Below, one piece after another: positions 1-64,000 of a stretch of DNA of 64,000 nt (its first letter is position 1; every line of letters starts with the position of its first letter). The translations under genes were made by a program, and so were the position numbers. Source of the DNA: Halovivax cerinus (GTDB lineage Archaea; Halobacteriota; Halobacteria; Halobacteriales; Natrialbaceae); NCBI RefSeq assembly GCF_024498195.1, contig NZ_CP101824.1, positions 1,922,001 through 1,986,000 on the forward strand, in the 5' to 3' direction. Below the pieces are notes generated by a model. The model did no database searches. It saw only the letters and a list, made by a program, of their open reading frames with translations, and had not been told where the DNA came from.

Positions 1-1586
1 TCTCCCCGCGTCCGCTCGAGGATCCCTTCGAGGTGGAGCTGGCGGTCGAGGATTTCACACAGCCGATTGAAGAGAAAGAGCTCGTCGCGACAGACGAGTT
101 CGAGCTCGATTCGCTGGTCGGTTACCATCGCTCGCATACGCTCTGCGGTCCTGATCGCGTGGCCGATCACCTCTCCCAGCTCTCTGAGGACGTCCCGCTC
201 TCGCTCTGCGACGGCGTCCACGGCGGTCGCGTAGATCACGACTGCCCCGTATCGGCGCTCGCGTCCGGTCAGCGGCACCGCCAGCACCGTCTGGAACCCG
301 TGCGTGAGCGCGATCGTCCGTCGGGGATTCCACGACGGGTCGTCGAGCACGTTCGAGACGACTCGCACCCGTTCTTCGTCGAGGGCGGAATTGACCAGTG
401 AGACCTCGGGCGCCGACTCGCCGTCGGCGCGGATCCGATCGGCGTACGCCTCGTCGATTCCGGCCCAGGCGGATGGGTCCGACGGATCGCGGTCGGGCGC
501 GAGCCAGGCCGCGATGTACCGATCCCCTCGCGCGAGTCGTGCGCACACGGTCTCTTCGATCTCGTTCCGGGTCGTCGCCTGCGCGACACCCTGCGTAATG
601 TCCCTGACGAGCTCGTTCGTGTGGTCGAGTCGTGTCAGCTCCTCGTTCTTGCGCGTCAACCGCCTATCGTGCTCGCGGAGCAACTGTTCGCGTTCGGCCC
701 GGTCGAGTGCGGCTTCGGTGTTCGCGGCGAGTATCTGGATGAGTTCGGTCATCGTCTCGTCGAACCCCTCGCGAACCTCGCTTCCGGTCACGAGCACCCC
801 GTGTGATCCCAGCGGAACGATCACTTCGCTCCGTCGACGCAGCTCGTCGGTTCCCTCCCGGTCGGCGCTCGCGTCGGGAACGTACGTCAGTTCACCGCTC
901 GAGAACGCCGCCCAGATCTCTCCGTCACCCTGTTCGTACCTCCGATCGGAATCGAGCGTGTCCGAAGAACCGGGCGACGAGGCAACGTGTTCGAGCGCGG
1001 CCGTGGTCGGTTCGAAGCGATACGTCGCCACGATCGGCACGTCGAGGATGTCCCCTGCAGTCTCGACGAGGGCGCGATATATCTCCTCTTTCGTCCCGGC
1101 GCGCATCAGGTCCCGCGTCGTCTCGTGGAGGCCGGTGAGCGTCCGCTCGTAGCGTTGTTCGCTCTGGCGTAACTCCGTCTCGGCGCGGTACTGGGCGACG
1201 GCGTTTCGGATCTGATTCGCCAGCAGGGTGTACTGTTCGCGACCGGACTTCTTCTGGAGGTAACCCGTGACGCCGGCGGCGATGGCCTCGCTCGCGATCT
1301 CCTCCGAGCCCTTCCCGGTAAAGAGGACGAAGGGCAGGTTCTCGTCTTGCTCTCTGACGGCCTCTAGGAGTTCGAGCCCGGTCATCGTGGGCATGTCGTA
1401 ATCACTGACCACGCACTCGACACCGCCGTCTTCGACCGCGGCGAGCGCGTCCGGGGCGGTGGTGACGGTCGTCACGTCGAACGATTCGTCGGTCCGGGAG
1501 AGCATCTCCGCCGCGAGCTGGACGAAACTCGGCTCGTTGTCCACGAGCAACACGGAGATGCGTTCGGTCGAGGTGGGCGCTGACAC
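1..1586 (-). CDS. Receiver/GAF sensor-regulator of the bacterio-opsin activator type, partial
   Basis: The frame runs off the left edge, so the C-terminus, where this family usually carries its Bat-type helix-turn-helix, is missing. About 528 residues are visible. Residues 10-125 form a CheY-like receiver: acidic pocket D16/E18, phospho-acceptor D62 in the block VVSDYDMP, and a conserved lysine in YLQKK. Two GAF-like segments follow at roughly 165-300 and 330-480, then the start of a Bat-like region. The chosen start is a GTG, because an in-frame stop lies upstream and no ATG intervenes. It probably senses a redox or small-molecule signal and controls transcription. The divergent dehydrogenase genes are the obvious candidate targets, but that is inference. 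Confidence 0.85.
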   Translation of the reverse strand, partial: MSAPTSTERISVLLVDNEPSFVQLAAEMLSRTDESFDVTTVTTAPDALAAVEDGGVECVVSDYDMPTMTGLELLEAVREQDENLPFVLFTGKGSEEIASEAIAAGVTGYLQKKSGREQYTLLANQIRNAVAQYRAETELRQSEQRYERTLTGLHETTRDLMRAGTKEEIYRALVETAGDILDVPIVATYRFEPTTAALEHVASSPGSSDTLDSDRRYEQGDGEIWAAFSSGELTYVPDASADREGTDELRRRSEVIVPLGSHGVLVTGSEVREGFDETMTELIQILAANTEAALDRAEREQLLREHDRRLTRKNEELTRLDHTNELVRDITQGVAQATTRNEIEETVCARLARGDRYIAAWLAPDRDPSDPSAWAGIDEAYADRIRADGESAPEVSLVNSALDEERVRVVSNVLDDPSWNPRRTIALTHGFQTVLAVPLTGRERRYGAVVIYATAVDAVAERERDVLRELGEVIGHAIRTAERMRAMVTDQRIELELVCRDELFLFNRLCEILDRQLHLEGILERTRG

Positions 1587-1616
1587 GATCGGTCGTACTC
1601 GACCGATGAACGCCTG

Positions 1617-1636
1617 TATACTAATATATTAGTGTA
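1617..1636. promoter_or_regulatory. AT-rich near-perfect palindrome in the divergent promoter region
   Basis: Bases 1620-1633 read ACTAATATATTAGT, a perfect 14-nt palindrome, and symmetry extends with one mismatch pair to 1617-1636. It sits about 34 bp upstream of the GTG start of the leftward regulator, where a haloarchaeal TATA box is expected, so it may combine TATA element and operator. Two more symmetric elements lie nearby: GGCCA-CTAC-TGGCC at 1661-1674 and CTAGTGG/CCACTAG at 1689-1716. Confidence 0.5.
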
Positions 1637-1796
1637 CGTCGTACCGTCCGGCGTGTCGGCGGCCACTACTGGCCCCGCGTCGCGTCAGCTAGTGGTCACG
1701 CGTCGGGCGCCACTAGAACAGTTCGTTCGACACCGGGGTCGGGTTCCATGCTCTCGCAGGTCACGTCTCTATTCCGCTATTCGCGGTTCGTGCGGT

Positions 1797-2921
1797 ATGG
1801 TGGGCGACGAACCACTGTTCGATTTCACCAGAGACGTTTCGAGACGCACCGTCATGCGAGCGGGCGGCGGACTGGCCGTCTTCGGCATCGCCGCCCCGGC
1901 CGAGGGGTCCTTCGTCCCGGAAGACTTCGACGTCACGCCGTTACAGGAAATGGAGGAGGTCGACGTCGAACCAGAGGGCCTCCAGTACTTCACGATCCAG
2001 CAGGCGCGGGTCGTCCACGACCTGACCGGCCGCATCTACCCGTCGGACGATATGGGCCCGGGAGCGCCCGAAGCCGGCGTCGTCTACTTCGTCGATCACC
2101 AGCTGAATTCGGCCTGGGGCCGCGGCGAGAATTGGTACATGCACGGGCCGTTCGCCGGACGGGACCCGACCGATCCGTTTCAGAGCGACGACGCGGCCGC
2201 GCAAGCGGATACCGACGTCCCCTGGGGGGAGACGACGCCGGCCCAGACCCAGGGGTGGCAGTACCCCCTCGCGCCGAACGAGGCGTACGATCGTGGCATC
2301 GCCGCGATCGAAGAACACGTCCAATCGGCGTACGACGCCGCATCGTTCGCCGACCTCGAGGACGAACAGCAAGACGAAATCGTCGCAGCGCTCGAAGCGG
2401 ACGAGGTCGACACGTTCGAGGGGACGGGCATCTCTGCGGGCGACTTTTTCGCACTGGTGTATCAGAACACCCTCGAAGGAATGTTCAGCGATCCGATGTA
2501 CGGGGGGAACCGCGAGATGGTCGGCTGGCGCCTGAAGGGGTTCCCCGGGACGCCGGGCGCCCTCGGCAGTTACCGGGACCTCATCGGGGACGGCGAGTAC
2601 ATCGAACTGCAGGAGGGCGACTACCGCGAACTCGCCGACGACGTCGCCTCCCTCGGTATCGGGGACGACAACGAGGTCCCGGCGAACGACCAGAGCGAGC
2701 AAGGACACGCCCACGTCCACGACGCGGCCGAAGCGGACTTTCCGAAGATCGTCGACCACGAGGCCGCTCGCGGCGACGCCGACCCGGACTCCGCTCCGGC
2801 GGGATCGATCGATGCGGCCGACGACGCGTCGACATCCGTCGATTCCACGCCTGACGGCCAATCGGACGCTGGCGACGGGTCTCCGGACGCGTCCGGGGCC
2901 GACGACGGGGGTGATGCGTGA
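1797..2921 (+). CDS. Gluconate 2-dehydrogenase subunit 3-like protein with Tat signal
   Basis: This is a 374-residue protein of the gluconate 2-dehydrogenase small-subunit (subunit 3) family. A Tat signal is clear: SRRTVM at residues 15-20 followed by a hydrophobic stretch to about residue 33. The family-like core spans about 60-290, and the last 80 residues are an acidic Asp/Ala/Ser-rich tail. The ATG at 1797 puts the Tat motif near the N-terminus; the frame is open further upstream. The stop overlaps the next gene's ATG in TGATG, so the two are translationally coupled. The flavoprotein partner has no signal of its own and is probably carried across the membrane by this subunit. Confidence 0.85.
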   Translation: MVGDEPLFDFTRDVSRRTVMRAGGGLAVFGIAAPAEGSFVPEDFDVTPLQEMEEVDVEPEGLQYFTIQQARVVHDLTGRIYPSDDMGPGAPEAGVVYFVDHQLNSAWGRGENWYMHGPFAGRDPTDPFQSDDAAAQADTDVPWGETTPAQTQGWQYPLAPNEAYDRGIAAIEEHVQSAYDAASFADLEDEQQDEIVAALEADEVDTFEGTGISAGDFFALVYQNTLEGMFSDPMYGGNREMVGWRLKGFPGTPGALGSYRDLIGDGEYIELQEGDYRELADDVASLGIGDDNEVPANDQSEQGHAHVHDAAEADFPKIVDHEAARGDADPDSAPAGSIDAADDASTSVDSTPDGQSDAGDGSPDASGADDGGDA

Positions 2922-4684
2922 TGGTACAACAACTCGACCCCGTCGACGTCGTCACGGTCGGCGCCGGTTGGACCGGGGGCATCATCGCCAAAGAACTCGC
3001 GCAGAACGACTACCAGGTGGTGAGCCTGGAACGCGGCGGCGAACGGGAGACGGAGAACTTCTTCACCGTCCACGACGAACTCGGCTACGCCCTGCGGTAC
3101 AAACTGATGCAGGACCTCTCGAAGGAGACGATCACCTTTCGGAACACGCCCGAAGAGACGGCCCTGCCGATGCGTCGCTACGGCGCGTTCCTCCCTGGAA
3201 CGGGCGAGGGTGGCGCCGGCGTTCACTGGAACGGCGTCACCTGGCGGTTCCTCCCGTACGACTTCCAGATCCGGTCGCGGACGATCGATCGGTACGGGGA
3301 GGGGAAGATTCCCGACGACATGCAACTGCAGGACTGGGGCATTACGTACGAGGAACTCGAACCGTACTACTCCACGTTCGAGCGGACCGCGGGTATCGCC
3401 GGTCAGGCCGGGAACATCCAGGGCGAGACGCAGGACGGCGGCAACCCCTACGAGGGGCCGCGAGCGGACGACTATCCCCTTCCGCCCATGCAACAGACGC
3501 CGGCCCTGGAGCGATTCGCCGACGCCGCGTCCGGCCTGGACTACAACCCGTTCATGCAACCGTCGGCCAACCTCACGGAGCAGTATACCAATCCGGACGG
3601 GGTCCAGCAAGGGCAGTGTCAGTACTGCGGTTACTGCGAGCGCTTCGGCTGTGAGTGGGGCGCGAAAGCCTCGCCGATCACGACCGTCCTGCCAGCTGCG
3701 CGGGAAACGGGGAATTACGAACTGCGCACTCACGCTGACGTCATCGAACTGCTCTACGAGGGGAGCGAAGGGCGGGTGAACGGCGTCCGCTACGTCGACC
3801 GGGAGACCGGTGACGTCTACGAGCAGCGGGCGGAGGTCGTTGCCCTCACAGCGTACGTCCTCAACAACGTGCGCCTGCTCTTGGTGTCGGACATCGGCGA
3901 GCCCTACGATCCGGAGACGGGCGAGGGTGTCGTCGGGAAGAACTACTGCTACCAGAACTTCGGGGCGAACGCCACCGGCTTCTTCGACGACGAGGCCTGG
4001 AACCTCTACATGGGTGCCGGCGCGCTGGGTACGGCCATCGACGACTTCAACGGCGACAACTTCGATCACTCGGACGTAGACTTCATCCACGGCGGCAACG
4101 TCTCGATCAGCCAGACCGGCGCCCGACCGATCGCGAACAACCCCGTTCCGGAGGGGACGCCGGCGTGGGGATCCGAGTTCAAACGACAGTCCGTCGAGAA
4201 CTACCACAGCACGCTCGGTATCTCCGCGCAGGGGTCCGTGATGCCGTTCCGAACGAACTATCTCGACCTCGATCCGAACTACACCGACGACTACGGTCGA
4301 CCGCTCCTCCGGATGACGTTCGACTGGAACGAACAGGATCGAAACCTCGTCGAGTACATCGGACCCTACCTGGAGGAGATCGTACAGGAGATGGGTGCCG
4401 ACACGGTCGAGGCGACGACGTCTCTGGAGGGGAGCTTCGACATCACGCCCTACCAGTCGACCCACAACACCGGCGGCGCGATCATGGGCGCCGATCCCGC
4501 CGACTCCGTCGTCAACAGCTACCTCCAGAACTGGGACGCGGAGAACCTGTTCGTCCCCGGCGCGTCTGCCTTCCCCCACAACAGCGGCTACAACCCGACG
4601 GGGACCGTCGGCGCGCTGGCGTTCAGGGCTGCCGAGGGCATCCAGGAGTACCTGAACGACCCACGTCAACTCGTCAGTCCCTAG
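2921..4684 (+). CDS. GMC-family oxidoreductase, gluconate/sugar dehydrogenase-like large subunit
   Basis: A 587-residue FAD flavoprotein of the GMC family. The dinucleotide-binding glycines are G14-A-G16 with G19. A cysteine cluster at C233, C236, C239 and C244 resembles that of membrane-bound gluconate and 2-keto-gluconate dehydrogenase large subunits. H515 and N558 are spaced like the catalytic His/Asn pair of pyranose oxidase relatives. With the preceding Tat-bearing small subunit it should oxidise a sugar, sugar acid or polyol outside the membrane. The third, cytochrome c subunit of bacterial complexes is absent here. A GTG at 2918 directly precedes the ATG and is an alternative start. 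The exact substrate cannot be read from the sequence. Confidence 0.87.
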   Translation: MVQQLDPVDVVTVGAGWTGGIIAKELAQNDYQVVSLERGGERETENFFTVHDELGYALRYKLMQDLSKETITFRNTPEETALPMRRYGAFLPGTGEGGAGVHWNGVTWRFLPYDFQIRSRTIDRYGEGKIPDDMQLQDWGITYEELEPYYSTFERTAGIAGQAGNIQGETQDGGNPYEGPRADDYPLPPMQQTPALERFADAASGLDYNPFMQPSANLTEQYTNPDGVQQGQCQYCGYCERFGCEWGAKASPITTVLPAARETGNYELRTHADVIELLYEGSEGRVNGVRYVDRETGDVYEQRAEVVALTAYVLNNVRLLLVSDIGEPYDPETGEGVVGKNYCYQNFGANATGFFDDEAWNLYMGAGALGTAIDDFNGDNFDHSDVDFIHGGNVSISQTGARPIANNPVPEGTPAWGSEFKRQSVENYHSTLGISAQGSVMPFRTNYLDLDPNYTDDYGRPLLRMTFDWNEQDRNLVEYIGPYLEEIVQEMGADTVEATTSLEGSFDITPYQSTHNTGGAIMGADPADSVVNSYLQNWDAENLFVPGASAFPHNSGYNPTGTVGALAFRAAEGIQEYLNDPRQLVSP

Positions 4685-4742
4685 CCGGCTCGCCTGTTTC
4701 ACTGACCCTGGTCGCAGGCGAGCGATCGCTCGTTTGGCCCGC

Positions 4743-5159
4743 CTACGTCCCTCGCTGACTGTACGCGAAGACGGCCACGAACAAGACGCCGAGGGCGACG
4801 AACACACTCCAGTGTGCGACCGCCGAATCGGCCAGCGGTTCGGGGAGGTCGACCAGACCGGTCGCCTGCATCAGACCGAAGGCGACCAGGAGACCGCTGA
4901 CGATCGAGACGAGGCCGATCGCGAGCCCCTGCTGCAGTCCCCACCGAGCCTCCCGGGACGCCTGCGCGCTGTCGGTCGTCGGCTCGTCGATCTCGCCGAC
5001 CTCCGGATCGGTCCCGATGAGTTTCTCGTCGCGGCCGTCGGTTCGACCCGCCCAGTCACCCGACGCTCTTTCCGTGTATCCGAGCGATTCGCGATCGGCT
5101 CCGCTCGACTCGTCGCGGTCCCGTTCCCTCCGATCACGGTCGGCGTTCTCGTCGCTCAT
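4743..5159 (-). CDS. Small membrane protein with charged N-terminus
   Basis: A 138-residue protein. The first ~70 residues are very hydrophilic and rich in Asp, Arg and Glu; two transmembrane helices follow at about 75-97 and 112-133. The start is the ATG giving MSDENAD; the longer open frame upstream is antisense shadow of the PrsW gene. It resembles short uncharacterised haloarchaeal membrane proteins. It shares its strand with the PrsW-like gene, 170 bp downstream of it, and may be co-transcribed. No function is assigned. Confidence 0.75.
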   Translation of the reverse strand: MSDENADRDRRERDRDESSGADRESLGYTERASGDWAGRTDGRDEKLIGTDPEVGEIDEPTTDSAQASREARWGLQQGLAIGLVSIVSGLLVAFGLMQATGLVDLPEPLADSAVAHWSVFVALGVLFVAVFAYSQRGT

Positions 5160-5329
5160 CGGTTCCCGTACGCGGCGACGACGGGTGATCGTTTCACCTG
5201 CATCCACAGGCCAGCGTCGTGCGACACTCACTGACGTCGCGGACGCCGGCCCGCCAGACGACCGGCCAACCGTCTCGGGTGTCACGTGGACACGCCAGAT
5301 CGCCAGCCGGGAGAACGTACGGTGCTTCG

Positions 5330-6334
5330 TCACCCTGTGTCGGGCCCGCGACCTGTCCCAGGGCCGCTTCGACCGTCGCTCACTCGTCGGTAGGCCACTC
5401 GATAGCGCGCCAGTTTTCGGTAGAGGAGGTACCCGAAGCACCCGACGTACCCGAGGACGAAGACGACGAACGAGACGAGTTCGGGCAGCCCCGTGGCGAC
5501 CTGAATCAGGCCGCTGCCGAGACCAACCGTGGCGTTGTACGTCGCGTGGATGGCCGCGGCGATGAGGAGCCCTTTGACGACGATCGGTCCGCGACTCCCG
5601 GGATTGAACTTCGCCAGCCCGAGGTAGTACCCCGCAAACGAGGAGTAGACGACGTGTCCGGGACCGGCCAGGGCGCGCGTCGCGGTGATGTCGCCCCCGA
5701 CGCCGATCAGTCCCAGACCCAGGCTCACGCCGCCGACTTCGCCGACCGCTTGACTGATGTAGATCGCGTTCTCGATGGTCGCGAACCCGAGGCCGGCCAT
5801 CGCGCCGTACACCGCCCCATCGATCACCGTCGAGAATCTGTCGTCGGTGTAGGCCCACAGCCGAACCGCGAGGAGTTTCACCGTCTCCTCCACCGGTCCC
5901 ACGACGATGTAAAAGAACAGGACGACGCCGACGACGCCGAGCGACCCGAAGTACGGCTGTAGCACGCCGTTGAGGACGGCCGCGAACCCGGCCGTGACCA
6001 CTCCCAGGAGAAAAGTGGCGGCCAACAACGATGCGGGCTCTCCGCCGCCGACGTCGCTCAGCCAGACGTACCCGGCCAGGACGAAGGCCGGCAGGATCGA
6101 AATGGCCGCGAGCACGCCGATAACTGGATCGGTCAGGGCGCCGATTCCGCCGATCGCGACGGCGGTCACCGACGCCAGCAGTATCACCAGCCCTTTTCCG
6201 ACCCGTACGATCAGCCAGTAGAGCCACGACGAGACCACGTCGAGTCGCGAACGCCGCTCCCACGTCGCGATTCCGTAGAGGTCACGTCCGGTGTCGGCCT
6301 CCTGTAGGGGGTCCTGCCTCTCGTCGCCCATCAT
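5330..6334 (-). CDS. PrsW-family intramembrane metalloprotease
   Basis: A 334-residue polytopic membrane protein with about eight hydrophobic helices. The PrsW/CAAX-protease-like signature is present: the glutamate pair in GPVEETVK, the motif ATIENAIY, and the histidine motif HATYN in later helices. PrsW proteins cut membrane-bound substrates such as anti-sigma factors in bacteria; the archaeal substrate is unknown. The start is one of two adjacent ATGs (6334 or 6331). A short soluble N-terminus precedes the first helix. Confidence 0.85.
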   Translation of the reverse strand: MMGDERQDPLQEADTGRDLYGIATWERRSRLDVVSSWLYWLIVRVGKGLVILLASVTAVAIGGIGALTDPVIGVLAAISILPAFVLAGYVWLSDVGGGEPASLLAATFLLGVVTAGFAAVLNGVLQPYFGSLGVVGVVLFFYIVVGPVEETVKLLAVRLWAYTDDRFSTVIDGAVYGAMAGLGFATIENAIYISQAVGEVGGVSLGLGLIGVGGDITATRALAGPGHVVYSSFAGYYLGLAKFNPGSRGPIVVKGLLIAAAIHATYNATVGLGSGLIQVATGLPELVSFVVFVLGYVGCFGYLLYRKLARYRVAYRRVSDGRSGPGTGRGPDTG

Positions 6335-6402
6335 CGGTATCGTTCGTGAATATGGCCCTTAAGTGCCGTTGCTCGGAACGCACCGTCGACTCGCCCTGTC
6401 CA

Positions 6403-6904
6403 CGAACACTCACGGAGTAGAAATCGAAGAAGACGCCCGAGGCGGGATTTGAACCACGCGAAGACGGTCACCCTCGCTCCGCTCGGGTGCTGCGTCTTCT
6501 CTACTTCAAATCCCGGTTCTGCCGCGCTTCGATTTCGGGTATTCGCGACACGGCTACGCCGGTCGCTCACGGAGTTGAAATCGAAGAAGACGCCCGAGGC
6601 GGGATTTGAACCGAAGCCAGACGTGCTCACTCACTACGCTCGCTGCGCGCGACTGGTAGGGCTCAAATCCCTTTGTAGGGTCGTTTCCGCTCACGAATGT
6701 CGAGCACACGCTACGCGGTGCTCGTCGAGATTGTTCGCGGAAGAAGACGCCCGAGGCGGGATTTGAACCGAAGCCAGACGTGCTCACTCACTACGCTCGC
6801 TGCGCGCGACTGGCAGGGCTCAAATCCCGCTTCTGCCGCGCTTCGATTTCGGGTATTCGCGACACGGCTACGCCGGTCGCTCACGGAGTTGAAATCGAAG
6901 AAGA
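6403..6904 (-). repeat. 157-bp tandem array carrying copies of the tRNA-Asp 3' end
   Basis: Downstream of tRNA-Asp, in its direction of transcription, a 30-bp block recurs identically at 6426-6455, 6583-6612 and 6740-6769; the fourth copy, 6897-6926, is the true tRNA end. Each step is exactly 157 bp. The block is the last 22 bases of the tRNA (3' half of the T arm plus acceptor strand and discriminator) and 8 bases beyond. At offset 80 in every unit there is an inverted T-arm-like TCAAATCCC. The middle unit (6583-6739) and the tRNA-proximal unit (6740-6896) share their first ~85 bp; the distal unit (6426-6582) and the proximal unit share their last ~70 bp, so the proximal unit is mosaic. Left of 6426 the end of a further degraded unit is seen. 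No real ORF fits. Confidence 0.9.
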
Positions 6905-6977
6905 CGCCCGAGGCGGGATTTGAACCCGCGTCACGACCGTGACAGGGTCGTATGATGGGCCACTACACCACCCGGGC
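6905..6977 (-). tRNA. tRNA-Asp (GTC)
   Basis: A complete 73-nt cloverleaf. The acceptor strand GCCCGGG pairs with CTCGGGC (one G-U), and G is the discriminator base. The anticodon stem CGACC/GGTCG encloses the loop CTGTCAC with anticodon GTC. The T arm is GCGGG-TTCAAAT-CCCGC. CCA is not encoded. The 3' end is the source of the repeat blocks downstream. Confidence 0.97.
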
Positions 6978-7002
6978 CTGCACTCAAACGTATCCGGGTG
7001 GT

Positions 7003-7012
7003 AAGTATAAGG
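7003..7012 (-). promoter_or_regulatory. TATA box of tRNA-Asp
   Basis: On the minus strand the sequence CTTATACTTA lies about 26-35 bp upstream of the first tRNA base, the normal place for a haloarchaeal TATA element. The remaining bases to 7182 show no gene. Confidence 0.6.
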
Positions 7013-7182
7013 CTTTCCAATCGAAGGCGGTGTGGTAGGGGAGAACGCGACACTCTTTCGGGGGTCGACGGCCGGTGTCGCGAGCCGCGTTCCGATCGGA
7101 GGTGGTGACGGGTGTTGCCGACGGACCGCGGCCGTTGCGCACGAATCAACAACATTGGAACCGTCGATCGCCCCCAAAGGGA

Positions 7183-7285
7183 TTTATACGAGAGTGCGGT
7201 ATCGAACCGTGTGAACGGTTGGGCCAGTTCGGGCCGCCCGGTCGAATAGCGACGCTACCCGAGCCCGGTTAGAAATTCTTAAATG
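7183..7285 (+). promoter_or_regulatory. Two candidate promoters of the RNA polymerase operon
   Basis: Within the 388-bp gap between tRNA-Asp and rpoH there are two good TATA-like elements reading rightward: TTTATACG at 7183-7190 and CTTAAATG at 7278-7285. The proximal one would give a leader of roughly 60 nt before rpoH, the distal one about 155 nt. A leader of this size contrasts with the mostly leaderless spacing seen elsewhere in the window. I see no gene or recognisable RNA in the gap. Confidence 0.45.
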
Positions 7286-7365
7286 CACGGGGCCGGTAAC
7301 ACGCTGTAGTATCTCGTGACAGCCACTTCTCTCCCGGTAGCTGACAGCCAGCCCCTGACCCACAC

Positions 7366-7593
7366 ATGGTAGACGTAAGCCAACACGAACTCGTGCCGGA
7401 GCACTCGGTTCTCGACGACGCGACCGTCGAGGACGTGCTCGACGAGTACGACATCGACCGCACAGACTTACCGAAGATCAAGCGATCCGATCCGGCACTT
7501 CCCGACGATGCCGAGGCGGGTGACGTTATCAAGATCGTTCGTGACTCGCGTACGACCGACACGGCGATCGTGTACAGAATGGTGGTAGACTGA
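7366..7593 (+). CDS. rpoH: DNA-directed RNA polymerase subunit H (Rpb5-like)
   Basis: A 75-residue protein matching the short archaeal subunit H, equivalent to the C-terminal domain of eukaryotic Rpb5; [11 protein letters not shown] is the typical core. It sits at the jaw of the polymerase and contacts downstream DNA. It is the first gene of the polymerase operon, and its stop overlaps the next start in TGATG. Confidence 0.97.
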
Positions 7594-9161
7594 TGAGCAT
7601 CGACAGAGCCGCACGCCGAGAGATCTCGCGGGAGTACTTCTCGGCCGAGCGACTCGCAGAGCACCACTTCCGCTCGTTCAACGCGTTCCTCACCCGCGGC
7701 ATGCAGCGAGTGGTCGACGAGAAGGAGACGATCGACACCGACATCGGCGACAAGGAGGGTGAAGAGCCCGTCTTCGTCGAGCTGGGTGACGTTCGTGTCG
7801 TCACACCGCGCGTCCGTGAGGCGGACGGCAGCGAGGAACTGCTCTACCCCCAGGAGGCGCGCCTGCGTAACATCACCTACTCCGCACCCGTCTTCATGGA
7901 GATGGCCATCGTCAAGGGCGAGGAAGGCGACGAGCGCGTCGTCGACCAGACCGAGACGAAGATCGGCCGCATGCCGATCATGGTCGGCTCCGAGAAGTGT
8001 AACATCGCGGGTTTCACCGACGAGGAACTCGTCGAGATCGGCGAGGACCCCGCCGATCCCGGCGGCTACTTCATCGTCAACGGCTCCGAGCGTGTGCTGA
8101 TGACCAGCGAGGACCTCGCGCCGAACAAGATCTTAGCGGAGTACGACACCAAGTACGGCGACGAGATCCAGGTCGCGAAGACCTTCTCACAGCGCCGAGG
8201 CTACCGCGCGCTCGTCCTCTGTGAGCGGACCCGCGACGGCCTGCTCGAAGTGTCGTTCCCCTCGGTCTCGGGATCGGTCAACTTCGTCACGCTCGTGCGC
8301 GCACTCGGGCTCGAATCGGACGAAGAGATCGTCCACAAGGTCTCGAACGACCCCGAGATCGTCAAGTACATGCTGGAAAATCTGGAGGAGGCCGACGTCC
8401 AGTCCGAGGAGGAGGCGATCGAAACCCTCGGTCAGCGCGTCGCTTCCGGGCAGGGCAAGAACTACCAGCTAAAGCGGGCGAACTACGTCATCGACCGCTA
8501 CCTCTTGCCGCACCTCCACGAGGAGGGCGTCGACGAGGAGGACGTCCGGATCAACAAGGCGCACTACCTCTGTCGGATGGCCGAGGCGTGTTTCGAACTC
8601 GCGCTCGGCCGGCGCGATTCCGACGACAAGGACCACTACGCGAACAAGCGCCTCAAGGTCAGCGGCGACCTGATGAAGGACCTCTTCCGGACGGCGCTCA
8701 ACAAGCTGGCCCGCGACGTGAAGTACCAGCTCGAACGCGCGAACATGCGCAACCGGAACCTCTCGGTCAACACGGTCGTCCGCTCGGACGTCCTGACCGA
8801 GCGTCTCGAACATCCGATCGCGACCGGCAACTGGGTCGGCGGGTGCTCCGGCGTGAGCCAGCTGGTCGACCGGACCGACTACATGGGCGTTCTCTCTCAC
8901 CTGCGCCGATTGCGCTCGCCGCTGTCGCGCTCGCAACCGCACTTCGAGGCGCGAGACTTACACGCGACCCAGTGGGGTCGCATCTGTCCCTCCGAGACGC
9001 CCGAGGGCCCCAACTGTGGGCTGGTGAAGAACTTCGCGCAGGCGATGGAACTCTCCCAGAACGTCGCGGACGAACAGTCGCTCAAACGAGAACTGGCGTC
9101 GATGGGGGTCGAGGGGATCCCGGGCCTCGAACGCGCCGACCGAACACCGGCAGACGACTAA
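7593..9161 (+). CDS. rpoB2: DNA-directed RNA polymerase subunit B''
   Basis: A 522-residue N-terminal half of the second-largest subunit (protrusion, lobe and the start of the fork). In haloarchaea this subunit is encoded as two proteins, B'' and B'. The frame ends after the block [16 protein letters not shown], a conserved fork-region motif. It is coupled to rpoH by a 1-bp overlap, and rpoB' begins 1 bp after its stop. Confidence 0.97.
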
Positions 9162-9162
9162 C

Positions 9163-10995
9163 ATGGCGAGTCAACAACAACGAGAGGCGAAGGTGTACGT
9201 AAACGGGTCGCTGGTGGGCACCCACCCGGACCCGCACGAACTGGCCGACCAGATCCGCGAGGCGCGTCGCGTCGGCGACGTTTCCGAGATGGTCAACGTC
9301 TCGGTGAAAGACCGCACGCGCGAAGTCATCGTCAACGCCGACGCGGGTCGGGCCCGCCGGCCGCTGATCGTCGTCGACGACGGCGAACCGCGACTCACGG
9401 AATCCGAAGTCGAGGCGGTGCGCAACGGTGACCTGTCCTTCGAGGACCTCGTCGCGCACGGCTCCATCGAGTTCATCGACGCTGAGGAAGAAGAGGACAT
9501 CTTCGTCGCCGTCGACGAGGACGATCTCACCGAGGACCACACACACCTGGAGATCGACCCGCAGTTGATCTTCGGGATCGGTGCGGGGATGATCCCCTAC
9601 CCCGAGCACAACGCGAGCCCGCGCATTACGATGGGCGCGGGGATGGTCAAGCAGTCGCTCGGCCTGCCGAGTGCGAACTACCGCATTCGGCCGGATACGC
9701 GCCAGCACCTGCTACACTACCCGCAGCTCTCGATGGTCAAGACCCAGACCACCGAGCAGATCGGCTTCGACGAACGGCCCGCCGCGCAGAACTTCGTCGT
9801 CGCCGTGATGAGCTACGAGGGCTTCAACATCGAGGACGCCCTCGTCATGAACAAGGCGTCGGTCGAGCGCGCGCTCGCTCGCTCACACTTCTTCCGGACC
9901 TACGAGGGCGAGGAACGGCGCTACCCAGGCGGCCAGGAGGACCGCTTCGAGATTCCCTCACAGGACGTCCGCGGCGCGCGCGGTGAAGACGCGTACACGC
10001 ACTTAGACGAGGACGGACTCGTCAACCCGGAGACGCGCGTCGACGAGAACTCGGTCCTGCTCGGCAAGACCAGTCCGCCGCGGTTCTTAGAGGAACCCGA
10101 CGATATGGGCGGTCTCTCGCCTCAGAAGCGCCGCGAGACGTCGGTGACGATGCGATCGGGCGAATCGGGCGTCGTCGACACGGTCACGCTGATGGAGGGC
10201 GAGGACGGCTCGAAGCTCTCGAAGGTCTCCGTGCGCGACGAGCGCATCCCAGAACTCGGCGACAAGTTCGCGTCACGACACGGCCAGAAGGGCGTCGTCG
10301 GTCACCTGGCGCCGCAGGAGGACATGCCGTTCACCGAAGAGGGCGTCGTGCCCGACCTCGTCGTCAACCCGCACGCGCTTCCCTCGCGGATGACCGTGGG
10401 CCACATTCTCGAGATGATCGGCGGCAAACTCGGTTCGATGGAGGGTCGCCGCGTCGACGGCACCGCGTTCCTCGGCGAGGACGAGGACGAGCTTCGCGAG
10501 GGTCTGGCTGATGCCGGGTTCAACTCAGCCGGCAAAGAGGTCATGTACTCGGGCGTGACGGGCGAGAAGATCGAGGCCGAGATCTTCGTCGGCGTGATCT
10601 TCTACCAGAAGCTCTACCACATGGTCTCGAACAAGCTGCACGCCCGCTCGCGCGGGCCGGTGCAGGTGCTCACGAGACAGCCGACCGAGGGGCGCGCCCG
10701 CGAGGGCGGGCTACGAATCGGGGAGATGGAGCGCGACGTCTTCATCGGCCACGGCGCGGCGCTCACCTTGAAGGAACGCCTGCTAGACGAGTCAGACCGC
10801 GAGTTCATCAACGTCTGTGGCAACTGCGGGATGAGCGCGGTCGAGAACGTCGAGCAACGCCGGGTCTACTGTCCGAACTGCGGCGAGGAGACCGACATCC
10901 ACGAGATCGAGATGAGCTACGCCTTCAAGCTCCTCTTAGACGAGATGAAGGCGCTCGGTATCGCCCCGCGACTGGAACTAGAGGACGCCGTCTAA
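9163..10995 (+). CDS. rpoB1: DNA-directed RNA polymerase subunit B'
   Basis: A 610-residue C-terminal half of the second-largest subunit, carrying the hybrid-binding domain, wall, anchor and clamp parts. The conserved block [12 protein letters not shown] and the C-terminal zinc site (CGNCG then CPNCG) are visible. It forms the active-centre cleft with A' and A''. The A' gene starts 1 bp after its stop. Confidence 0.97.
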
Positions 10996-10996
10996 G

Positions 10997-13954
10997 ATGA
11001 GACAGAGCACACCAAAAGACATCGGATCGATCGACTTCGGGCTCATGGAGCCCGAGGAGTACCGTGACATGAGCGCGACGAAGATCATCACCGCCGACAC
11101 CTACGACGACGACGGGTTCCCCATCGACATGGGCCTCATGGACCCCCGCCTCGGCGTGATCGACCCCGGACTCGAGTGTAAGACCTGCGGGAAGCACTCC
11201 GGGTCGTGTAACGGCCACTTCGGGCACATCGAACTGGCCGCACCGGTGATCCACGTCGGCTTCACCAAACTCATCAGGCGCCTACTGCGTGGCACCTGTC
11301 GCAGCTGTTCACGTCTGCTGCTCACCGAGGACGAACGCGACGAGTTCCGCGACCAGATCGACGAGTCGCGCAAACTCGGTCGGGACCTAAACGACGTGAC
11401 GAAAGCCGCGATCCGGCAGGCGCGAAAGAAGGATCGCTGTCCGTTCTGCGGCGAGATCCAGTACGACATCGAACACGAGAAGCCGACGACCTACTACGAG
11501 GTCCAGGAGGTTCTCACGAGCGAGTACTCTCAGCGCATCGCGGGCGCGATGCAGGGTGACGAGGAGGAAGGCATCGAGCGCACGACGCCGGACGAACTCG
11601 CCGAGAAGACCGAGATCGACCTCACACGGATCAACGAGATCCTCTCGGGTTCGTTCCGTCCGCGCGAAGAACAGCGCGAGGCGATCGAGAAGGCGTTGAG
11701 CATCGACCTCACCGACGAGGACACGAACAAGCTGATGCCGAGCGACATCCGTGACTGGTTCGAAGCCATCCCGGACGAGGACATCGAGGTGCTCGGCATC
11801 GACGCAGAGCGCTCACGACCGGAGTGGATGATCCTCACCGTGTTGCCGGTACCGCCGGTGACCGCGCGACCGTCGATCACGCTCGACAACGGCCAGCGCT
11901 CGGAGGACGACCTCACCCACAAGCTGGTCGACATCATCCGCATCAACCAGCGGTTCATGGAGAACCGCGAGGCGGGTGCGCCACAGCTGATCATCGAGGA
12001 CCTCTGGGAGCTCCTGCAGTACCACGTCACCACGTTCATGGACAACGAGATCAGCGGGACGCCGCCGGCCCGACACCGGTCCGGGCGCCCGCTAAAGACG
12101 CTCTCCCAGCGCCTGAAGGGTAAGGAAGGGCGCTTCCGCGGTAGCCTGTCCGGAAAGCGGGTGAACTTCTCCGCCCGAACCGTCATCTCGCCGGACCCGA
12201 CGCTCTCGCTCAACGAGGTTGGCGTGCCCGACCGAGTCGCCACGGAGATGACCCAGACGATGCTCGTCACCGAGCGCAACGTCGAGGAGGCGCGTCGCTA
12301 CGTCGCGAACGGGCCGAACACGCACCCCGGCGCGAACTACGTCCGCCGCCCCGACGGGCGGCGACTGAAGGTGACCGAGAAGAACGCCGAGGCGCTGGCC
12401 GGGATGACCGAGCAGGCCGACGAGGAGGGCGTTCAAACTGTGGGCCCCGGCTGGGAGGTCAACCGCCATCTCGTCGACGGCGACATCATCATCTTCAACC
12501 GCCAGCCATCGCTCCACCGGATGTCCATCATGGCCCACGAGGTCGTGGTCATGCCGTACAAGACGTTCCGACTGAACACCGTCGTCTGTCCGCCGTACAA
12601 CGCCGACTTCGACGGCGACGAGATGAACATGCACGCCTTACAGAACGAGGAGGCCCGTGCGGAGGCCCGCGTCCTCATGCGCGTCCAGGAGCAGATCCTC
12701 TCGCCCCGCTTCGGTGAGAACATCATCGGCGCCATCCAGGACCACATCTCTGGAACCTACCTGCTGACCCACGACAACCCGCACTTCAACGAGACGCAGG
12801 CACTCGACCTCCTGCGGGCGACCCGGGTCGACGAACTGCCCGAGCCCGACGGCGTCGACGAGGACGGGGTCGAGTACTGGACCGGCCACACCGTGTTCTC
12901 GGAGCTGTTGCCGGACGACCTGACCGTCGAGTTCACCGGGACCGTCGACGACGTCGTCATCGAGGACGGCCAGCTCGTCTCCGGCACCATCGCCGAGGAC
13001 GAGGTCGGCGGCTTCGGCGGGGAGATCGTCGACACGATCACGAAGGCCTACGGCAACACCCGTGCACGCATCTTCATCAACGAGCTGTCGACGCTCGCCA
13101 TGCGGACGATCATGCACTTTGGCTTCTCGATCGGGATCGACGACGAGACGATCGAACCCGAAGCGCGCGAGCAGATCGACGAGACGATCGACGAGGCCTA
13201 CGAGCACGTCCAGGAGCTGATCGAGGCCTACGACAACGGCGAGCTCGAGAGCCTGCCTGGACGCACCGTCGACGAGACGCTCGAGATGAAGATCATGCAG
13301 GCGCTCTCGCGTGCGCGTGACAACGCCGGGACGATCGCGGAGGAGCACTTCGAGTCGGACAACCCGGCAGTCGTCATGGCCGAATCCGGCGCCCGCGGAT
13401 CGATGCTCAACCTCACCCAGATGGCGGGATCGGTCGGCCAGCAGGCGGTTCGCGGCGAGCGCATCAACCGCGGCTACGAGGACCGAACGCTGAGTCACTA
13501 CAAGCCAAACGACCTCTCCGCGGAAGCCCACGGGTTCGTCGAGAACTCCTACACGGCCGGACTCACGCCGCGTGAGTTCTTCTTCCACGCGATGGGTGGT
13601 CGCGAGGGGCTGGTCGACACGGCAGTTCGAACCTCGAAGTCCGGCTACCTGCAGCGTCGTCTCATCAACGCGCTCTCGGAACTCGAAGCGCAGTACGACG
13701 GTACCGTCCGGGACACCTCCGACACCATCGTCCAGTTCGAGTTCGGCGAGGACGGCACCTCCCCGGTCAAGGTCTCCTCCGGCGACGACTTCGACATCGA
13801 CGTCGAGACGATCGCCGATCGCGTCATCGAGTCCGAGTTCGAAGACGAGGCCGAGAAGTCGCAGTTCCTCGGAAGCGAGCCGCGACAGACGAACCTCTCC
13901 GAACACGCGGACGATCGACTCGTCGAGAACGCGGGGGTGAGCTCCGATGACTAG
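10997..13954 (+). CDS. rpoA1: DNA-directed RNA polymerase subunit A'
   Basis: A 985-residue N-terminal two thirds of the largest subunit. The catalytic magnesium site NADFDGDEM is at residues 535-543 (D537, D539, D541). The N-terminal clamp zinc site uses C61, C64, C71 and H74, with a second CxxC pair further on. No intein is present. The end overlaps rpoA'' by 8 bp, as usual for the split archaeal largest subunit. Long frames on the opposite strand here are GC-driven shadows. Confidence 0.98.
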
Positions 13955-15149
13955 CGCGAGCGCGCTCGGGCTCGACGACGACGTCGAAGCCGTCGTCGAA
14001 GATACGGCGCTTCCGCCGCGACTCAAAGAACGCGTCTACGAGACGTTGGCCGACCGCGACGGTGTGACCGTCGAACAGGCCGACGAGGTCGCACGTGCCG
14101 TCGAGAACCGGTACCTGGACACGCGGGTCGACCCGCTCGATCCGGTCGGAACGGTCTCGGCGCAGTCGATCGGCGAACCGGGAACCCAGCTGACGATGAA
14201 CACGTTCCACTACGCGGGCGTCGCGGAGATCGACGTCACGCAGGGACTGCCGCGACTCATCGAACTGGTCGACGCCCGGAAGACGCCTGATACGCCGATG
14301 ATGACGGTCCACTTAGAAGAGGAGTACGCTACCGAACGCGAGATGGCCCACGAGGTCGTCTGGAACTTAGAGGCGACGAAGATCCTCGCGCTGGGCGACG
14401 TCTCGACCAACGTCGCCGACATGCGCGTCGTCATCTCGCTCAACGCCGATACGTTACAAGAGCGGATGATCACGGCCGAGGAGGTCGCCGAGATCATCGA
14501 AGACCAGCTCGGCGTGAAGACGGTCCAGAACGGGACGACCGTCGAGTTCGGCCCGGAAGAACCGTCCTACCGGGATCTCCTCCAGCTCGTCGAGGAGCTG
14601 CGCGACATCACGTTCAAGGGGATCGAGGACATCTCGCGGGTCGTCATCCGCCGTGAAGAGATGGACGAGTCGCCGTTCGACGCGGACGAGGAGTTCGTCC
14701 TCTACACCGAGGGGTCGGCCTTCGGCGACGCGCTCGCGATCGAGGGTGTCGACGCGACGCGGACCACGTGTAACAACATCCACGAGATTCACCGCAACCT
14801 CGGCATCGAGGCCGCTCGCGAGACCATCATCGAGGAGACCCACAACACGCTGGCCGAGCAGGGTCTCGACGACGTCAACGTCCGCCACCTGATGCTGGTC
14901 GCGGACATCATGACCAACGAGGGAACGATCGAATCCATCGGTCGTCACGGCATCTCCGGTGCGAAAGACTCTGTGCTGGCACGGGCCGCCTTCGAGGTGA
15001 CGGTCAACCACCTGCTCAACGCCGCGATCCACGGCGAGGTCGACAAACTACAGGGCGTCACCGAGAACGTTATCGTCGGCAAGCCGATCAAACTCGGGAC
15101 CGGCGACGTCGACCTCCGGATGGGGTCGTCGAAGAGCCGCTCCGACTGA
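13947..15149 (+). CDS. rpoA2: DNA-directed RNA polymerase subunit A''
   Basis: A 400-residue C-terminal third of the largest subunit, with the trigger-loop region around [17 protein letters not shown] and the C-terminal clamp and jaw. The ATG lies inside the end of rpoA', giving an 8-bp overlap and tight coupling; its final TGA overlaps the nusA start (TGATG). Confidence 0.97.
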
Positions 15150-15568
15150 TGGACCTGACGCTCGACGACGAGGCGCGCCGGTATCTCGCCCTCTTCGAGG
15201 ACGTGACCGGCGCTCCGGGTCGGGACTGTATTCACATCGACGATCGGCTGGTAATCGTCGTCGCGCGCGGTCACATCGCGGAGGCGATCGGCCGTGGCGG
15301 CGAGACGGTCGAACGGTTCGAAGATCGCGTCGACGTGCCGGTCAGACTCGTCGAGTACGCCGACGACCCGGCCGACTTCGTCGCCAACGCGCTCGCGCCC
15401 GCCGCAGTGTACAACGTTACGATGAGCGAAAACGATGGGACGGTGGCGTACGTCGAGGTGGCGGACGAAGACCGCGGCGTGGCGATCGGGCGGGACGGTC
15501 GGACGATCGAGACCGCACGGATGCTGGCCGCCCGTCACTTCGACATCGACGACGTCCAGTTGACGTGA
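15149..15568 (+). CDS. nusA: NusA-like transcription termination/antitermination factor
   Basis: A 139-residue protein consisting of two KH domains, the archaeal form of NusA lacking the bacterial N-terminal polymerase-binding and S1 domains. The GXXG-type loops are in AIGRGGETV (first KH) and AIGRDGRTI (second KH). It is coupled to rpoA'' by a 1-bp overlap and is the standard next gene in this operon. It is expected to bind nascent RNA. Confidence 0.95.
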   Translation: MDLTLDDEARRYLALFEDVTGAPGRDCIHIDDRLVIVVARGHIAEAIGRGGETVERFEDRVDVPVRLVEYADDPADFVANALAPAAVYNVTMSENDGTVAYVEVADEDRGVAIGRDGRTIETARMLAARHFDIDDVQLT

Positions 15569-15808
15569 CCGGGTCGGTCGCGTATCCGTCCGACCGTTTT
15601 CGGACGCTTTCAATCAGGGTACCGCGGGTGCTGACTTCTTTCTCTCTCACTCTCTCTGCTTCGTGGTGACAATTCGCACGTCCTGGTCGACACGTTCCGT
15701 TCGAACAGGTCCGGTCGGATGAGAATGCTTATGGGGACGAACACGGCATTCACGTGATAGATACGTGCCGCTCGATCGGCGTCGACGATCGATTTCCCCT
15801 CCAGAATC

Positions 15809-16669
15809 ATGGCCTTACGCACCGTCCTCCTCGTAACCGTCCTCCTCGTCTCGCTCGGGTTCGTCGGGACGTGTGCGGTCTGTCTCGACCGCTCTCGCGT
15901 CCGACACACCGTGGGTACCGTTCGGCCCCGACTCCGCGACATCGCTCCGTACGTCGGCGTCGCGGCCGGCTTTCTCCTCCTGAAGTTCCTCTTCTCGGAG
16001 CACCTGGTCCGTCTCTCGATGTGGATCGGCTGGGACGTGACTGACGACATTTACGCACTCGAAGGTGCGTTCGTCGCGTCCCTCCAGTCGGTCGTTCCCG
16101 AGGCGATGATCGAACCGGCGTCGATCCTCTATATGTTCGGCTTTCCGTACCTGCTCGCGACGGCGCCGATACTCTACGCGACCCTCCCCTCGCTTCGTCG
16201 ACTCAAGGAACTGCTGATCGCATACCTGCTCAACTACGTCGTCGGCGGCATGCTCATGTACACGCTGTTCGTCGCGTACGGACCGCGAAATTACCTCGAT
16301 TCTGTACAGGGACTCATGTACGACTTCTACCCCGAGACGCAGGAACTGACCGCGGCTATCGCGGACAACACGAACGTCTTCCCGTCGCTCCACACGTCGC
16401 TTTCGGTCGTCGTTCTGCTGTTCGCGTGGCGGACCCGCAAACAGTTCCCCCGGTGGTCCGTCCTCTCTTCTCTCGTCGCCAGCGGCGTCGTCTTCTCGAC
16501 GATGTACCTGGGGATTCACTGGGTGATCGACGTCGTCGCGGGGATCGTCCTCGCGCTCTGGAGCGTCGTCACGGCGGAGCGGGTCGTCGATCGGGTCGAA
16601 GGCGACCGGAAGCGCCGGACGACGGATCGGGACGTCGCCATCGGCTCCGACGTCGACGTGGGCGATTGA
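15809..16669 (+). CDS. PAP2-family membrane phosphatase / inositol-phosphorylceramide synthase-like
   Basis: A 286-residue protein with about six transmembrane helices and the second half of the PAP2 phosphatase signature: PSLHTS with H195, and GIHWVIDV with H237 and D241. Such enzymes remove or transfer phosphate on lipid head groups at the membrane face. The first lysine/arginine motif is weak, closer to the inositolphosphotransferase-like PAP2 subgroup. It lies between nusA and rps12, with a TATA-like GCTTATG about 80 bp upstream, so it may be an independently transcribed insertion into the operon. The substrate is unknown. Confidence 0.85.
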
Positions 16670-16842
16670 CCGCCGGTCGAGCGCGAGTCGCGTCTTCCAA
16701 CGCGGCCCACGCCGCGAGGACTCCGCTCCGCGTCCGAAACGCCACGAGATCCCTTCATCGACCCCCGTCGAGCGCTCTCGTCGTCTCGTTTCCGATCCAA
16801 AAGGGGACGCTTAAGTGCGTTCGTCGGATAACGACGGGTACT

Positions 16843-17271
16843 ATGGCAAACGGCAAATACGCCGCGCGGAAGCTGAAGAAGGACCGCCAGACACAGCGGT
16901 GGTCCGACTCGGACTACGCGCGACGCGCTCGTGGCCTTCGCGAGAAGTCGGACCCGCTCGAGGGTGCGCCGCAGGCCCGCGGCATCGTCTTAGAGAAGAT
17001 CGGCATCGAGGCGAAACAGCCCAACTCGGCCATCCGAAAGTGTGTCCGGGTCCAGCTCATCAAGAACGGCAAGCAGGTCTCGGCGTTCTGTCCCGGCGAC
17101 GGCGCGATCAGCTTCATCGACGAGCACGACGAGGTCACCATCGCCGGCATCGGTGGGGCGAAGGGTCGTGCGATGGGTGACATCTCCGGTGTCAACTACA
17201 AGGTCGAGAAGGTAAACGGTGTCTCGCTCATCGAACTGGTCCGCGGGAACGCGGAGAAACCGGTGCGATAA
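16843..17271 (+). CDS. rps12: 30S ribosomal protein S12 (uS12)
   Basis: A 142-residue uS12, the decoding-centre protein; the conserved block [15 protein letters not shown] is present. The start at 16843 gives the family N-terminus [16 protein letters not shown]-like GCTTAAGTGC lies about 30 bp upstream, so the ribosomal part of the cluster probably has its own, nearly leaderless promoter. Confidence 0.97.
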
Positions 17272-17273
17272 CC

Positions 17274-17888
17274 ATGAGCGCCGACGACCAACCCGAACCC
17301 GACGCACCCGCTGGCGGCGAGGAATCGGACCTCTCCGCGAAGCTCTTCGGCCGCTGGGAGATCGCCGAGATCGAGTACAACGACCCCTCGACCAAGCGTT
17401 ACATCTCCGTGACGCCCGTGGCCCACACCGCGGGTCGCCACGCCTCGAAGCAGTTCCAGAAGTCAGAGATCTCCATCGTCGAGCGATTCATCAATCGCCT
17501 GATGCAGACCGAGGAGAATACCGGCAAGAAACAGCAGACGCTCAACCTCGTCCGCGAGGCGTTCGAACTGATCTACGAGCGTACCGACGAGAACCCGATC
17601 CAGATCCTCGTCACCGCCGTGGAGAACGCCGCGCCGCGCGAGGAGACGGTTCGCCTGAAGTACGGCGGCATCTCGGTCCCGAAGGCAGTCGACGTCGCCC
17701 CCCAGCGCCGCGTCGACCAGGCCCTGAAGTTCCTGGCCGAGGGCGTCCAGAGCGCCTCGTTCAAGTCGCCCACCTCTGCCGAGGAGGCCATCGCGAACCA
17801 GCTCGTCGGCGCCGCCGAGGGCGACGTCGGCACCTACGCCGTCGGACAGAAAGAGGAGAAAGAGCGCGTCGCTGCCGCCGCGAGATAA
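17274..17888 (+). CDS. rps7: 30S ribosomal protein S7 (uS7)
   Basis: A 204-residue uS7, which organises the head of the small subunit by binding 16S rRNA. It begins 2 bp after rps12 and has the acidic N-terminal extension common in haloarchaeal ribosomal proteins. Sequences such as ERFINRLMQTEENTGKK are typical. It closes the cluster; EF-2, often nearby in archaea, lies about 11 kb away here. Confidence 0.96.
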   Translation: MSADDQPEPDAPAGGEESDLSAKLFGRWEIAEIEYNDPSTKRYISVTPVAHTAGRHASKQFQKSEISIVERFINRLMQTEENTGKKQQTLNLVREAFELIYERTDENPIQILVTAVENAAPREETVRLKYGGISVPKAVDVAPQRRVDQALKFLAEGVQSASFKSPTSAEEAIANQLVGAAEGDVGTYAVGQKEEKERVAAAAR

Positions 17889-17966
17889 CGTACGCTTCGC
17901 GATTTTCTGTCGTATTCCTTCGACCGCGACGAGGAGAGCGATCGCCGACGGCGTGGACCGTATCGC

Positions 17967-18980
17967 TCAGTCCGACTGCTCTGCGAGCCGGGCGTACGCG
18001 TCCCATGACGGGTCTACGTGCGGATGCTCGAGTCGGTCGCCGTCGACCATCACGCCCGTCCCGTCCTCGACGCGGCCGATCTCGGCCACCGGCGTTCCCC
18101 GGTCCGTGAGCGCGTCTCGGACGGCGTCCACACCGTCCGGCTCGACGGCGATCACGAGTGAGCCACAACTGGTCGCCGCCCAGGGGTCGATCTCCAGGTG
18201 GTGACAGACCGCGGCGACGCCGGGGCGCATCGGGACGGCCTCGCGTTCGACCGAGAAGCGAGCATTTGCGCCGTCGGCCATCTCGTTCAACGCGCCGGCG
18301 AGGCCACCTTCGGTGACGTCGTGCATGGCTCGCACGGGGCCCGCCGCGGCAGCGGTGAGGGCGTCACGGACGCTGAATACCTCTTCGAGGCGATTCTGGG
18401 CCGCTGCGACGGTCTCGGCCGGGAGATCGAGTTGTTCTGGAAAGCACGTACTCAGGAGTCCGACCGCCTCCGCGGCGGGTCCCGACGTCAACAGGAGTCT
18501 GTCTCCCGCTCGCGCACCGTCCGGGCGGACGATATCGTCGTGATCGCCGACCCCCATCGCCGTCGCCGCGCCAATCCACGGGTAGGAGACGTCGCCGTAT
18601 CGTGCGGTGTGGCCGGTCACGACCGACACGCCGAGGTCGACGCACTCGGCGTGGATTTCCTCCCACACGGTCGCGAACGAGTCGTCGGTCATCGACGCCG
18701 GCAGGGTGAAACAGATCGAGAGGTGCGTCGGCGGGACGCCGCTTACCGCGACGTCCGCGAGGACGACGTCGAGCGCGAACCGGGCCGCCCGCTCGTAACC
18801 GAGATCGGGCAGGATCGAGAGCGGGTCGGTCGCGGTCACGAGCGCCCGGCCGTCGACGTCGACGACGCCGAAGTCGACGCCGTGTGCCGGTCCGAGAGCG
18901 ACGTCTGTTCGGTCGGCGCCGAGGTTCGACGCGATGTAACGCTCGAAGAACGGTCGGTCGATCTTTCCGAGGTCGGACAC
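17967..18980 (-). CDS. AIR synthase-related protein (HypE/ThiL/PurM fold)
   Basis: A 337-residue protein of the PurM/HypE/ThiL/SelD ATP-binding superfamily. The N-terminal half has TDPLSILPDLGYERAA and an adenylate-type segment DVAVSGVPP; the C-terminal half has HDVTEGGLAGALNEMA, which is closest to HypE-like members. No hyp genes are near, so a hydrogenase role is not supported. The stop converges on rps7 with a 78-bp gap. Its precise reaction is unknown. Confidence 0.85.
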   Translation of the reverse strand: MSDLGKIDRPFFERYIASNLGADRTDVALGPAHGVDFGVVDVDGRALVTATDPLSILPDLGYERAARFALDVVLADVAVSGVPPTHLSICFTLPASMTDDSFATVWEEIHAECVDLGVSVVTGHTARYGDVSYPWIGAATAMGVGDHDDIVRPDGARAGDRLLLTSGPAAEAVGLLSTCFPEQLDLPAETVAAAQNRLEEVFSVRDALTAAAAGPVRAMHDVTEGGLAGALNEMADGANARFSVEREAVPMRPGVAAVCHHLEIDPWAATSCGSLVIAVEPDGVDAVRDALTDRGTPVAEIGRVEDGTGVMVDGDRLEHPHVDPSWDAYARLAEQSD

Positions 18981-19399
18981 GACTGGGACGTCGGCTACCG
19001 TCGGCTTAGCGATGGGGGTTTCCGCCGCCTCGATGTGAGGCCCCGGCGGCGCCGTTCGGCGTGGCGAATCTAACCCGGACGAGCGGTCGCAGCCGGGTGA
19101 ACCGGCTCAGGGGTTCGGACCGACGATCGTCACGACGATGCCCGGAATATGCAGTACCGGACGGGAAGTCAGGCAACGTCGGCACCGAGGCAGTCGTTCG
19201 GTGTCATCCTGGCCGTGTTGTTCTCGTGCGACCATCGGACCGTCGTCGCGTTCGTCGCCTGCTCCTTCGCCGTTCGGATCGTCTGTATCTTCACCTTTCG
19301 TATCGGCAGACGCGGATGCGGTACCGGTCTCGGGTTCGTCCCGTCGTGCGTCGAGTGGTGGCCGGCCCTGCCAGTTCGACCGCCCCGGAGCGCCCCAAT

Positions 19400-19406
19400 C
19401 TATACG
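19400..19406 (+). promoter_or_regulatory. TATA box of the FMN oxidoreductase gene
   Basis: CTATACG lies 25-31 bp before the ATG at 19431, consistent with a leaderless transcript. The rest of the 450-bp gap (18981-19399) holds no gene I can support; an acidic open frame on the minus strand there has no start and was rejected. Confidence 0.5.
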
Positions 19407-19430
19407 TCGTATTCGACCGAACCTGGCGGT

Positions 19431-20648
19431 ATGTCCGACGACGGGCCCTCGTACGGCCGGGAGCGATTGATCGAAGTCTATACCCAGGGGATGCTGGCCG
19501 ACGAACGGCCTTCGATCCCGCCGCGCTTCGACGATCTGGAGGCGGCCGCCCGCGAGGCGCTCGACCCGGACGCCTACGCGTACGTCGCGGGGAGCGCCGG
19601 CGCCGAACGGACCGATGCGGCGAACCGAGCGGCGTTCTCTACCTGGCGGCTCGTCCCCCGAATGCTTCGTGACGTCGCCGATCGCGACCTGACGGTGTCG
19701 CTGTTCGGAACCGAGTACCCGGCGCCGGTCGGCCTGGCGCCGATCGGCGTCCAGTCCATCATACACGACGAGGGCGAACTGGCGTCCGCTCGCGCGGCCG
19801 CCGACCTCGGCCTCCCGTTCGTCTCGAGTTCGGCGGCCTCGGAACCGATGGAGGACGTCGCCGACGCCGTCGGTGACGGCCCGGCCTGGTTTCAGCTCTA
19901 CTGGAGTTCGAACCGGGACCTGACGGCGAGCTTCGTCGATCGAGCCGAGCGCGCGGGCTACGACGCGCTCGTCGTGACCGTCGATACGCCGATCATCAGC
20001 TGGCGCGAGCGAGACGTCGAGCGGGGCTACCTGCCCTTCCTCGACGCGGAGGGCGTCGGGAACTACTTCTCGGACCCCGTTTTCGAGGAACTGCTGGGGC
20101 AGGACCCCGTAGAAAACGTGGGTGCGGCGGTCATGCAGTTCGTCGACGTCTTCGGCGACGCGTCGCTCACCTGGGAGGATCTCGCGTGGCTTCGTGACCT
20201 GACCGACCTGCCGATTATCGTGAAGGGGATCGTCCACCCCGAGGACGCCGAACTGGCCGTCGAATCTGGTGCCGACGGCGTGGTCGTCTCGAACCACGGA
20301 GGCCGGCAGGTCGACAACGCCCTGCCGGCGATCGAAGCGCTCCCCGCTGTGGTCGACCACCTCGAAGCGGTGGGCGACGGCGACGTGCCCGTCTGCTTCG
20401 ACAGGGGCATCCGGCGCGGCGCCGACGCCGTGACCGCGCTGGCGCTCGGTGCCGAGCTGGTCTTCCTCGGACGGCCGTACGTATACGGACTGGCGATCGA
20501 CGGCGAGGACGGCGTCCGCGAGGTCTGCCGGAACTTCCTGGCGGACCTCGATCTGACGATGGGGCTCTCGGGGTGTTCGAGCGTCTCGGAACTCGACCGA
20601 TCGATGCTGGTTCGGAGGGGTGAGGTGCCGTTCGGGGACGGTACCTAG
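19431..20648 (+). CDS. FMN-dependent alpha-hydroxyacid oxidoreductase (lactate 2-monooxygenase-like)
   Basis: A 405-residue TIM-barrel flavoenzyme of the glycolate oxidase / lactate monooxygenase / L-lactate dehydrogenase family. The catalytic block is SNHGGRQ with H289 and R292. The N-terminal YVAGSAGAE supplies the conserved Tyr region. The FMN-phosphate loop, usually DGGxRRG, reads DRGIRRG here. The start is supported by the TATA element 25-31 bp upstream; the open frame further upstream is not coding-like. The last bases of the stop codon begin the 44-bp direct repeat that marks the island edge, and a decayed copy of the gene's 3' end lies 2.1 kb downstream. Confidence 0.88.
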   Translation: MSDDGPSYGRERLIEVYTQGMLADERPSIPPRFDDLEAAAREALDPDAYAYVAGSAGAERTDAANRAAFSTWRLVPRMLRDVADRDLTVSLFGTEYPAPVGLAPIGVQSIIHDEGELASARAAADLGLPFVSSSAASEPMEDVADAVGDGPAWFQLYWSSNRDLTASFVDRAERAGYDALVVTVDTPIISWRERDVERGYLPFLDAEGVGNYFSDPVFEELLGQDPVENVGAAVMQFVDVFGDASLTWEDLAWLRDLTDLPIIVKGIVHPEDAELAVESGADGVVVSNHGGRQVDNALPAIEALPAVVDHLEAVGDGDVPVCFDRGIRRGADAVTALALGAELVFLGRPYVYGLAIDGEDGVREVCRNFLADLDLTMGLSGCSSVSELDRSMLVRRGEVPFGDGT

Positions 20649-20690
20649 TCCGCCGCCGGTCCGTCCCCGTCGACGTACGACCGGGTCGCC
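20647..20690. repeat. Left 44-bp direct repeat of the 7-kb island
   Basis: This 44-bp segment, beginning with the AG of the preceding TAG stop, recurs at 27628-27671 with two mismatches. The right copy is the natural 3' end of the DUF5781-like gene, encoding its last residues [10 protein letters not shown]. The left copy is therefore a detached duplicate, as expected for a site duplicated by integration or by unequal recombination. Confidence 0.85.
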
Positions 20691-21182
20691 GCCTAACGCT
20701 AACCGCTTGTCGAATCAATTCTTTGTCACCGCTGCCTCCCACGATCTGTAAGTGCTAGTCTCGAGTTCCATCCAGCTAATCGAGTGCCTGCTCCACTCGT
20801 GTGTGAAACGTGAGCCGATCCGCTCGTACCAGTAGCGTGGCCGTTTTCGAAGTGATGTGGATTGGCCTTCAATTTCGGACCGAGGGGAGACGGCGATGGG
20901 CGGGCAATCGCCGTCCGCTCTAGGGTATCGGCATCTGCCCGATGAACAGGGGCGTCTCTTCGAGGTATCCCTGCGGTTGCACCGCCACGAAGACTACAAC
21001 GTCGCATCAATCGACTTCGCGCTCAATGAACGCATCGCCGAACACTCCGATGGCGAGAGCCGGATTCAGCCGACAATGGGGCGCCGGTCTCCGTCATATT
21101 TCTCGTACCACAGGAATAGCCGTCGCCCACCTCCAATACGGAGGTGCTATCGTAACAGATTGAAAAAATTACTTATACTAAA
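20691..21182. other. Non-coding left part of the island
   Basis: About 490 bp with no gene I can support. Composition is AT-richer than the flanks. A perfect 7-bp hairpin CACCTCC/GGAGGTG lies at 21128-21146, and a TATA-like CTTATACT at about 21172-21179 precedes the broken regulator. Short open frames on both strands lack recognisable features. Confidence 0.5.
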
Positions 21183-21201
21183 CACAGTATGATATGCTGT
21201 G
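21183..21201. promoter_or_regulatory. Imperfect 19-bp palindrome at the regulator start
   Basis: CACAGTATGATATGCTGTG has outer arms CACAG/CTGTG and overlaps the likely GTG start of the regulator pseudogene, just after a TATA-like element. Its position fits an autoregulatory operator; this is inference from placement. Confidence 0.35.
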
Positions 21202-21654
21202 AGTAGAGGTCATATTACGTTTCAATCGTTGGTTCGATCTTCCGTCCAGGTAGCGCTCCTCTGACAACTCGCAGACGAACAGGCATCGGTATCCGAACTG
21301 GAGTCGACTGTCGGTGCGACGCGACGAACGGTGTTGGGAAATCTGAACCGACTCGAAGCCGATTGGTGGGTTGGACAGTTGAACGATCGATATTATCTCA
21401 ATTCTATCGTGAAGTTTTTCGTCGACGACCACGCGGCATCTCTCGAGCGTGCAGAACCAATCCAAGAACTCGTTTCCCAGTTCGATTCGATACATCCGGC
21501 GCTCGCAGTGACACTCGTCGATGGTAGCGCCATCGAGGTCACAGCCTCGCCGCTCGTGACCGTCCCAATAGCCACTCTCGTACGCTCCGTTTGGATCGTC
21601 GGACCGCTCCTGATTGGAGACGCCGTCTTCCGTCGGGAGGTTATCCACACGTGA
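21199..21654 (+). pseudogene. Winged-helix regulator interrupted by one in-frame TGA
   Basis: From the GTG at 21199 the frame reads SLVRSSVQVALL, then TGA at 21262-21264, then continues uninterrupted for 130 codons with ELEST-GATRRTVLGNL. It aligns without gaps across the stop to the intact regulator at 23099 (LVGSPVRVQLLAEL ... ELDAEIDATRRTVRRNL); the stop falls where that protein has alanine. The C-terminal half has diverged or is shortened. The terminal TGA overlaps the next gene's GTG (GTGA), so regulator and permease were built as a coupled operon. Either one nonsense mutation or a base-call error explains the stop. Confidence 0.75.
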
Positions 21655-22613
21655 GTAACGGAACCGATCGAAACGGCAATCCCGACGACAGCGTGCCCCG
21701 TGCGGTATTTGCCTTCGTGTTGAAGGAACTCCGCCATTTCCGCCGATCGTGGGGGGTAGTACTCGTCGTTGTCTATCTCGCCGTCTCGGTTCGTCGGATC
21801 GCACGTGGCGTGACTCCGCCAGCGGGGACCAGCCAGGGCGGCAGATACAGCACCTACACGTATCTCGACGTTCCCGAAACGTTCGACGCCGTATACGCCG
21901 TGTATGGGTTCACGAGCCCCTCCTGGCACGTAAATTCGTTGTTGTTTTTGGTGCCATTGATCGGACTGCTACTCGGGTACGGGACGATTGCGACCGAGCG
22001 CGAAACCGGCCAGTTGTTCACGTCGTTGTCGCTCCCGTCTCCGCGCAGTACAGTACTGTACGGGACGTACTTCGGACGGGCAATCGTACTCGCTTGTGCG
22101 ATCGGTGTCGTGCTAGCCGTCGGGTGGATCTCCATCACGAATCGGTTCGAAACGGTGTCCGTGTGGCGATACCTGGTTTTCTCACTCGCGACGATCGGGT
22201 ACGGACTCGTTTGGCTGAGCATCGGAGTCGCAATCTCGGCAGTGTTCTCGACGGCCCGGCGGGCGGCTGCGGGTGTCTTCGTCGCGTTCGGCTACCAGCT
22301 CCTTCCAGTACACGAAGTCGTTCTCGGACTCTCACCCCTGTATCCGTACTATCACGTGATCGACCCTCGACAAGCGTATCTCGTCCTCGTCGCCGCTCCG
22401 TACGACCATTTGATTCCGAAAACGCACGTCGACGCCGTACTCGGGAGCGGCGGTTTCGGATCGTACCAGATGTCCACCGAATTCGCGGCGGATGCCGTCC
22501 CCTGGTTCTTTTCGTGGCCGATCGCTGTGGCGGTACTCGCCCTCTGGATCGCCTTCCCGCTGTGGTTCGCCTGTAACCAGCTCGACCGACTAGAACGTAC
22601 GTCCAATTCATGA
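21651..22613 (+). CDS. ABC-2 type permease without its own ATPase
   Basis: A 320-residue membrane protein with about six helices in the layout of ABC-2/NosY-type permeases: an N-terminal amphipathic region (FVLKELRHFRRSW), a large external loop after the first helix, and the family-typical cytoplasmic segment TERETGQLFTSLSLPSPR before the next helices. The GTG start overlaps the upstream stop. No ATPase follows; the ATPase at 25766 could serve it if still functional. Codon use is AT-richer than in neighbouring core genes. Confidence 0.8.
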   Translation: MSNGTDRNGNPDDSVPRAVFAFVLKELRHFRRSWGVVLVVVYLAVSVRRIARGVTPPAGTSQGGRYSTYTYLDVPETFDAVYAVYGFTSPSWHVNSLLFLVPLIGLLLGYGTIATERETGQLFTSLSLPSPRSTVLYGTYFGRAIVLACAIGVVLAVGWISITNRFETVSVWRYLVFSLATIGYGLVWLSIGVAISAVFSTARRAAAGVFVAFGYQLLPVHEVVLGLSPLYPYYHVIDPRQAYLVLVAAPYDHLIPKTHVDAVLGSGGFGSYQMSTEFAADAVPWFFSWPIAVAVLALWIAFPLWFACNQLDRLERTSNS

Positions 22614-23060
22614 CCGATTCCTCAGATTCGACCGCGAAGAACTCGAAAACGCCACACGGACGTTTGGCGTCGTGGCTGCACCCGACGACCTGGATTTCGA
22701 TCTGACGATGCGGCTTTTTGGCGGTCGAGCGTCTCGGAACTCGACCGATCGATGCTGGTTCGGACGAGTGAGGTACTGGAGGGAGTTAGTAGGGTGATCG
22801 AATTGGTGGCAAATCTCCGGCTGCCTGCGATTCTCGTCGATTCAGGTGTTTCTTCGACTCCCAGTGATCCTGCACTCGCCCTTATTTTCCTCCTCAGTCA
22901 GTCCTCTCATTCAGCTGTTTCGTCGTTCGGGTGGAACAGTTGGTGTATCGAGCGCTGGTTGTGTTGGCTTGGATCCTTTTTCCGCCAATTTTTGAATCGA
23001 TAACCACGATTATATAGTAGAAGGGAACACCTACCATTTTACATTTCTTCAATATGGGAA
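22614..23060. other. Gene-free stretch with decayed sequence between the two ABC clusters
   Basis: Apart from the relic at 22697-22774 there is no supportable gene. An open frame ending with TAG at 23015-23017 reads LVVLAWILFPPIF near its end, faintly like the C-terminal helix of the neighbouring permeases (VLALWIAFPLWF). It could be a further permease remnant, but this is weak. Confidence 0.35.
22697..22774 (+). pseudogene. Relic copy of the 3' end of the hydroxyacid oxidoreductase gene
   Basis: This 78-bp segment matches 20548-20626, near the end of the FMN oxidoreductase gene: TCGATCTGACGATG, then a diverged stretch with a one-base deletion, then a 40-bp almost identical run ending GTGAGGT. 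The deletion breaks the frame, and no other part of the gene is present. It shows that island formation involved duplication of the insertion-site neighbourhood. Confidence 0.85.
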
Positions 23061-23070
23061 ATATTTTAAC
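23061..23070 (+). promoter_or_regulatory. TATA box of the island regulator
   Basis: ATATTTTAAC lies 29-38 bp before the ATG at 23099 in a markedly AT-rich block, giving a leaderless or very short-leader transcript. Confidence 0.5.
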
Positions 23071-23098
23071 CAATAGTATCTAATGGTCATACACCTCC

Positions 23099-23866
23099 AT
23101 GAATGATAGCCCAGTTGGAATGTTGGTTGGGTCCCCAGTTCGGGTTCAATTGCTCGCAGAACTGGTCGAATCCGCACAAACCGTTACCGAACTCGATGCT
23201 GAGATCGACGCGACGCGGCGGACTGTGCGTAGAAATCTGAGCCAACTCGAAACCGAGGGGTGGATACGCCGGTCAGAACAGACGTATTCCGTCGTGCCTG
23301 TCGCGGAGAGCTTTATCTCCGAACTCCTCGAGTATCACGAACGCGCAGCGCGCCTTCACGAACTCGTCTGCGCTCTCGAACACATACCGACCGATCGGGT
23401 GGATGTGCCATCCGATGTATTAGTTGACTGTGAATCGGTCGTTCGACACCCTTCTGACCCTGCCGGCCCACAAGACGAAGTTCTCTCAGCCGTCAGATCC
23501 GCTTCTACCGTTTTAACTTTCGTTCCGACAGTAACGAAGCAACTCGTCGATGCGCATGAAACCGCTCTCGGAGTGGAGAACCAAGTGGAGATTATCGTGG
23601 GCTCGACTGGACTAGAGTGTATTCGGTCGTCGGACGTGATCGATCCGTCGTCCGCATTTCTCGGATCACTATACGTATACGAACACCCAATGGAGCCCGT
23701 TGGGATCGTCCGTACAGATGACCGAACGCTGCTGCTGAGTTACGATGGATACGGGACGCTGCACGCTCTCGTATCCGGTTTTCATCCCCAGTTTCAATCG
23801 TGGGGATCTGGATTTTACGAGACCGTCCGGAAGAATTCAGCTGCAGTCGACCGGACCGACGTTTGA
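23099..23866 (+). CDS. Winged-helix transcriptional regulator, FilR1-like
   Basis: A 255-residue regulator. Residues 1-80 form a winged helix with the recognition region ATRRTVRRNLSQLE. The remainder resembles the FilR1/DUF1724 ligand-binding domain found behind such domains in archaea, including the VLTFVPTVTKQLVDA segment. It heads the ABC/secreted-protein cluster, and a broken paralogue heads the orphan permease upstream, so it probably controls export genes. The ligand is unknown. Confidence 0.8.
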   Translation: MNDSPVGMLVGSPVRVQLLAELVESAQTVTELDAEIDATRRTVRRNLSQLETEGWIRRSEQTYSVVPVAESFISELLEYHERAARLHELVCALEHIPTDRVDVPSDVLVDCESVVRHPSDPAGPQDEVLSAVRSASTVLTFVPTVTKQLVDAHETALGVENQVEIIVGSTGLECIRSSDVIDPSSAFLGSLYVYEHPMEPVGIVRTDDRTLLLSYDGYGTLHALVSGFHPQFQSWGSGFYETVRKNSAAVDRTDV

Positions 23867-23938
23867 TCCGCTGTCCTGTCTGTCTCGGGTGACGAGGGGT
23901 GTCGTAATGACGGCCCGTAACGAATGACAGCAGATATC

Positions 23939-23948
23939 ATTTAATTTG
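23939..23948 (+). promoter_or_regulatory. TATA box of the secreted-protein gene
   Basis: ATTTAATTTG lies 24-33 bp before the ATG at 23972, so the Tat protein gene probably has its own leaderless promoter, separate from that of the regulator. Confidence 0.45.
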
Positions 23949-23971
23949 ATGCTCCTCTAGTACTGAACGTC

Positions 23972-24838
23972 ATGCAAGATGACGATCAGAATCCGTCCGG
24001 AATCGACCGCCGTTCGCTCCTTCGACGTGCAAGCACGGGCGCTGGAGTGCTGCTCGGTGTGAACAGTATCGGGACGGCTACGGCTCGGAAACGAAATTCG
24101 TGGACGTTCGATGTGGAGGTTGACGACATCACTGGACTAACGTCGGCATCGATCGAAGTACAAAAACAGGGCACTCGGGGAACAGTGATCCACAGATTCA
24201 CGTACGATTCAGAGACGGTTGCCAAACTGGATCGGAGAACGGGTGCATCGTTGGCACTTGAAACGACGGATTTGTCGGCTAGACCGGCGGACAAGCAAGC
24301 GCAGACTGACGCCAGGAATGTCCCAAACGCAGAACAAACCATCAGTCCGGACGAGCTCGACCGAGCGACGGTAGCGATCGAATCGAGAGAAGCAACCATC
24401 GAGAGAAACAGGAGCAAGACAGCCGCTGGCGTAGAAAGCGACTGGGATCTAATGGCCTATGCCAATACGACTTCCCCGCGCTGTGGAACGCTTGCGGAGT
24501 CGGACGTGCTCATCGACCAGCACTTTTACTCGGGCCTCAATTACTACTTCGATGATTCGGAGCTGTCGGCCGACGGTCTTGGATCGGACTGTCCCTGGTG
24601 GATCCCAATTGAAACCGAGTGGCACCTGGGTTCGACTGGCCATGATCACGGAATGAATACTATCACCGCAGAAGCAGCGTTCTATAATGACGATTTCCCG
24701 GACCGGGGATCGGTCGATTCGGACCACTCGTATGATCTGACTGCTGGCGGGGAGTATGACATGGAAGTGGTGAACACTGGCGCCTGGTCAAGCCTTCTCC
24801 TCGAGGTGAAAAGTGATTCAGGTCTCGAAAATGTATGA
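23972..24838 (+). CDS. Tat-secreted protein of unknown family
   Basis: A 288-residue protein that I do not recognise. The N-terminus is a clear Tat signal: DRRSLL at residues 12-17 and a hydrophobic stretch to about 36, with likely cleavage after TATA. The mature part has a beta-rich segment (about 43-100), a charged helical linker with many Glu and Arg (about 105-155), and a C-terminal domain with only two cysteines, C171 and C207, which could form one disulfide, and aromatic-rich DCPWWIP. Its place between a dedicated regulator and an ABC exporter suggests a secreted effector, bacteriocin-like precursor or transport partner. It does not have the cysteine-rich pattern of halocin C8. Function is open. 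Confidence 0.8.
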   Translation: MQDDDQNPSGIDRRSLLRRASTGAGVLLGVNSIGTATARKRNSWTFDVEVDDITGLTSASIEVQKQGTRGTVIHRFTYDSETVAKLDRRTGASLALETTDLSARPADKQAQTDARNVPNAEQTISPDELDRATVAIESREATIERNRSKTAAGVESDWDLMAYANTTSPRCGTLAESDVLIDQHFYSGLNYYFDDSELSADGLGSDCPWWIPIETEWHLGSTGHDHGMNTITAEAAFYNDDFPDRGSVDSDHSYDLTAGGEYDMEVVNTGAWSSLLLEVKSDSGLENV

Positions 24839-24845
24839 ATTGATA

Positions 24846-24887
24846 ATATATTTAAGTGATGGTGTGCATAAAATAGGTATATAGGAG
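24846..24887 (+). promoter_or_regulatory. Promoter and Shine-Dalgarno of the ABC operon
   Basis: In the 52-bp gap before the permease, ATATATTTAAG (24846-24856) is TATA-like and AGGAG at 24883-24887 lies 3 bp before the ATG. A visible ribosome-binding site suggests a leadered transcript for the three ABC genes. Confidence 0.45.
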
Positions 24888-24890
24888 AAT

Positions 24891-25757
24891 ATGACTTTCA
24901 GTTCTATTGCGTCGATATTTTCAATCGAATTGAGACAGCACTATCGGTCGCGACGGACGGTGGTGACTGTCACTATCGTGACATTCGTCTGTACGAACCT
25001 CTCGTTCAACGCCCTCCGGGTCACCGACGTTGCTCGAGGGCGACAACTTGGAACACACGATCAGTTTTATCTCCGTTCAATCGGCAACGACCTCTTTTTC
25101 CCTGTCATGGCGTCGGTGTCGACCCTCCAGCTCTTTCTCGTCTGTTTCGCAACGCTTCTCGGTGCCGGGACGATCGTCGGTGGCCGTGAGGACGGAACGC
25201 TTCGAACGCATCAGTCGTTGCCCGTCGGTCGACGAGCGGTATTTCTCGGCCACGTTCTCGCCCGTCTGACGGTCGTGGCGACCGTGCTCGCCATCGTCTA
25301 CGGTCTCACACTCGTCCAGGCATACCGGAGCGGCCTCACCCCGTCGCTGACGACCGGAGTTACCTTTATCGGCGTCGTGGTCGTCCACTTGGCCGGCTTC
25401 GTCGTCGTCGGTGTCGCGCTGTCGACGATTCGACGCCGGCGCAGCGTCGTCTTCGCTGCGGCGCTGGTGGCCGCGGTCGGACTGTTGCTGGTGTCACTTC
25501 CGCTTTCGATGGTTTCTCCTCGGCTGACCCTCATCGGTCCTGGGCCAATTTTCAGTACGCTGGTCGCCAGCCTTGACGATCGCGTGTACACAGCATTTCA
25601 GGTCGCACACGGGGGCGGAAGTACTGCCGTTAATTTCACCGTGGTTGAAATCCCGTTTTACGCCTCGACGAGCGCAGCCCTCCTCTCTCAGGCTCTCTGG
25701 ATCGTCATTCCCACCGTTTCCGGACTCATTCGGTACGAACGCTGTGACATCAACTAA
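24891..25757 (+). CDS. ABC-2 type transporter permease
   Basis: A 288-residue membrane protein with six helices: an N-terminal IFSIELRQHYRSRRTV segment before helix 1 and the typical VGGREDGTLRTHQSLPVGRR cytoplasmic block after helix 2. It is the first of two permeases flanking the ATPase gene, so the transporter is probably a heterodimer in the membrane. The ATPase start is 8 bp after its stop. Confidence 0.88.
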   Translation: MTFSSIASIFSIELRQHYRSRRTVVTVTIVTFVCTNLSFNALRVTDVARGRQLGTHDQFYLRSIGNDLFFPVMASVSTLQLFLVCFATLLGAGTIVGGREDGTLRTHQSLPVGRRAVFLGHVLARLTVVATVLAIVYGLTLVQAYRSGLTPSLTTGVTFIGVVVVHLAGFVVVGVALSTIRRRRSVVFAAALVAAVGLLLVSLPLSMVSPRLTLIGPGPIFSTLVASLDDRVYTAFQVAHGGGSTAVNFTVVEIPFYASTSAALLSQALWIVIPTVSGLIRYERCDIN

Positions 25758-25765
25758 CACTGACC

Positions 25766-26692
25766 ATGACTGACACCGATCTCATCATCGAAACCGAGCA
25801 GCTCACGAAGCGGTTCGGACCCGTCACTGCTGTTTCCGACCTCGATATCGAGGTGCCAGCGGGTTCCGTCTACGGATTTCTCGGCCCCAACGGCGCCGGG
25901 AAGTCCACGACGATCGATATGCTCGTGGATCTCGTCCACCCCACGAGCGGCGCCGCGCGGTTGTTCGGGCTCGATACCCGATCGTCCCCGGTCGAGATTC
26001 GACGGCGAACCGGCGTGTTGCTGGAGGGATTCACCCCCTATCCGACGCTATCGGGGCGCGAGCACGTCTCGCTCGCGGCGTCGACGAAGGACGCCGCGGT
26101 CGATCCAGCGACCGTTCTCGAGCGCGTCGATCTCCACGAGGCGATGGATCGACGCGCAGGCGGGTACTCTCGGGGAATGACCCGGCGTCTCGGGCTCGCG
26201 ATGGCGCTCGTCGGCGAACCGGACCTGCTCGTCCTCGACGAGCCGACGGCGGGGCTCGACCCTCACGGCGTGGTGGTGCTTCGACGAATCATTCGCGAGG
26301 AAAACGAGCGGGGCGCGACCGTCTTCTTCTCGTCGCACGTCCTCTCGCAGGTCGAGGCGGTCTGCGATCGGGCCGGCATCCTCTCTGACGGCCGGCTCGT
26401 CGCCGAGGACGACGTTCAGGAACTGCGCGAAACGGTCGGCGGCGAGACCGTCCTCCGTGCCAGGATTCGAACCGACGGACCCATGTCGGCGGTTCGCGAC
26501 CGCGTCGACGACGTCGATGGCGTGCAGGAGGTTCACCTCGAAGACGGCGAACTCGTCGCCGTCTGCGAAAGCGAGGCGGTGATTGCACGCGTTCTGTCCG
26601 CGATCGACCAGTCGGGCGCCACGGTTCCCTCGTTCGAGACCGATGGGCGGTCGCTCGAGCGCGTCTTCGAATCGTACACGGACGAGGTGTGA
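25766..26692 (+). CDS. ABC transporter ATP-binding protein
   Basis: A 308-residue ATPase with Walker A GPNGAGKST at residues 40-48, signature YSRGMTRRLGLA, Walker B LLVLDEPTAGLD, and the switch histidine in FFSSHVLS. The last ~80 residues form a C-terminal regulatory region common in NosF/drug-export ATPases. It energises the flanking permeases and perhaps also the orphan permease at 21651. Its stop overlaps the next start (GTGA). Confidence 0.92.
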   Translation: MTDTDLIIETEQLTKRFGPVTAVSDLDIEVPAGSVYGFLGPNGAGKSTTIDMLVDLVHPTSGAARLFGLDTRSSPVEIRRRTGVLLEGFTPYPTLSGREHVSLAASTKDAAVDPATVLERVDLHEAMDRRAGGYSRGMTRRLGLAMALVGEPDLLVLDEPTAGLDPHGVVVLRRIIREENERGATVFFSSHVLSQVEAVCDRAGILSDGRLVAEDDVQELRETVGGETVLRARIRTDGPMSAVRDRVDDVDGVQEVHLEDGELVAVCESEAVIARVLSAIDQSGATVPSFETDGRSLERVFESYTDEV

Positions 26693-27591
26693 ACGTGCGC
26701 TTCCGACGCTGGCTACGGACTGCGACGACCGCTGCACGGACGGACCTGCTCGCGCTCGGCCGCTCTCGTGCTGTCGGGATCGGTGCTGTTCTGTTTGCAC
26801 TCGTGGTCGCGCTTCGGATCTGGACGATTACGCCCGGTGTGAAGGGTGAAGTGCCGGGGTATCTCGTGCTGTTCGACCCCGGTGCTGGAACGCCGGAACC
26901 AACCGCGTTCGTTATTTTCGGCCTCGGTCGCCTGATGCCGGTGATTCTTTCGTTCGTCGCCGTCGGCTACGGTGCCGGTGCGATCGCTGGCAGCCGCCAG
27001 GCCGGAACGATCCGTACGCTCCAATCGCTTCCTGTCTCGCGGTCAAACGTCGTCGTCGGCACGATGTTCGCTCGACTGAGTGCTATCACGGTCGTCGTCG
27101 TGAGCGGGCTTCTCTCCGGTGCGATCGTCGCAATGTACCGATTCGGCGAGTTCTCGGCGGGACCGTACGCTTCGTTCGTCCTCGCGACCCTCCTGTTCGC
27201 GATCGTGTTGACCACGTTTACCGTCTCGGTCTCCACCGTCGTTTCGACGCGGCTGCGAGCAATCGCGTTCTCTCTCGGTCCGCTCGTGCTCGTGTCGGCG
27301 TTCGGCGGCGATCGCGGCCTTCCTCTCCCCGTCCGGTCGTCCGTGCTCGTCCAGCCGTATCACCTTCTCGTGTCAGCTTCTCACGAACAACTCGTCGCGA
27401 TCCCACGAATCGAACACGCGATCGTCTCCGGACGAACCGGTCGGACGATCGATACCGGGACCCTCGAAACGATCGATCTCACTGCGGGGGCGCCCGTCTA
27501 CCTGACGGACCCGGGTGCCGTCGGTTCGTTACTCTGCTGGGGATTGTTCGTCCCGCTGGCGATCGTCTGGTATCGCCGGGTGGATCTGTGA
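26689..27591 (+). CDS. ABC-2 type transporter permease
   Basis: A 300-residue permease with six helices, and an AGSRQAGTIRTLQSLPVSRS cytoplasmic block homologous to the one in the permease at 24891. It starts at a GTG overlapping the ATPase stop by 4 bp, so the two are translationally coupled. It is the last gene of the island; the direct repeat follows after 36 bp. Confidence 0.88.
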   Translation: MNVRFRRWLRTATTAARTDLLALGRSRAVGIGAVLFALVVALRIWTITPGVKGEVPGYLVLFDPGAGTPEPTAFVIFGLGRLMPVILSFVAVGYGAGAIAGSRQAGTIRTLQSLPVSRSNVVVGTMFARLSAITVVVVSGLLSGAIVAMYRFGEFSAGPYASFVLATLLFAIVLTTFTVSVSTVVSTRLRAIAFSLGPLVLVSAFGGDRGLPLPVRSSVLVQPYHLLVSASHEQLVAIPRIEHAIVSGRTGRTIDTGTLETIDLTAGAPVYLTDPGAVGSLLCWGLFVPLAIVWYRRVDL

Positions 27592-27625
27592 GTTTACGAT
27601 CGACGAGGCACGTCAGATCGACCGA

Positions 27626-28381
27626 TCAGTCCGCCGCCGGTCCGTCCCCGTCGACGTACGAGCGCGTCGCCTGCACGAGGTGGCGCCGGTAGCCGCTCGG
27701 GTCGGGATCCGCTCCGAGTTCGCGAAAACGTCGGCGGAACCCGTCGGCGTCGACGCCGGGGGCGTCCATCGCGGCCGCGTGCGCGAGGTCGTACAGTCGG
27801 TGGTCGTCGTCCACGAGGTCGTGGCGTTCGGCCAGCGCGACGGCGAAGGCGGCGTTGACGGCCGTGATATCGGGGTCAGAGCCCGACGTGATGCGCTCGA
27901 AGCCGGCCCGCGGCGGTGTTCGCGGTCGGTCGGCGATGGCCGCGGCCAGGCTCGCCTCCAGGTACGACAGGAGTTTCTCGCCGGGCCCCACCGAGAGGGT
28001 GATGTCGTCCGCGTAGATGTCCTTCATGTGGTTGGCGATCTGGTAGCAGTGTGTGAGCTTCCGCCGCTCGACGTGGCGGCCGGTGAGGGCGAGGTAGAGC
28101 GCCTCCTCCGTCGACTGGACGTGCGAGGGGTGGTCTTCCTCGTAGCGAGCCATGTGGGCGAACTCGTGGAGGGCGAGTTCGCGGGCCATCGCCGACGAGG
28201 CCGCCTGTCGAGAGATGTTGAGTACGTGACGGTCGTCGTAGTGACCGGCCCAGGTTCGTTCGTCGGGATCGTCCCGAAGGTGGACGTAGACGGGTAGCGA
28301 GAGCTCTCGCTCGGTTTCGAACAGATCCCGGGCGCCGAGAAACGGTGCGGCGGGCCCCGATCCCTGTACGTGCAGTTCCAT
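27626..28381 (-). CDS. DUF5781-like putative zinc metallopeptidase
   Basis: A 251-residue soluble protein with a zinc-protease-like motif [16 protein letters not shown]; further acidic residues follow. It resembles an uncharacterised haloarchaeal family (DUF5781). Its final codons make up the 44-bp direct repeat, so the island inserted exactly at the 3' end of this gene while leaving the coding sequence intact. It is divergent from EF-2. Confidence 0.82.
27628..27671. repeat. Right 44-bp direct repeat of the island, within the DUF5781-like gene
   Basis: This is the original copy of the repeat also found at 20647-20690; 42 of 44 positions match. It encodes the C-terminal residues of the DUF5781-like protein on the minus strand. 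Together the two copies bracket 6.9 kb. Confidence 0.85.
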
Positions 28382-28603
28382 GGTGACGAATGCAGGGTGC
28401 TACCGCATAATAGCGTTGCGGCGATTCGCTCCCTGCGACTTGCCCTGGGTTCGACGCTGGCGTGGTGGCCGACGTTCGATCCGCGTCGTTCCGTGCGTGA
28501 CACTCGCACACGAAAACTGGGCGCCTGGGACGTGGAACACGAACTGGCGCCACCCTCGTCCGCGATTCGAGACGCCGTCACTTCGTTTCACTCGTGACGA
28601 GCG

Positions 28604-28635
28604 TCGCATCTGGCGAACCGGACCGCCAGATGCGA
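28604..28635. promoter_or_regulatory. 12-bp inverted repeat upstream of EF-2
   Basis: TCGCATCTGGCG (28604-28615) and its exact complement CGCCAGATGCGA (28624-28635) are separated by 8 bp. The pair ends 41 bp before the EF-2 ATG, directly upstream of the TATA-like CCCTTTTGAC at about 28641-28650. This is the position of an activator or repressor site for a leaderless gene; being palindromic it could alternatively be a hairpin in a transcript from the left. Confidence 0.5.
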
Positions 28636-28676
28636 AACAGCACCCTTTTGACCCCGCTACCGGTACGGGTGAGTAT

Positions 28677-30863
28677 ATGGGCCGACGCAAGAAGATCGTA
28701 CAGGAGTGTGAACGGTTGATGGACGAACCGGAGAACATCCGGAACATCGCCATCGCCGCTCACGTCGACCACGGCAAGACAACACTTTCGGACAACCTAC
28801 TGGCTGGGGCCGGCATGATCTCCGACGAGACGGCCGGCGAACAGCTCGCGATGGACACCGAAGAGGACGAACAGGAACGCGGGATCACCATCGACGCGGC
28901 GAACGTCTCGATGACCCACGAGTACGAGGACACCAACCACCTCATCAACCTCATCGACACGCCGGGCCACGTCGACTTCGGTGGCGACGTCACCCGCGCG
29001 ATGCGCGCCGTCGACGGTGCGCTCGTCGTCGTCGACGCCGTCGAAGGAGCGATGCCACAGACCGAGACCGTCCTGCGACAGGCGCTGCGTGAAGGCGTCA
29101 AACCGACCCTGTTCATCAACAAGGTCGACCGCCTCATCTCCGAGCTCCAGGAGGGGCCCGAGGAGATGCAGGAGCGACTCCTCGCCGTCATCCGCGACGT
29201 CAACGAGCTCATCCGTGGCATGACCGAGGAGATGGACGACATCGACGACTGGACCGTCTCCGTCGAGGACGGTACCGTCGGATTCGGTTCCGCGCTGTAC
29301 AAGTGGGGCGTCTCCATGCCGTCGATGCAACGAACCGGGATGGACTTCGGCGACATCATGGAACTCGAGCGCAACGACGAGCGCCAGGAGCTCCACGAGC
29401 GCACGCCCCTGTCGGACGTCGTCCTCGACATGGTCTGTGAGCACTTCCCGAACCCGGTCGACGCCCAGCCGATGCGTATTCCGCGTATCTGGCGTGGCGA
29501 CGCCGAGTCCGAACTCGCTGGGACGATGCGACTCGTCGACGAGAGCGGCGAGGTCGTCCTGATGGTCACCGACATCGCGATGGACCCACACGCCGGCGAG
29601 GTTGCCTCCGGCCGCGTCTTCTCGGGCACCCTCGAGAAGGGCCAGGAACTGTACGTGTCGGGAACCGCGGGCAAGAACCGCGTTCAGAGCGTCGGCATCT
29701 ACATGGGTGGCGAGCGCGAGGAAGTAGAGCAGGTTCCGGCCGGCAACATCGCTGCCGTCACCGGCCTCCGCGACGCCATCGCCGGCTCCACCGTCTCCTC
29801 CGTCGAGATGACACCGTTCGAGTCCATCGAGCACATCTCCGAACCCGTCATCACGAAGTCCGTCGAGGCCCAGACGATGGACGACCTGCCGAAACTCATC
29901 GAGACGCTCCGGCAGGTCTCGAAGGAGGACCCGACGATCCAGATCGAGATCAACGAGGACACCGGCGAGCACCTCATCTCCGGACAGGGTGAACTCCACC
30001 TCGAAGTCCAGACTCAGCGTATCGAGAAGAACCAGGGCATCCCGGTCAACACCGGCGAACCGATCGTCGTCTACCGCGAGGCCGTCCAGCGCGCCTCCGA
30101 CACGGTCGAGGGCATCTCGCCGAACCGGCACAACCGCTTCTACATCTCCGCCGAACCACTCACCGACGACCTCGTCGAGACGCTCAAACGCGGCGAGGCC
30201 TCGATGGACATGCCCGAACTCGAACGACGCGAGGCCCTGCAGGAGGCCGGCATGGACAAGGACGACTCCCAGAACGTCGAGCAGATCCACGGCGCGAACA
30301 TCCTGCTCGACGAGACGAAGGGGATTCAGCACTTGAACGAGACGATGGAGCTGTTCATCGAGGGACTCGAAGAGTCCCTCGACAACGGCCCGCTCGCGAA
30401 CGAGCCCGTCCAGGGCACCCTAATTCGCCTGCACGACGCGAAGCTCCACGAGGACACCATCCACCGCGGCCCCGCACAGGTCATTCCGGCGACCCGCGAG
30501 GCCGTCCACAAGTCGCTGATCGACGCCCACATCGCCATGAAAGAACCCATGCAGGACGTCCGCATCGACGTCCCGAACGACCACATGGGTGCTGCCTCCG
30601 GCGAGATCCAGGGCCGCCGTGGCCGCGTCGACGACATGTACCAGGAAGGCGACCTCATGGTCGTCGAGGGTATCGCGCCCGTCGACGAGATGATCGGCTT
30701 CGCCAGCGACATCCGGAGCGCGACCGAGGGCCGGGCCTCCTGGAACACCGAGAACGCCGGCTTCGAGTTCATGGCCGACTCGCTCCAGCGCGATAAGATC
30801 ATGGAGATCCGCGAACGCAAGGGCATGAAGCTCGAACTGCCCCCGAGCATCGATTACTTCTAA
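28677..30863 (+). CDS. fusA: Translation elongation factor 2
   Basis: A 728-residue EF-2, the expected archaeal length, with GTPase motifs HVDHGKTT (residues ~24-31), DTPGHVDF and NKVD. It drives ribosomal translocation. The ATG at 28677 gives the family N-terminus [15 protein letters not shown]; the upstream open frame is non-coding. A TATA-like element 27-36 bp upstream suggests a leaderless transcript. The 511-codon frame on the opposite strand is a compositional shadow. Confidence 0.97.
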
Positions 30864-30977
30864 CGAACTTTTTGCGGTTCGGGTGCGCGAAGCGCACCCC
30901 TCACCGCAAAAAGTTCGATGAAAAAGAGCCGCGAGCGCAGACGCGCTCGCGGTGAAACGGCGCGCAAAGCGCGCCGT
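30864..30977. terminator. Three consecutive perfect hairpins after EF-2
   Basis: Starting directly after the stop codon: (1) a 15-bp outer stem, 30864-30878 with 30903-30917, containing TTTTT/AAAAA and enclosing an 8-bp inner stem GGGTGCGC/GCGCACCC with loop GAA; (2) a 10-bp stem 30929-30938/30943-30952; (3) a 9-bp stem 30957-30965/30969-30977 with loop AAA. All are perfect. They could end or protect the very abundant EF-2 transcript. The rest of the gap to 31360 is described separately. Confidence 0.7.
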
Positions 30978-31360
30978 ACGCTGCCGCGCCGGGTGGTTGT
31001 TGGGACGCTGGGATTACTACGGTCGCGGCGAACTCGACCATAGGTAGCTTCACCAGTCCAAACCTAACTAATAGCTCGGTTCTTCGATCGGTAGTTACAG
31101 CGAGGCCAGTCAGGTCACTGTGCTGTGGATCGTGCCGACTCCAAATCCAATGAAATGGGCCACCCGATCGAATCGACCGTCCTGATCGAACCGGCTGACG
31201 CATCCGAACTGATCGTATCGGCGGAAATATCCGAACCGATCGAACCGGCTGAAGCGGTCCTGTTCGTACCGGCCGGGAAACCGACTTCGGGCGAGGGGTG
31301 GCGACTCCCGGACAGTCGGTTTAAACGACCGGTCTATCCGGGACGGAGGATTATGTAGTC
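30978..31360. other. Intergenic region with degenerate 27-bp repeats
   Basis: No gene is supported. Three 27-bp units lie at 31182-31208, 31209-31235 and 31236-31262, sharing CTGATCG-A-CGGC. They keep both strands open in one frame and would encode 9-residue repeats, but there is no convincing start context. TTTAAAC near 31320 is a TATA candidate for the following GTG-start gene. Confidence 0.45.
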
Positions 31361-32569
31361 GTGGAACCACGTGCGGTCGTGACTTCGACGTACGACGCGT
31401 ATCGGTCGGCGCTCTCGGGCGAGTCGTTTCCTCTGGCGTATTTCGACCGAGACGCCTTCGAGGCGAATCTTCGGACGACGCGGCGCCGTGCGGGTGGGCT
31501 CCCGGTCCGGGTCGCCTCGAAGTCGATCCGCTGTCGCGCCGTTCTCCGCGCGGTACTCGACCGAGACGGATTTTCCGGCGTCATGTGCTACACCGGCCAC
31601 GAAGCCGCTCACCTGGCGGCGGACGGGTTCGACGATCTGCTGGTCGCCTATCCGATCGTCGACACAGCCGAGATCGCTGCGGTCTGTTCAGCGATCGACG
31701 ACGGCGCCCGGATCGTTCTCATGGTCGATTGTGCGGCCCACGTCGAACGGATCACCGGAGTGGCCGAAGCGCACGGCGTCACCGTCCCGCTCTGTCTCGA
31801 TCTCGACGTCTCCACCGAACACCTCGGGATCCACTTCGGCGTCAGGCGGTCGGGGATCCGTTCGGCGAGCGCGGCGCTCGAACTCGCGCGGACGATCGCC
31901 GACGCATCGGCCGTTTCCCTCTCGGGAGTGATGGGCTACGAGGGCCAACTCGCTGGGCTCCCGGACGACGATCCGTCGAACTCGGCCCCGAAGAACGCCG
32001 TCGTGCGCCGCCTCAAGCGCCGATCTGAGCCGATCGTCCACGAGCGCCGCCAAGAGACGGTCGCCGCGCTCGACCGCGAGGGATTCGACCTCGACTTCGT
32101 CAACGGCGGCGGAACCGGCTGCTTCGAATCGACCAGGCAGGACTCCTCGGTGACGGAACTCACCGCTGGCTCCGCGTTTTTCGCGCCCGCCCTGTTCGAT
32201 TACTACCGCGGATTTTCCTACGAACCCGCCGCAGGGTACGCGATCGAGGTCGTTCGACAGCCAGATCCCGACGTCTACACCTGTCGGGGCGGTGGCTACG
32301 TCGCGAGCGGACCACCGGGGGTCGATAAGACACCGACGGTCTACCTGCCCCGCGGGGCGTCACTGTTCGACGCGGAGGGTGCCGGCGAAGTGCAGACGCC
32401 GATCGCGTACGACGGCCCGCACGACCTGGACCTCGGCGATCCGGTCTTGCTCCGGCACGCCAAAGCCGGCGAACTCTGTACGCATTTCGAGTACTTGCAC
32501 GTGATCGACGACGGCGAGATCGTCGACCGATATCCGACGTATCGCGGCGACGGGGCGTGGTTCGTGTGA
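31361..32569 (+). CDS. PLP-dependent D-amino-acid aldolase/deaminase (fold III, alanine-racemase-like)
   Basis: A 402-residue protein of the fold-type III PLP group that includes D-threonine aldolase and D-serine dehydratase. The N-terminal alanine-racemase-like barrel carries the PLP lysine K54 in VASKSIR and the family sequence LAYPIVDTAE-like near 105; a metal-binding His/Cys area (ELCTHFEYLHV) lies near the C-terminus. The start is a GTG two bases after a TAG. The stop overlaps the next GTG. The pairing with a lactone oxidase is unusual, and the substrate is not predictable. Confidence 0.8.
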   Translation: MEPRAVVTSTYDAYRSALSGESFPLAYFDRDAFEANLRTTRRRAGGLPVRVASKSIRCRAVLRAVLDRDGFSGVMCYTGHEAAHLAADGFDDLLVAYPIVDTAEIAAVCSAIDDGARIVLMVDCAAHVERITGVAEAHGVTVPLCLDLDVSTEHLGIHFGVRRSGIRSASAALELARTIADASAVSLSGVMGYEGQLAGLPDDDPSNSAPKNAVVRRLKRRSEPIVHERRQETVAALDREGFDLDFVNGGGTGCFESTRQDSSVTELTAGSAFFAPALFDYYRGFSYEPAAGYAIEVVRQPDPDVYTCRGGGYVASGPPGVDKTPTVYLPRGASLFDAEGAGEVQTPIAYDGPHDLDLGDPVLLRHAKAGELCTHFEYLHVIDDGEIVDRYPTYRGDGAWFV

Positions 32570-33906
32570 CGGGATCGGATCGGGACCCGGACGAGGCGAC
32601 GATGGGGTCGAGCGGGGACCCCGGGCGCTGGCGGAACTGGTCCGGATCCGTCTTCTGTCGTCCCGATCGAGTAGTGCGGCCGAAGACGGTCGATGCGATT
32701 CGCGCCCTGGTCGAACGCCACGCCGGCGAGCGTTCGATCCGAGTCGCCGGCTCCGGGCACTCCTTCTCCGCGGTCGTCCCGACCGACGACGTGCTCGTCT
32801 CGCTCGAGCGATTCACCGGCGTCAGGTCGGTCGAGTACGACCGCCGTCGGGTGACCGTCCGGGCTGGGACGAGGCTCGCCGAACTGTCGGAGACGCTGTC
32901 GGTCCACGGGCTGGCGATGACGAACCTCGGCGACGTCGACCGCCAGACGGTCGCTGGCGCGCTCGCGACCGGCACCCACGGCACCGGTATCGACCTCGGC
33001 ATCCTCCCGACCCAGATCGCCGAGATCGAACTCGTGACTGCCGACGGCGAGATCAGAACCCTCTCGGTCGACGATGGTGACACATTTCGGGCGGCACAGC
33101 TCTCGCTCGGAACCCTGGGGATCGTCACGGCGGTCACGCTCGACGTCGAACCGGCCTACCGATTGCGAGAACGCACCTGGACGGCCCCACTGGAGACGGC
33201 CCTCGAGGATATTGGGACCATTCGCGATCGGCACCGACACGTCGAACTGTTCTGGTTCCCACACGTCGACGTGGCGCTGGTCAAGATCCTCGAGAAGACG
33301 GACGAACCGACGACGTCGTCGCCGGTTCCGGCCGGCGTCGCGGAGGGGGCGACGAACCTGGCCTGGGGGGCCGTCTGCCGGCTCTCGAGTCGATTGCCAC
33401 GCCTGTCACCGTCTCTCGCGCGACTCGCCGGTGGGGCTCTCTCTGGCGGCGAGACCGTCGGCCCGAGTCACGAGGTCTTCGCGTCGAGTCGCGAGGTCCG
33501 GTTCAACGAGGCAGAGTTCGCCGTTCCAGCGGCGGACGGGCCGGCGGTCCTTCGACAACTGCGCCAGCGCGTCCTGCCGTCCCACCCGGAGATCGTCTTT
33601 CCGATCGAGTTCCGCTACGTCGCCGGGGACGACATCCTGCTCTCGCCCGCCACCGGTCGGGACGCCGCTTACGTCGCCGTCCACGCCTACCACCGCAAGC
33701 CGTTCCGGTCGTACTTCGAGGCCTGCGAGTCGGTCTTCGACGCGTTCGACGGCCGGCCGCACTGGGGAAAGTGGTACTCGCTCGACCGGGCACGGCTCCG
33801 CGAGCGCTATCCGGAGTGGGACACGTTCGAGTCGGTTCGTCGGCGCTTCGACCCTGAAGGGACGTTTCTGAACGATCAGTTGAGTGCGCTGTTCGATCCG
33901 GCGTAG
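32566..33906 (+). CDS. FAD-linked sugar 1,4-lactone oxidase
   Basis: About 446 residues, of the vanillyl-alcohol-oxidase fold family that includes L-gulonolactone and D-arabinonolactone oxidases. The FAD-binding domain has AGSGHSFS with H65, the usual covalent-flavin position, and the ATGTHGTG motif. The C-terminal domain ends with the family motif HWGKW (H399). Start choice is uncertain: GTG at 32566 overlaps the previous stop by 4 bp; GTG at 32557 and ATG at 32602 are in frame. It oxidises an aldonolactone or alditol; the product is not known. Confidence 0.85.
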   Translation: MTGSDRDPDEATMGSSGDPGRWRNWSGSVFCRPDRVVRPKTVDAIRALVERHAGERSIRVAGSGHSFSAVVPTDDVLVSLERFTGVRSVEYDRRRVTVRAGTRLAELSETLSVHGLAMTNLGDVDRQTVAGALATGTHGTGIDLGILPTQIAEIELVTADGEIRTLSVDDGDTFRAAQLSLGTLGIVTAVTLDVEPAYRLRERTWTAPLETALEDIGTIRDRHRHVELFWFPHVDVALVKILEKTDEPTTSSPVPAGVAEGATNLAWGAVCRLSSRLPRLSPSLARLAGGALSGGETVGPSHEVFASSREVRFNEAEFAVPAADGPAVLRQLRQRVLPSHPEIVFPIEFRYVAGDDILLSPATGRDAAYVAVHAYHRKPFRSYFEACESVFDAFDGRPHWGKWYSLDRARLRERYPEWDTFESVRRRFDPEGTFLNDQLSALFDPA

Positions 33907-33991
33907 GGAGAGCGCTTCTAACCGGGTGTGATCGCGTCTCTCTTCTCTCGGGGGAGGCGCGGTTCGCCCTGCCGGCGCCGGAGCCAACCGC

Positions 33992-34657
33992 TCACGGCAC
34001 GACGGCGGCGACGATTTTGGATTCGATCCGGCGGATGTGTTCGCCGACGTTCGCCTCCGAGGTGCCGAGTCGTTCGGCGATCTCCTCGTAGGAGGTCTCC
34101 CGGGGCTGTCGATAGTAGCCCAGCTCGACGGCTGCCCGGAGGATCTCGCGCTGGCGATCCGTGAGGGAGGCGTAGACGCGATTCGGGCTGGGTTCGTAGG
34201 CGCCGGTCCGTTCGACCTCCATCGAGACCGACTCGGGAACGCGTTCGAACAGCCCGCGGACGCGTTCTTCGTCACCGACGAGGGTGACTCTGATCGAGCC
34301 ATCGGGGCGAAACTCGATCGGTCGGTCGATCGCGAGCCCCAGCGCTCGAACGCCTCGAAGGAGTGCGGCCACCGTCTCGTGGTGGGTGCCGTGGGCGTAG
34401 ACAAACGCGCCGGCGCCGTCGTGACTCGGCGCGACCGCGACGTCGCGGGGCTCGTGCGTTCGGAGCAGTGCTTCGATCCGTTCGGGCGGTCCCCGCACTT
34501 CGTACAGTGTGACGACGGAACCGTCGGGGAGCAGGCGGACGTCGTATACTGGGCCGTGTGCGAGGTCGGGGTCCTCGAAGACGTACTCGTCCGTCTTGCC
34601 GAGCCACTCCTCGGGCGAGAGCGAGAGGGTTACGAATCGGAGCGGTGCTGGGTCCAT
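33992..34657 (-). CDS. Bat-type helix-turn-helix transcriptional regulator
   Basis: A 221-residue protein with the bacterio-opsin-activator HTH at residues 165-215: LTDRQREILRAAVELGYY, then SYEEIAERLGTSEANVGEHI. The N-terminal two thirds is a sensor-like domain of the DUF-type often found in this family, without PAS or GAF hallmarks. It is divergent from the ceramidase-like gene with a 214-bp spacer and could regulate it. Confidence 0.85.
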   Translation of the reverse strand: MDPAPLRFVTLSLSPEEWLGKTDEYVFEDPDLAHGPVYDVRLLPDGSVVTLYEVRGPPERIEALLRTHEPRDVAVAPSHDGAGAFVYAHGTHHETVAALLRGVRALGLAIDRPIEFRPDGSIRVTLVGDEERVRGLFERVPESVSMEVERTGAYEPSPNRVYASLTDRQREILRAAVELGYYRQPRETSYEEIAERLGTSEANVGEHIRRIESKIVAAVVP

Positions 34658-34871
34658 CTCGTTCTTCTCTGGCTGTGTCGTGGTGATACTTAGCGTTTTG
34701 CTCGGGTGGGTGCCGATTCACACGTCCATCCACGGCGCCACCCTTCCGGTAGCCGTGTGTAATTATTATAAAAATAGCCATTGTATACAGGAGGGGAAGC
34801 TATTGGTATTGGTAGTATCTCTCTCCCATGGTCCGTAGCACCACCTCGACTCGAACCGCGAGTGATCGAGC
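34658..34871. promoter_or_regulatory. Divergent AT-rich promoter region
   Basis: The spacer contains AATTATTATAAAAATAG at about 34761-34777, a strong TATA-like block about 95 bp before the rightward gene, and a TATA-like GCTAAGTATC on the minus strand near 34686-34695 for the leftward regulator. The rightward transcript would have a leader of 60-70 nt. Confidence 0.4.
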
Positions 34872-37166
34872 ATGAGCGACCGACGACTGGATCGGCGGCG
34901 ATTCGTCGGCTATGCGGCGGCCGCATCGGGGCTAGCCACGAGCGCGTCCGTCGCTGGAGCGAGTGACTCGTCGGACGGAACTGGTGCCGACCGTGGGGCA
35001 ACGACCGACGGCCTCGACGGTGCAAACACGGGCGAACTCACCGCCGGTGCGGCGGTACGAGATATCACGCCAGCGAACGGGCAGCCCTTCTTCGGTTACG
35101 CACGACCGGACATCTTCGCGAGCGGCGTCTCGGTTCGCCTGTACGCGCAGGCGCTCGTCCTCTCGGACGGCGTCCGGAAGGTCGCCATCGTCGGCGCGGA
35201 CCTCGGGCGGCCGGCGGCGCGCGAAATGGTGCTCGAACATGCCCGACCGCTCGGGTTCGATCGTGACACGGTCCTTTACGCGACGTCGCACACGCACGCG
35301 GGGCCCGACGACGTCGGCGACTGGATCGCGGCTCAGATCGGCGACGCGATCGCCGCGGCCGACGCGAACCGGCGACCGGCGCGGGCGGCCTGGGCCGAGG
35401 CGGACGTGCCCGACAACAGCGTCAACCGGTCGATCGAGGCCCACCTCGCGAACTACGGGCTGGACATTCCGCCGGGTGAGGGATCGCCGGAGGACCACCC
35501 CGTCGATCCATCCCTCGCCCGGGATGCGAGGCTCCGCCTGCTCCGCGTGGAGGGCGTCGACGGCGCGCCGATCGCCGCCTGGACCTGCTACGCGAACCAC
35601 CCGACGACGTTCACCCCGGCGAACCGGACCTACTCGGCCGATTTCCCGGGCGTGGCCGCGCGCTGGTTCGCCCACCGGTTCGACGATGGCGTGGCGCCCA
35701 TCACGCTGTCGGCGGCGAGCGATCTGGGCGATCAGATCACGCACTACGACGACTACGGGATGTACGCGCTGGCCGAGCGGACGGCCGTCCGCGTCGAGTC
35801 GGCGATGTGGGCGGCCTGGGGGGCCGCCGGTGACGATCTCAGCAGCGATCTGCCCGTCGGCGGTCGATCACGAGTGATCGAGTACGACGGCCAGTCGGTC
35901 GACGACGGCGACAAACGCGTGGGGAGTACGGGACTCGTCGGCAAGCCGATCCTGAACGGCGGGGAGAACGGACCGACGCCGTTCTCGGGACTCGAACTGG
36001 AGGGTGAACGCCTTCCCGAGTGGCTCGCTCACCCGGTTCAGGGTCGCAAGATCGTCCTCGCGCCGGCGCCCTGGTCGCCCGAGGTCGAGGTACAGGCGAT
36101 GCGTCTGGGGGACAGGCTGCTGGTAACCGTCCCCGGCGAACCCACGGTGGCGATGGGCCGGCGGATGGAGGCCGCGGCCGCCGACGCGGCGCCGGACGAC
36201 GTCACGGACGTCACGGTCGTCGGCGTCGCGAACGGCTACAACGGCTACTTCACCACCCCCGAGGAGTACGACCAGCAGCATTACGAGGGCGGCCACACCG
36301 TCTTCGGCAAGTACGCCTCGCTCCTCGTCGAACGCCACCAGCGCGAACTCGCGGCCGAACTCGCCGACGACCTCGGCGACGCACTGGACCCGTCGGGATC
36401 GCGGCCGTCGGGCCCCGAGGCCCCCGTCGGTGCAGGCGCTGACGACGGGTCCATCACCGCCGAGCCGCGGGCGACCGTCGAACGGATGGCGACCGTCGGG
36501 GTCGAGTGGTCCGGCGGAAGCTCGGGTGCAGACCGGCCGGTTGGCGACCCGTTCGTGATCCTCGAACGGGCCGTGGCCGGATCCGACGAGTGGGTGCCGA
36601 TCGGCGACGACCGCGGCCTCGGCTTCGTCTGGACCGAGTGGTACGGCAATTACGCGGCGCGCTTCGACGTCCCGCCGGACCTGCCGACCGGGACCTACCG
36701 GTTCCGCGTCAACGCGGCCCGGTACGATATCGCGAGCAATCCGTTCGAGGTGGTCCCCTCGACCGGACTCGCGATTCGCGGCGTCAGAACGACCGAGCCG
36801 ACGTCGGCCGGGTCGGTCGAACTCGTCGTCCTCGCCCAGAACCCGCCGCCGGATCCAGACGACAACCTGCGTACTCGCCTGCGCTCGCCCCATGGCGGGA
36901 CGGCGACGATCGAGGTGAACGGCGAATCGAACGAGGCCTCCTGGAGCGACGCCGCAGGCGGCTGGGTCGCGACCGTCCAGGACGTTGCCGAGGGGGACGT
37001 CGTCACGATCCCAGCGGGCGGTCTCGAGGACGCGTTCGGCAACCGGTCGGGCGATGCGGTCGAGCTGACGGTCGGCGAGGTGGCCGACGTCGAGTGGCCC
37101 GAGAACATGACGGTCGGCGGTGGAGATCCGCCCGGCCTCTTCGGAATCGGTCGGATCCCGATCTGA
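34872..37166 (+). CDS. Neutral/alkaline ceramidase-like secreted protein
   Basis: A 764-residue protein with a Tat signal (DRRRFVGYAAAASG, residues 7-20) and the neutral ceramidase N-terminal domain: zinc motif SHTHAGPD with H140 and H142, and WTCYANHPTTF supplying a further His. The segment that in ceramidases reads GDxSPN and carries the nucleophilic serine reads LGDQITHY here. The last ~230 residues form beta-sandwich-like domains typical of ceramidase C-termini. The residue change leaves the real substrate open; ceramide is not an established haloarchaeal lipid. Confidence 0.82.
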   Translation: MSDRRLDRRRFVGYAAAASGLATSASVAGASDSSDGTGADRGATTDGLDGANTGELTAGAAVRDITPANGQPFFGYARPDIFASGVSVRLYAQALVLSDGVRKVAIVGADLGRPAAREMVLEHARPLGFDRDTVLYATSHTHAGPDDVGDWIAAQIGDAIAAADANRRPARAAWAEADVPDNSVNRSIEAHLANYGLDIPPGEGSPEDHPVDPSLARDARLRLLRVEGVDGAPIAAWTCYANHPTTFTPANRTYSADFPGVAARWFAHRFDDGVAPITLSAASDLGDQITHYDDYGMYALAERTAVRVESAMWAAWGAAGDDLSSDLPVGGRSRVIEYDGQSVDDGDKRVGSTGLVGKPILNGGENGPTPFSGLELEGERLPEWLAHPVQGRKIVLAPAPWSPEVEVQAMRLGDRLLVTVPGEPTVAMGRRMEAAAADAAPDDVTDVTVVGVANGYNGYFTTPEEYDQQHYEGGHTVFGKYASLLVERHQRELAAELADDLGDALDPSGSRPSGPEAPVGAGADDGSITAEPRATVERMATVGVEWSGGSSGADRPVGDPFVILERAVAGSDEWVPIGDDRGLGFVWTEWYGNYAARFDVPPDLPTGTYRFRVNAARYDIASNPFEVVPSTGLAIRGVRTTEPTSAGSVELVVLAQNPPPDPDDNLRTRLRSPHGGTATIEVNGESNEASWSDAAGGWVATVQDVAEGDVVTIPAGGLEDAFGNRSGDAVELTVGEVADVEWPENMTVGGGDPPGLFGIGRIPI

Positions 37167-37251
37167 CGGGCTGGCCAGACGGGAACGTATCGCCGATGGG
37201 AGTGGTCGGGTTCGCGCCAGTCTTATTACAGTATATTACGAAGTATTGCAC

Positions 37252-37566
37252 ATGCCGATCAGCATCGATCGATTCGAGAACGACGCCGCGGGTGCGCTCG
37301 ATCTGGCGGAAGGAACCCAGCCATACCGAGTGCTCCAGTTTCTGGCGTCGAACGCGGATCAGGCGTTCACGCAGGGTGAGATTCACGAGGCAACCGAAAT
37401 CAAGCGCGGGAGCGTCGGTGCCGTCCTCTCGCGGCTTGAAGCGCGCGGGCTGGTCAGACACCGGGGCCGCTACTGGGCGGTCGGTGACGACGATCGCCTG
37501 GCATCGTTCGCCGCGCAATCTGGCGCGAGTTCTGTCTCGACGACGGACGATTTCTACGACGAATAA
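37252..37566 (+). CDS. Winged-helix antitoxin-like protein
   Basis: A 104-residue protein with a MarR/GntR-like winged helix: FTQGEIHEATEIKRGSVGAV is the helix-turn-helix and LVRHRGRYWAVGD the wing. The first 20 and last 25 residues are acidic and probably bind the toxin. Its TAA is followed immediately by the toxin ATG with no spacer. An AT-rich block TCTTATTACAGTATATTACG lies just upstream. Confidence 0.78.
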   Translation: MPISIDRFENDAAGALDLAEGTQPYRVLQFLASNADQAFTQGEIHEATEIKRGSVGAVLSRLEARGLVRHRGRYWAVGDDDRLASFAAQSGASSVSTTDDFYDE

Positions 37567-37902
37567 ATGGCGCCCTACGAGCGTGGTGATGTGGTCAAGG
37601 GACCGGATCTGTTCGCCGATCACTCGTACCGACCGTTCGTCTGCGTGAGCGATACGACCCATCCGTTTGCAACCGAGGAGGCACTCTACGCGGCGTTGAC
37701 GTCGACGCCCCGGCCCGAGGCGATTGCCCTCGAAGCGGCGGACTTCGAGAGTGGTGGACTCCCACGCGAAAGTTACGTCAACCCGTGGACGATCGCGTCG
37801 ATCCGACACGCCGATATCGACGGCCGAGAGGGCCGACTGACCGAATCCACAATTGACGAAATTGCGCGTCAGTGTGGCCGGCATCTCGGCCTCGACGTAT
37901 AA
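37567..37902 (+). CDS. PemK/MazF-like toxin
   Basis: A 111-residue protein with a PemK/MazF-like beta-barrel start (ERGDVVKGPDLF ... YRPFVCVSD) and SYVNPWTIASI near residue 77, which parallels the conserved C-terminal strand of MazF-type ribonucleases. It directly follows a DNA-binding partner, fitting a type II toxin-antitoxin pair with a winged-helix antitoxin. RNA cleavage is inferred from family. Confidence 0.75.
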   Translation: MAPYERGDVVKGPDLFADHSYRPFVCVSDTTHPFATEEALYAALTSTPRPEAIALEAADFESGGLPRESYVNPWTIASIRHADIDGREGRLTESTIDEIARQCGRHLGLDV

Positions 37903-37923
37903 CACACGCCGCTTTCTGGCGGT

Positions 37924-39066
37924 TCACCCCGAATCCAGCACCGCCAGCACCTCGGGCGCCTCGTACACCTTGTTTCGCTCCTGTCCGGTCGTCTCGACGA
38001 CGATTCCTTCTGCCTCCAGCGCTTCGATGGCGTCGTAGACCGACGGTTTCGAGCGGCCGGTCGCCTCGACGGCGCGCGGGCCGGTGAGGTAGGGCTGTTC
38101 GAAGACGTAGTCGACGAGTTCGCGGGCGGTCGGGAAGCTGGGAAACGTCGCGCGATAGGTCTCGCGGAGGTCCGTCAGCGCGACGCCGCAGTCGTAGGCG
38201 TCGATAGCTTGCTCGGCGATGGCGTCGAGGACGAACACGACCCACTCTTCGTAGGCGCTATCGGTGCTGACTTCGAGGAGTTTCTCGCGATAGGCGACCC
38301 CGTGGCGCTTGAAGTACGCGCTGAGGTAGAGGTACGGGCCGGGCAGCAGGCCGGCGTCGTAGAGCTGGAGCATGATGAGCAGGCGACCGAGGCGGCCGTT
38401 GCCGTCGCGGAAGGGGTGGATCGCCTCGAACTGGTAGTGGACGAGCGCGGTGTCGACCAGCGGCGGGAACTCCCCGCGGCGTAGGTAGGAGAGACACTGT
38501 TCGAGCAGGAGCGGCACGTAGTCGGGACTGGCGGGGACGAACGAGGCGCCGTCGGGGCCGTCACCCCGCGCACCGATGTAGACCGGGACGTCGCGTAACT
38601 CGCCGGGTCGGTCCTCCTCGCCGCGGACACCGCCCAGGAGTTTCTCGTGGAGCGTCCGAATCAGGTCGACGTCGATCGATTCGCCCGCGTTCAGGCGCGC
38701 GAAGCCGTGGGTGACGGCGTCGACGTAGTTGTACGCCTCGCGGACGTCGGCCAGTTCCGCCGCGGCGCGCTTCGGCGAGGCACCGACCTCGTGAGCGTAG
38801 ATGTCCGAGATCGTCACGTTCGTCCCCTCGACCTGAGAACTCATCGCGGCCTCGCGGTGGACGAACGGGGCGATGAGGAGGGTGGGGTTCTCGAGGTGGC
38901 GCTCTAGCGTCGCCAGCCGACCCAGCGCGTACTGGGCATCGCCGTAGACCGCGAGTACGTCTTCGGTCACCTCGAGATCCGGCGGGAGGCTCGCCGGCCG
39001 GTGACACGGCAGCCCGTCGTAGTCGTCGATCTGACCGGGCCCCTCGGCGAAGTCCGCTGGATCCAT
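37924..39066 (-). CDS. Fic-family protein (AMPylase) with inhibitory helix and C-terminal winged helix
   Basis: A 380-residue protein with the Fic signature HPFRDGNGRLGR at residues 217-228, H217 being catalytic. A class II inhibitory motif SSQVEGTN is at 76-83 with glutamate E80, so the enzyme is probably autoinhibited. The C-terminus (about 310-375) is a winged helix that may bind DNA. It converges on the toxin-antitoxin pair with 21 bp between stops. Confidence 0.9.
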   Translation of the reverse strand: MDPADFAEGPGQIDDYDGLPCHRPASLPPDLEVTEDVLAVYGDAQYALGRLATLERHLENPTLLIAPFVHREAAMSSQVEGTNVTISDIYAHEVGASPKRAAAELADVREAYNYVDAVTHGFARLNAGESIDVDLIRTLHEKLLGGVRGEEDRPGELRDVPVYIGARGDGPDGASFVPASPDYVPLLLEQCLSYLRRGEFPPLVDTALVHYQFEAIHPFRDGNGRLGRLLIMLQLYDAGLLPGPYLYLSAYFKRHGVAYREKLLEVSTDSAYEEWVVFVLDAIAEQAIDAYDCGVALTDLRETYRATFPSFPTARELVDYVFEQPYLTGPRAVEATGRSKPSVYDAIEALEAEGIVVETTGQERNKVYEAPEVLAVLDSG

Positions 39067-39090
39067 CGTACTACTGGTCGGTGTGGGCCC

Positions 39091-39101
39091 ACTTAAGTTA
39101 T
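39091..39101 (-). promoter_or_regulatory. TATA box of the Fic gene
   Basis: On the minus strand ATAACTTAAGT lies 25-35 bp before the Fic ATG. The sequence ACTACTGG occurs just inside it (from about 39070) and again at about 39121, a possible operator pair. Confidence 0.4.
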
Positions 39102-39209
39102 TGGTTCACCATTTACCCTAACTACTGGGTCAATCGACCGGTCGCCAGTTAGTCCCGGCGGTCGGCCAGCCACGCGCCGGCTCCCATCGACGCCAGTTCT
39201 CGACGTCGA

Positions 39210-39542
39210 TCAGTGCGCCGACATCGACGAGAGGACGTTGACGCAGTAGACGCCCCCAATGATGAGGGCGATGCCGATGACCCCGGGGAGATCGATCGGG
39301 TCGTCGAAGGCGACGAGGCCGATCGCGGCGACGCCGACGATCCCGAGCGCCGCCCAGGTGGCGTAGACGACGCCGATCGGCAACTCCTCGAGCGTCAGGG
39401 AGAGCAAGTAGAAGGCCAGACCGTAGCCGATCACGACGACTGCGCTCGGGATCGGCCGGCTGAACCCCTCTGAGAGATTGAGCGCGGTCGTTCCCACGAG
39501 TTCCGAGACGATCGCACCGGCGAGCAACGCGTACGGGTTCAT
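39210..39542 (-). CDS. Small multidrug resistance (SMR/EmrE-like) transporter
   Basis: A 110-residue protein with four transmembrane helices. The essential proton/drug-binding glutamate is present as E14 (AIVSELVGTTAL), together with the family motif GVVYATWAALGIV. Such proteins export cationic compounds or guanidinium in exchange for protons as dimers; only one gene is present, so it is probably a homodimer. The ATG at 39542 gives the canonical N-terminus. Confidence 0.92.
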   Translation of the reverse strand: MNPYALLAGAIVSELVGTTALNLSEGFSRPIPSAVVVIGYGLAFYLLSLTLEELPIGVVYATWAALGIVGVAAIGLVAFDDPIDLPGVIGIALIIGGVYCVNVLSSMSAH

Positions 39543-39655
39543 GGCGCTTGCTTTTCTGCGGGGTGGTATGTGGGTAGTCAAATGCGGCGCCACTTGCAGC
39601 GGGTTGTCAACCCCGACATGCTCTGCACAGCTCGGCCCGTCCCCGAGTTCCCACA

Positions 39656-39667
39656 GGACTTATTTCG
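39656..39667 (+). promoter_or_regulatory. TATA box of the TrmB-like gene
   Basis: GGACTTATTTCG lies 21-32 bp before the GTG at 39688 and supports that start over upstream in-frame codons. Confidence 0.5.
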
Positions 39668-39687
39668 TCGAGTGCGACGGCTCACTC

Positions 39688-40494
39688 GTGAGCGAGCTTT
39701 CAGAACTGGGGCTCTCCAGTTACGAGGAGCGAGCCTACCGGGCGTTGCTCTCGCTCGGATCGGCCACGGCCAGTGACGTCGCAGTGCGCGCGTCGGTACC
39801 GACGGGGCGCATCTACGACGTTCTGAACGGCCTCTCCGCCCGCGACCTCGTCTCTATCCGCGCCGGGACGGAGCCGACGATCTACGAACCGGTCGATCCC
39901 GAGACGGCCGTCGACCGCTTGCTCGACGCACGCACGCGCGAACTCGACCGCCGCGAAGCCGAGCTTCGGGAGGTAGCCGACTCGGTCCGGTCGACCCTCG
40001 CGCCCACGGTGCCAGCCAGCGCGACCCTCTGGCGGACCGACCTCGGGAGTGAGGACGCCCTCGCCCTCTGGCGCGAGCAGGTGAAGGCAGCGACCGACCA
40101 GTACCGGATGGCCGTCGGGCCGCCGTACGACGCCGCCGACTGGGAGACCTACGCCGCCGAACTGGGGCCGGCCGACCGGATCGACGGCGACGTCTCGGTT
40201 CGAGTGTTGCTTTCCGAGGCCGTCAGCGCTCGCCTGTCTGACAGCGAGATCGGGCCACTGCTCGACGAACTCACGGATCTCGAAGTCCGCGTCGCGGCCG
40301 ACGTCCGACTCACCTGGTACGTCGTCGACGAGGTCGAGTGCTGTCTCGACCTCCCGGATCTGTTCGAACCGGCCGCACGGCTGGGGATCGCACTCTCCCG
40401 CGAGGAGTCGTTCGTCCAGGAAGCGATCGAACGATTCGACCGCGCGTGGGAGGCGGGGACGCCGATCGATACCCATCTACCAGGACACGACTAG
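39688..40494 (+). CDS. TrmB-family transcriptional regulator
   Basis: A 268-residue regulator: N-terminal winged helix of TrmB type (LSSYEERAYRALLSLGSATASDVAVRA and the recognition helix GRIYDVLNGL), a short coiled coil rich in Glu and Arg at about 85-110, and a C-terminal effector-binding domain. TrmB proteins sense sugars or other metabolites. It is divergent from the SMR transporter with overlapping promoter regions. The start is GTG, chosen from the TATA spacing. Confidence 0.9.
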   Translation: MSELSELGLSSYEERAYRALLSLGSATASDVAVRASVPTGRIYDVLNGLSARDLVSIRAGTEPTIYEPVDPETAVDRLLDARTRELDRREAELREVADSVRSTLAPTVPASATLWRTDLGSEDALALWREQVKAATDQYRMAVGPPYDAADWETYAAELGPADRIDGDVSVRVLLSEAVSARLSDSEIGPLLDELTDLEVRVAADVRLTWYVVDEVECCLDLPDLFEPAARLGIALSREESFVQEAIERFDRAWEAGTPIDTHLPGHD

Positions 40495-41192
40495 CGTCAT
40501 CCCGCGATCGAACGGGACCGACGCTCGCGTGCAGTCGGTTCGAAACCACGGCAGAGCGAGACGATACTCGCGCCCGGTATCGGCTGGGATTCGATGCCGG
40601 AACGCATCCGACTCCCAGAGTGTCTCTCCTGTGCGACGGTGGGGCGTACACTCGCCGAACTCGACTTCCGGTGGGGCGTGGTCACGGACTCCCGCCCCAT
40701 GCCGAGCGACCCATCGTCGGTACGCCCCGGAACTCGAACACCCGCAGCCGACGTCGGACGAACCCGACCGACGAATCGTGTCTGTGGGTTTCTATAAATG
40801 GATAATAACTAGTAGCGGTGGGTGTTTATTGCAACTATGGATGACCACGAACGGTCTTTCCGTCACCGGAAACTATATGGCCGTTTCATCTAGTTTCCGT
40901 CGATGAGATTCACGTACGTCTATCCAAACAGGTAATAGTTAAAGAATGAAAAAATGTTAAAATACGAGTGGATGGTGCTGTGTGCCAGGCGCACGGTGTG
41001 TTCGACTGTGCCACACGGCCACGTGATCGTGCGAGCGGGCCTGGAGGGCGACGGACGAGGCGACGCGACCGTCACGAAGCGTGTCGCGGCGGCCCCTGGT
41101 CGGTACGAGACGGTGAGCGAGTGCGGGCGACGATACCCGCGTGACGTGGGCGGAGGTGTCGGACGTCAGCGCACAGTGTGCCGTCGATCACT
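40495..41192. other. 700-bp intergenic region upstream of the halolysin
   Basis: No gene is supported. Two AT-rich blocks stand out: TTCTATAAATGGATAATAAC near 40790-40810 and AGTTAAAGAATGAAAAAATG near 40936-40955, both TATA-like. If either drives the protease the leader would exceed 200 nt. A 67-codon open frame at 40594-40797 with a CLSC motif was considered and not accepted. Confidence 0.4.
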
Positions 41193-42725
41193 ATGTCACT
41201 CGGAACACCAACACGACGGACGGTACTCAAAAACGCCGCGGCCGGCGCGGCTGCAACGGGAATCGCGGGAACGGCCCTGGCGGAGCCGACCGGGCGGACG
41301 CTCGTCGGACTGCAGCCGAGTAGCGACGTCTCTGTCGCTACGGCGCAGGCCGAGTCGGTCCACCGGGAACTGGACTTCGGCGACATCGGCACGGTCGTCG
41401 CCGGGACCTTCTCGGATACCGCCATCTCGGCACTACAGACCGACCCCAACGTCAGGTACGTCGAAAAGGAGGGCCGCATGCACGCGCTGGCCCAGGACCT
41501 GCCGTACGGGATCGACATCGTCGAGGCCGACGTCGCCCACGACAACGGCGACACGGGCGCCGGGGCGGACATCGCCATCATCGACACCGGAATCGACCAG
41601 GATCATCCCGATCTGCAGGCCAACCTCGGCCAGGGCGCCGACTTCACGGGGACGGGGTCGTGGGACGACGACAACGGCCACGGTACCCACTGTGCCGGGA
41701 TCGCGGACGCGGACGACAACACCGAAGGCGTGGTCGGCGTCTCCACCGAGGCGACGCTCCACGCGGTCAAGGTCCTCGGGAGCGGCGGCGGGGGAAGCTT
41801 CTCGGATATCGCAGCCGGCATCGAGTGGGTCGCCAACCAGGGGTACGACGTGGCCTCCCTCTCGCTCGGCGGTTCGACGGGCAGTTCAGCGCTGCAGGAC
41901 GCCTGTCAGTACGCCTCCAACAGCGGCGTGCTGGTCGTCGCCGCGGCCGGCAACGACGGGGAGTGTTCGAACTGCGTGAGCTACCCGGCGGTCTACGACA
42001 CGGTGATGGCGGTGAGCGCCACCGACTCGAACGACGAGATCGCGTCGTTCTCCTCGACCGGTCCGGAGATCGAGATCGCCGCGCCCGGCGCGAACGTCAA
42101 TTCGACGTACAACGACGGCGGCTACACCAGCCTCGACGGCACGTCGATGGCGTGTCCGCACGTCGCCGGCGCCGGCGGCCAGTTGATGGCCAACGGGTAC
42201 TCGAACACGGATGCGCGCCAACAGCTGACGAGCACGGCCGACGACATCTGCCGGTGTCCGGAGGACGCGGGGGCCGGTCGGCTCAACGTCGCGGCGGCAC
42301 TCGGCCACCAGTCGCCGTCGAACTGCAACGGGTCCACCGATTGCCAGAACGACGGCGGCGGTGGCGGGTGCTTCATCACGACCGCGACCGCGGGCGAGGG
42401 CGAGACGCTCGATTCGCTCAGGCGCTTCCGCGACGAATCGATGGGCGCGACGCCCCTTGGCCGGGGGCTCGTCGGACTCTACTACCGCATCAGTCCACCC
42501 ATCGCCGACACGCTCGAACGCCACCCGGAGAGCCTGACGAGCCGGGCCACCCGTACGATCGTCGACGCCTGCGCGTCGCTCTCGGATCGGCAGGACGAGA
42601 CCGACTCGACCGTCGAGAGTGCGTCACTGGGCGTCGTGCTCACGATGCTGTACGTGGTGGGTATCGCTGTCGGCGCCGGTGGACACCTGGGAATCCGCGC
42701 CCGAGAACTGGGCGAGCGCACGTAG
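41193..42725 (+). CDS. Halolysin-like subtilisin protease with C-terminal CFI-box and membrane anchor
   Basis: A 510-residue S8 serine protease. A Tat signal (PTRRTVLK, residues 6-13) and an I9-like propeptide (about 40-100, RYVEKEGRM) precede the catalytic domain with D131, H163 (NGHGTHCAG) and S318 (GTSMACPH). Instead of the usual halolysin tail, residues 393-465 form a CFI-box type domain (CFITTATAGEG, LRRFRDESMG, YYRISPPIAD), followed by a transmembrane helix near 480-500. The enzyme is probably membrane-anchored. ATG 41193 is preferred over GTG 41178. Confidence 0.9.
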   Translation: MSLGTPTRRTVLKNAAAGAAATGIAGTALAEPTGRTLVGLQPSSDVSVATAQAESVHRELDFGDIGTVVAGTFSDTAISALQTDPNVRYVEKEGRMHALAQDLPYGIDIVEADVAHDNGDTGAGADIAIIDTGIDQDHPDLQANLGQGADFTGTGSWDDDNGHGTHCAGIADADDNTEGVVGVSTEATLHAVKVLGSGGGGSFSDIAAGIEWVANQGYDVASLSLGGSTGSSALQDACQYASNSGVLVVAAAGNDGECSNCVSYPAVYDTVMAVSATDSNDEIASFSSTGPEIEIAAPGANVNSTYNDGGYTSLDGTSMACPHVAGAGGQLMANGYSNTDARQQLTSTADDICRCPEDAGAGRLNVAAALGHQSPSNCNGSTDCQNDGGGGGCFITTATAGEGETLDSLRRFRDESMGATPLGRGLVGLYYRISPPIADTLERHPESLTSRATRTIVDACASLSDRQDETDSTVESASLGVVLTMLYVVGIAVGAGGHLGIRARELGERT

Positions 42726-42740
42726 AACGGGCTCCGGCCG

Positions 42741-43097
42741 CTACTGGCCGAGCTTTTCCCGGGAGATGGAGACGCCGGTCGGCGTGACGATGATCTGGTC
42801 GTCGCCCTTCTGGACGATGTCGCCACCGACCTCGTGGACGACCTGTCGGAGCTCGTCTAGGACGTGCTCGACCGTCTTGTCCTTCGTTCGGAGACGGGTG
42901 ATGTCCGCGACGACCATGTCGCCGTCGTAGACGGCGTCTTTGATATCGATCGTCGCGGACTGGCCGTCGATCTCGGCGAAGCGGACGCACATCGCCGCCT
43001 CGCCCGACTCGGCGGCGATGTCGTCGACGTCGAGTTCTACGTAGTCCTCGGTCGTTCTGGTCCCGCCACCGCCGAGAATTTTGCTCATAAGTCCCAT
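42741..43097 (-). CDS. sepF: Cell-division protein SepF
   Basis: A 118-residue archaeal SepF. The N-terminus MGLMSKILGGGG is the membrane-targeting helix of the family, and the domain has DAVYDGDMVVADITR and the C-terminal TPTGVSISREKLG. SepF anchors FtsZ to the membrane in haloarchaea. The start is ATG 43097; ATG 43088 is also possible. The longer upstream frame is not coding. Confidence 0.95.
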   Translation of the reverse strand: MGLMSKILGGGGTRTTEDYVELDVDDIAAESGEAAMCVRFAEIDGQSATIDIKDAVYDGDMVVADITRLRTKDKTVEHVLDELRQVVHEVGGDIVQKGDDQIIVTPTGVSISREKLGQ

Positions 43098-43471
43098 GGA
43101 AAGCACGTCCCCCGCCGCGAGTATAATACTTACGTCAGACGGAGTTTCACGCGCCGAGCGCTCCCGCCGTCGCTGTCCACGCCGCGAGTCGACGCCGTCC
43201 CCTTTGCAGGGTGACACCACCGATTTGCGAGTCGCCTCCGTCCGCTTCGCGATCGGCACCCTGGCCGACGAGAGCGCCGTCGCGACTTCACACACCCGTG
43301 CAGACGTTCGTCACTCCCTCGTACGTCGCCGTCTCCGATCCCGTGGCCGACCCGACGACGACTTGGAGTTACGACGATCTCTCCCATTGCGTTCGAAGCC
43401 CGTGTGCGGCTGCGACTTGCGATCCGAAACCGATCCGGGAGATATACTTGTCTGGACGGCCTACGGCCGCC
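43098..43471. promoter_or_regulatory. Divergent promoter region of sepF and the Lrp/TRASH regulator
   Basis: On the minus strand GTAAGTATTATAC (43120-43132) is a TATA element 23-35 bp before the sepF start. On the plus strand GATATACTTG at 43441-43450 is a TATA element 22-31 bp before the regulator ATG. Both genes look leaderless. A short hairpin CGGCC-TAC-GGCCG lies just before the regulator start. Nothing else is seen in the 374 bp. Confidence 0.5.
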
Positions 43472-44062
43472 ATGCATCCCCTAGACGAGACTGATCTCGA
43501 GATTCTCCGATTGCTCGGCGAGGACGCACGCCGCCCCTTCAGCACCATCGGCGACGAGGTCGGTCTCTCGGGACCGGCCGTCTCCGATCGCGTGACCCGG
43601 TTGCGGGAGGCGGGCGTCATCAACGGGTTCACCGTCGACGTCGACCGGTCGCAGTTGCAGGCGGGCGTGCCGGTGTTCGTCCAGGCGGCGGTACCGTCAG
43701 ACGCCATCGCGGAGCTTCAGAACCGGGTCGAGTCCGACGAGGCGGTCGAACACGTGTTTCTGACGGCAGACGGTGATCTCTGGTTCTACGCGCGCGCCCA
43801 AGTTCAAAACGTCCGACAGTGGATCGACGACCTGTTCGATGGCGAGACGTCCGTCGAGTACTCGGTTACGTTGATCGACGACGTCGCGTGGCGACCGTCG
43901 TTCGGCGGCACGGCCTTCGCACTCACGTGCGCCGAGTGTGGGAACACGGTCGACAGCGAAGGCGAATCAGAACGGATCGACGGGCAACTGTATCACTTCT
44001 GCTGTTCGTCGTGTCAGGGCCGGTTCGTAGAGCGCTACGACCGGTTCGAGGCCGGCGCGTGA
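43472..44062 (+). CDS. Lrp/AsnC-type regulator with C-terminal TRASH metal-sensing domain
   Basis: A 196-residue protein. Residues 1-60 are an AsnC-type helix-turn-helix (DLEILRLLGEDARRPF, GLSGPAVSDRVTRL) and the middle is a RAM-like ligand domain. The C-terminus is a TRASH domain: C153, C156, C177 and C181, with spacing C-x20-C-x3-C. TRASH regulators bind copper or other soft metals and control adjacent copper-export genes in archaea. It lies 86 bp upstream of copA. Confidence 0.92.
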   Translation: MHPLDETDLEILRLLGEDARRPFSTIGDEVGLSGPAVSDRVTRLREAGVINGFTVDVDRSQLQAGVPVFVQAAVPSDAIAELQNRVESDEAVEHVFLTADGDLWFYARAQVQNVRQWIDDLFDGETSVEYSVTLIDDVAWRPSFGGTAFALTCAECGNTVDSEGESERIDGQLYHFCCSSCQGRFVERYDRFEAGA

Positions 44063-44064
44063 CC

Positions 44065-44077
44065 CTTTGAATTCGAA
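44065..44077. promoter_or_regulatory. Candidate copper operator upstream of copA
   Basis: CTTTGAATTCGAA here and CTTTGGATTCGAA at 46944-46956 upstream of copZ differ at one position of 13. The core TTTGAATTCGAA is nearly palindromic. It starts 3 bp after the regulator's stop and about 70-85 bp before the copA ATG. Confidence 0.45.
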
Positions 44078-44148
44078 AGAAGGGGCCCGGTATCACTTTG
44101 CTATCTAAGTAGAAAGCGGGGTAAGGGAGTGGAACGTATATTGACCCA

Positions 44149-46752
44149 ATGAGTACCCGAACCGCGCGGCTCGAGATCCAGGGGATGAGCTGTGCCAACT
44201 GTTCACAGTCTGTCACCGACGCGGTGGAAGCGCTCGACGGCGTCACCGAGGCAGCCGTCAACTTCGCGACGGACGAGGGCACAGTCACGTACGATCCATC
44301 GGCGGTCTCGATCGCCGAGATCTACGACGCGATCGAGGCAGCCGGGTATCACGCCCGCCGGGAGACGGTCTCGATCGGCATCGCGGACATGACGTGTGCG
44401 AACTGCGCTGCGACCAACGAGGAGGCCCTCGAACTGGTCCCGGGCGTCATCGACGCGGAGGCGAACTACGCGACGGACGAGGCGCAGGTCGCGTACAACC
44501 CAGCGGCGGTCTCCCGCGAAACGTTGTACGAGACCGTCGAGGAAGCCGGTTACACGCCGATCCGCGGCGAGGGTGACGACGAGTCCGAACAGGACCGCCG
44601 GGACGCGGCGCGAAACGAGGAGATCCGCAAACAGCTCCGATTGACCCTGTTCGGCGCGATCCTGTCCGTTCCATTCCTGTTCTTCCTGACCGATCGGTTC
44701 CTCCTCGGTGGGACCGTCTTCCCTGACGAACTCTTCGGGTTCGAGTTCGAGTGGGTCGGATTTCTGCTCGCGACGCCCGTCCAGTTCGTCCTAGGGCGGC
44801 CCTTCTACGTGAACTCCTACAAGGCCATCGTCAAGAACGGGCGCGCGAACATGGACGTCCTCATTGCGCTCGGTTCCTCGACCGCCTACGTCTACAGCGT
44901 CGCGGTGTTACTCGGGCTGGTCGCCGGCGAGACGTACTTCGACACGGCGGCGCTGATCCTCGTGTTCATCACGCTCGGGAACTACCTCGAGGCGCGCTCG
45001 AAGGGCCAGGCCGGTGACGCGCTCCGGAAACTCCTCGAGATGGAGGCGGAGACGGCGACGGTCGTCCGCGAGGATGGCAGCGAGGAGGACGTTCCACTCG
45101 AGGACGTCGTCGTTGGCGACCGGCTGAAGGTGCGGCCGGGCGAGAAGATTCCCACGGACGGTGTCGTCGTGGACGGCCAATCCGCCGTCGACGAGTCGAT
45201 GATCACCGGCGAGTCCGTCCCCGTCGAGAAGTCAGATGGCGACGAGGTCGTCGGCTCGACGATCAACGAGAACGGCGTACTGACCGTCGAGGCGACGAAG
45301 GTCGGCGGGGATACCGCCCTCCAGCAGATCGTCCGCACGGTAAAGGACGCCCAGGCGCGTCAGCCGGAGATCCAGAACCTCGCCGACCGGATCTCGGCGT
45401 ACTTCGTCCCCGCGGTCATCGCGAACGCCCTCTTCTGGGGGACCGTCTGGTTCTTCTTCCCCCAACCGCTCGCGGGCTTCGTCGACTGGCTCCCGCTGTG
45501 GGGCCAGGTCGCGGGCGGCCCCGCGGTTGCCGGCGGAACTATCTCCGTCTTCGAGTTCGCCATCGTCGTCTTCGCCTCCGCGGTGCTCATCGCCTGTCCC
45601 TGCGCGCTCGGTCTCGCGACGCCCGCGGCGACCATGGTCGGGACGACGATCGGCGCCCAGAACGGTGTCCTGTTCAAGGGCGGTGACATCCTCGAACGCG
45701 CCAAGGACGTCGACACCGTCGTCTTCGACAAGACGGGAACCCTCACCGAAGGCGAGATGGAACTGACCGACGTCGTCGTGTTCGACGGAGACGGTGCGCC
45801 CGCGGCTGACGGTGGCGACCCGGCCACGGACGGCGGTCAACTCGAAGCACAACATCGCCGTTCCGAAGACGACGTCCTCGCACTCGCTGCGGCGGCCGAG
45901 AGCGGCAGCGAACACCCGCTCGCCCAGGCGATCGTCGACGGCGCCAGAGCGCGGGGCCTCGACATCGACGAGCCCGACGCGTTCGAGAACGTCCCGGGTC
46001 ACGGGATTCAGGCGACGGTGGGCGGTCGTGAGATCCTCGTCGGTAACCGGAAGCTCCTCCGGGACGCGGGGATCGACCCCGAACCAGCCGCCGAGACGAT
46101 GGAACGCCTCGAGAACGAGGGCAAGACGGCGATGCTGGTGGCTATCGACGGCGACCTCCGCGGCGTCGTCGCCGACGCCGACACCGTCAAGGAGAGCGCG
46201 AAAACGGCCGTCGCCGCCCTCCACGAGCGCGCCGTCGACGTGATGATGCTGACCGGCGACAACGAGCGGACGGCCCGTGCGGTCGCGGAACAGGTCGGGA
46301 TCGATCCGGAGAACGTCCGGGCGGAGGTCCTCCCCGAGGACAAATCCGACGCGGTCGAGGCGATCCAGGACGAGGGCCGCACGGCGATGATGGTCGGTGA
46401 CGGCGTAAACGACGCGCCCGCGCTGGCGGTCGCCCACGTCGGGACGGCGATCGGTAGCGGCACCGACGTCGCCATCGAAGCCGCGGACGTCACGCTGATG
46501 CGCGACGACCCGGTCGACGTGGTGAAGGCGATCCGGATCTCGGACGCGACGCTCCAGAAGATCAAGCAAAACCTCGTCTGGGCGCTCGGCTACAACACGA
46601 CGCTCATCCCGCTGGCCTCGCTCGGGCTGCTCCAGCCCGTGCTGGCCGCCGGAGCGATGGCATTCTCGAGCGTGTCGGTCCTGTCGAACAGCCTGTTGTT
46701 CCGTCGGTACACGCCTGACGAGGAGTACCGCCTCCTCTACAGGTGGCGGTAG
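44149..46752 (+). CDS. copA: Copper-translocating P-type ATPase
   Basis: An 867-residue P1B-ATPase. Two N-terminal heavy-metal-associated domains carry C15-A-N-C18 and C83-A-N-C86. The membrane metal site is C483-P-C485 in helix 6, and the phosphorylated aspartate is D527 in [18 protein letters not shown] and [10 protein letters not shown] complete the ATPase domain. The CPC site together with YN and MxxSS-type residues in the last helices indicates Cu(I) export. About 40 residues after the phosphorylation site form a haloarchaeal acidic insert. Confidence 0.96.
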
Positions 46753-46797
46753 GCCGCGGAGGCGGGTCCCTCGCCCCCCTCGTCAGCCGCCGATGGA

Positions 46798-46813
46798 TGA
46801 CAGATAACTGTCA
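46798..46813. promoter_or_regulatory. Palindrome between copA and copZ
   Basis: TGACAG-ATAA-CTGTCA is a perfect inverted repeat with 6-bp arms, 45 bp after the copA stop. It could be an operator or a weak terminator hairpin; no second copy was seen near the other copper genes. Confidence 0.35.
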
Positions 46814-46943
46814 CACATCGCGCCGCCGGTGTGAGTAGGACGACGGTCTCAGTGCGCAGCGCTGGCGCTCGACACGGTCGGCAGGACGTCGTCACCGGAA
46901 GTACGATGGTAACTTTCGAACCACAGTTCTACCGACCCGACGA

Positions 46944-46956
46944 CTTTGGATTCGAA
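46944..46956. promoter_or_regulatory. Candidate copper operator upstream of copZ
   Basis: CTTTGGATTCGAA matches the element before copA at 12 of 13 positions and ends 40 bp before the copZ ATG. Confidence 0.45.
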
Positions 46957-46996
46957 GTAGCAAGGAAGAAAACGGTCACTCCCGTAGTACGAGAGG

Positions 46997-47194
46997 ATGG
47001 CAGAAAGGATCACTGTCGACGGAATGAGTTGCGGACACTGTGAACAAACGGTCGAAGACGCGCTCGAAGACGTAGACGGCGTGACGACTGCGAGCGCAGA
47101 TCACGAATCGGGTGCTGCGACCGTCGAAGGGTCGGCGGACACCGACGCGCTGGTCGAGGCCGTCGCAGACGCCGGGTACGACGCCTCCCCGTGA
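46997..47194 (+). CDS. copZ: Copper chaperone CopZ-like
   Basis: A 65-residue single heavy-metal-associated domain with the metal motif GMSCGHC (C12, C15). It is the right size and fold to carry Cu(I) to CopA. It lies 244 bp after copA with its own upstream region, so it is probably transcribed separately but co-regulated. Confidence 0.93.
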   Translation: MAERITVDGMSCGHCEQTVEDALEDVDGVTTASADHESGAATVEGSADTDALVEAVADAGYDASP

Positions 47195-47498
47195 GGGAGG
47201 GTGTCGTCCCGAGACGCGCCGTCTCACTCACAGCGACGTCACCTTTCGGTGCACCCCTGACTGGTGTCGATTGACGATCGATGCGGCGGACCACGCCGGC
47301 CGCCTGTCGCACCGGCGGCGCACGCGAACGACGGGTCGGCCGGTCTGGGGTGTGTCTGCACCCCTCGTTGGGTCCGTCGGGCGCGGGTGTCCCCTCGTTG
47401 GACGAACACCTGATCGCACGGCGCAACCACTGGGCTGTCCCGTGATTGGGGAGCGACTCGCAGCTGGTCCTGCGGGATCCCCTCTCGTTCGCCCCGGC
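47195..47498. other. Intergenic region, no gene seen
   Basis: This 304-bp GC-rich gap between the convergent copZ and DUF302 genes contains only a short duplicated CCCCTCGTTGG (near 47371 and 47391). No promoter or RNA is evident. Confidence 0.4.
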
Positions 47499-47912
47499 TC
47501 ACTCCCCGGCGTGGCGGAACGCGTCCTCGACCGTCCCGACCACGCGCTCGAATCGGTCGCGAACCTCGTCCCCGATCGAGTCCAGCGCGGCCGAGTCGGT
47601 GAGCCCGACCAGTTCGGTCGCATCCACTGCGCTCACGGCGATCGATCCCTCGTCGGTTTCGTAGACCGCGACGTTGCAGGGGAGTAACGCCCCGAGCTCG
47701 ATCTCTTCGTCCAGCCCATCGCGAGCGAGCGCCGGATTGCACGCCCCCAGAATTCGGTACTGGCGGAACTCCTCGTCGAGTTTCTTCGCGAACGTCGCTC
47801 GAACGTCGATGTCACAGAGGACACCGAACCCTTCCGATTCGAGCGCCTCGATCGTCTCGTCGACGACGTCGTCGAAGTCACTCTCCACGGTCGTCCGTAT
47901 TGTGTAACCCAT
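47499..47912 (-). CDS. DUF302 domain protein
   Basis: A 137-residue protein of the DUF302 family: FGVLCDIDVRATFAKKL near residue 29, YRILGACNPALA and a conserved CNVAVYE. Two cysteines (in GACNP and PCNV) resemble those conserved in the family. DUF302 proteins often lie beside copper and redox genes; the neighbouring copper module fits this. The biochemical role is unknown. Confidence 0.88.
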   Translation of the reverse strand: MGYTIRTTVESDFDDVVDETIEALESEGFGVLCDIDVRATFAKKLDEEFRQYRILGACNPALARDGLDEEIELGALLPCNVAVYETDEGSIAVSAVDATELVGLTDSAALDSIGDEVRDRFERVVGTVEDAFRHAGE

Positions 47913-48087
47913 GCAATACAATTGTCGGCTGGATGGCTTAACGGTGTGGGTACGGACCCGCCGGTGTGCGACAGACCCCGACTGTCGTGGCGGAGCGGGT
48001 GGGACGACGGTCGCCACCGTACGCTGGATTCCGCCTCGTATTGCCTCGAAACCCACAGTTATGCCGCCGACGCCACTGGTGGCGTCC

Positions 48088-48783
48088 ATGACGTTCAGCG
48101 TCTGCGTTCACGAACCCTACGAGGCCGACGAGGGCTGCGAGCACCACCGGTTCGGCGTCGCGGTGACGACGCGGCTGCCTGCTGTGGGCCGTCTCTGTCC
48201 GTTCGTCACCGAGAACGGAGCCATCGCCACACAGAGTCACGTGAACGTCGATCTCGGTCGCGACGGAATCGCCTACGTCGACGACGGCCTCGCGGTCGAC
48301 GACGCGCTCCCCGCGTTACTCGCGGCAGACGACGGTGCACCACTGCGCCAGCTCCACGGCGTCGACGCCGAGACCACGTTCGTCTTCTCCGGCGACGAGT
48401 GCGGTCCTTGGTACGGACACCTCGATGGCGATCGCTACACCGTGGCCGGCAATCTGCTGGCCGGCGAATCCGTCGTCGAGGCCGTCGCCGAGACCTACGA
48501 GGCCCAGCGTGACGAGGACAGACCGCTCGAGGAACGCCTGATAGACGCCCTCGAGGCGGGTCAGGTCGAAGGCGGTGACAAACGCGAGGGCCTCTCCGTA
48601 CAGAGCGCTGCACTGCTGGTCGAAGATACCGAAGCGTACGAGTTCGACCCCTCGACGCGCGACCTCCGGATCGACGCCAGTCGCCAACCGATCGCAGACC
48701 TCCGGGAGACGTACGAACTCGCCGCCGAGGCCCACGAGACGCTCCTCGAGCGGGTGGCGGAGCGTGACGAGGAGACGCCTTAG
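48088..48783 (+). CDS. DUF1028 family protein
   Basis: A 231-residue protein of the DUF1028 family (Ntn-hydrolase-like in appearance): MTFSVCVHEP at the start, GRLCPFVTENGAIATQSHVN, and CGPWYGHLDGDRYTVAGNLLAG, the most conserved block. In other lineages such proteins contain a nucleophile near the N-terminus; function is not established. An in-frame ATG at 48061 would add nine residues. Confidence 0.85.
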   Translation: MTFSVCVHEPYEADEGCEHHRFGVAVTTRLPAVGRLCPFVTENGAIATQSHVNVDLGRDGIAYVDDGLAVDDALPALLAADDGAPLRQLHGVDAETTFVFSGDECGPWYGHLDGDRYTVAGNLLAGESVVEAVAETYEAQRDEDRPLEERLIDALEAGQVEGGDKREGLSVQSAALLVEDTEAYEFDPSTRDLRIDASRQPIADLRETYELAAEAHETLLERVAERDEETP

Positions 48784-48811
48784 CCGACAGACGGATCGGG
48801 TGTAGCACCGA

Positions 48812-49291
48812 TCACCCGCTGAACGTGTACAGGTCGTCGCCGACGAAGTGAAGCGAGTCGATTACCTTGCCGGAGTCGCCGAGCAGGTCGTCACTATCGA
48901 CGCGCGAGCGACCGACGGCGAGCACCTTCTCGTGGGACTCCTCGGCGATCAGGACGAGATCCCCCTCGGTGACGTCGCCGCGGACGTCGGCGATACCGGG
49001 CCGCATCACGTCGGCGCCGTCGCTGACGAACGAGACGGCGCCGGCGTCGACGATGACGAGCCGATCGGACGGCTCGGTGGCGTTGGCTCCGCGGACGGTC
49101 AGGAACGGCTCCTCGTCGAAGTACGCGACCAGTGGCTCGCCGTCGACGAGGACGACCTCCCAGTCGGAATCTTCGAACTCGACCAGTTCGTAGGCGTCCC
49201 CGTCCAGATCGACGCCGAGACGGTCACCGACGGCCGTCTCGACCGCCGAGACGTCGTCGCTTCGGAGGTGGTGGCGCGATTTCACCTGCAT
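48812..49291 (-). CDS. PUA-domain RNA-binding protein
   Basis: A 159-residue protein whose C-terminal ~80 residues form a PUA domain: FLTVRGANATEPSDRLVIVDAGAVSFVSDGADVMRPGI, then GDLVLIAEESHEKVLAVGR. The N-terminal half resembles the pre-PUA domain of the MCTS1/Tma20 group of archaeal proteins. A role in tRNA or ribosome binding is likely. The start at 49291 gives the family N-terminus. Confidence 0.88.
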   Translation of the reverse strand: MQVKSRHHLRSDDVSAVETAVGDRLGVDLDGDAYELVEFEDSDWEVVLVDGEPLVAYFDEEPFLTVRGANATEPSDRLVIVDAGAVSFVSDGADVMRPGIADVRGDVTEGDLVLIAEESHEKVLAVGRSRVDSDDLLGDSGKVIDSLHFVGDDLYTFSG

Positions 49292-49423
49292 ACTCGCCCC
49301 TTCCGCGCGCGCCCATTTAACGAGTGAGGTTCGCCCCGAACGGAGTGGTTCGCCCCGAATCGGCTCGTCTCGCCGAGCGGGTCTCCGGACGAGCTTTTCG
49401 TCGCTCGGGGTCGAGAGAGGCGT

Positions 49424-50041
49424 ATGGTCGCACTCCTCGGTGGCGACGGCACCGACCGCATCGAGGCGCTGACCGACGGGGTACTCGCCATCGTGCTCAC
49501 GCTGCTCGTCTTGCAGTTCGAGGTGCCGGACGTGGACCCCTCGGCGCTCCCCGGCGCGCTGGCCGACCAGGAGACGCTGGCCGTCAGTTACGTGCTGAGC
49601 TTCGCCATCGTCGGTCTCTACTGGACGATTCACCACAATCTCTTCCGTGATATCGTCGAACACGATCGCCTCCTCCTGTGGCTCAACCTCGGCTTCTTGC
49701 TATCGATCTCCTTTCTCCCGTACCCGACGGAGGTGCTGGGCACGTACGGGACGACGTTCGCCTGGGTCCTGTACGCCGTTAATCTCTCGCTGGTCGGCAT
49801 CACGCTGACCGCCGTCTGGGCGTACGCCGCCCACGCCGGGTTCACGTCCGACCGGATCGACGCCCGTCTCGCTCGCCTGATCACGATTCGCGGGCTCATC
49901 TCGCCGGCGACGTTCGCGCTCTCGATCGCCGTCGCCACCGTGAACCTCTCGCTCGCGTACGTCGTTCCCGCCCTCATTGCGCCGCTTCAACTACTCTGGG
50001 TCCGGTACTACGGGCGCGCGACCGAGGCACTGGAGCGGTGA
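49424..50041 (+). CDS. TMEM175-family potassium channel-like protein
   Basis: A 205-residue protein with six transmembrane helices. The first helix carries RIEALTDGVLAIVLTLLVL, which matches the FSDG-type signature of prokaryotic TMEM175 (DUF1211) channels, with TDG in place of FSDG. Prokaryotic TMEM175 forms tetrameric potassium channels. This would fit potassium accumulation in a salt-in halophile, but selectivity is inferred. Confidence 0.85.
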   Translation: MVALLGGDGTDRIEALTDGVLAIVLTLLVLQFEVPDVDPSALPGALADQETLAVSYVLSFAIVGLYWTIHHNLFRDIVEHDRLLLWLNLGFLLSISFLPYPTEVLGTYGTTFAWVLYAVNLSLVGITLTAVWAYAAHAGFTSDRIDARLARLITIRGLISPATFALSIAVATVNLSLAYVVPALIAPLQLLWVRYYGRATEALER

Positions 50042-50166
50042 GGGTCGAACCGCCACCGGCTCCAGCTGGCCGGTGCTGAATCGCTGCGGAGCGGAAATTG
50101 GTGGGTCGACCGCGTCGGGCAAACCACTATTCCGTCACCCGTGGTAGCCCGGCATCCGACACCCGA

Positions 50167-51507
50167 ATGGCCACCGAGTACGTCTTTATCAGCGACCTTC
50201 ACATGGGTGGCGAGGAGCAACTCACTACGCTCGACTGCGAGGCGGAACTCGTCTCGTTTCTCGCCGACCTCGAAGGACGCGGCGGCGACGTCGAACTGAT
50301 CATCAACGGCGACGCGTTCGGTCTCTGGGAGTACGACGACGTGTCGGACCGGCCCGATACCGCGTCGAGTCCCGCGAAACTCGATCGAGTGATCGAGGAC
50401 CACCCGCGCGTGTTCGAGCAGTTTCGCGCGACCGGCGAGGCGATCGATATCACGCTCATTCCGGGCAACCACGATTACGATCTCGCGTGCTCACAGTCCC
50501 ACGTCGATCGGCTCGCTGCGTACAACATCTCGCTGGAGCCGGCCATCGCCATCACACGGGAGGTGGGTGATGCCCGAATCTGGATCGAACACGGCCAGCA
50601 ACACGACTCGAACAACCGAATGCCGGACTGGGGCAACCCGGACGCGCTGCCGGTCGGGTACTTCGTCGTCCAGCGAATCGTCGACGCCGCGGGCCGCTAC
50701 TCGGATCGTGCCAGGGGCAACTGGCTCCGGGACATCCAGTCGGTCACCCCGATGGAGGAGATCCCGCGCTGGCTCTTCTCGAACTACTTCTACCGGGAGA
50801 TGAGTCCGGTCCTGCGGGCGATCGTCGTCCCGCTGTTGTTGTTCTTCAACATCACGCTGGTGTACCTGGTCGGGACCGTCTTAGAGAGCGTCGGCCTCGT
50901 CCCGCGGTGGCTGTTCACCGACAATCCCGTCGTTCACGCCCTCGGCGTCGCCGACATCGTCCTCGAACTCATCGTCTCCATCAACGTCGTGATCGTCGCG
51001 ATCCTGCTGTTGCTCGCGGTCCCGCTGTGGTTTTTCAGACGGGATCTCAGACACACGCTCGGGCGATTCGGCGTCATGCTGTCCGGCGTTCGCGTCGGCC
51101 AGGGGGACGAACCGTTCCTGAACGCCGCGCACGCTGTCTTCGAGTCGCACCCCGACGTCGCCGTCTACGTTTACGGGCACACCCACCGCGCGTCGCTCAC
51201 CCGGTGGGGCGACCGTGTCGTCGTCAACACCGGCACCTGGTTGAAGAAACTCCAGCACGTCGAGACCTGGTTTTCCCGGTTGCCGGGCGTGTATTACCCG
51301 ACGTTTCGATTAACCGCGGTTCGCATCGTCGCCGAGGACGACCGGATCGTCGTCGAGTTCGACGAGATCGAGCGGGACGACCCGGCGGATCTCACGCGAT
51401 TCCAGCGACTCGTCGCCCGCCACCCGCCGGCGCCGAATCCGATCCCCGACCGAACGGTGGTCGATCCCGACGGTCCCCTCGACGTGCCAGCGGACGATGA
51501 CGACTGA
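50167..51507 (+). CDS. Membrane-anchored metallophosphoesterase
   Basis: A 446-residue calcineurin-like phosphoesterase with ISDLHMGG (residues 7-14), NGDAFGLWE, GNHDYD, and the C-terminal GHTHRA and NTGTW motifs, all metal ligands. Two hydrophobic helices near 215-245 and 275-300 interrupt the domain, so the enzyme is membrane-attached. It resembles UDP-2,3-diacylglucosamine hydrolase-like or polyphosphatase-like proteins; the substrate is not known. Confidence 0.88.
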   Translation: MATEYVFISDLHMGGEEQLTTLDCEAELVSFLADLEGRGGDVELIINGDAFGLWEYDDVSDRPDTASSPAKLDRVIEDHPRVFEQFRATGEAIDITLIPGNHDYDLACSQSHVDRLAAYNISLEPAIAITREVGDARIWIEHGQQHDSNNRMPDWGNPDALPVGYFVVQRIVDAAGRYSDRARGNWLRDIQSVTPMEEIPRWLFSNYFYREMSPVLRAIVVPLLLFFNITLVYLVGTVLESVGLVPRWLFTDNPVVHALGVADIVLELIVSINVVIVAILLLLAVPLWFFRRDLRHTLGRFGVMLSGVRVGQGDEPFLNAAHAVFESHPDVAVYVYGHTHRASLTRWGDRVVVNTGTWLKKLQHVETWFSRLPGVYYPTFRLTAVRIVAEDDRIVVEFDEIERDDPADLTRFQRLVARHPPAPNPIPDRTVVDPDGPLDVPADDDD

Positions 51508-51644
51508 ACGCGACCGAAGCACCGTGCTGTACGGCCGCGGCCGATAGAAGTGCCGACGCGGTGGTCCGGCTCTGACCGGCCGGATGGCCACACGCCGGCT
51601 CCCGGGAAGATGGGCCTCGAAATCGTTGGGCTGCTCGAACGGGT

Positions 51645-52460
51645 CTAGAGGTCGGTTCGGTCGAAGCGCAGGTAGCCGACGAGGGGAAGCAGGACGATCC
51701 AGGCCAGCAGGACGATCGCGGCGAATTCGATGCCAGAACCGCTCCCAGCGAGCGCGATCGACTCGGCGGTCGATTCGGGAAGCGTCCGGACGAAGATCTC
51801 TTCGACGGCCAGGTTCGGCGACAGCGTCAGGACGTACTCCGTCCACCACGGCGAGGTGGCTGGCTGCTCGAACCCATTTAGCAGGTACGCGAGGCCCGAG
51901 GGAACGATTCGCCAGGCGAGGACGAACATGAGGTAGACGCTGAAGGTGGCGACCGAGGCCCACGATGGCGAGCGAACGCTCGCCGAGATGGCGATCCCGG
52001 CGGCCGTGTAGGCCAGTGCGAGCGCGAGCGAGACGAACAGGAACGTCATGTACGCCGCTCCGGGAACCGTCGCTCCCATGAGGACGACGACCATTCCACA
52101 GGCCCAGAGGCCGGCGACGATCACTGTCGCGACGACCAGAAATCGGCCCACGTACCCGCCGAGGACGAGGTCTCGACGGTGGTGGGGAAATCCAAGCAGG
52201 AGTTCCAGCTGGCCGTTGTGCCGGCGCTTGACGATGGTCTCGTAGGAGAGCATGAGCGCGACGGCTGGAATGATGTACGTGCCGAGCATTCCGATCAGCA
52301 TGATCAACTCGTTCGGTGAGCCGAATCCATCGTTCACCGAGTTCGCGTGGATGTAGCCGAGCAGGCCGAACATCGCACCGAACAGGACGACCATTCCGTA
52401 GAGCTGGCGGTTCCGCCGGAGGTCGCCGATCTCCTTCTGGGCGATCAGCGTCCAGCTCAT
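51645..52460 (-). CDS. ABC-2 type transporter permease
   Basis: A 271-residue NosY-type permease with six helices: AQKEIGDLRRNRQLYG at the N-terminus and the cytoplasmic KRRHNGQLELLLGFPHHRRD block. It overlaps the upstream ATPase gene by 4 bp and forms a two-gene exporter operon. The substrate is unknown. Confidence 0.9.
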   Translation of the reverse strand: MSWTLIAQKEIGDLRRNRQLYGMVVLFGAMFGLLGYIHANSVNDGFGSPNELIMLIGMLGTYIIPAVALMLSYETIVKRRHNGQLELLLGFPHHRRDLVLGGYVGRFLVVATVIVAGLWACGMVVVLMGATVPGAAYMTFLFVSLALALAYTAAGIAISASVRSPSWASVATFSVYLMFVLAWRIVPSGLAYLLNGFEQPATSPWWTEYVLTLSPNLAVEEIFVRTLPESTAESIALAGSGSGIEFAAIVLLAWIVLLPLVGYLRFDRTDL

Positions 52461-53503
52461 CGCTCACCCTCCGTGTAGGAGACGAAGAGATCTTCGAGCG
52501 ACGTCTCCTCGGTGGTGAAGTCGCGGATCACCAGGCCGGCGTCACGCAGTTCGTCGAGGACGCCCAGCTTCGCCTCGCGGCGGCAGGTGACGACCAGTTC
52601 GTCTCCGCGCCGGCTGACGGCGTCGACTCCGTCGATCGACTCGACGACGGCGCCTGGTTCGGCGACGGATCGCTGGCCCGGATCCGCGGTCGCTCGTCGG
52701 CTCGACCCCGAGGTCGACGGCCCGACAGTCTCACTGGGAGTTCCAGTCGCCTCCGCCGTCGCGGTGCCACCGGGGCGTCCGGTTGGTTCGGTCGGTTTGG
52801 TCGCATCAGGATCGAGCGTCACGGTCAGTGTGCCCGTTGCGCCGACGCCGTCCCGAAGGCCGTCGATCGTGTCGACGGTGAGCAGTTGGCCGTCGCTCAA
52901 GATTCCGACGCGGTCGGCGACCGCCTCGACCTGTTCTAGGATGTGACTCGAGAAGAACACCGTCGCGCCCCGGTCGCACTCCTCGCGAACGATCTCGCGC
53001 ATCGTCCGGACGCCGTGCGGATCGAGTCCCGTCGACGGTTCGTCGAGGATGAGCAGGTCAGGGTCGCCGACGAGCGCCGTCGCGAGGGTGAGCCGCTGGG
53101 CCATCCCCTTCGAGTAACCCGTCGCCAGGCGATCGGCGGCGTGGGCCACGTCGACGCGTTCGAGCAACTCGTCGGGATCGTCGTCGGCCGCGTTCGCCTC
53201 GATGGCGTACTCGACGTGCTGGCGTCCGGTCATCGTCTCGAAGGGGGCAAAGCCCTCGGGGAGAACGCCGGTCTCGCGTCGGACGGCGACGGGTTCGGTC
53301 GCCACGTCGTGGCCGAGGACCTCGACGTGGCCGTCGGTCGGGTGCGTATAGCGCAGGAGGATATCGATCGTCGTCGACTTGCCGGCCCCGTTCGGGCCGA
53401 GGAAGCCGAAGACCTCGCCGCGCTCGACGGTGAGGTCGATGCCGCGGAGGGCGGCGACGTCACCGTAGGTCTTCGTGACGCCGCTGAGTTGGATGGCGGC
53501 CAT
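52457..53503 (-). CDS. ABC transporter ATP-binding protein with Ser/Thr/Pro-rich insert
   Basis: A 348-residue ATPase: Walker A GPNGAGKST, signature YSKGMAQRLTLA, Walker B LLILDEPSTGLD and FFSSHILEQ. It is clearly homologous to the island ATPase at 25766. The C-terminal regulatory domain is split by a ~55-residue insert of Thr, Pro, Gly and Ser (around residues 232-290). ATG 53503 is chosen; a longer in-frame start exists. Confidence 0.92.
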   Translation of the reverse strand: MAAIQLSGVTKTYGDVAALRGIDLTVERGEVFGFLGPNGAGKSTTIDILLRYTHPTDGHVEVLGHDVATEPVAVRRETGVLPEGFAPFETMTGRQHVEYAIEANAADDDPDELLERVDVAHAADRLATGYSKGMAQRLTLATALVGDPDLLILDEPSTGLDPHGVRTMREIVREECDRGATVFFSSHILEQVEAVADRVGILSDGQLLTVDTIDGLRDGVGATGTLTVTLDPDATKPTEPTGRPGGTATAEATGTPSETVGPSTSGSSRRATADPGQRSVAEPGAVVESIDGVDAVSRRGDELVVTCRREAKLGVLDELRDAGLVIRDFTTEETSLEDLFVSYTEGER

Positions 53504-53610
53504 GGACGGTGGTTTCCGTCCCCAACGTGTAAGCGTTGCCATCAGTCTCTGTCGCCACAGTGAGACAGTGTGAGTCCGGGTCCCGACACGACTTTCACCC
53601 GGTCGCTCCA

Positions 53611-53616
53611 AGGAGG
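53611..53616 (+). promoter_or_regulatory. Strong Shine-Dalgarno before the RNB exonuclease gene
   Basis: AGGAGG lies 4 bp before the ATG at 53621. It decides this start over the upstream in-frame GTG at 53570 and implies a leadered mRNA. Confidence 0.55.
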
Positions 53617-53620
53617 GGCT

Positions 53621-55036
53621 ATGAGCGACGACGAACCGGTCGGCGGGGAGACGCCGGCCGCAGACGACGCCGAGAAAGCGGCCGCCGACGAAGTCGACGA
53701 CGCGGCGACCGCGGACGACGGGACGGCCGAGACCGACGAGGCGGCCGACGCCCAGGCCGAAGCCGGCACGGCCGAGGGGCAGGGTCCCGTCCTGATCGAC
53801 GAGGAGCTGGCCCGTCACCTGGATAACAAACGGGAGGAACTCTTCGAGAAGTTCGAGATCCGCGACGAGTTCCCCGAGGCGGTCAGACAGGAGGCCGAGG
53901 AACTGACGGGTGACGTCCAGGACGACATCGACGAAGCGATCGACGACCGGCGGGACCTGCGCGACCTGCCGACGTGGACGACGGACCCGATCGACGCCCA
54001 GGACTTCGACGACGCCATCTCCGTCGAAGAGCGCGAGGAGGAGTACGTGCTCTGGGTGCACATCGCGGACGTCACACACTACGTCAATCCCGAGACGGCG
54101 ATGTGGGACGAAGCCGTCGAGCGCGGGAACACGGTCTATCTGCCGGGCTACACCATCCACATGCTACCGCCGATCCTCGCCGAATCGGTCTGCTCGCTCG
54201 TTCCCAACGAGGAGCGCTTCGCCCACACGGTCGAGATGCACCTGGACAAGGAGCATCTGGGCTACGAGTCGATCGACATCTACAAGTCCGTCATCGAGTC
54301 CGACGAGCGCCTCACCTACAGTCAGGCCGAGAACAGACTCGACGACCCGGACGCCCCGTTGCACGAGGAGAACGCGCTCGTCTACGAACTCGCCGACCAG
54401 ATGCACGAACAGCGCAAGGAGGACGGTTCACTCGTCCTCAACCCCTCTCGCGATCGGGCCCACACCATCATCGAGGAGTGCATGCTGAAGGCCAACAAGG
54501 CCGTCACGCACACGCTCATGTGGGATCGCGGCGTGGAAGCGATGTACCGCGTCCACCCACAGCCGAGCCCCGACGAATGGTCGAAGGCGCTCCAGGAGAT
54601 CCAGGAATTAGACGGCGTCTCGATCCCCGGCGACAAGTGGGACGACCCGCGAAAGGCCGTCAACGCCACTCTGGAGGAAGCGCCCGGCCGCCAGCTCGAC
54701 AAGATCCAGTGGGCCGTGATGAAGGTGATGCCCCGCGCGAAGTACATGAACGACCCCTTCGGCGGCCACCACGCGCTCAATTTCGAGATCTACGGCCACT
54801 TCACCAGCCCCATCCGCCGACTCTCTGACCTGATCAACCACTGGATCGTCTACCAGAACGACGTTCCGGAGAACCTCGTCGCCCTCTGTGACCGCGCCAG
54901 TGACAAGCAGAAAGACGCCGAACAGTGCGAGCGCGAGTACAAACAGTTCCTCCAGGAGGTCGGCTTAGACCCGATGGCGGTCAACAATCGGGGTATCGAG
55001 GTCGTGGATTCAGCGGACGCTGAGACGACGATCTGA
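53621..55036 (+). CDS. RNase R/RNB-domain 3'-5' exoribonuclease
   Basis: A 471-residue protein. The first ~65 residues are an acidic Ala/Asp/Glu-rich extension; the rest is an RNB catalytic domain with TTDPIDAQDFDDAI, whose aspartates bind magnesium, then VHIADVTHYV and HFTSPIRRLSD, the standard RNB motifs. The cold-shock and S1 domains of bacterial RNase R are absent, as in other haloarchaeal homologues. It probably takes the place of an RNA-degrading exonuclease in mRNA turnover. Confidence 0.92.
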   Translation: MSDDEPVGGETPAADDAEKAAADEVDDAATADDGTAETDEAADAQAEAGTAEGQGPVLIDEELARHLDNKREELFEKFEIRDEFPEAVRQEAEELTGDVQDDIDEAIDDRRDLRDLPTWTTDPIDAQDFDDAISVEEREEEYVLWVHIADVTHYVNPETAMWDEAVERGNTVYLPGYTIHMLPPILAESVCSLVPNEERFAHTVEMHLDKEHLGYESIDIYKSVIESDERLTYSQAENRLDDPDAPLHEENALVYELADQMHEQRKEDGSLVLNPSRDRAHTIIEECMLKANKAVTHTLMWDRGVEAMYRVHPQPSPDEWSKALQEIQELDGVSIPGDKWDDPRKAVNATLEEAPGRQLDKIQWAVMKVMPRAKYMNDPFGGHHALNFEIYGHFTSPIRRLSDLINHWIVYQNDVPENLVALCDRASDKQKDAEQCEREYKQFLQEVGLDPMAVNNRGIEVVDSADAETTI

Positions 55037-55213
55037 CCAGTTTTCGGTATCGGTGTCGTCGCATCGTTCACACGGAGGGTCCCGCGAATGCTGGCGTCTG
55101 GCTGGTCGGTCGGTTGGGGATTCAATCGGTCACTGTCCGTACCGACTCAACGGCCACGCGACCTCGGAGGATGTTTTGCTGCGTGCCCTCCCCGACACCG
55201 GCTTTCTGTTATC

Positions 55214-56647
55214 TCATTTTTCGTTTAAGAACTCATCAATCCCACTCAACAGTCGCTGAATAGTTTCCGCTCCGGTGAACGGGTTCAGGAGGACAACTCG
55301 CAGCCATCGGCTGTCACGATATGTCGGTGCCGATACGAAGATGTCGTGCTCGGAGAGCAGCGTCTGTTGGAGTCGATCGTTCAGGTCGTCGCGCTCCTCC
55401 GGCGGACACCATTCTGGCACCGCCCGGAAGCAGACGAGGTTCAGTTCTGGCTTGCTGGCGAGTTCCAAACTGTCGTGCTCGACGATGCGGTCGCAAATCA
55501 CGGTCGTCAGGCGATAGCCCTCGTCGATCAGCTGTTCGAGTCCGTCACGGCCGAGATGCTGAAAGGTAAGCCAGAGTTTCAGGATTTCTGCCCGTCGTGT
55601 CCCCTGCACGCTCAGTTCGCCGCGATTCGGGATTGCATCGTCGCCACGCATGTACGGGGCCCCGATCCGGAACTCCTCCTGCAGGACGTCGGCGTCCGCG
55701 AACAGCGACATCGCACAGGTCTTGGCGACGTAGCACCACTTCTGGGGGTTGAACGTCACCGAGTCGGCAGCGTCGATTCCATCGAGCCGGTCGCGTTCGG
55801 CGTCTGAGAACACGAGGGCCCCGCCGTAGGCCGCGTCGACGTGGAACCACAGATCGTGTTCGTCGGCGATATCCCGGATCGCTGGGAGCGGGTCGATGTT
55901 CCCCGTTGTCGTTGTCCCGGCTGTCGCGACGATACAGAACGGTGCGTTGCCGTTCCGTTTCGCCCGCTCGATCCGCTGGTCCAGCGCGGCCGGATCCATT
56001 CGAGAGTTGTCGTCCGTCTCGACCGGGATGACGGCCTCGGTCCCGAGTCCGAGCAGCATAGCGGCTTTCTGTAGCGACGTGTGTGCGACCTCCGACGCGA
56101 ACAACACTGGCTTGCGATCGACACCGGCGAGCCCTTTCTTGTGCACGTCGAAGGCTTGATTCCGGGCGACCGAGAGGGCGTGGAGATTCGCCAGACTGCC
56201 GCCGCTTGAAAGCACCCCGCCGGCGTCAGGCCCGAGACCGAATTCGTCGGCGATTTGCTCGGTCAGCTGGACCTCGAGTTCGGAGAACACTGGTGACATC
56301 TCCACGCTCAGCATGTTGTTGTTGACTGCCGATGCGACGAGATCGCCCAACACGGAGACCGTCGTCGGCATCGTGTCCATGTGGCCGATGTATCCGGGAT
56401 GGGCGGGATTCATCGAGTCAGTAACGATCGTCTCGAGGTCGTCGAGCACGTCATCCTGGGACCGTGACGAGTCCGGGATCGTATTCGAGGGGATGGTCGA
56501 CCCCTCCGGCAACGGCGATCGGTTGTCGGCTGCTTCGAGTTGCTCGAGGAGTTGATCGATGACGTCCGCAGCGAGGTCACGGACGGCCGCAGCGTTGCCA
56601 CCGCTCGGATCGATAAATCCCGCTTGCGGAATGGTGGACTGATTCAC
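55214..56647 (-). CDS. Group II PLP-dependent amino-acid decarboxylase
   Basis: A 477-residue fold-type I PLP decarboxylase related to L-2,4-diaminobutyrate, glutamate and aromatic-amino-acid decarboxylases. The PLP lysine is in FNPQKWCYV; FHVDAAYGGAL supplies the aspartate that binds the pyridine nitrogen; GYIGHMDTMPT is the typical N-terminal block. Siderophore genes, which often accompany diaminobutyrate decarboxylase, are not seen here. The substrate is unresolved. Confidence 0.92.
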   Translation of the reverse strand: MNQSTIPQAGFIDPSGGNAAAVRDLAADVIDQLLEQLEAADNRSPLPEGSTIPSNTIPDSSRSQDDVLDDLETIVTDSMNPAHPGYIGHMDTMPTTVSVLGDLVASAVNNNMLSVEMSPVFSELEVQLTEQIADEFGLGPDAGGVLSSGGSLANLHALSVARNQAFDVHKKGLAGVDRKPVLFASEVAHTSLQKAAMLLGLGTEAVIPVETDDNSRMDPAALDQRIERAKRNGNAPFCIVATAGTTTTGNIDPLPAIRDIADEHDLWFHVDAAYGGALVFSDAERDRLDGIDAADSVTFNPQKWCYVAKTCAMSLFADADVLQEEFRIGAPYMRGDDAIPNRGELSVQGTRRAEILKLWLTFQHLGRDGLEQLIDEGYRLTTVICDRIVEHDSLELASKPELNLVCFRAVPEWCPPEERDDLNDRLQQTLLSEHDIFVSAPTYRDSRWLRVVLLNPFTGAETIQRLLSGIDEFLNEK

Positions 56648-56836
56648 GTCTATCCACAGATCCGCAGTGAGTTTGAATATGTGGTCTCGTCGAACGAAAT
56701 TGAGAGCCCCTCCGCAAATCCTGGAGTCCTCTTTCCACGCAGTCGCCGAGGGATCGATCGTACACCCTCGCAGCAGACACCGTCGAACGGTGTGTCAACA
56801 GGGTCGATACGGTCGGCTCGCGGACGAACCCTCCCC

Positions 56837-57124
56837 TCAGCGAAAGCGACCCAACAGCGAAGTGACGCTCGTCGCCTCCGCAGCGATGGCAAATCCGAGC
56901 AGACTCACGCAGGTTCCCCAGACGATACTGGCCGTTCCCGAGTTGGTGAGTGCGAGATCCACACCGCCGAAGACGAAGAACGCGGCAAGAAGCAGATACA
57001 CACCCGTTGCAAGCGTCGCGAGCATCGCATCTTTCGTCGCGGCATAGACAGTGGCGTAGAGTGCCTCCTGGTCGAAACCAGGGGGCATACCACCGTCGGT
57101 GGCCGCTTTCTCTTTCGCGTCCAT
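56837..57124 (-). CDS. Small two-helix membrane protein
   Basis: A 95-residue protein with a hydrophilic N-terminus (about 30 residues) and two transmembrane helices at about 37-57 and 66-85. Several conserved-looking small residues (YAATKDAMLATLATGVYLLL) suggest a real gene of an uncharacterised haloarchaeal family. A TATA-like AT-rich block (TATATACG) lies about 25 bp upstream. Function is unknown. Confidence 0.7.
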   Translation of the reverse strand: MDAKEKAATDGGMPPGFDQEALYATVYAATKDAMLATLATGVYLLLAAFFVFGGVDLALTNSGTASIVWGTCVSLLGFAIAAEATSVTSLLGRFR

Positions 57125-57375
57125 GTCCGTGGTTTTACTGACTACGAATATATACGTTTACCGCCGAGACCGATCTGAAACTAGTTAGTTGGCTCCTCAC
57201 ACTTCCGCGCGTCGACGCCCTCGGCAGTACGAGAATTCAACTCGGTGGCGACCGCCGTCGACCACTCATTTGAACACCGCACAAAACCGACTTCCGTTCG
57301 GACGAGAGTGCGCTGCACACCGTTTTCCGTTGTCGGACGAGTATTGGTCGATACCGGTGGGTGTATGCGTTTGAA

Positions 57376-57792
57376 TTATTGCGTTTCGAACGACGTGAGT
57401 ACCTCGTTCGTCGTGTACGTCTCGACCAGATTCTGTTCGTCGAAGTCAGCGTCATCGCTCCAGATCGCTGCCTCCTGATCGACCGCACACGCGAGATACA
57501 GGACATCGTCCGGATCGACGTCGCCGATCGCTGCTCGTGCCGGCTCGATGGCCGGATAAAATTCGTCGACGGAGACGACGTCGATATACTGGAACAGAAG
57601 ATCGATAAACTGTTCGACTCTGCCGGGCTTCATTCCGGATTTTTCGACGATCAGCGCCTCGTAGTTCGCGACTTCGGTACGGACGAACGCGGGCGTCAAC
57701 AGACTGGATTCGATCGTGACGAGGAGTTCCCGCGTCTTCGAATCCGCGATGAGTGCAGAAATGACCACGTTTGCGTCGACTACTAGCCTCAT
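57376..57792 (-). CDS. vapC: PIN-domain toxin (VapC-like)
   Basis: A 138-residue PIN domain with the first acidic residue in VVDANVVIS (D6), a central glutamate in RTEVANYE, and the C-terminal DPDDVLYLACAV and WSDDADF aspartates that complete the metal site. The type is that of VapC ribonucleases. It follows a small VapB-like gene by 9 bp. Confidence 0.9.
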   Translation of the reverse strand: MRLVVDANVVISALIADSKTRELLVTIESSLLTPAFVRTEVANYEALIVEKSGMKPGRVEQFIDLLFQYIDVVSVDEFYPAIEPARAAIGDVDPDDVLYLACAVDQEAAIWSDDADFDEQNLVETYTTNEVLTSFETQ

Positions 57793-57801
57793 TCGCCGAA
57801 T

Positions 57802-58032
57802 CTACGCCAATTCTTCTTCGGTGCGTTCCCGCCCACCTTCGTTGATCTTATCGGCGATTTCCTGCACGTCGCTTTCTGTGAGGTCGCTCTCGCTTGTGAG
57901 TTGGTCCATCACTTCGAGCGCGTCGACTTTTTCTTGGATTGCATGCCGCGTGACCGCACTCCAGTTGATCTCCGGATGTTCTTCCATTCGGTCTTTGAGG
58001 TCGTCGGTCACGTTGACCGTGATGCTCGGCAT
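57802..58032 (-). CDS. vapB: VapB-like antitoxin
   Basis: A 76-residue protein with an N-terminal ribbon-helix-helix DNA-binding pattern (SITVNVTDDLKDRMEEHPEI, NWSAVTRHAIQEKV) and an acidic helical C-terminus suited to binding the toxin. It is the upstream gene of the pair. The ATG at 58032 is chosen over a longer frame. Confidence 0.88.
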   Translation of the reverse strand: MPSITVNVTDDLKDRMEEHPEINWSAVTRHAIQEKVDALEVMDQLTSESDLTESDVQEIADKINEGGRERTEEELA

Positions 58033-58179
58033 ACAGGACTCTATGAACACACAGGATACTGTGCTTTTCGGTGCCTTCACTTTTCTACTCCTTTCACGGA
58101 CGCTGCAGTAGTCGCTCCGTTCGGAGTCGCGACAGTGCATCCGATCCGGTTGTCCGACTCGATAGTTTCCCGCGGCGGT

Positions 58180-58770
58180 TCACAGCCCCTTCTCGTAGAT
58201 GTACTCGCGCACCTCGCCGTCGCCGAGGACGCTCTCCTGCTCGCCGACCCGCTCGAAGCCCTGGGCCTCGTAGAACGAGACGCCGACGTCGTTGTCGGCG
58301 AGTACCTCGAGCCAGAGCGTCTCGAAGTGTGGACCGAGTTCGCGTTCGACACGTTCGAGGAGGCGACTTCCGATGCCCTCGCCCCAGACGCGCGGCCGTG
58401 CGTAGATCCGCGAGAGCTTCGCCGTGCCTGTGCGGTCCGGGTGTGGGCCGGCGTGGGCGAAGCCGACGATTTCCGACTCGGTTGTCGTCGACTCGTCGCC
58501 GTCTGTACCGGGTCGAGCGCTGTCGACGTGGGGGGCGTCGTCGCCGTTGGGTGAACCCACTCGCTCGAAGACGAGAAACGTCGCGTCGTCCCGGCCGGCG
58601 GCGTCCATGATAGTGTCGGCGAGCGAATCGAGTGCGTACCACCGGTCGATCGTCCGGTCGACCGTCTCGGCCCCGACGACGTCGTCGTAGGCGGCGTGCC
58701 AACTCTCGCGGGCGACGGCCTGCACGACCGCCCCGTCGTCCGGGCGGGCCACACGGACAGTGTCAGTCAC
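58180..58770 (-). CDS. GNAT-family N-acetyltransferase
   Basis: A 196-residue acetyltransferase with the acetyl-CoA motif (RPRVWGEGIGSRLLERVE) and the later NDVGVSFYEAQGFERVGE block characteristic of the family. A ~35-residue acidic insert (about 80-115) is haloarchaeal in character. The substrate is not predictable; it is not part of an evident operon. Confidence 0.88.
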   Translation of the reverse strand: MTDTVRVARPDDGAVVQAVARESWHAAYDDVVGAETVDRTIDRWYALDSLADTIMDAAGRDDATFLVFERVGSPNGDDAPHVDSARPGTDGDESTTTESEIVGFAHAGPHPDRTGTAKLSRIYARPRVWGEGIGSRLLERVERELGPHFETLWLEVLADNDVGVSFYEAQGFERVGEQESVLGDGEVREYIYEKGL

Positions 58771-58931
58771 ACACTGCGATCTGCACGGCGGGGAAAAAAG
58801 CGTTCGCTCGGACGTAGTGGGGTGTCGTCTCGTCGAGACGGAGGGCCGTTCGAGTCGCGATCGACCGGATCGATTCCGATCGCGACGACCGATCCGTGCC
58901 GGCTGTTGGGAGCAGCCGACGCGAAGTCGTG

Positions 58932-60065
58932 TTATCGAAGCCGTGCGCCGACGGCGGTGAGCAGGCCGAACAGCGCGGCGATCGGCCCGAAGCCGGGCAG
59001 CGAGTCGGCGCCGGGGAGCGAACTGCCGCCCTCGGAGTCACCTGTGTCCTCGCCGGAGATGGTCATCGTCCGCTCGGAGAAGTGGTCGATCGCGACGGCA
59101 ACTGTCGCCTCTCCCCGGGCTTCGTTCGTCGAGGTGACCATGTAGCGCGGCTCTTCGCCGGCCGCGCCGGCTTCGAGTTCGGACATCGTACTGGCCTTCG
59201 CGGCCGCCTCGCCGTCGACGGCGACCGAGAGGTCCTCGAACGAACCGACCGCCGCCTCGGAGACGGTCGTCAGGACGACCGTTCCCTTGCTAACAGAGCG
59301 GTCGATCGTGACCTCGACCTGGTTTGCCGCCTCGGTGCTCACTTCGGTCGTCGTCTCTTCGCTGTAGGTGACCGTCTCGCTCACGAGTTCGCCACCTCGC
59401 TGTTCGACGGCGAGTTCGGCCGCAGCCGAGCCGTTCGCGATGAGGGCCTCTTCGGCTTTCGCCTGGTCGTCTCGTTCCCCGTCGGCGTAGGAGCGGAAGA
59501 CGAGCGTCGCGTCGCCCGGGTGATCCGCGGCGACGTTGCCGTCGTCGGTGACCGTCACCTCGCCGTCGCCGACGACGATGAACGCCCCGTCACGCTCGCC
59601 CGAATCGACGACGACCGTATCGCCCTCGTTCGACGCCGAGGCGCCGCTCGCGAGATCTGCTTCGACGACCTGCGAACTGCCACCCGCAGGGACGACGAGG
59701 TGGCCCTGCTGCGTGTCGTGCGCGGATAGCTCGGCGCCGCTCTGGGCGCTGATCGTCGCGCTGGTTTCTGTCTGGGCGGCCAGCGAGAGGCCGGCCCCGT
59801 CGATGTCCACGATCGCGCCGAGCCCGATGGCGCCACCGAGGCCGGTGTCGGACCGGGACTGCACGCGAACGTCGCTGAACGTCTCCTCGCCGTCGACGCT
59901 GTAATTCGCGATCGCGTCTCCGTCGACGGCGAAGTCGACGTGGGCACCAGCGTAGGTGTCGTTGGCTTGCGATTCCTCGGTCGCCATCACCGTTCCCGGG
60001 ACGGCCATCGCGAACAGGCTCGTCACCAGGAGGAGGGATAGCACGGCGGCTGTCGTGCGGGTCAT
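58932..60065 (-). CDS. PGF-CTERM-anchored secreted protein
   Basis: A 377-residue protein with a Sec-type signal peptide (residues 1-27, ending around VMATEES), a long Ala/Val/Thr/Asp-rich beta-type region, and the C-terminal tripartite tail LPGFGPIAALFGLLTAVGA plus arginine, matching PGF-CTERM sorting signals processed by archaeosortase A. It is expected at the cell surface with a lipid anchor. It resembles other haloarchaeal surface proteins without known activity. ATG 60065 fits the signal peptide. Confidence 0.85.
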   Translation of the reverse strand: MTRTTAAVLSLLLVTSLFAMAVPGTVMATEESQANDTYAGAHVDFAVDGDAIANYSVDGEETFSDVRVQSRSDTGLGGAIGLGAIVDIDGAGLSLAAQTETSATISAQSGAELSAHDTQQGHLVVPAGGSSQVVEADLASGASASNEGDTVVVDSGERDGAFIVVGDGEVTVTDDGNVAADHPGDATLVFRSYADGERDDQAKAEEALIANGSAAAELAVEQRGGELVSETVTYSEETTTEVSTEAANQVEVTIDRSVSKGTVVLTTVSEAAVGSFEDLSVAVDGEAAAKASTMSELEAGAAGEEPRYMVTSTNEARGEATVAVAIDHFSERTMTISGEDTGDSEGGSSLPGADSLPGFGPIAALFGLLTAVGARLR

Positions 60066-60167
60066 TGCGTCCGGGAGTGTCGTCGTCACGGAAAAACCCC
60101 TTCTGGCAAAACCGTCCACACGTCCCGAACTGCGTCCGCCGCGAGGGTCGAGACGGGTGGTGCCGTC

Positions 60168-61121
60168 TCACCGCGAAACCATCGGAACGCCGTCGGAGAC
60201 GACCGATTCGACCTCGGACTGCGAAAGACGTGCCACGTCGCCCGGAATCGTTCGTTTGATCGCCGCCGTCGCGGCGGCGTACTCCAGCGAGCGCTGGACG
60301 TCGTTGCCGGCGAGTCGGCGGGCGAGGAACGCGCCGGTGAACGCGTCGCCCGCGCCGATCGGCTCGATCGTATCGGTCTCGAACGCGTCCTGGTCGTGGA
60401 CGACGCTATCGTGCCAGGCGAGTGCGCCCTGACTCCCGCGCGTCACGACGACCGTCGTGAAGTCGAACTGCGAAGCCAGTTTGTGTGCGAGCTGGCGGTG
60501 GTCGCCCTCGAATCCCAGGACGGTCTTTGCGTCCCGAGCGGCGATGATCAGGACGTCGACGCCGGGAAAGAGTCCCGTCAGTGTCTCCTGGGCCTCCTGG
60601 GGCGACCAGAGCTTGCGTCGGTAGTTGACGTCGAGTGCGGTCGTCGTTCCGGCCTCTCGTGCCGCCTGGAGGAGGTATTTCGTCGTCTCACGCAGTTCCG
60701 GCGAGAGCGCTGGCGTGATACCGGACGTAAAGAAGACGCGGGCGTCGCGTAGCTGATCGAGATTGAGCTCGTCCGGTGTCGCCGTCGTGACGGCGCTCCC
60801 CTCACGGTCGTAGACGACGTTCGACCCGCGGGGATCCCCACCCGTCTCGAGGTAGTAGGTGCCGACCCGGCCGGTGCGACTCCAGGCGACGTCGGTCCGG
60901 ATGCCGTACTGGTGTAACTCTCCGACGACGCGCTTGCCGAGGGGCGTCTCCGGGAGCTTCGACAGCCAGGTCGAGACGGCGCCCAGCCGTTCTGCCGCGA
61001 CGGCGACGTTACTCTCCGAACCTGCGGCCTGCACCTCGAAGGAGGTCGCTGCCTCGAGGCGGTTGTCTCCCGGCGGTGAGAGTCGGAGCAACGACTCGCC
61101 GAACGTGACGAGATCGCTCAT
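60168..61121 (-). CDS. kdgK: 2-keto-3-deoxygluconate kinase-like PfkB carbohydrate kinase
   Basis: A 317-residue ribokinase/PfkB-family kinase. The sugar-binding block SESNVAVAAERLGA, and the C-terminal EPIGAGDAFTGAF with catalytic aspartate in the GAGD motif, are clear. Overall it is closest to the haloarchaeal KDG kinase of the semiphosphorylative Entner-Doudoroff pathway (KDG to KDPG). The DUF-poor neighbourhood has no other pathway gene, so the substrate is inferred from similarity. Confidence 0.88.
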   Translation of the reverse strand: MSDLVTFGESLLRLSPPGDNRLEAATSFEVQAAGSESNVAVAAERLGAVSTWLSKLPETPLGKRVVGELHQYGIRTDVAWSRTGRVGTYYLETGGDPRGSNVVYDREGSAVTTATPDELNLDQLRDARVFFTSGITPALSPELRETTKYLLQAAREAGTTTALDVNYRRKLWSPQEAQETLTGLFPGVDVLIIAARDAKTVLGFEGDHRQLAHKLASQFDFTTVVVTRGSQGALAWHDSVVHDQDAFETDTIEPIGAGDAFTGAFLARRLAGNDVQRSLEYAAATAAIKRTIPGDVARLSQSEVESVVSDGVPMVSR

Positions 61122-61354
61122 CGCACCCTCGGCACCCGCCGGCGGGGCACCCTCGTCCGCGTGTGGTAGTCACTCATAGGCGGTGCCACGAGAGGACGTG
61201 TCATAAGTGGTGGCCTTTCTGTACCGACGGCGACGGAGGATAGCCGCCCTTGTGCCGATTCAACGACCCCTATCTCGTGCTGAATGTCTGATCTTTACAA
61301 TCGGCTACTCCACCCTCGCGCTCAGTGTGACACGCCGGTCGCCCGATTCGCGTC

Positions 61355-62590
61355 TCAGGTCGCCGTTACGAGGTAGTCAGTGGTGTCGGCGCCATCGGTA
61401 TCGGAGTCGTCGGTTTCCGGCGTCGGCTCACACACTAGATCGTATCCGAACGCGCCGAGCAGCGACAGGCTCGCCTCGACGTGGTCGGTGACGGCCGGGA
61501 TCCGGACGCGTCCGCCGGCGAGTGCGAGCGGGACGAGCAGCTGGTCGGCGAGGTGTCGATCTACCGGGGTCGCCCCCGAAACGAGACGAATCGCGGCGGC
61601 TGCCGCCTCCTCGCCGACTCGCTCCGCCGGCTTCCCCCGCTCGCCGAGGCCGTCGGTTCCCGCGATTCCGGTCTCGAAGTCGAGCCGACAGCCGATGGCC
61701 GACCCGGGCGAGTCGCTTTGCGCGGTCGTCACCACGCGCTCGGTGACGAGATCGTCGTCCCGCCCAGTATCGACCGCTCCCTCCAGCCGATCCATCGCCG
61801 CCTGTAACTGGCGCTCGGCGACGTATCGATCGGCGAGCGAGGCGGATTCGGTCGAGTAGAGGCGCACCCCGCGGAGTGGTCCGCGTTCGCCGAGTCGGAT
61901 CGGGTCCAGACGCGAGGGCGCGAGGTGCAGCGTCACCTCCCCGCCGCCCGCGGGATAGAAGCCGCGCCGGTCGACCGAGAGGGCAGCCTGCAGTCCGAAT
62001 CGCCGCAGTAGTGGTAGCTTGACGCGGCGGTAGTAGTCGAGCGTCGGCGACCACGTCACGTCCGTCCCGCCGGTGGCGGTGAGGGTGAGCGGGCTGGCGA
62101 GCCGCGTCGCGAGCGGGAGGACGGCGTCGAACAGGAGAGTGACGCTACCGGCGGTCCCGATGTCGACTGCGTACGTGCCACCCGGAATGTCGTCGGGTGG
62201 CGTTTCGGACTCAGTCTCGCCGAAATCGCCGGCTTCCCACTCGTCCCCGTCGTCCTCTCGTCCGGGATCGTCGGCGGTTTCGGCAGGGACGTCGACGGTT
62301 TCGGCAGGGACGTCGACGGTCCGTCTGGGATCGAACGTTACCGTCTCGCTTCCGATGTCGAGGGTCGTTCCGTCCGCTCCGTAGCCAGCCGAGCCGTCCG
62401 CTCCGGTGACGTCCGCGTCGCAGATTGCTGCCATCGTCTCGACGACGGCGAGATGTTGTGGTCGCAGACCGGGCGTCGATCGGTCGCCACGGACGTTTTC
62501 GATCCGAACGGCGCATCCCTGTATTCCGGCGAGTGACAGCGCCGATCGCAGGAACTGCCCGCCTGCGTCGGTCCCGTCGAGTTCGAGCAT
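61355..62590 (-). CDS. rtcA: RNA 3'-terminal phosphate cyclase
   Basis: A 411-residue RtcA-type cyclase, which converts RNA 3'-phosphate to 2',3'-cyclic phosphate. The N-terminal LDGTDAGGQFLRSALSLA and central FYPAGGGEVTLHL are family motifs; the adenylated histidine is expected in the C-terminal DRHLADQL. Residues ~90-140 are an acidic insert absent from bacterial enzymes, partly made by a 21-bp tandem duplication. It is downstream of mutL on the same strand, 67 bp apart. Confidence 0.9.
   Translation of the reverse strand: MLELDGTDAGGQFLRSALSLAGIQGCAVRIENVRGDRSTPGLRPQHLAVVETMAAICDADVTGADGSAGYGADGTTLDIGSETVTFDPRRTVDVPAETVDVPAETADDPGREDDGDEWEAGDFGETESETPPDDIPGGTYAVDIGTAGSVTLLFDAVLPLATRLASPLTLTATGGTDVTWSPTLDYYRRVKLPLLRRFGLQAALSVDRRGFYPAGGGEVTLHLAPSRLDPIRLGERGPLRGVRLYSTESASLADRYVAERQLQAAMDRLEGAVDTGRDDDLVTERVVTTAQSDSPGSAIGCRLDFETGIAGTDGLGERGKPAERVGEEAAAAAIRLVSGATPVDRHLADQLLVPLALAGGRVRIPAVTDHVEASLSLLGAFGYDLVCEPTPETDDSDTDGADTTDYLVTAT
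62276..62317 (-). repeat. 21-bp tandem duplication within rtcA
   Basis: Two identical 21-bp units (62276-62296 and 62297-62317) encode VPAETVD-type repeats inside the acidic insert. The frame is kept. Confidence 0.85.
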
Positions 62591-62657
62591 ACACGGGCGT
62601 TCGGGGGCGGGCGGTATCGGTGTGTGGGTTCGTTCGGACCGGCCGAATTCGGATGTT

Positions 62658-64000
62658 CTACCCGCCGTGGCCCGGGTAATCTCGCTCGAAGCGCTCCTCG
62701 ATCTCCGTCTCGTCTACGTGGACGATCACGGGACGGCCGTGCGGGCAGGCGTAGGGATTCCGGCAGTCGTCTAAGGCGTCGAGCAATTCGCGCACCGACC
62801 CTTCGTGAAGCGACGTGTTTCCGGTGATCGAGGGATAACACGCGAGGTCGCCGAGGAACTCGTCGGCCATCGTATCGACGGTTTCGGCACCGGTTGCGCC
62901 GTCGCCGGTCACGATCGCGGCGAGCACGTCTCTGAGCTGGGCGGGGTCGAGCGTCTGGTCGAAGACGGCCGGGACCGCCGTCACGGCGACGGTACGCTTG
63001 TCGACGCGGTCGGCCCGGAAGCCGAGTTGCGTGAGGGCCTCGGCCACGTCCGCGAACGCGGCCGATTCGGCCGCCGTCAACTCGAGTTCGACGGGATCGG
63101 CGAGCGCCTGCGCGGCCGGATTCTCGGCGACGGCCCGCTGCAGTCGCTCGTAGTTCACCCGCTCGTCGGCCGCGTGCTGATCGATCAGCGCCAGCCCGTC
63201 GGGCGTCTCACAGACGAGATAGGTGTCGTGGAGTTGTCCGATGACGCGCAGCGGCGGGAGCGTCTCGTACTCGCTCTCGATCTCGGCGACGTCGCCGTCT
63301 AACGTTCGCTGGTCGCTCGTAACGGCGAACTTCCGAGACGGCTCGGCGAGTGATCGTGAGTCGCCCTCGGAACCGCCCGTCGGCGTCGAGGTGTCGGTGC
63401 CGTCTGTCGGTGCTGTAGAACCGGAACCGTCCGTCGGTGCCGTAGAACTGGAATCGCCTGTCGGCGTCGGGGAACCGGAATCGCCCGTCGGCCCCGGGGA
63501 ACTGGAATCGATCGACGATCCGGCGTCGGGTGAGTTGTCGACGTCCACTGCAGTGTCGGCCGGAGAGTCGGGTCGACTGCCCTGGGTTCCGCGTGCCGAT
63601 TCCGACCGTCGGCCGTCCGCAGTCACGGTTCCGTCCGTCCCCGTACTCTTCGCTACCACGTCGGTCCCGTCTCCGCGGTCTCGACTCGCTGCGTCTGCGT
63701 CGTGCACTGAGGCCGTCTCGCTCTCTGAGACGGTCTCGCCGCGTCCTGCCTCGTCCTCGGGCACTACGACTCCATCACTGGAGCGCGTCGGATCCGTGTC
63801 CGTACGGTGGGACGCCGATTCGGGCTCTACGGTCGCTTCGTCGGGTTTCGACCGCCCACGCGGTGCGCCCGATCGGAGGAGGCCGTGGTCGAGCAGCGCG
63901 GATTCGACGGCCGAATCGACCTGTCGACGGACGGCGTCGGCGTCGTCGAAGCGGACCTCGCGCTTGCGCGGGTGGACGTTGACGTCGACAGCCTCGCCCG
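62658..64000 (-). CDS. mutL: DNA mismatch repair protein MutL, partial
   Basis: The gene runs off the right edge; only the C-terminal ~447 residues are seen. The edge-proximal VDVNVHPRKREVRF is the end of the conserved ATPase domain. A long Ser/Thr/Asp-rich linker follows, with five 9-residue repeats. The C-terminal dimerisation domain has the latent endonuclease motif DQHAADERVNYE and CPHGRPVIVHV, so this MutL is of the nicking type found in organisms without MutH. The frame is continuous from 64000 to the stop at 62658. Confidence 0.93.
   Translation of the reverse strand, partial: GEAVDVNVHPRKREVRFDDADAVRRQVDSAVESALLDHGLLRSGAPRGRSKPDEATVEPESASHRTDTDPTRSSDGVVVPEDEAGRGETVSESETASVHDADAASRDRGDGTDVVAKSTGTDGTVTADGRRSESARGTQGSRPDSPADTAVDVDNSPDAGSSIDSSSPGPTGDSGSPTPTGDSSSTAPTDGSGSTAPTDGTDTSTPTGGSEGDSRSLAEPSRKFAVTSDQRTLDGDVAEIESEYETLPPLRVIGQLHDTYLVCETPDGLALIDQHAADERVNYERLQRAVAENPAAQALADPVELELTAAESAAFADVAEALTQLGFRADRVDKRTVAVTAVPAVFDQTLDPAQLRDVLAAIVTGDGATGAETVDTMADEFLGDLACYPSITGNTSLHEGSVRELLDALDDCRNPYACPHGRPVIVHVDETEIEERFERDYPGHGG
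63373..63507 (-). repeat. Five 27-bp tandem repeats in the mutL linker
   Basis: Units at 63373, 63400, 63427, 63454 and 63481 are each 27 bp and keep the frame, encoding SSSPGPTGD, SGSPTPTGD, SSSTAPTDG, SGSTAPTDG and TDTSTPTGG. The inner units are most alike. Such repeats tend to change copy number. Confidence 0.85.

Follow-up and report, generated by a model that had tools for sequence, protein, structure and literature searches.

Hairpin repeats built from tRNA 3' ends are anchored behind tRNA genes throughout the Halobacteriales

How does a tRNA gene come to be followed by an exact tandem array of its own 3' end? In the 64,000-nucleotide stretch of the Halovivax cerinus chromosome that was analysed here (the window), three units of exactly 157 bp each (6409-6904) follow the gene for tRNA-Asp(gtc). 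The sequence-only reading of this locus had described a 30-bp block at constant spacing, and this was confirmed: the block (GAAGAAGACGCCCGAGGCGGGATTTGAACC) is present at 6426, 6583 and 6740 and once more at 6897, where it extends into the tRNA itself, with a step of exactly 157 bp. TRF reports a single array there (6409-6926, period 157, 3.3 copies, score 593), well ahead of any other tandem repeat of the window. The inverted T-arm-like sequence that had been noticed at offset 80 is indeed found in every unit, as TCAAATCCC at an offset of about 80. Moreover, the proposed exchange between units is supported: the tRNA-proximal unit is a mosaic with 99% identity to the middle unit (6740-6828) and 99% identity to the distal unit (6820-6926). 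The positions of all parts are given in Table 1. The exact period is local to tRNA-Asp, and the spacings behind other tRNAs are mostly 99-183 bp. Elsewhere in the window, at 63400-63510 and 62264-62320, there are short tandem repeats with periods of 27/54 bp and 21 bp, which are multiples of three and possibly coding.

Table 1. Parts of the tRNA-Asp array (positions in the window) and integrated elements at other tRNA genes of the same genome
Feature	Position	Strand	Evidence or remark
tRNA-Asp(gtc), intact anchor gene	6905..6977	-	ARAGORN; Rfam RF00005, 59.3 bits
Unit 1 (tRNA-proximal), trailer hairpin A	6829..6904	-	hairpin fold
Unit 1, S' (inverted T-arm copy)	6817..6828	-	
Unit 1, hairpin core, class CCAGTCGC...CGTCTGG	6770..6816	-	87.7 bits to model R1
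Unit 1, S (last 22 nt of tRNA-Asp)	6748..6769	-	exact copy
Unit 2 (middle), trailer hairpin, sequence differs from A	6672..6747	-	occurs behind tRNA-Asp in congeneric genomes too
Unit 2, S'	6660..6671	-	
Unit 2, hairpin core, same class as unit 1	6613..6659	-	near-identical to unit 1 core; 84.6 bits
Unit 2, S (tRNA 3' end)	6591..6612	-	exact copy
Unit 3 (distal), trailer hairpin A	6515..6590	-	near-identical to unit 1 trailer
Unit 3, S'	6503..6514	-	
Unit 3, hairpin core, other class GAAGACGC...CGTCTTC	6456..6502	-	68.2 bits
Unit 3, S (tRNA 3' end)	6434..6455	-	exact copy
Array end, a further trailer begins	6409..6433	-	first 25 nt of hairpin A
Integrated element, ~11 kb, tRNA-Thr(cgt)	C1 2522.9-2534.4 kb, own genome (L242)		clear left and right attachment copies
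Apparent integrated element, ~18 kb, tRNA-Tyr	C1 2067.3-2085.7 kb, own genome (L243)		
Apparent integrated element, ~51 kb, tRNA-Phe	C1 1782.9-1834.2 kb, own genome		

The repeats behind tRNA-Asp are one case of a genome-wide pattern and are not special to this tRNA. A BLAST search with one unit against its own genome yielded 19 matches, and all those outside the tRNA-Asp array were located behind other tRNA genes, 12 in number. Using a covariance model built from 20 aligned hairpins of the H. cerinus genome, we obtained 39 matches in this genome at E < 0.01 (the E-values are rough, and tRNA genes were called with ARAGORN and Rfam). Among the 41 tRNA genes, 23 have matches on the same strand at most 650 nt downstream, and these account for 36 of the 39, as compared to an expectation of about 0.1 (binomial p ~1e-85); the other three were found 11, 18 and 51 kb behind tRNA-Thr, tRNA-Tyr and tRNA-Phe, respectively. 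In four congeneric genomes, 87 of 164 tRNAs are followed by at least one copy of their own 3' end, as compared to 5.8% for the tails of other isotypes. A scan of GTDB with a DNA pattern detected at least 120 stretches, and the records among the matches listed are haloarchaeal (Haloarcula, Halorubrum, Haloferax, Natrinema and others). Among the matches listed, 109 of 126 are positioned at most 1.2 kb downstream of a tRNA, and inspection of the remaining 17 revealed that most are cut by the end of the locus or lie at separated tRNA 3' ends. The strict linkage to tRNA genes is supported both in the own genome and elsewhere; dispersed copies without such a link, which had been named beforehand as evidence against it, were looked for, and the matches did not show this pattern.

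The family is widespread. The model finds matches in 91 of 100 relatives and in 50 of 54 genera, and in a sample of 295 genomes of the phylum the family is present in 51 of the 53 genomes of the same order (Halobacteriales) and in none outside the order. Since the pattern recurs in more than 90 genomes, chance or an assembly artefact can be ruled out. The family has persisted across the order with local turnover. Some complete genomes have few or no matches, suggesting that the family is dispensable, with the limitation that the model spans only some classes of the core and that a genome without matches may still have units.

The units share a common plan. Along the tRNA strand, a trailer hairpin is followed by S', i. 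e. the inverted T-arm, by the core, by S, which corresponds to G53-73 of the tRNA, with the discriminator base as its last position, and then by the next trailer. The core has a median length of 49 nt and folds into a hairpin; its classes have a common frame (CCAGTCGC..CGTCTGG, GAAGACGC..CGTCTTC, and CCGAGGTTCTGC..GCAGGTTCTCGG). The outer parts are tailored to the individual tRNA: S differs from its own tRNA by 0.13 mismatches in 12 positions but from other tRNAs by 1.70, and in the acceptor strand the values are 0.52 and 3.14 mismatches in 8 positions. S' tracks its own tRNA as well (1.77 mismatches as compared to 2.83 for others). As S' pairs with S, this part of the unit corresponds to one long hairpin when the tRNA strand is single-stranded. 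The idea that the inverted T-arm is a second recombination site had to be abandoned: its behaviour is that of a strand paired within a hairpin, and an exchange between S' and S should turn the core around, whereas the core is always found in one orientation and its tip motif was seen only in the sense orientation.

Several observations indicate that the structure is specific to the tRNA strand, and they suggest that it matters. First, the two stems covary: in 129 sequences from other haloarchaea, both sides of a pair are changed in 185 cells, as compared to 56 in shuffled controls and at most 29 with a slid partner, in an alignment that was fitted by the model and leans towards the structure; the inner stem covaries in the starting alignment as well. 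Second, the tip of the hairpin carries a tandem G-A/GNA-loop motif in 39 of 64 cores if the tRNA strand is read, and in 0 of 64 on the opposite strand. Finally, G-U pairs exceed A-C pairs on the tRNA strand to a modest extent (58 versus 28 in the outer stem, 6 versus 5 in the inner stem), and the strand assignment therefore rests on the tip motif. The covarying stems and the tip motif speak for a function as RNA. The trailer hairpins might be co-transcribed with the tRNA and might help to terminate, process or stabilize the transcript at its 3' side, or give rise to small RNAs that carry the tRNA tail; as S' can pair with the T-arm of the tRNA or with the copy S, it could behave like an attenuator. 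One unit is predicted to fold strongly (z -4.3), and in the predicted fold of the tRNA with two units S' competes for the T-arm of the tRNA itself. Because the hairpin is strand-specific and covaries, a functional trailer RNA is the main rival to the explanation that we prefer, even if we regard it as rather unlikely.

The comparison of related species, for which orthologous tRNAs of congeneric genomes were paired by anticodon, bears on both possibilities. Any two congeneric species differ in occupancy at about one third of the tRNAs, and individual tRNAs have between 0 and 5 units; the variation in copy number that the sequence-only reading had proposed to look for is thus found between species. 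Some tRNAs, e. g. Ile, Glu-ttc and Cys, are occupied in all four congeneric genomes, as would be expected for a functional RNA. On the other hand, such a function is difficult to reconcile with the lack of units at about half of the tRNAs and in a few complete genomes, with the fast turnover of copy number, and with the decay of the last copies. At Ala-cgc, Leu-caa and Arg-tcg, a unit is present in one species while the site is empty in another. The sequence behind the last S of the former is in register, to 0-2 bp at the point where the alignment begins, with the sequence that directly follows the tRNA of the latter, and in the filled genome the native trailer sits after the last copy of S. 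Asn-gtt and Arg-tct agree with this pattern of empty and filled sites, with aligned stretches that are short or possibly hairpin sequence. The tRNA-Asp sites of the genomes G001 and G002 look empty; however, they contain a degenerate or indel-bearing unit, and there is no clean empty site at tRNA-Asp. Relatives that lack an array but retain the flank had been regarded as an argument against mobility. They do occur, at other tRNAs, and they fit precise gain or loss and do not refute mobility.

Within arrays, the copies closest to the tRNA match it better than the last copy does (0.69 versus 1.83 mismatches, p 1.5e-4, counted with the stricter cut-off, the lenient version being noisy). Moreover, near-identical cores are found behind different tRNAs: the Cys core of the genome G004 is 96% identical to the Glu-ttc cores of both species, whereas its identity to the Cys core of the H. 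cerinus genome is only 76%. Two congeneric species have exchanged cores between tRNA-Lys(ttt) and tRNA-Lys(ctt) (L013 and L016 versus L210 and L212, 91-95% identity crosswise), and this suggests recombination between tRNA genes that share their 3' half.

The three distant matches in H. cerinus can apparently be traced to larger elements (see Table 1). At tRNA-Thr, the 3' end of the tRNA recurs directly ahead of the unit, and a congeneric genome has the same trailer directly behind the tRNA: a large integrated element has parted this tRNA from its unit. The units of tRNA-Tyr and tRNA-Phe were apparently displaced by integrated elements likewise; these cases are similar in outline and less fully checked. 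The presence of such elements between tRNA and unit might point to a passive origin of the units, as remnants of integration at tRNA 3' ends, combined with template switching at palindromes and amplified by recombination, being neither mobile nor functional. Recombination is promoted by direct repeats of 22 bp, and template switching could maintain the complementarity of S'. However, the core classes are conserved across the order, they have a single orientation, and their inner stem covaries; in addition, a unit is missing from the inner side of attR in the tRNA-Thr element. Given a core that is conserved and kept in one orientation, we consider passive debris improbable. The S copies could also be host decoys, i. 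e. substitute attachment sites that keep proviruses off the tRNA, as they contain the segment from the T-loop to the 3' end that is used by tRNA-targeting integrases (PMC8371274). This is very hard to believe: the tRNA-Thr element has integrated at the tRNA itself rather than at an S copy, integration restores the tRNA anyway so that little would be gained, and the hairpin core would be left unexplained.

Which agents might carry or move the units? Two core patterns gave no match among the 2.9 million viral contigs of IMG/VR, and there was no match in a phage collection, which may contain few haloviruses; a virus-borne unit was set aside on these grounds. One copy is located on a plasmid. In the relatives G029, G002, G001 and G004 (L329-L332, respectively), the tRNA-Asp array is immediately followed by a gene of the PDDEXK_5 family (PF11645, group I intron endonuclease-like). 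A PD-(D/E)XK endonuclease as the driver was ruled out, as the PF11645 gene is absent from the genome of the window and from other unit-rich genomes. In two cases the hairpin interrupts a tRNA at the junction of T-stem and G53, namely in the tRNA-Asp of locus L167 and in a tRNA-Cys of a Haloarcula plasmid; at L167, where it is found close to the beginning of the reversed locus, the hairpin within the tRNA is either an intron-like insertion or a deletion product. The Haloarcula halophila plasmid NZ_CP119561.1 carries at least 17 tRNA genes at ~239.2-241.7 kb (L244/L245), one of them the tRNA-Cys with the inserted hairpin, and this tRNA array adjoins genes for a TROVE-domain (Ro60-like) protein and a type B DNA polymerase.

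We favour a repeat whose point of entry is the 3' end of tRNAs: this best explains why the 3' end is duplicated while the tRNA stays intact, why empty sites are precise, and why the family persists across the order and yet turns over locally. We give an even chance to the idea that the units are a non-autonomous, non-coding repeat that is specific for tRNA 3' ends and for the Halobacteriales, inserts directly behind tRNAs and then recombines into arrays. Insertion would duplicate the 3' end of the tRNA, so that the tRNA survives and its native trailer is displaced to the distal end. Later units would be added next to the tRNA and undergo recombination among themselves. The repeat might spread as a non-autonomous (mobile or homing-like) unit, with the recombination machinery presumably provided in trans, and S' might become adapted to each new tRNA in one of two ways: templated correction of imperfect palindromes at the replication fork would achieve this without selection, and hairpin selection would do so too. 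It is tempting to go further and to regard the units as gene-less mobile hairpins of archaea that home to tRNAs, insert behind them, rebuild their ends and adapt their own outer stem while persisting across the order; we put this forward tentatively, as a possibility that we would not yet bet on.

Some arguments can be raised against this explanation. The empty sites could equally result from exact loss by recombination between S copies, and the polarity of the arrays could be caused by gene conversion by the tRNA. The covariation and the strand-specific tips suggest that the structure matters, and a purely selfish reading would call for this only if the hairpin were the substrate of movement. 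We found no enzyme for the units and neither an excised circle nor another direct sign of movement. The proposal of a mobile non-coding unit or of serial integration made in the initial reading was upheld in part: the tRNA target is left intact and relatives have precise empty sites, whereas no integrase could be linked to the units and viral matches are lacking.

The hairpin family has no Rfam family: Rfam 15 recognizes only the tRNA between 5000 and 9000 of the window (gathering threshold) and no family at the units of six loci up to E 0.5. We found no earlier description of tRNA-anchored hairpins in the open-access literature; subscription journals were outside the scope of this search, which is therefore limited evidence for novelty. 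The units occur behind about half of the tRNA genes of four related genomes and in almost every genome sampled from the order. If they are mobile, they would be among the smallest tRNA-targeting elements, and they would need an enzyme that recognizes the T-arm. If they are functional, they represent an unrecognized level at which tRNA genes are expressed in model haloarchaea. In both cases, the units matter when attachment sites at tRNAs, the limits of proviruses or tRNA fragments are interpreted in haloarchaeal genomes.

Several known systems share individual features with the units. Integrative elements with tyrosine recombinases that target tRNA genes use a site in the T-arm and 3' end, duplicate the 3' end, leave the tRNA whole, and have precise empty sites (PMC8371274). 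The units resemble them in the duplicated 3' end, the whole tRNA and the empty sites. In contrast to these elements, they do not encode an integrase, as 99-183 bp leave no room for a gene; moreover, the same core is found behind tRNAs with different ends, and the inverted T-arm forms a hairpin. The bacterial REP/REPIN sequences occur with RAYT transposases (PMC3116915); like these, the units are small palindromic non-coding repeats that are present in many copies and presumably moved in trans. However, the units are confined to tRNA 3' ends rather than dispersed in intergenic regions (36 of 39 matches in H. cerinus, the other three lying behind separated 3' ends), and their outer stem is the tRNA's own sequence. 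The haloarchaeal MITEs, SMRs and PATEs, described in Haloquadratum, have terminal repeats or palindromes and are related to transposons, with no tie to tRNAs (PMC3119063). The units are short non-coding haloarchaeal elements with palindromes as well, but their ends are tRNA sequence, unlike those of MITEs, SMRs and PATEs as described. Archaeal tRNA introns are paralleled by the hairpin inside a tRNA in two cases (L167 and the plasmid tRNA-Cys), whereas the units normally follow a complete tRNA and bring a second 3' end, and no bulge-helix-bulge motif was recognized by eye in the unit fold. Finally, tRNA-gene-targeting retroelements of Dictyostelium and yeast use the neighbourhood of tRNA genes as a safe haven for insertion. 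These eukaryotic elements are kilobase-sized, code for genes and do not duplicate the tRNA 3' end, whereas the units are small, gene-less and archaeal.
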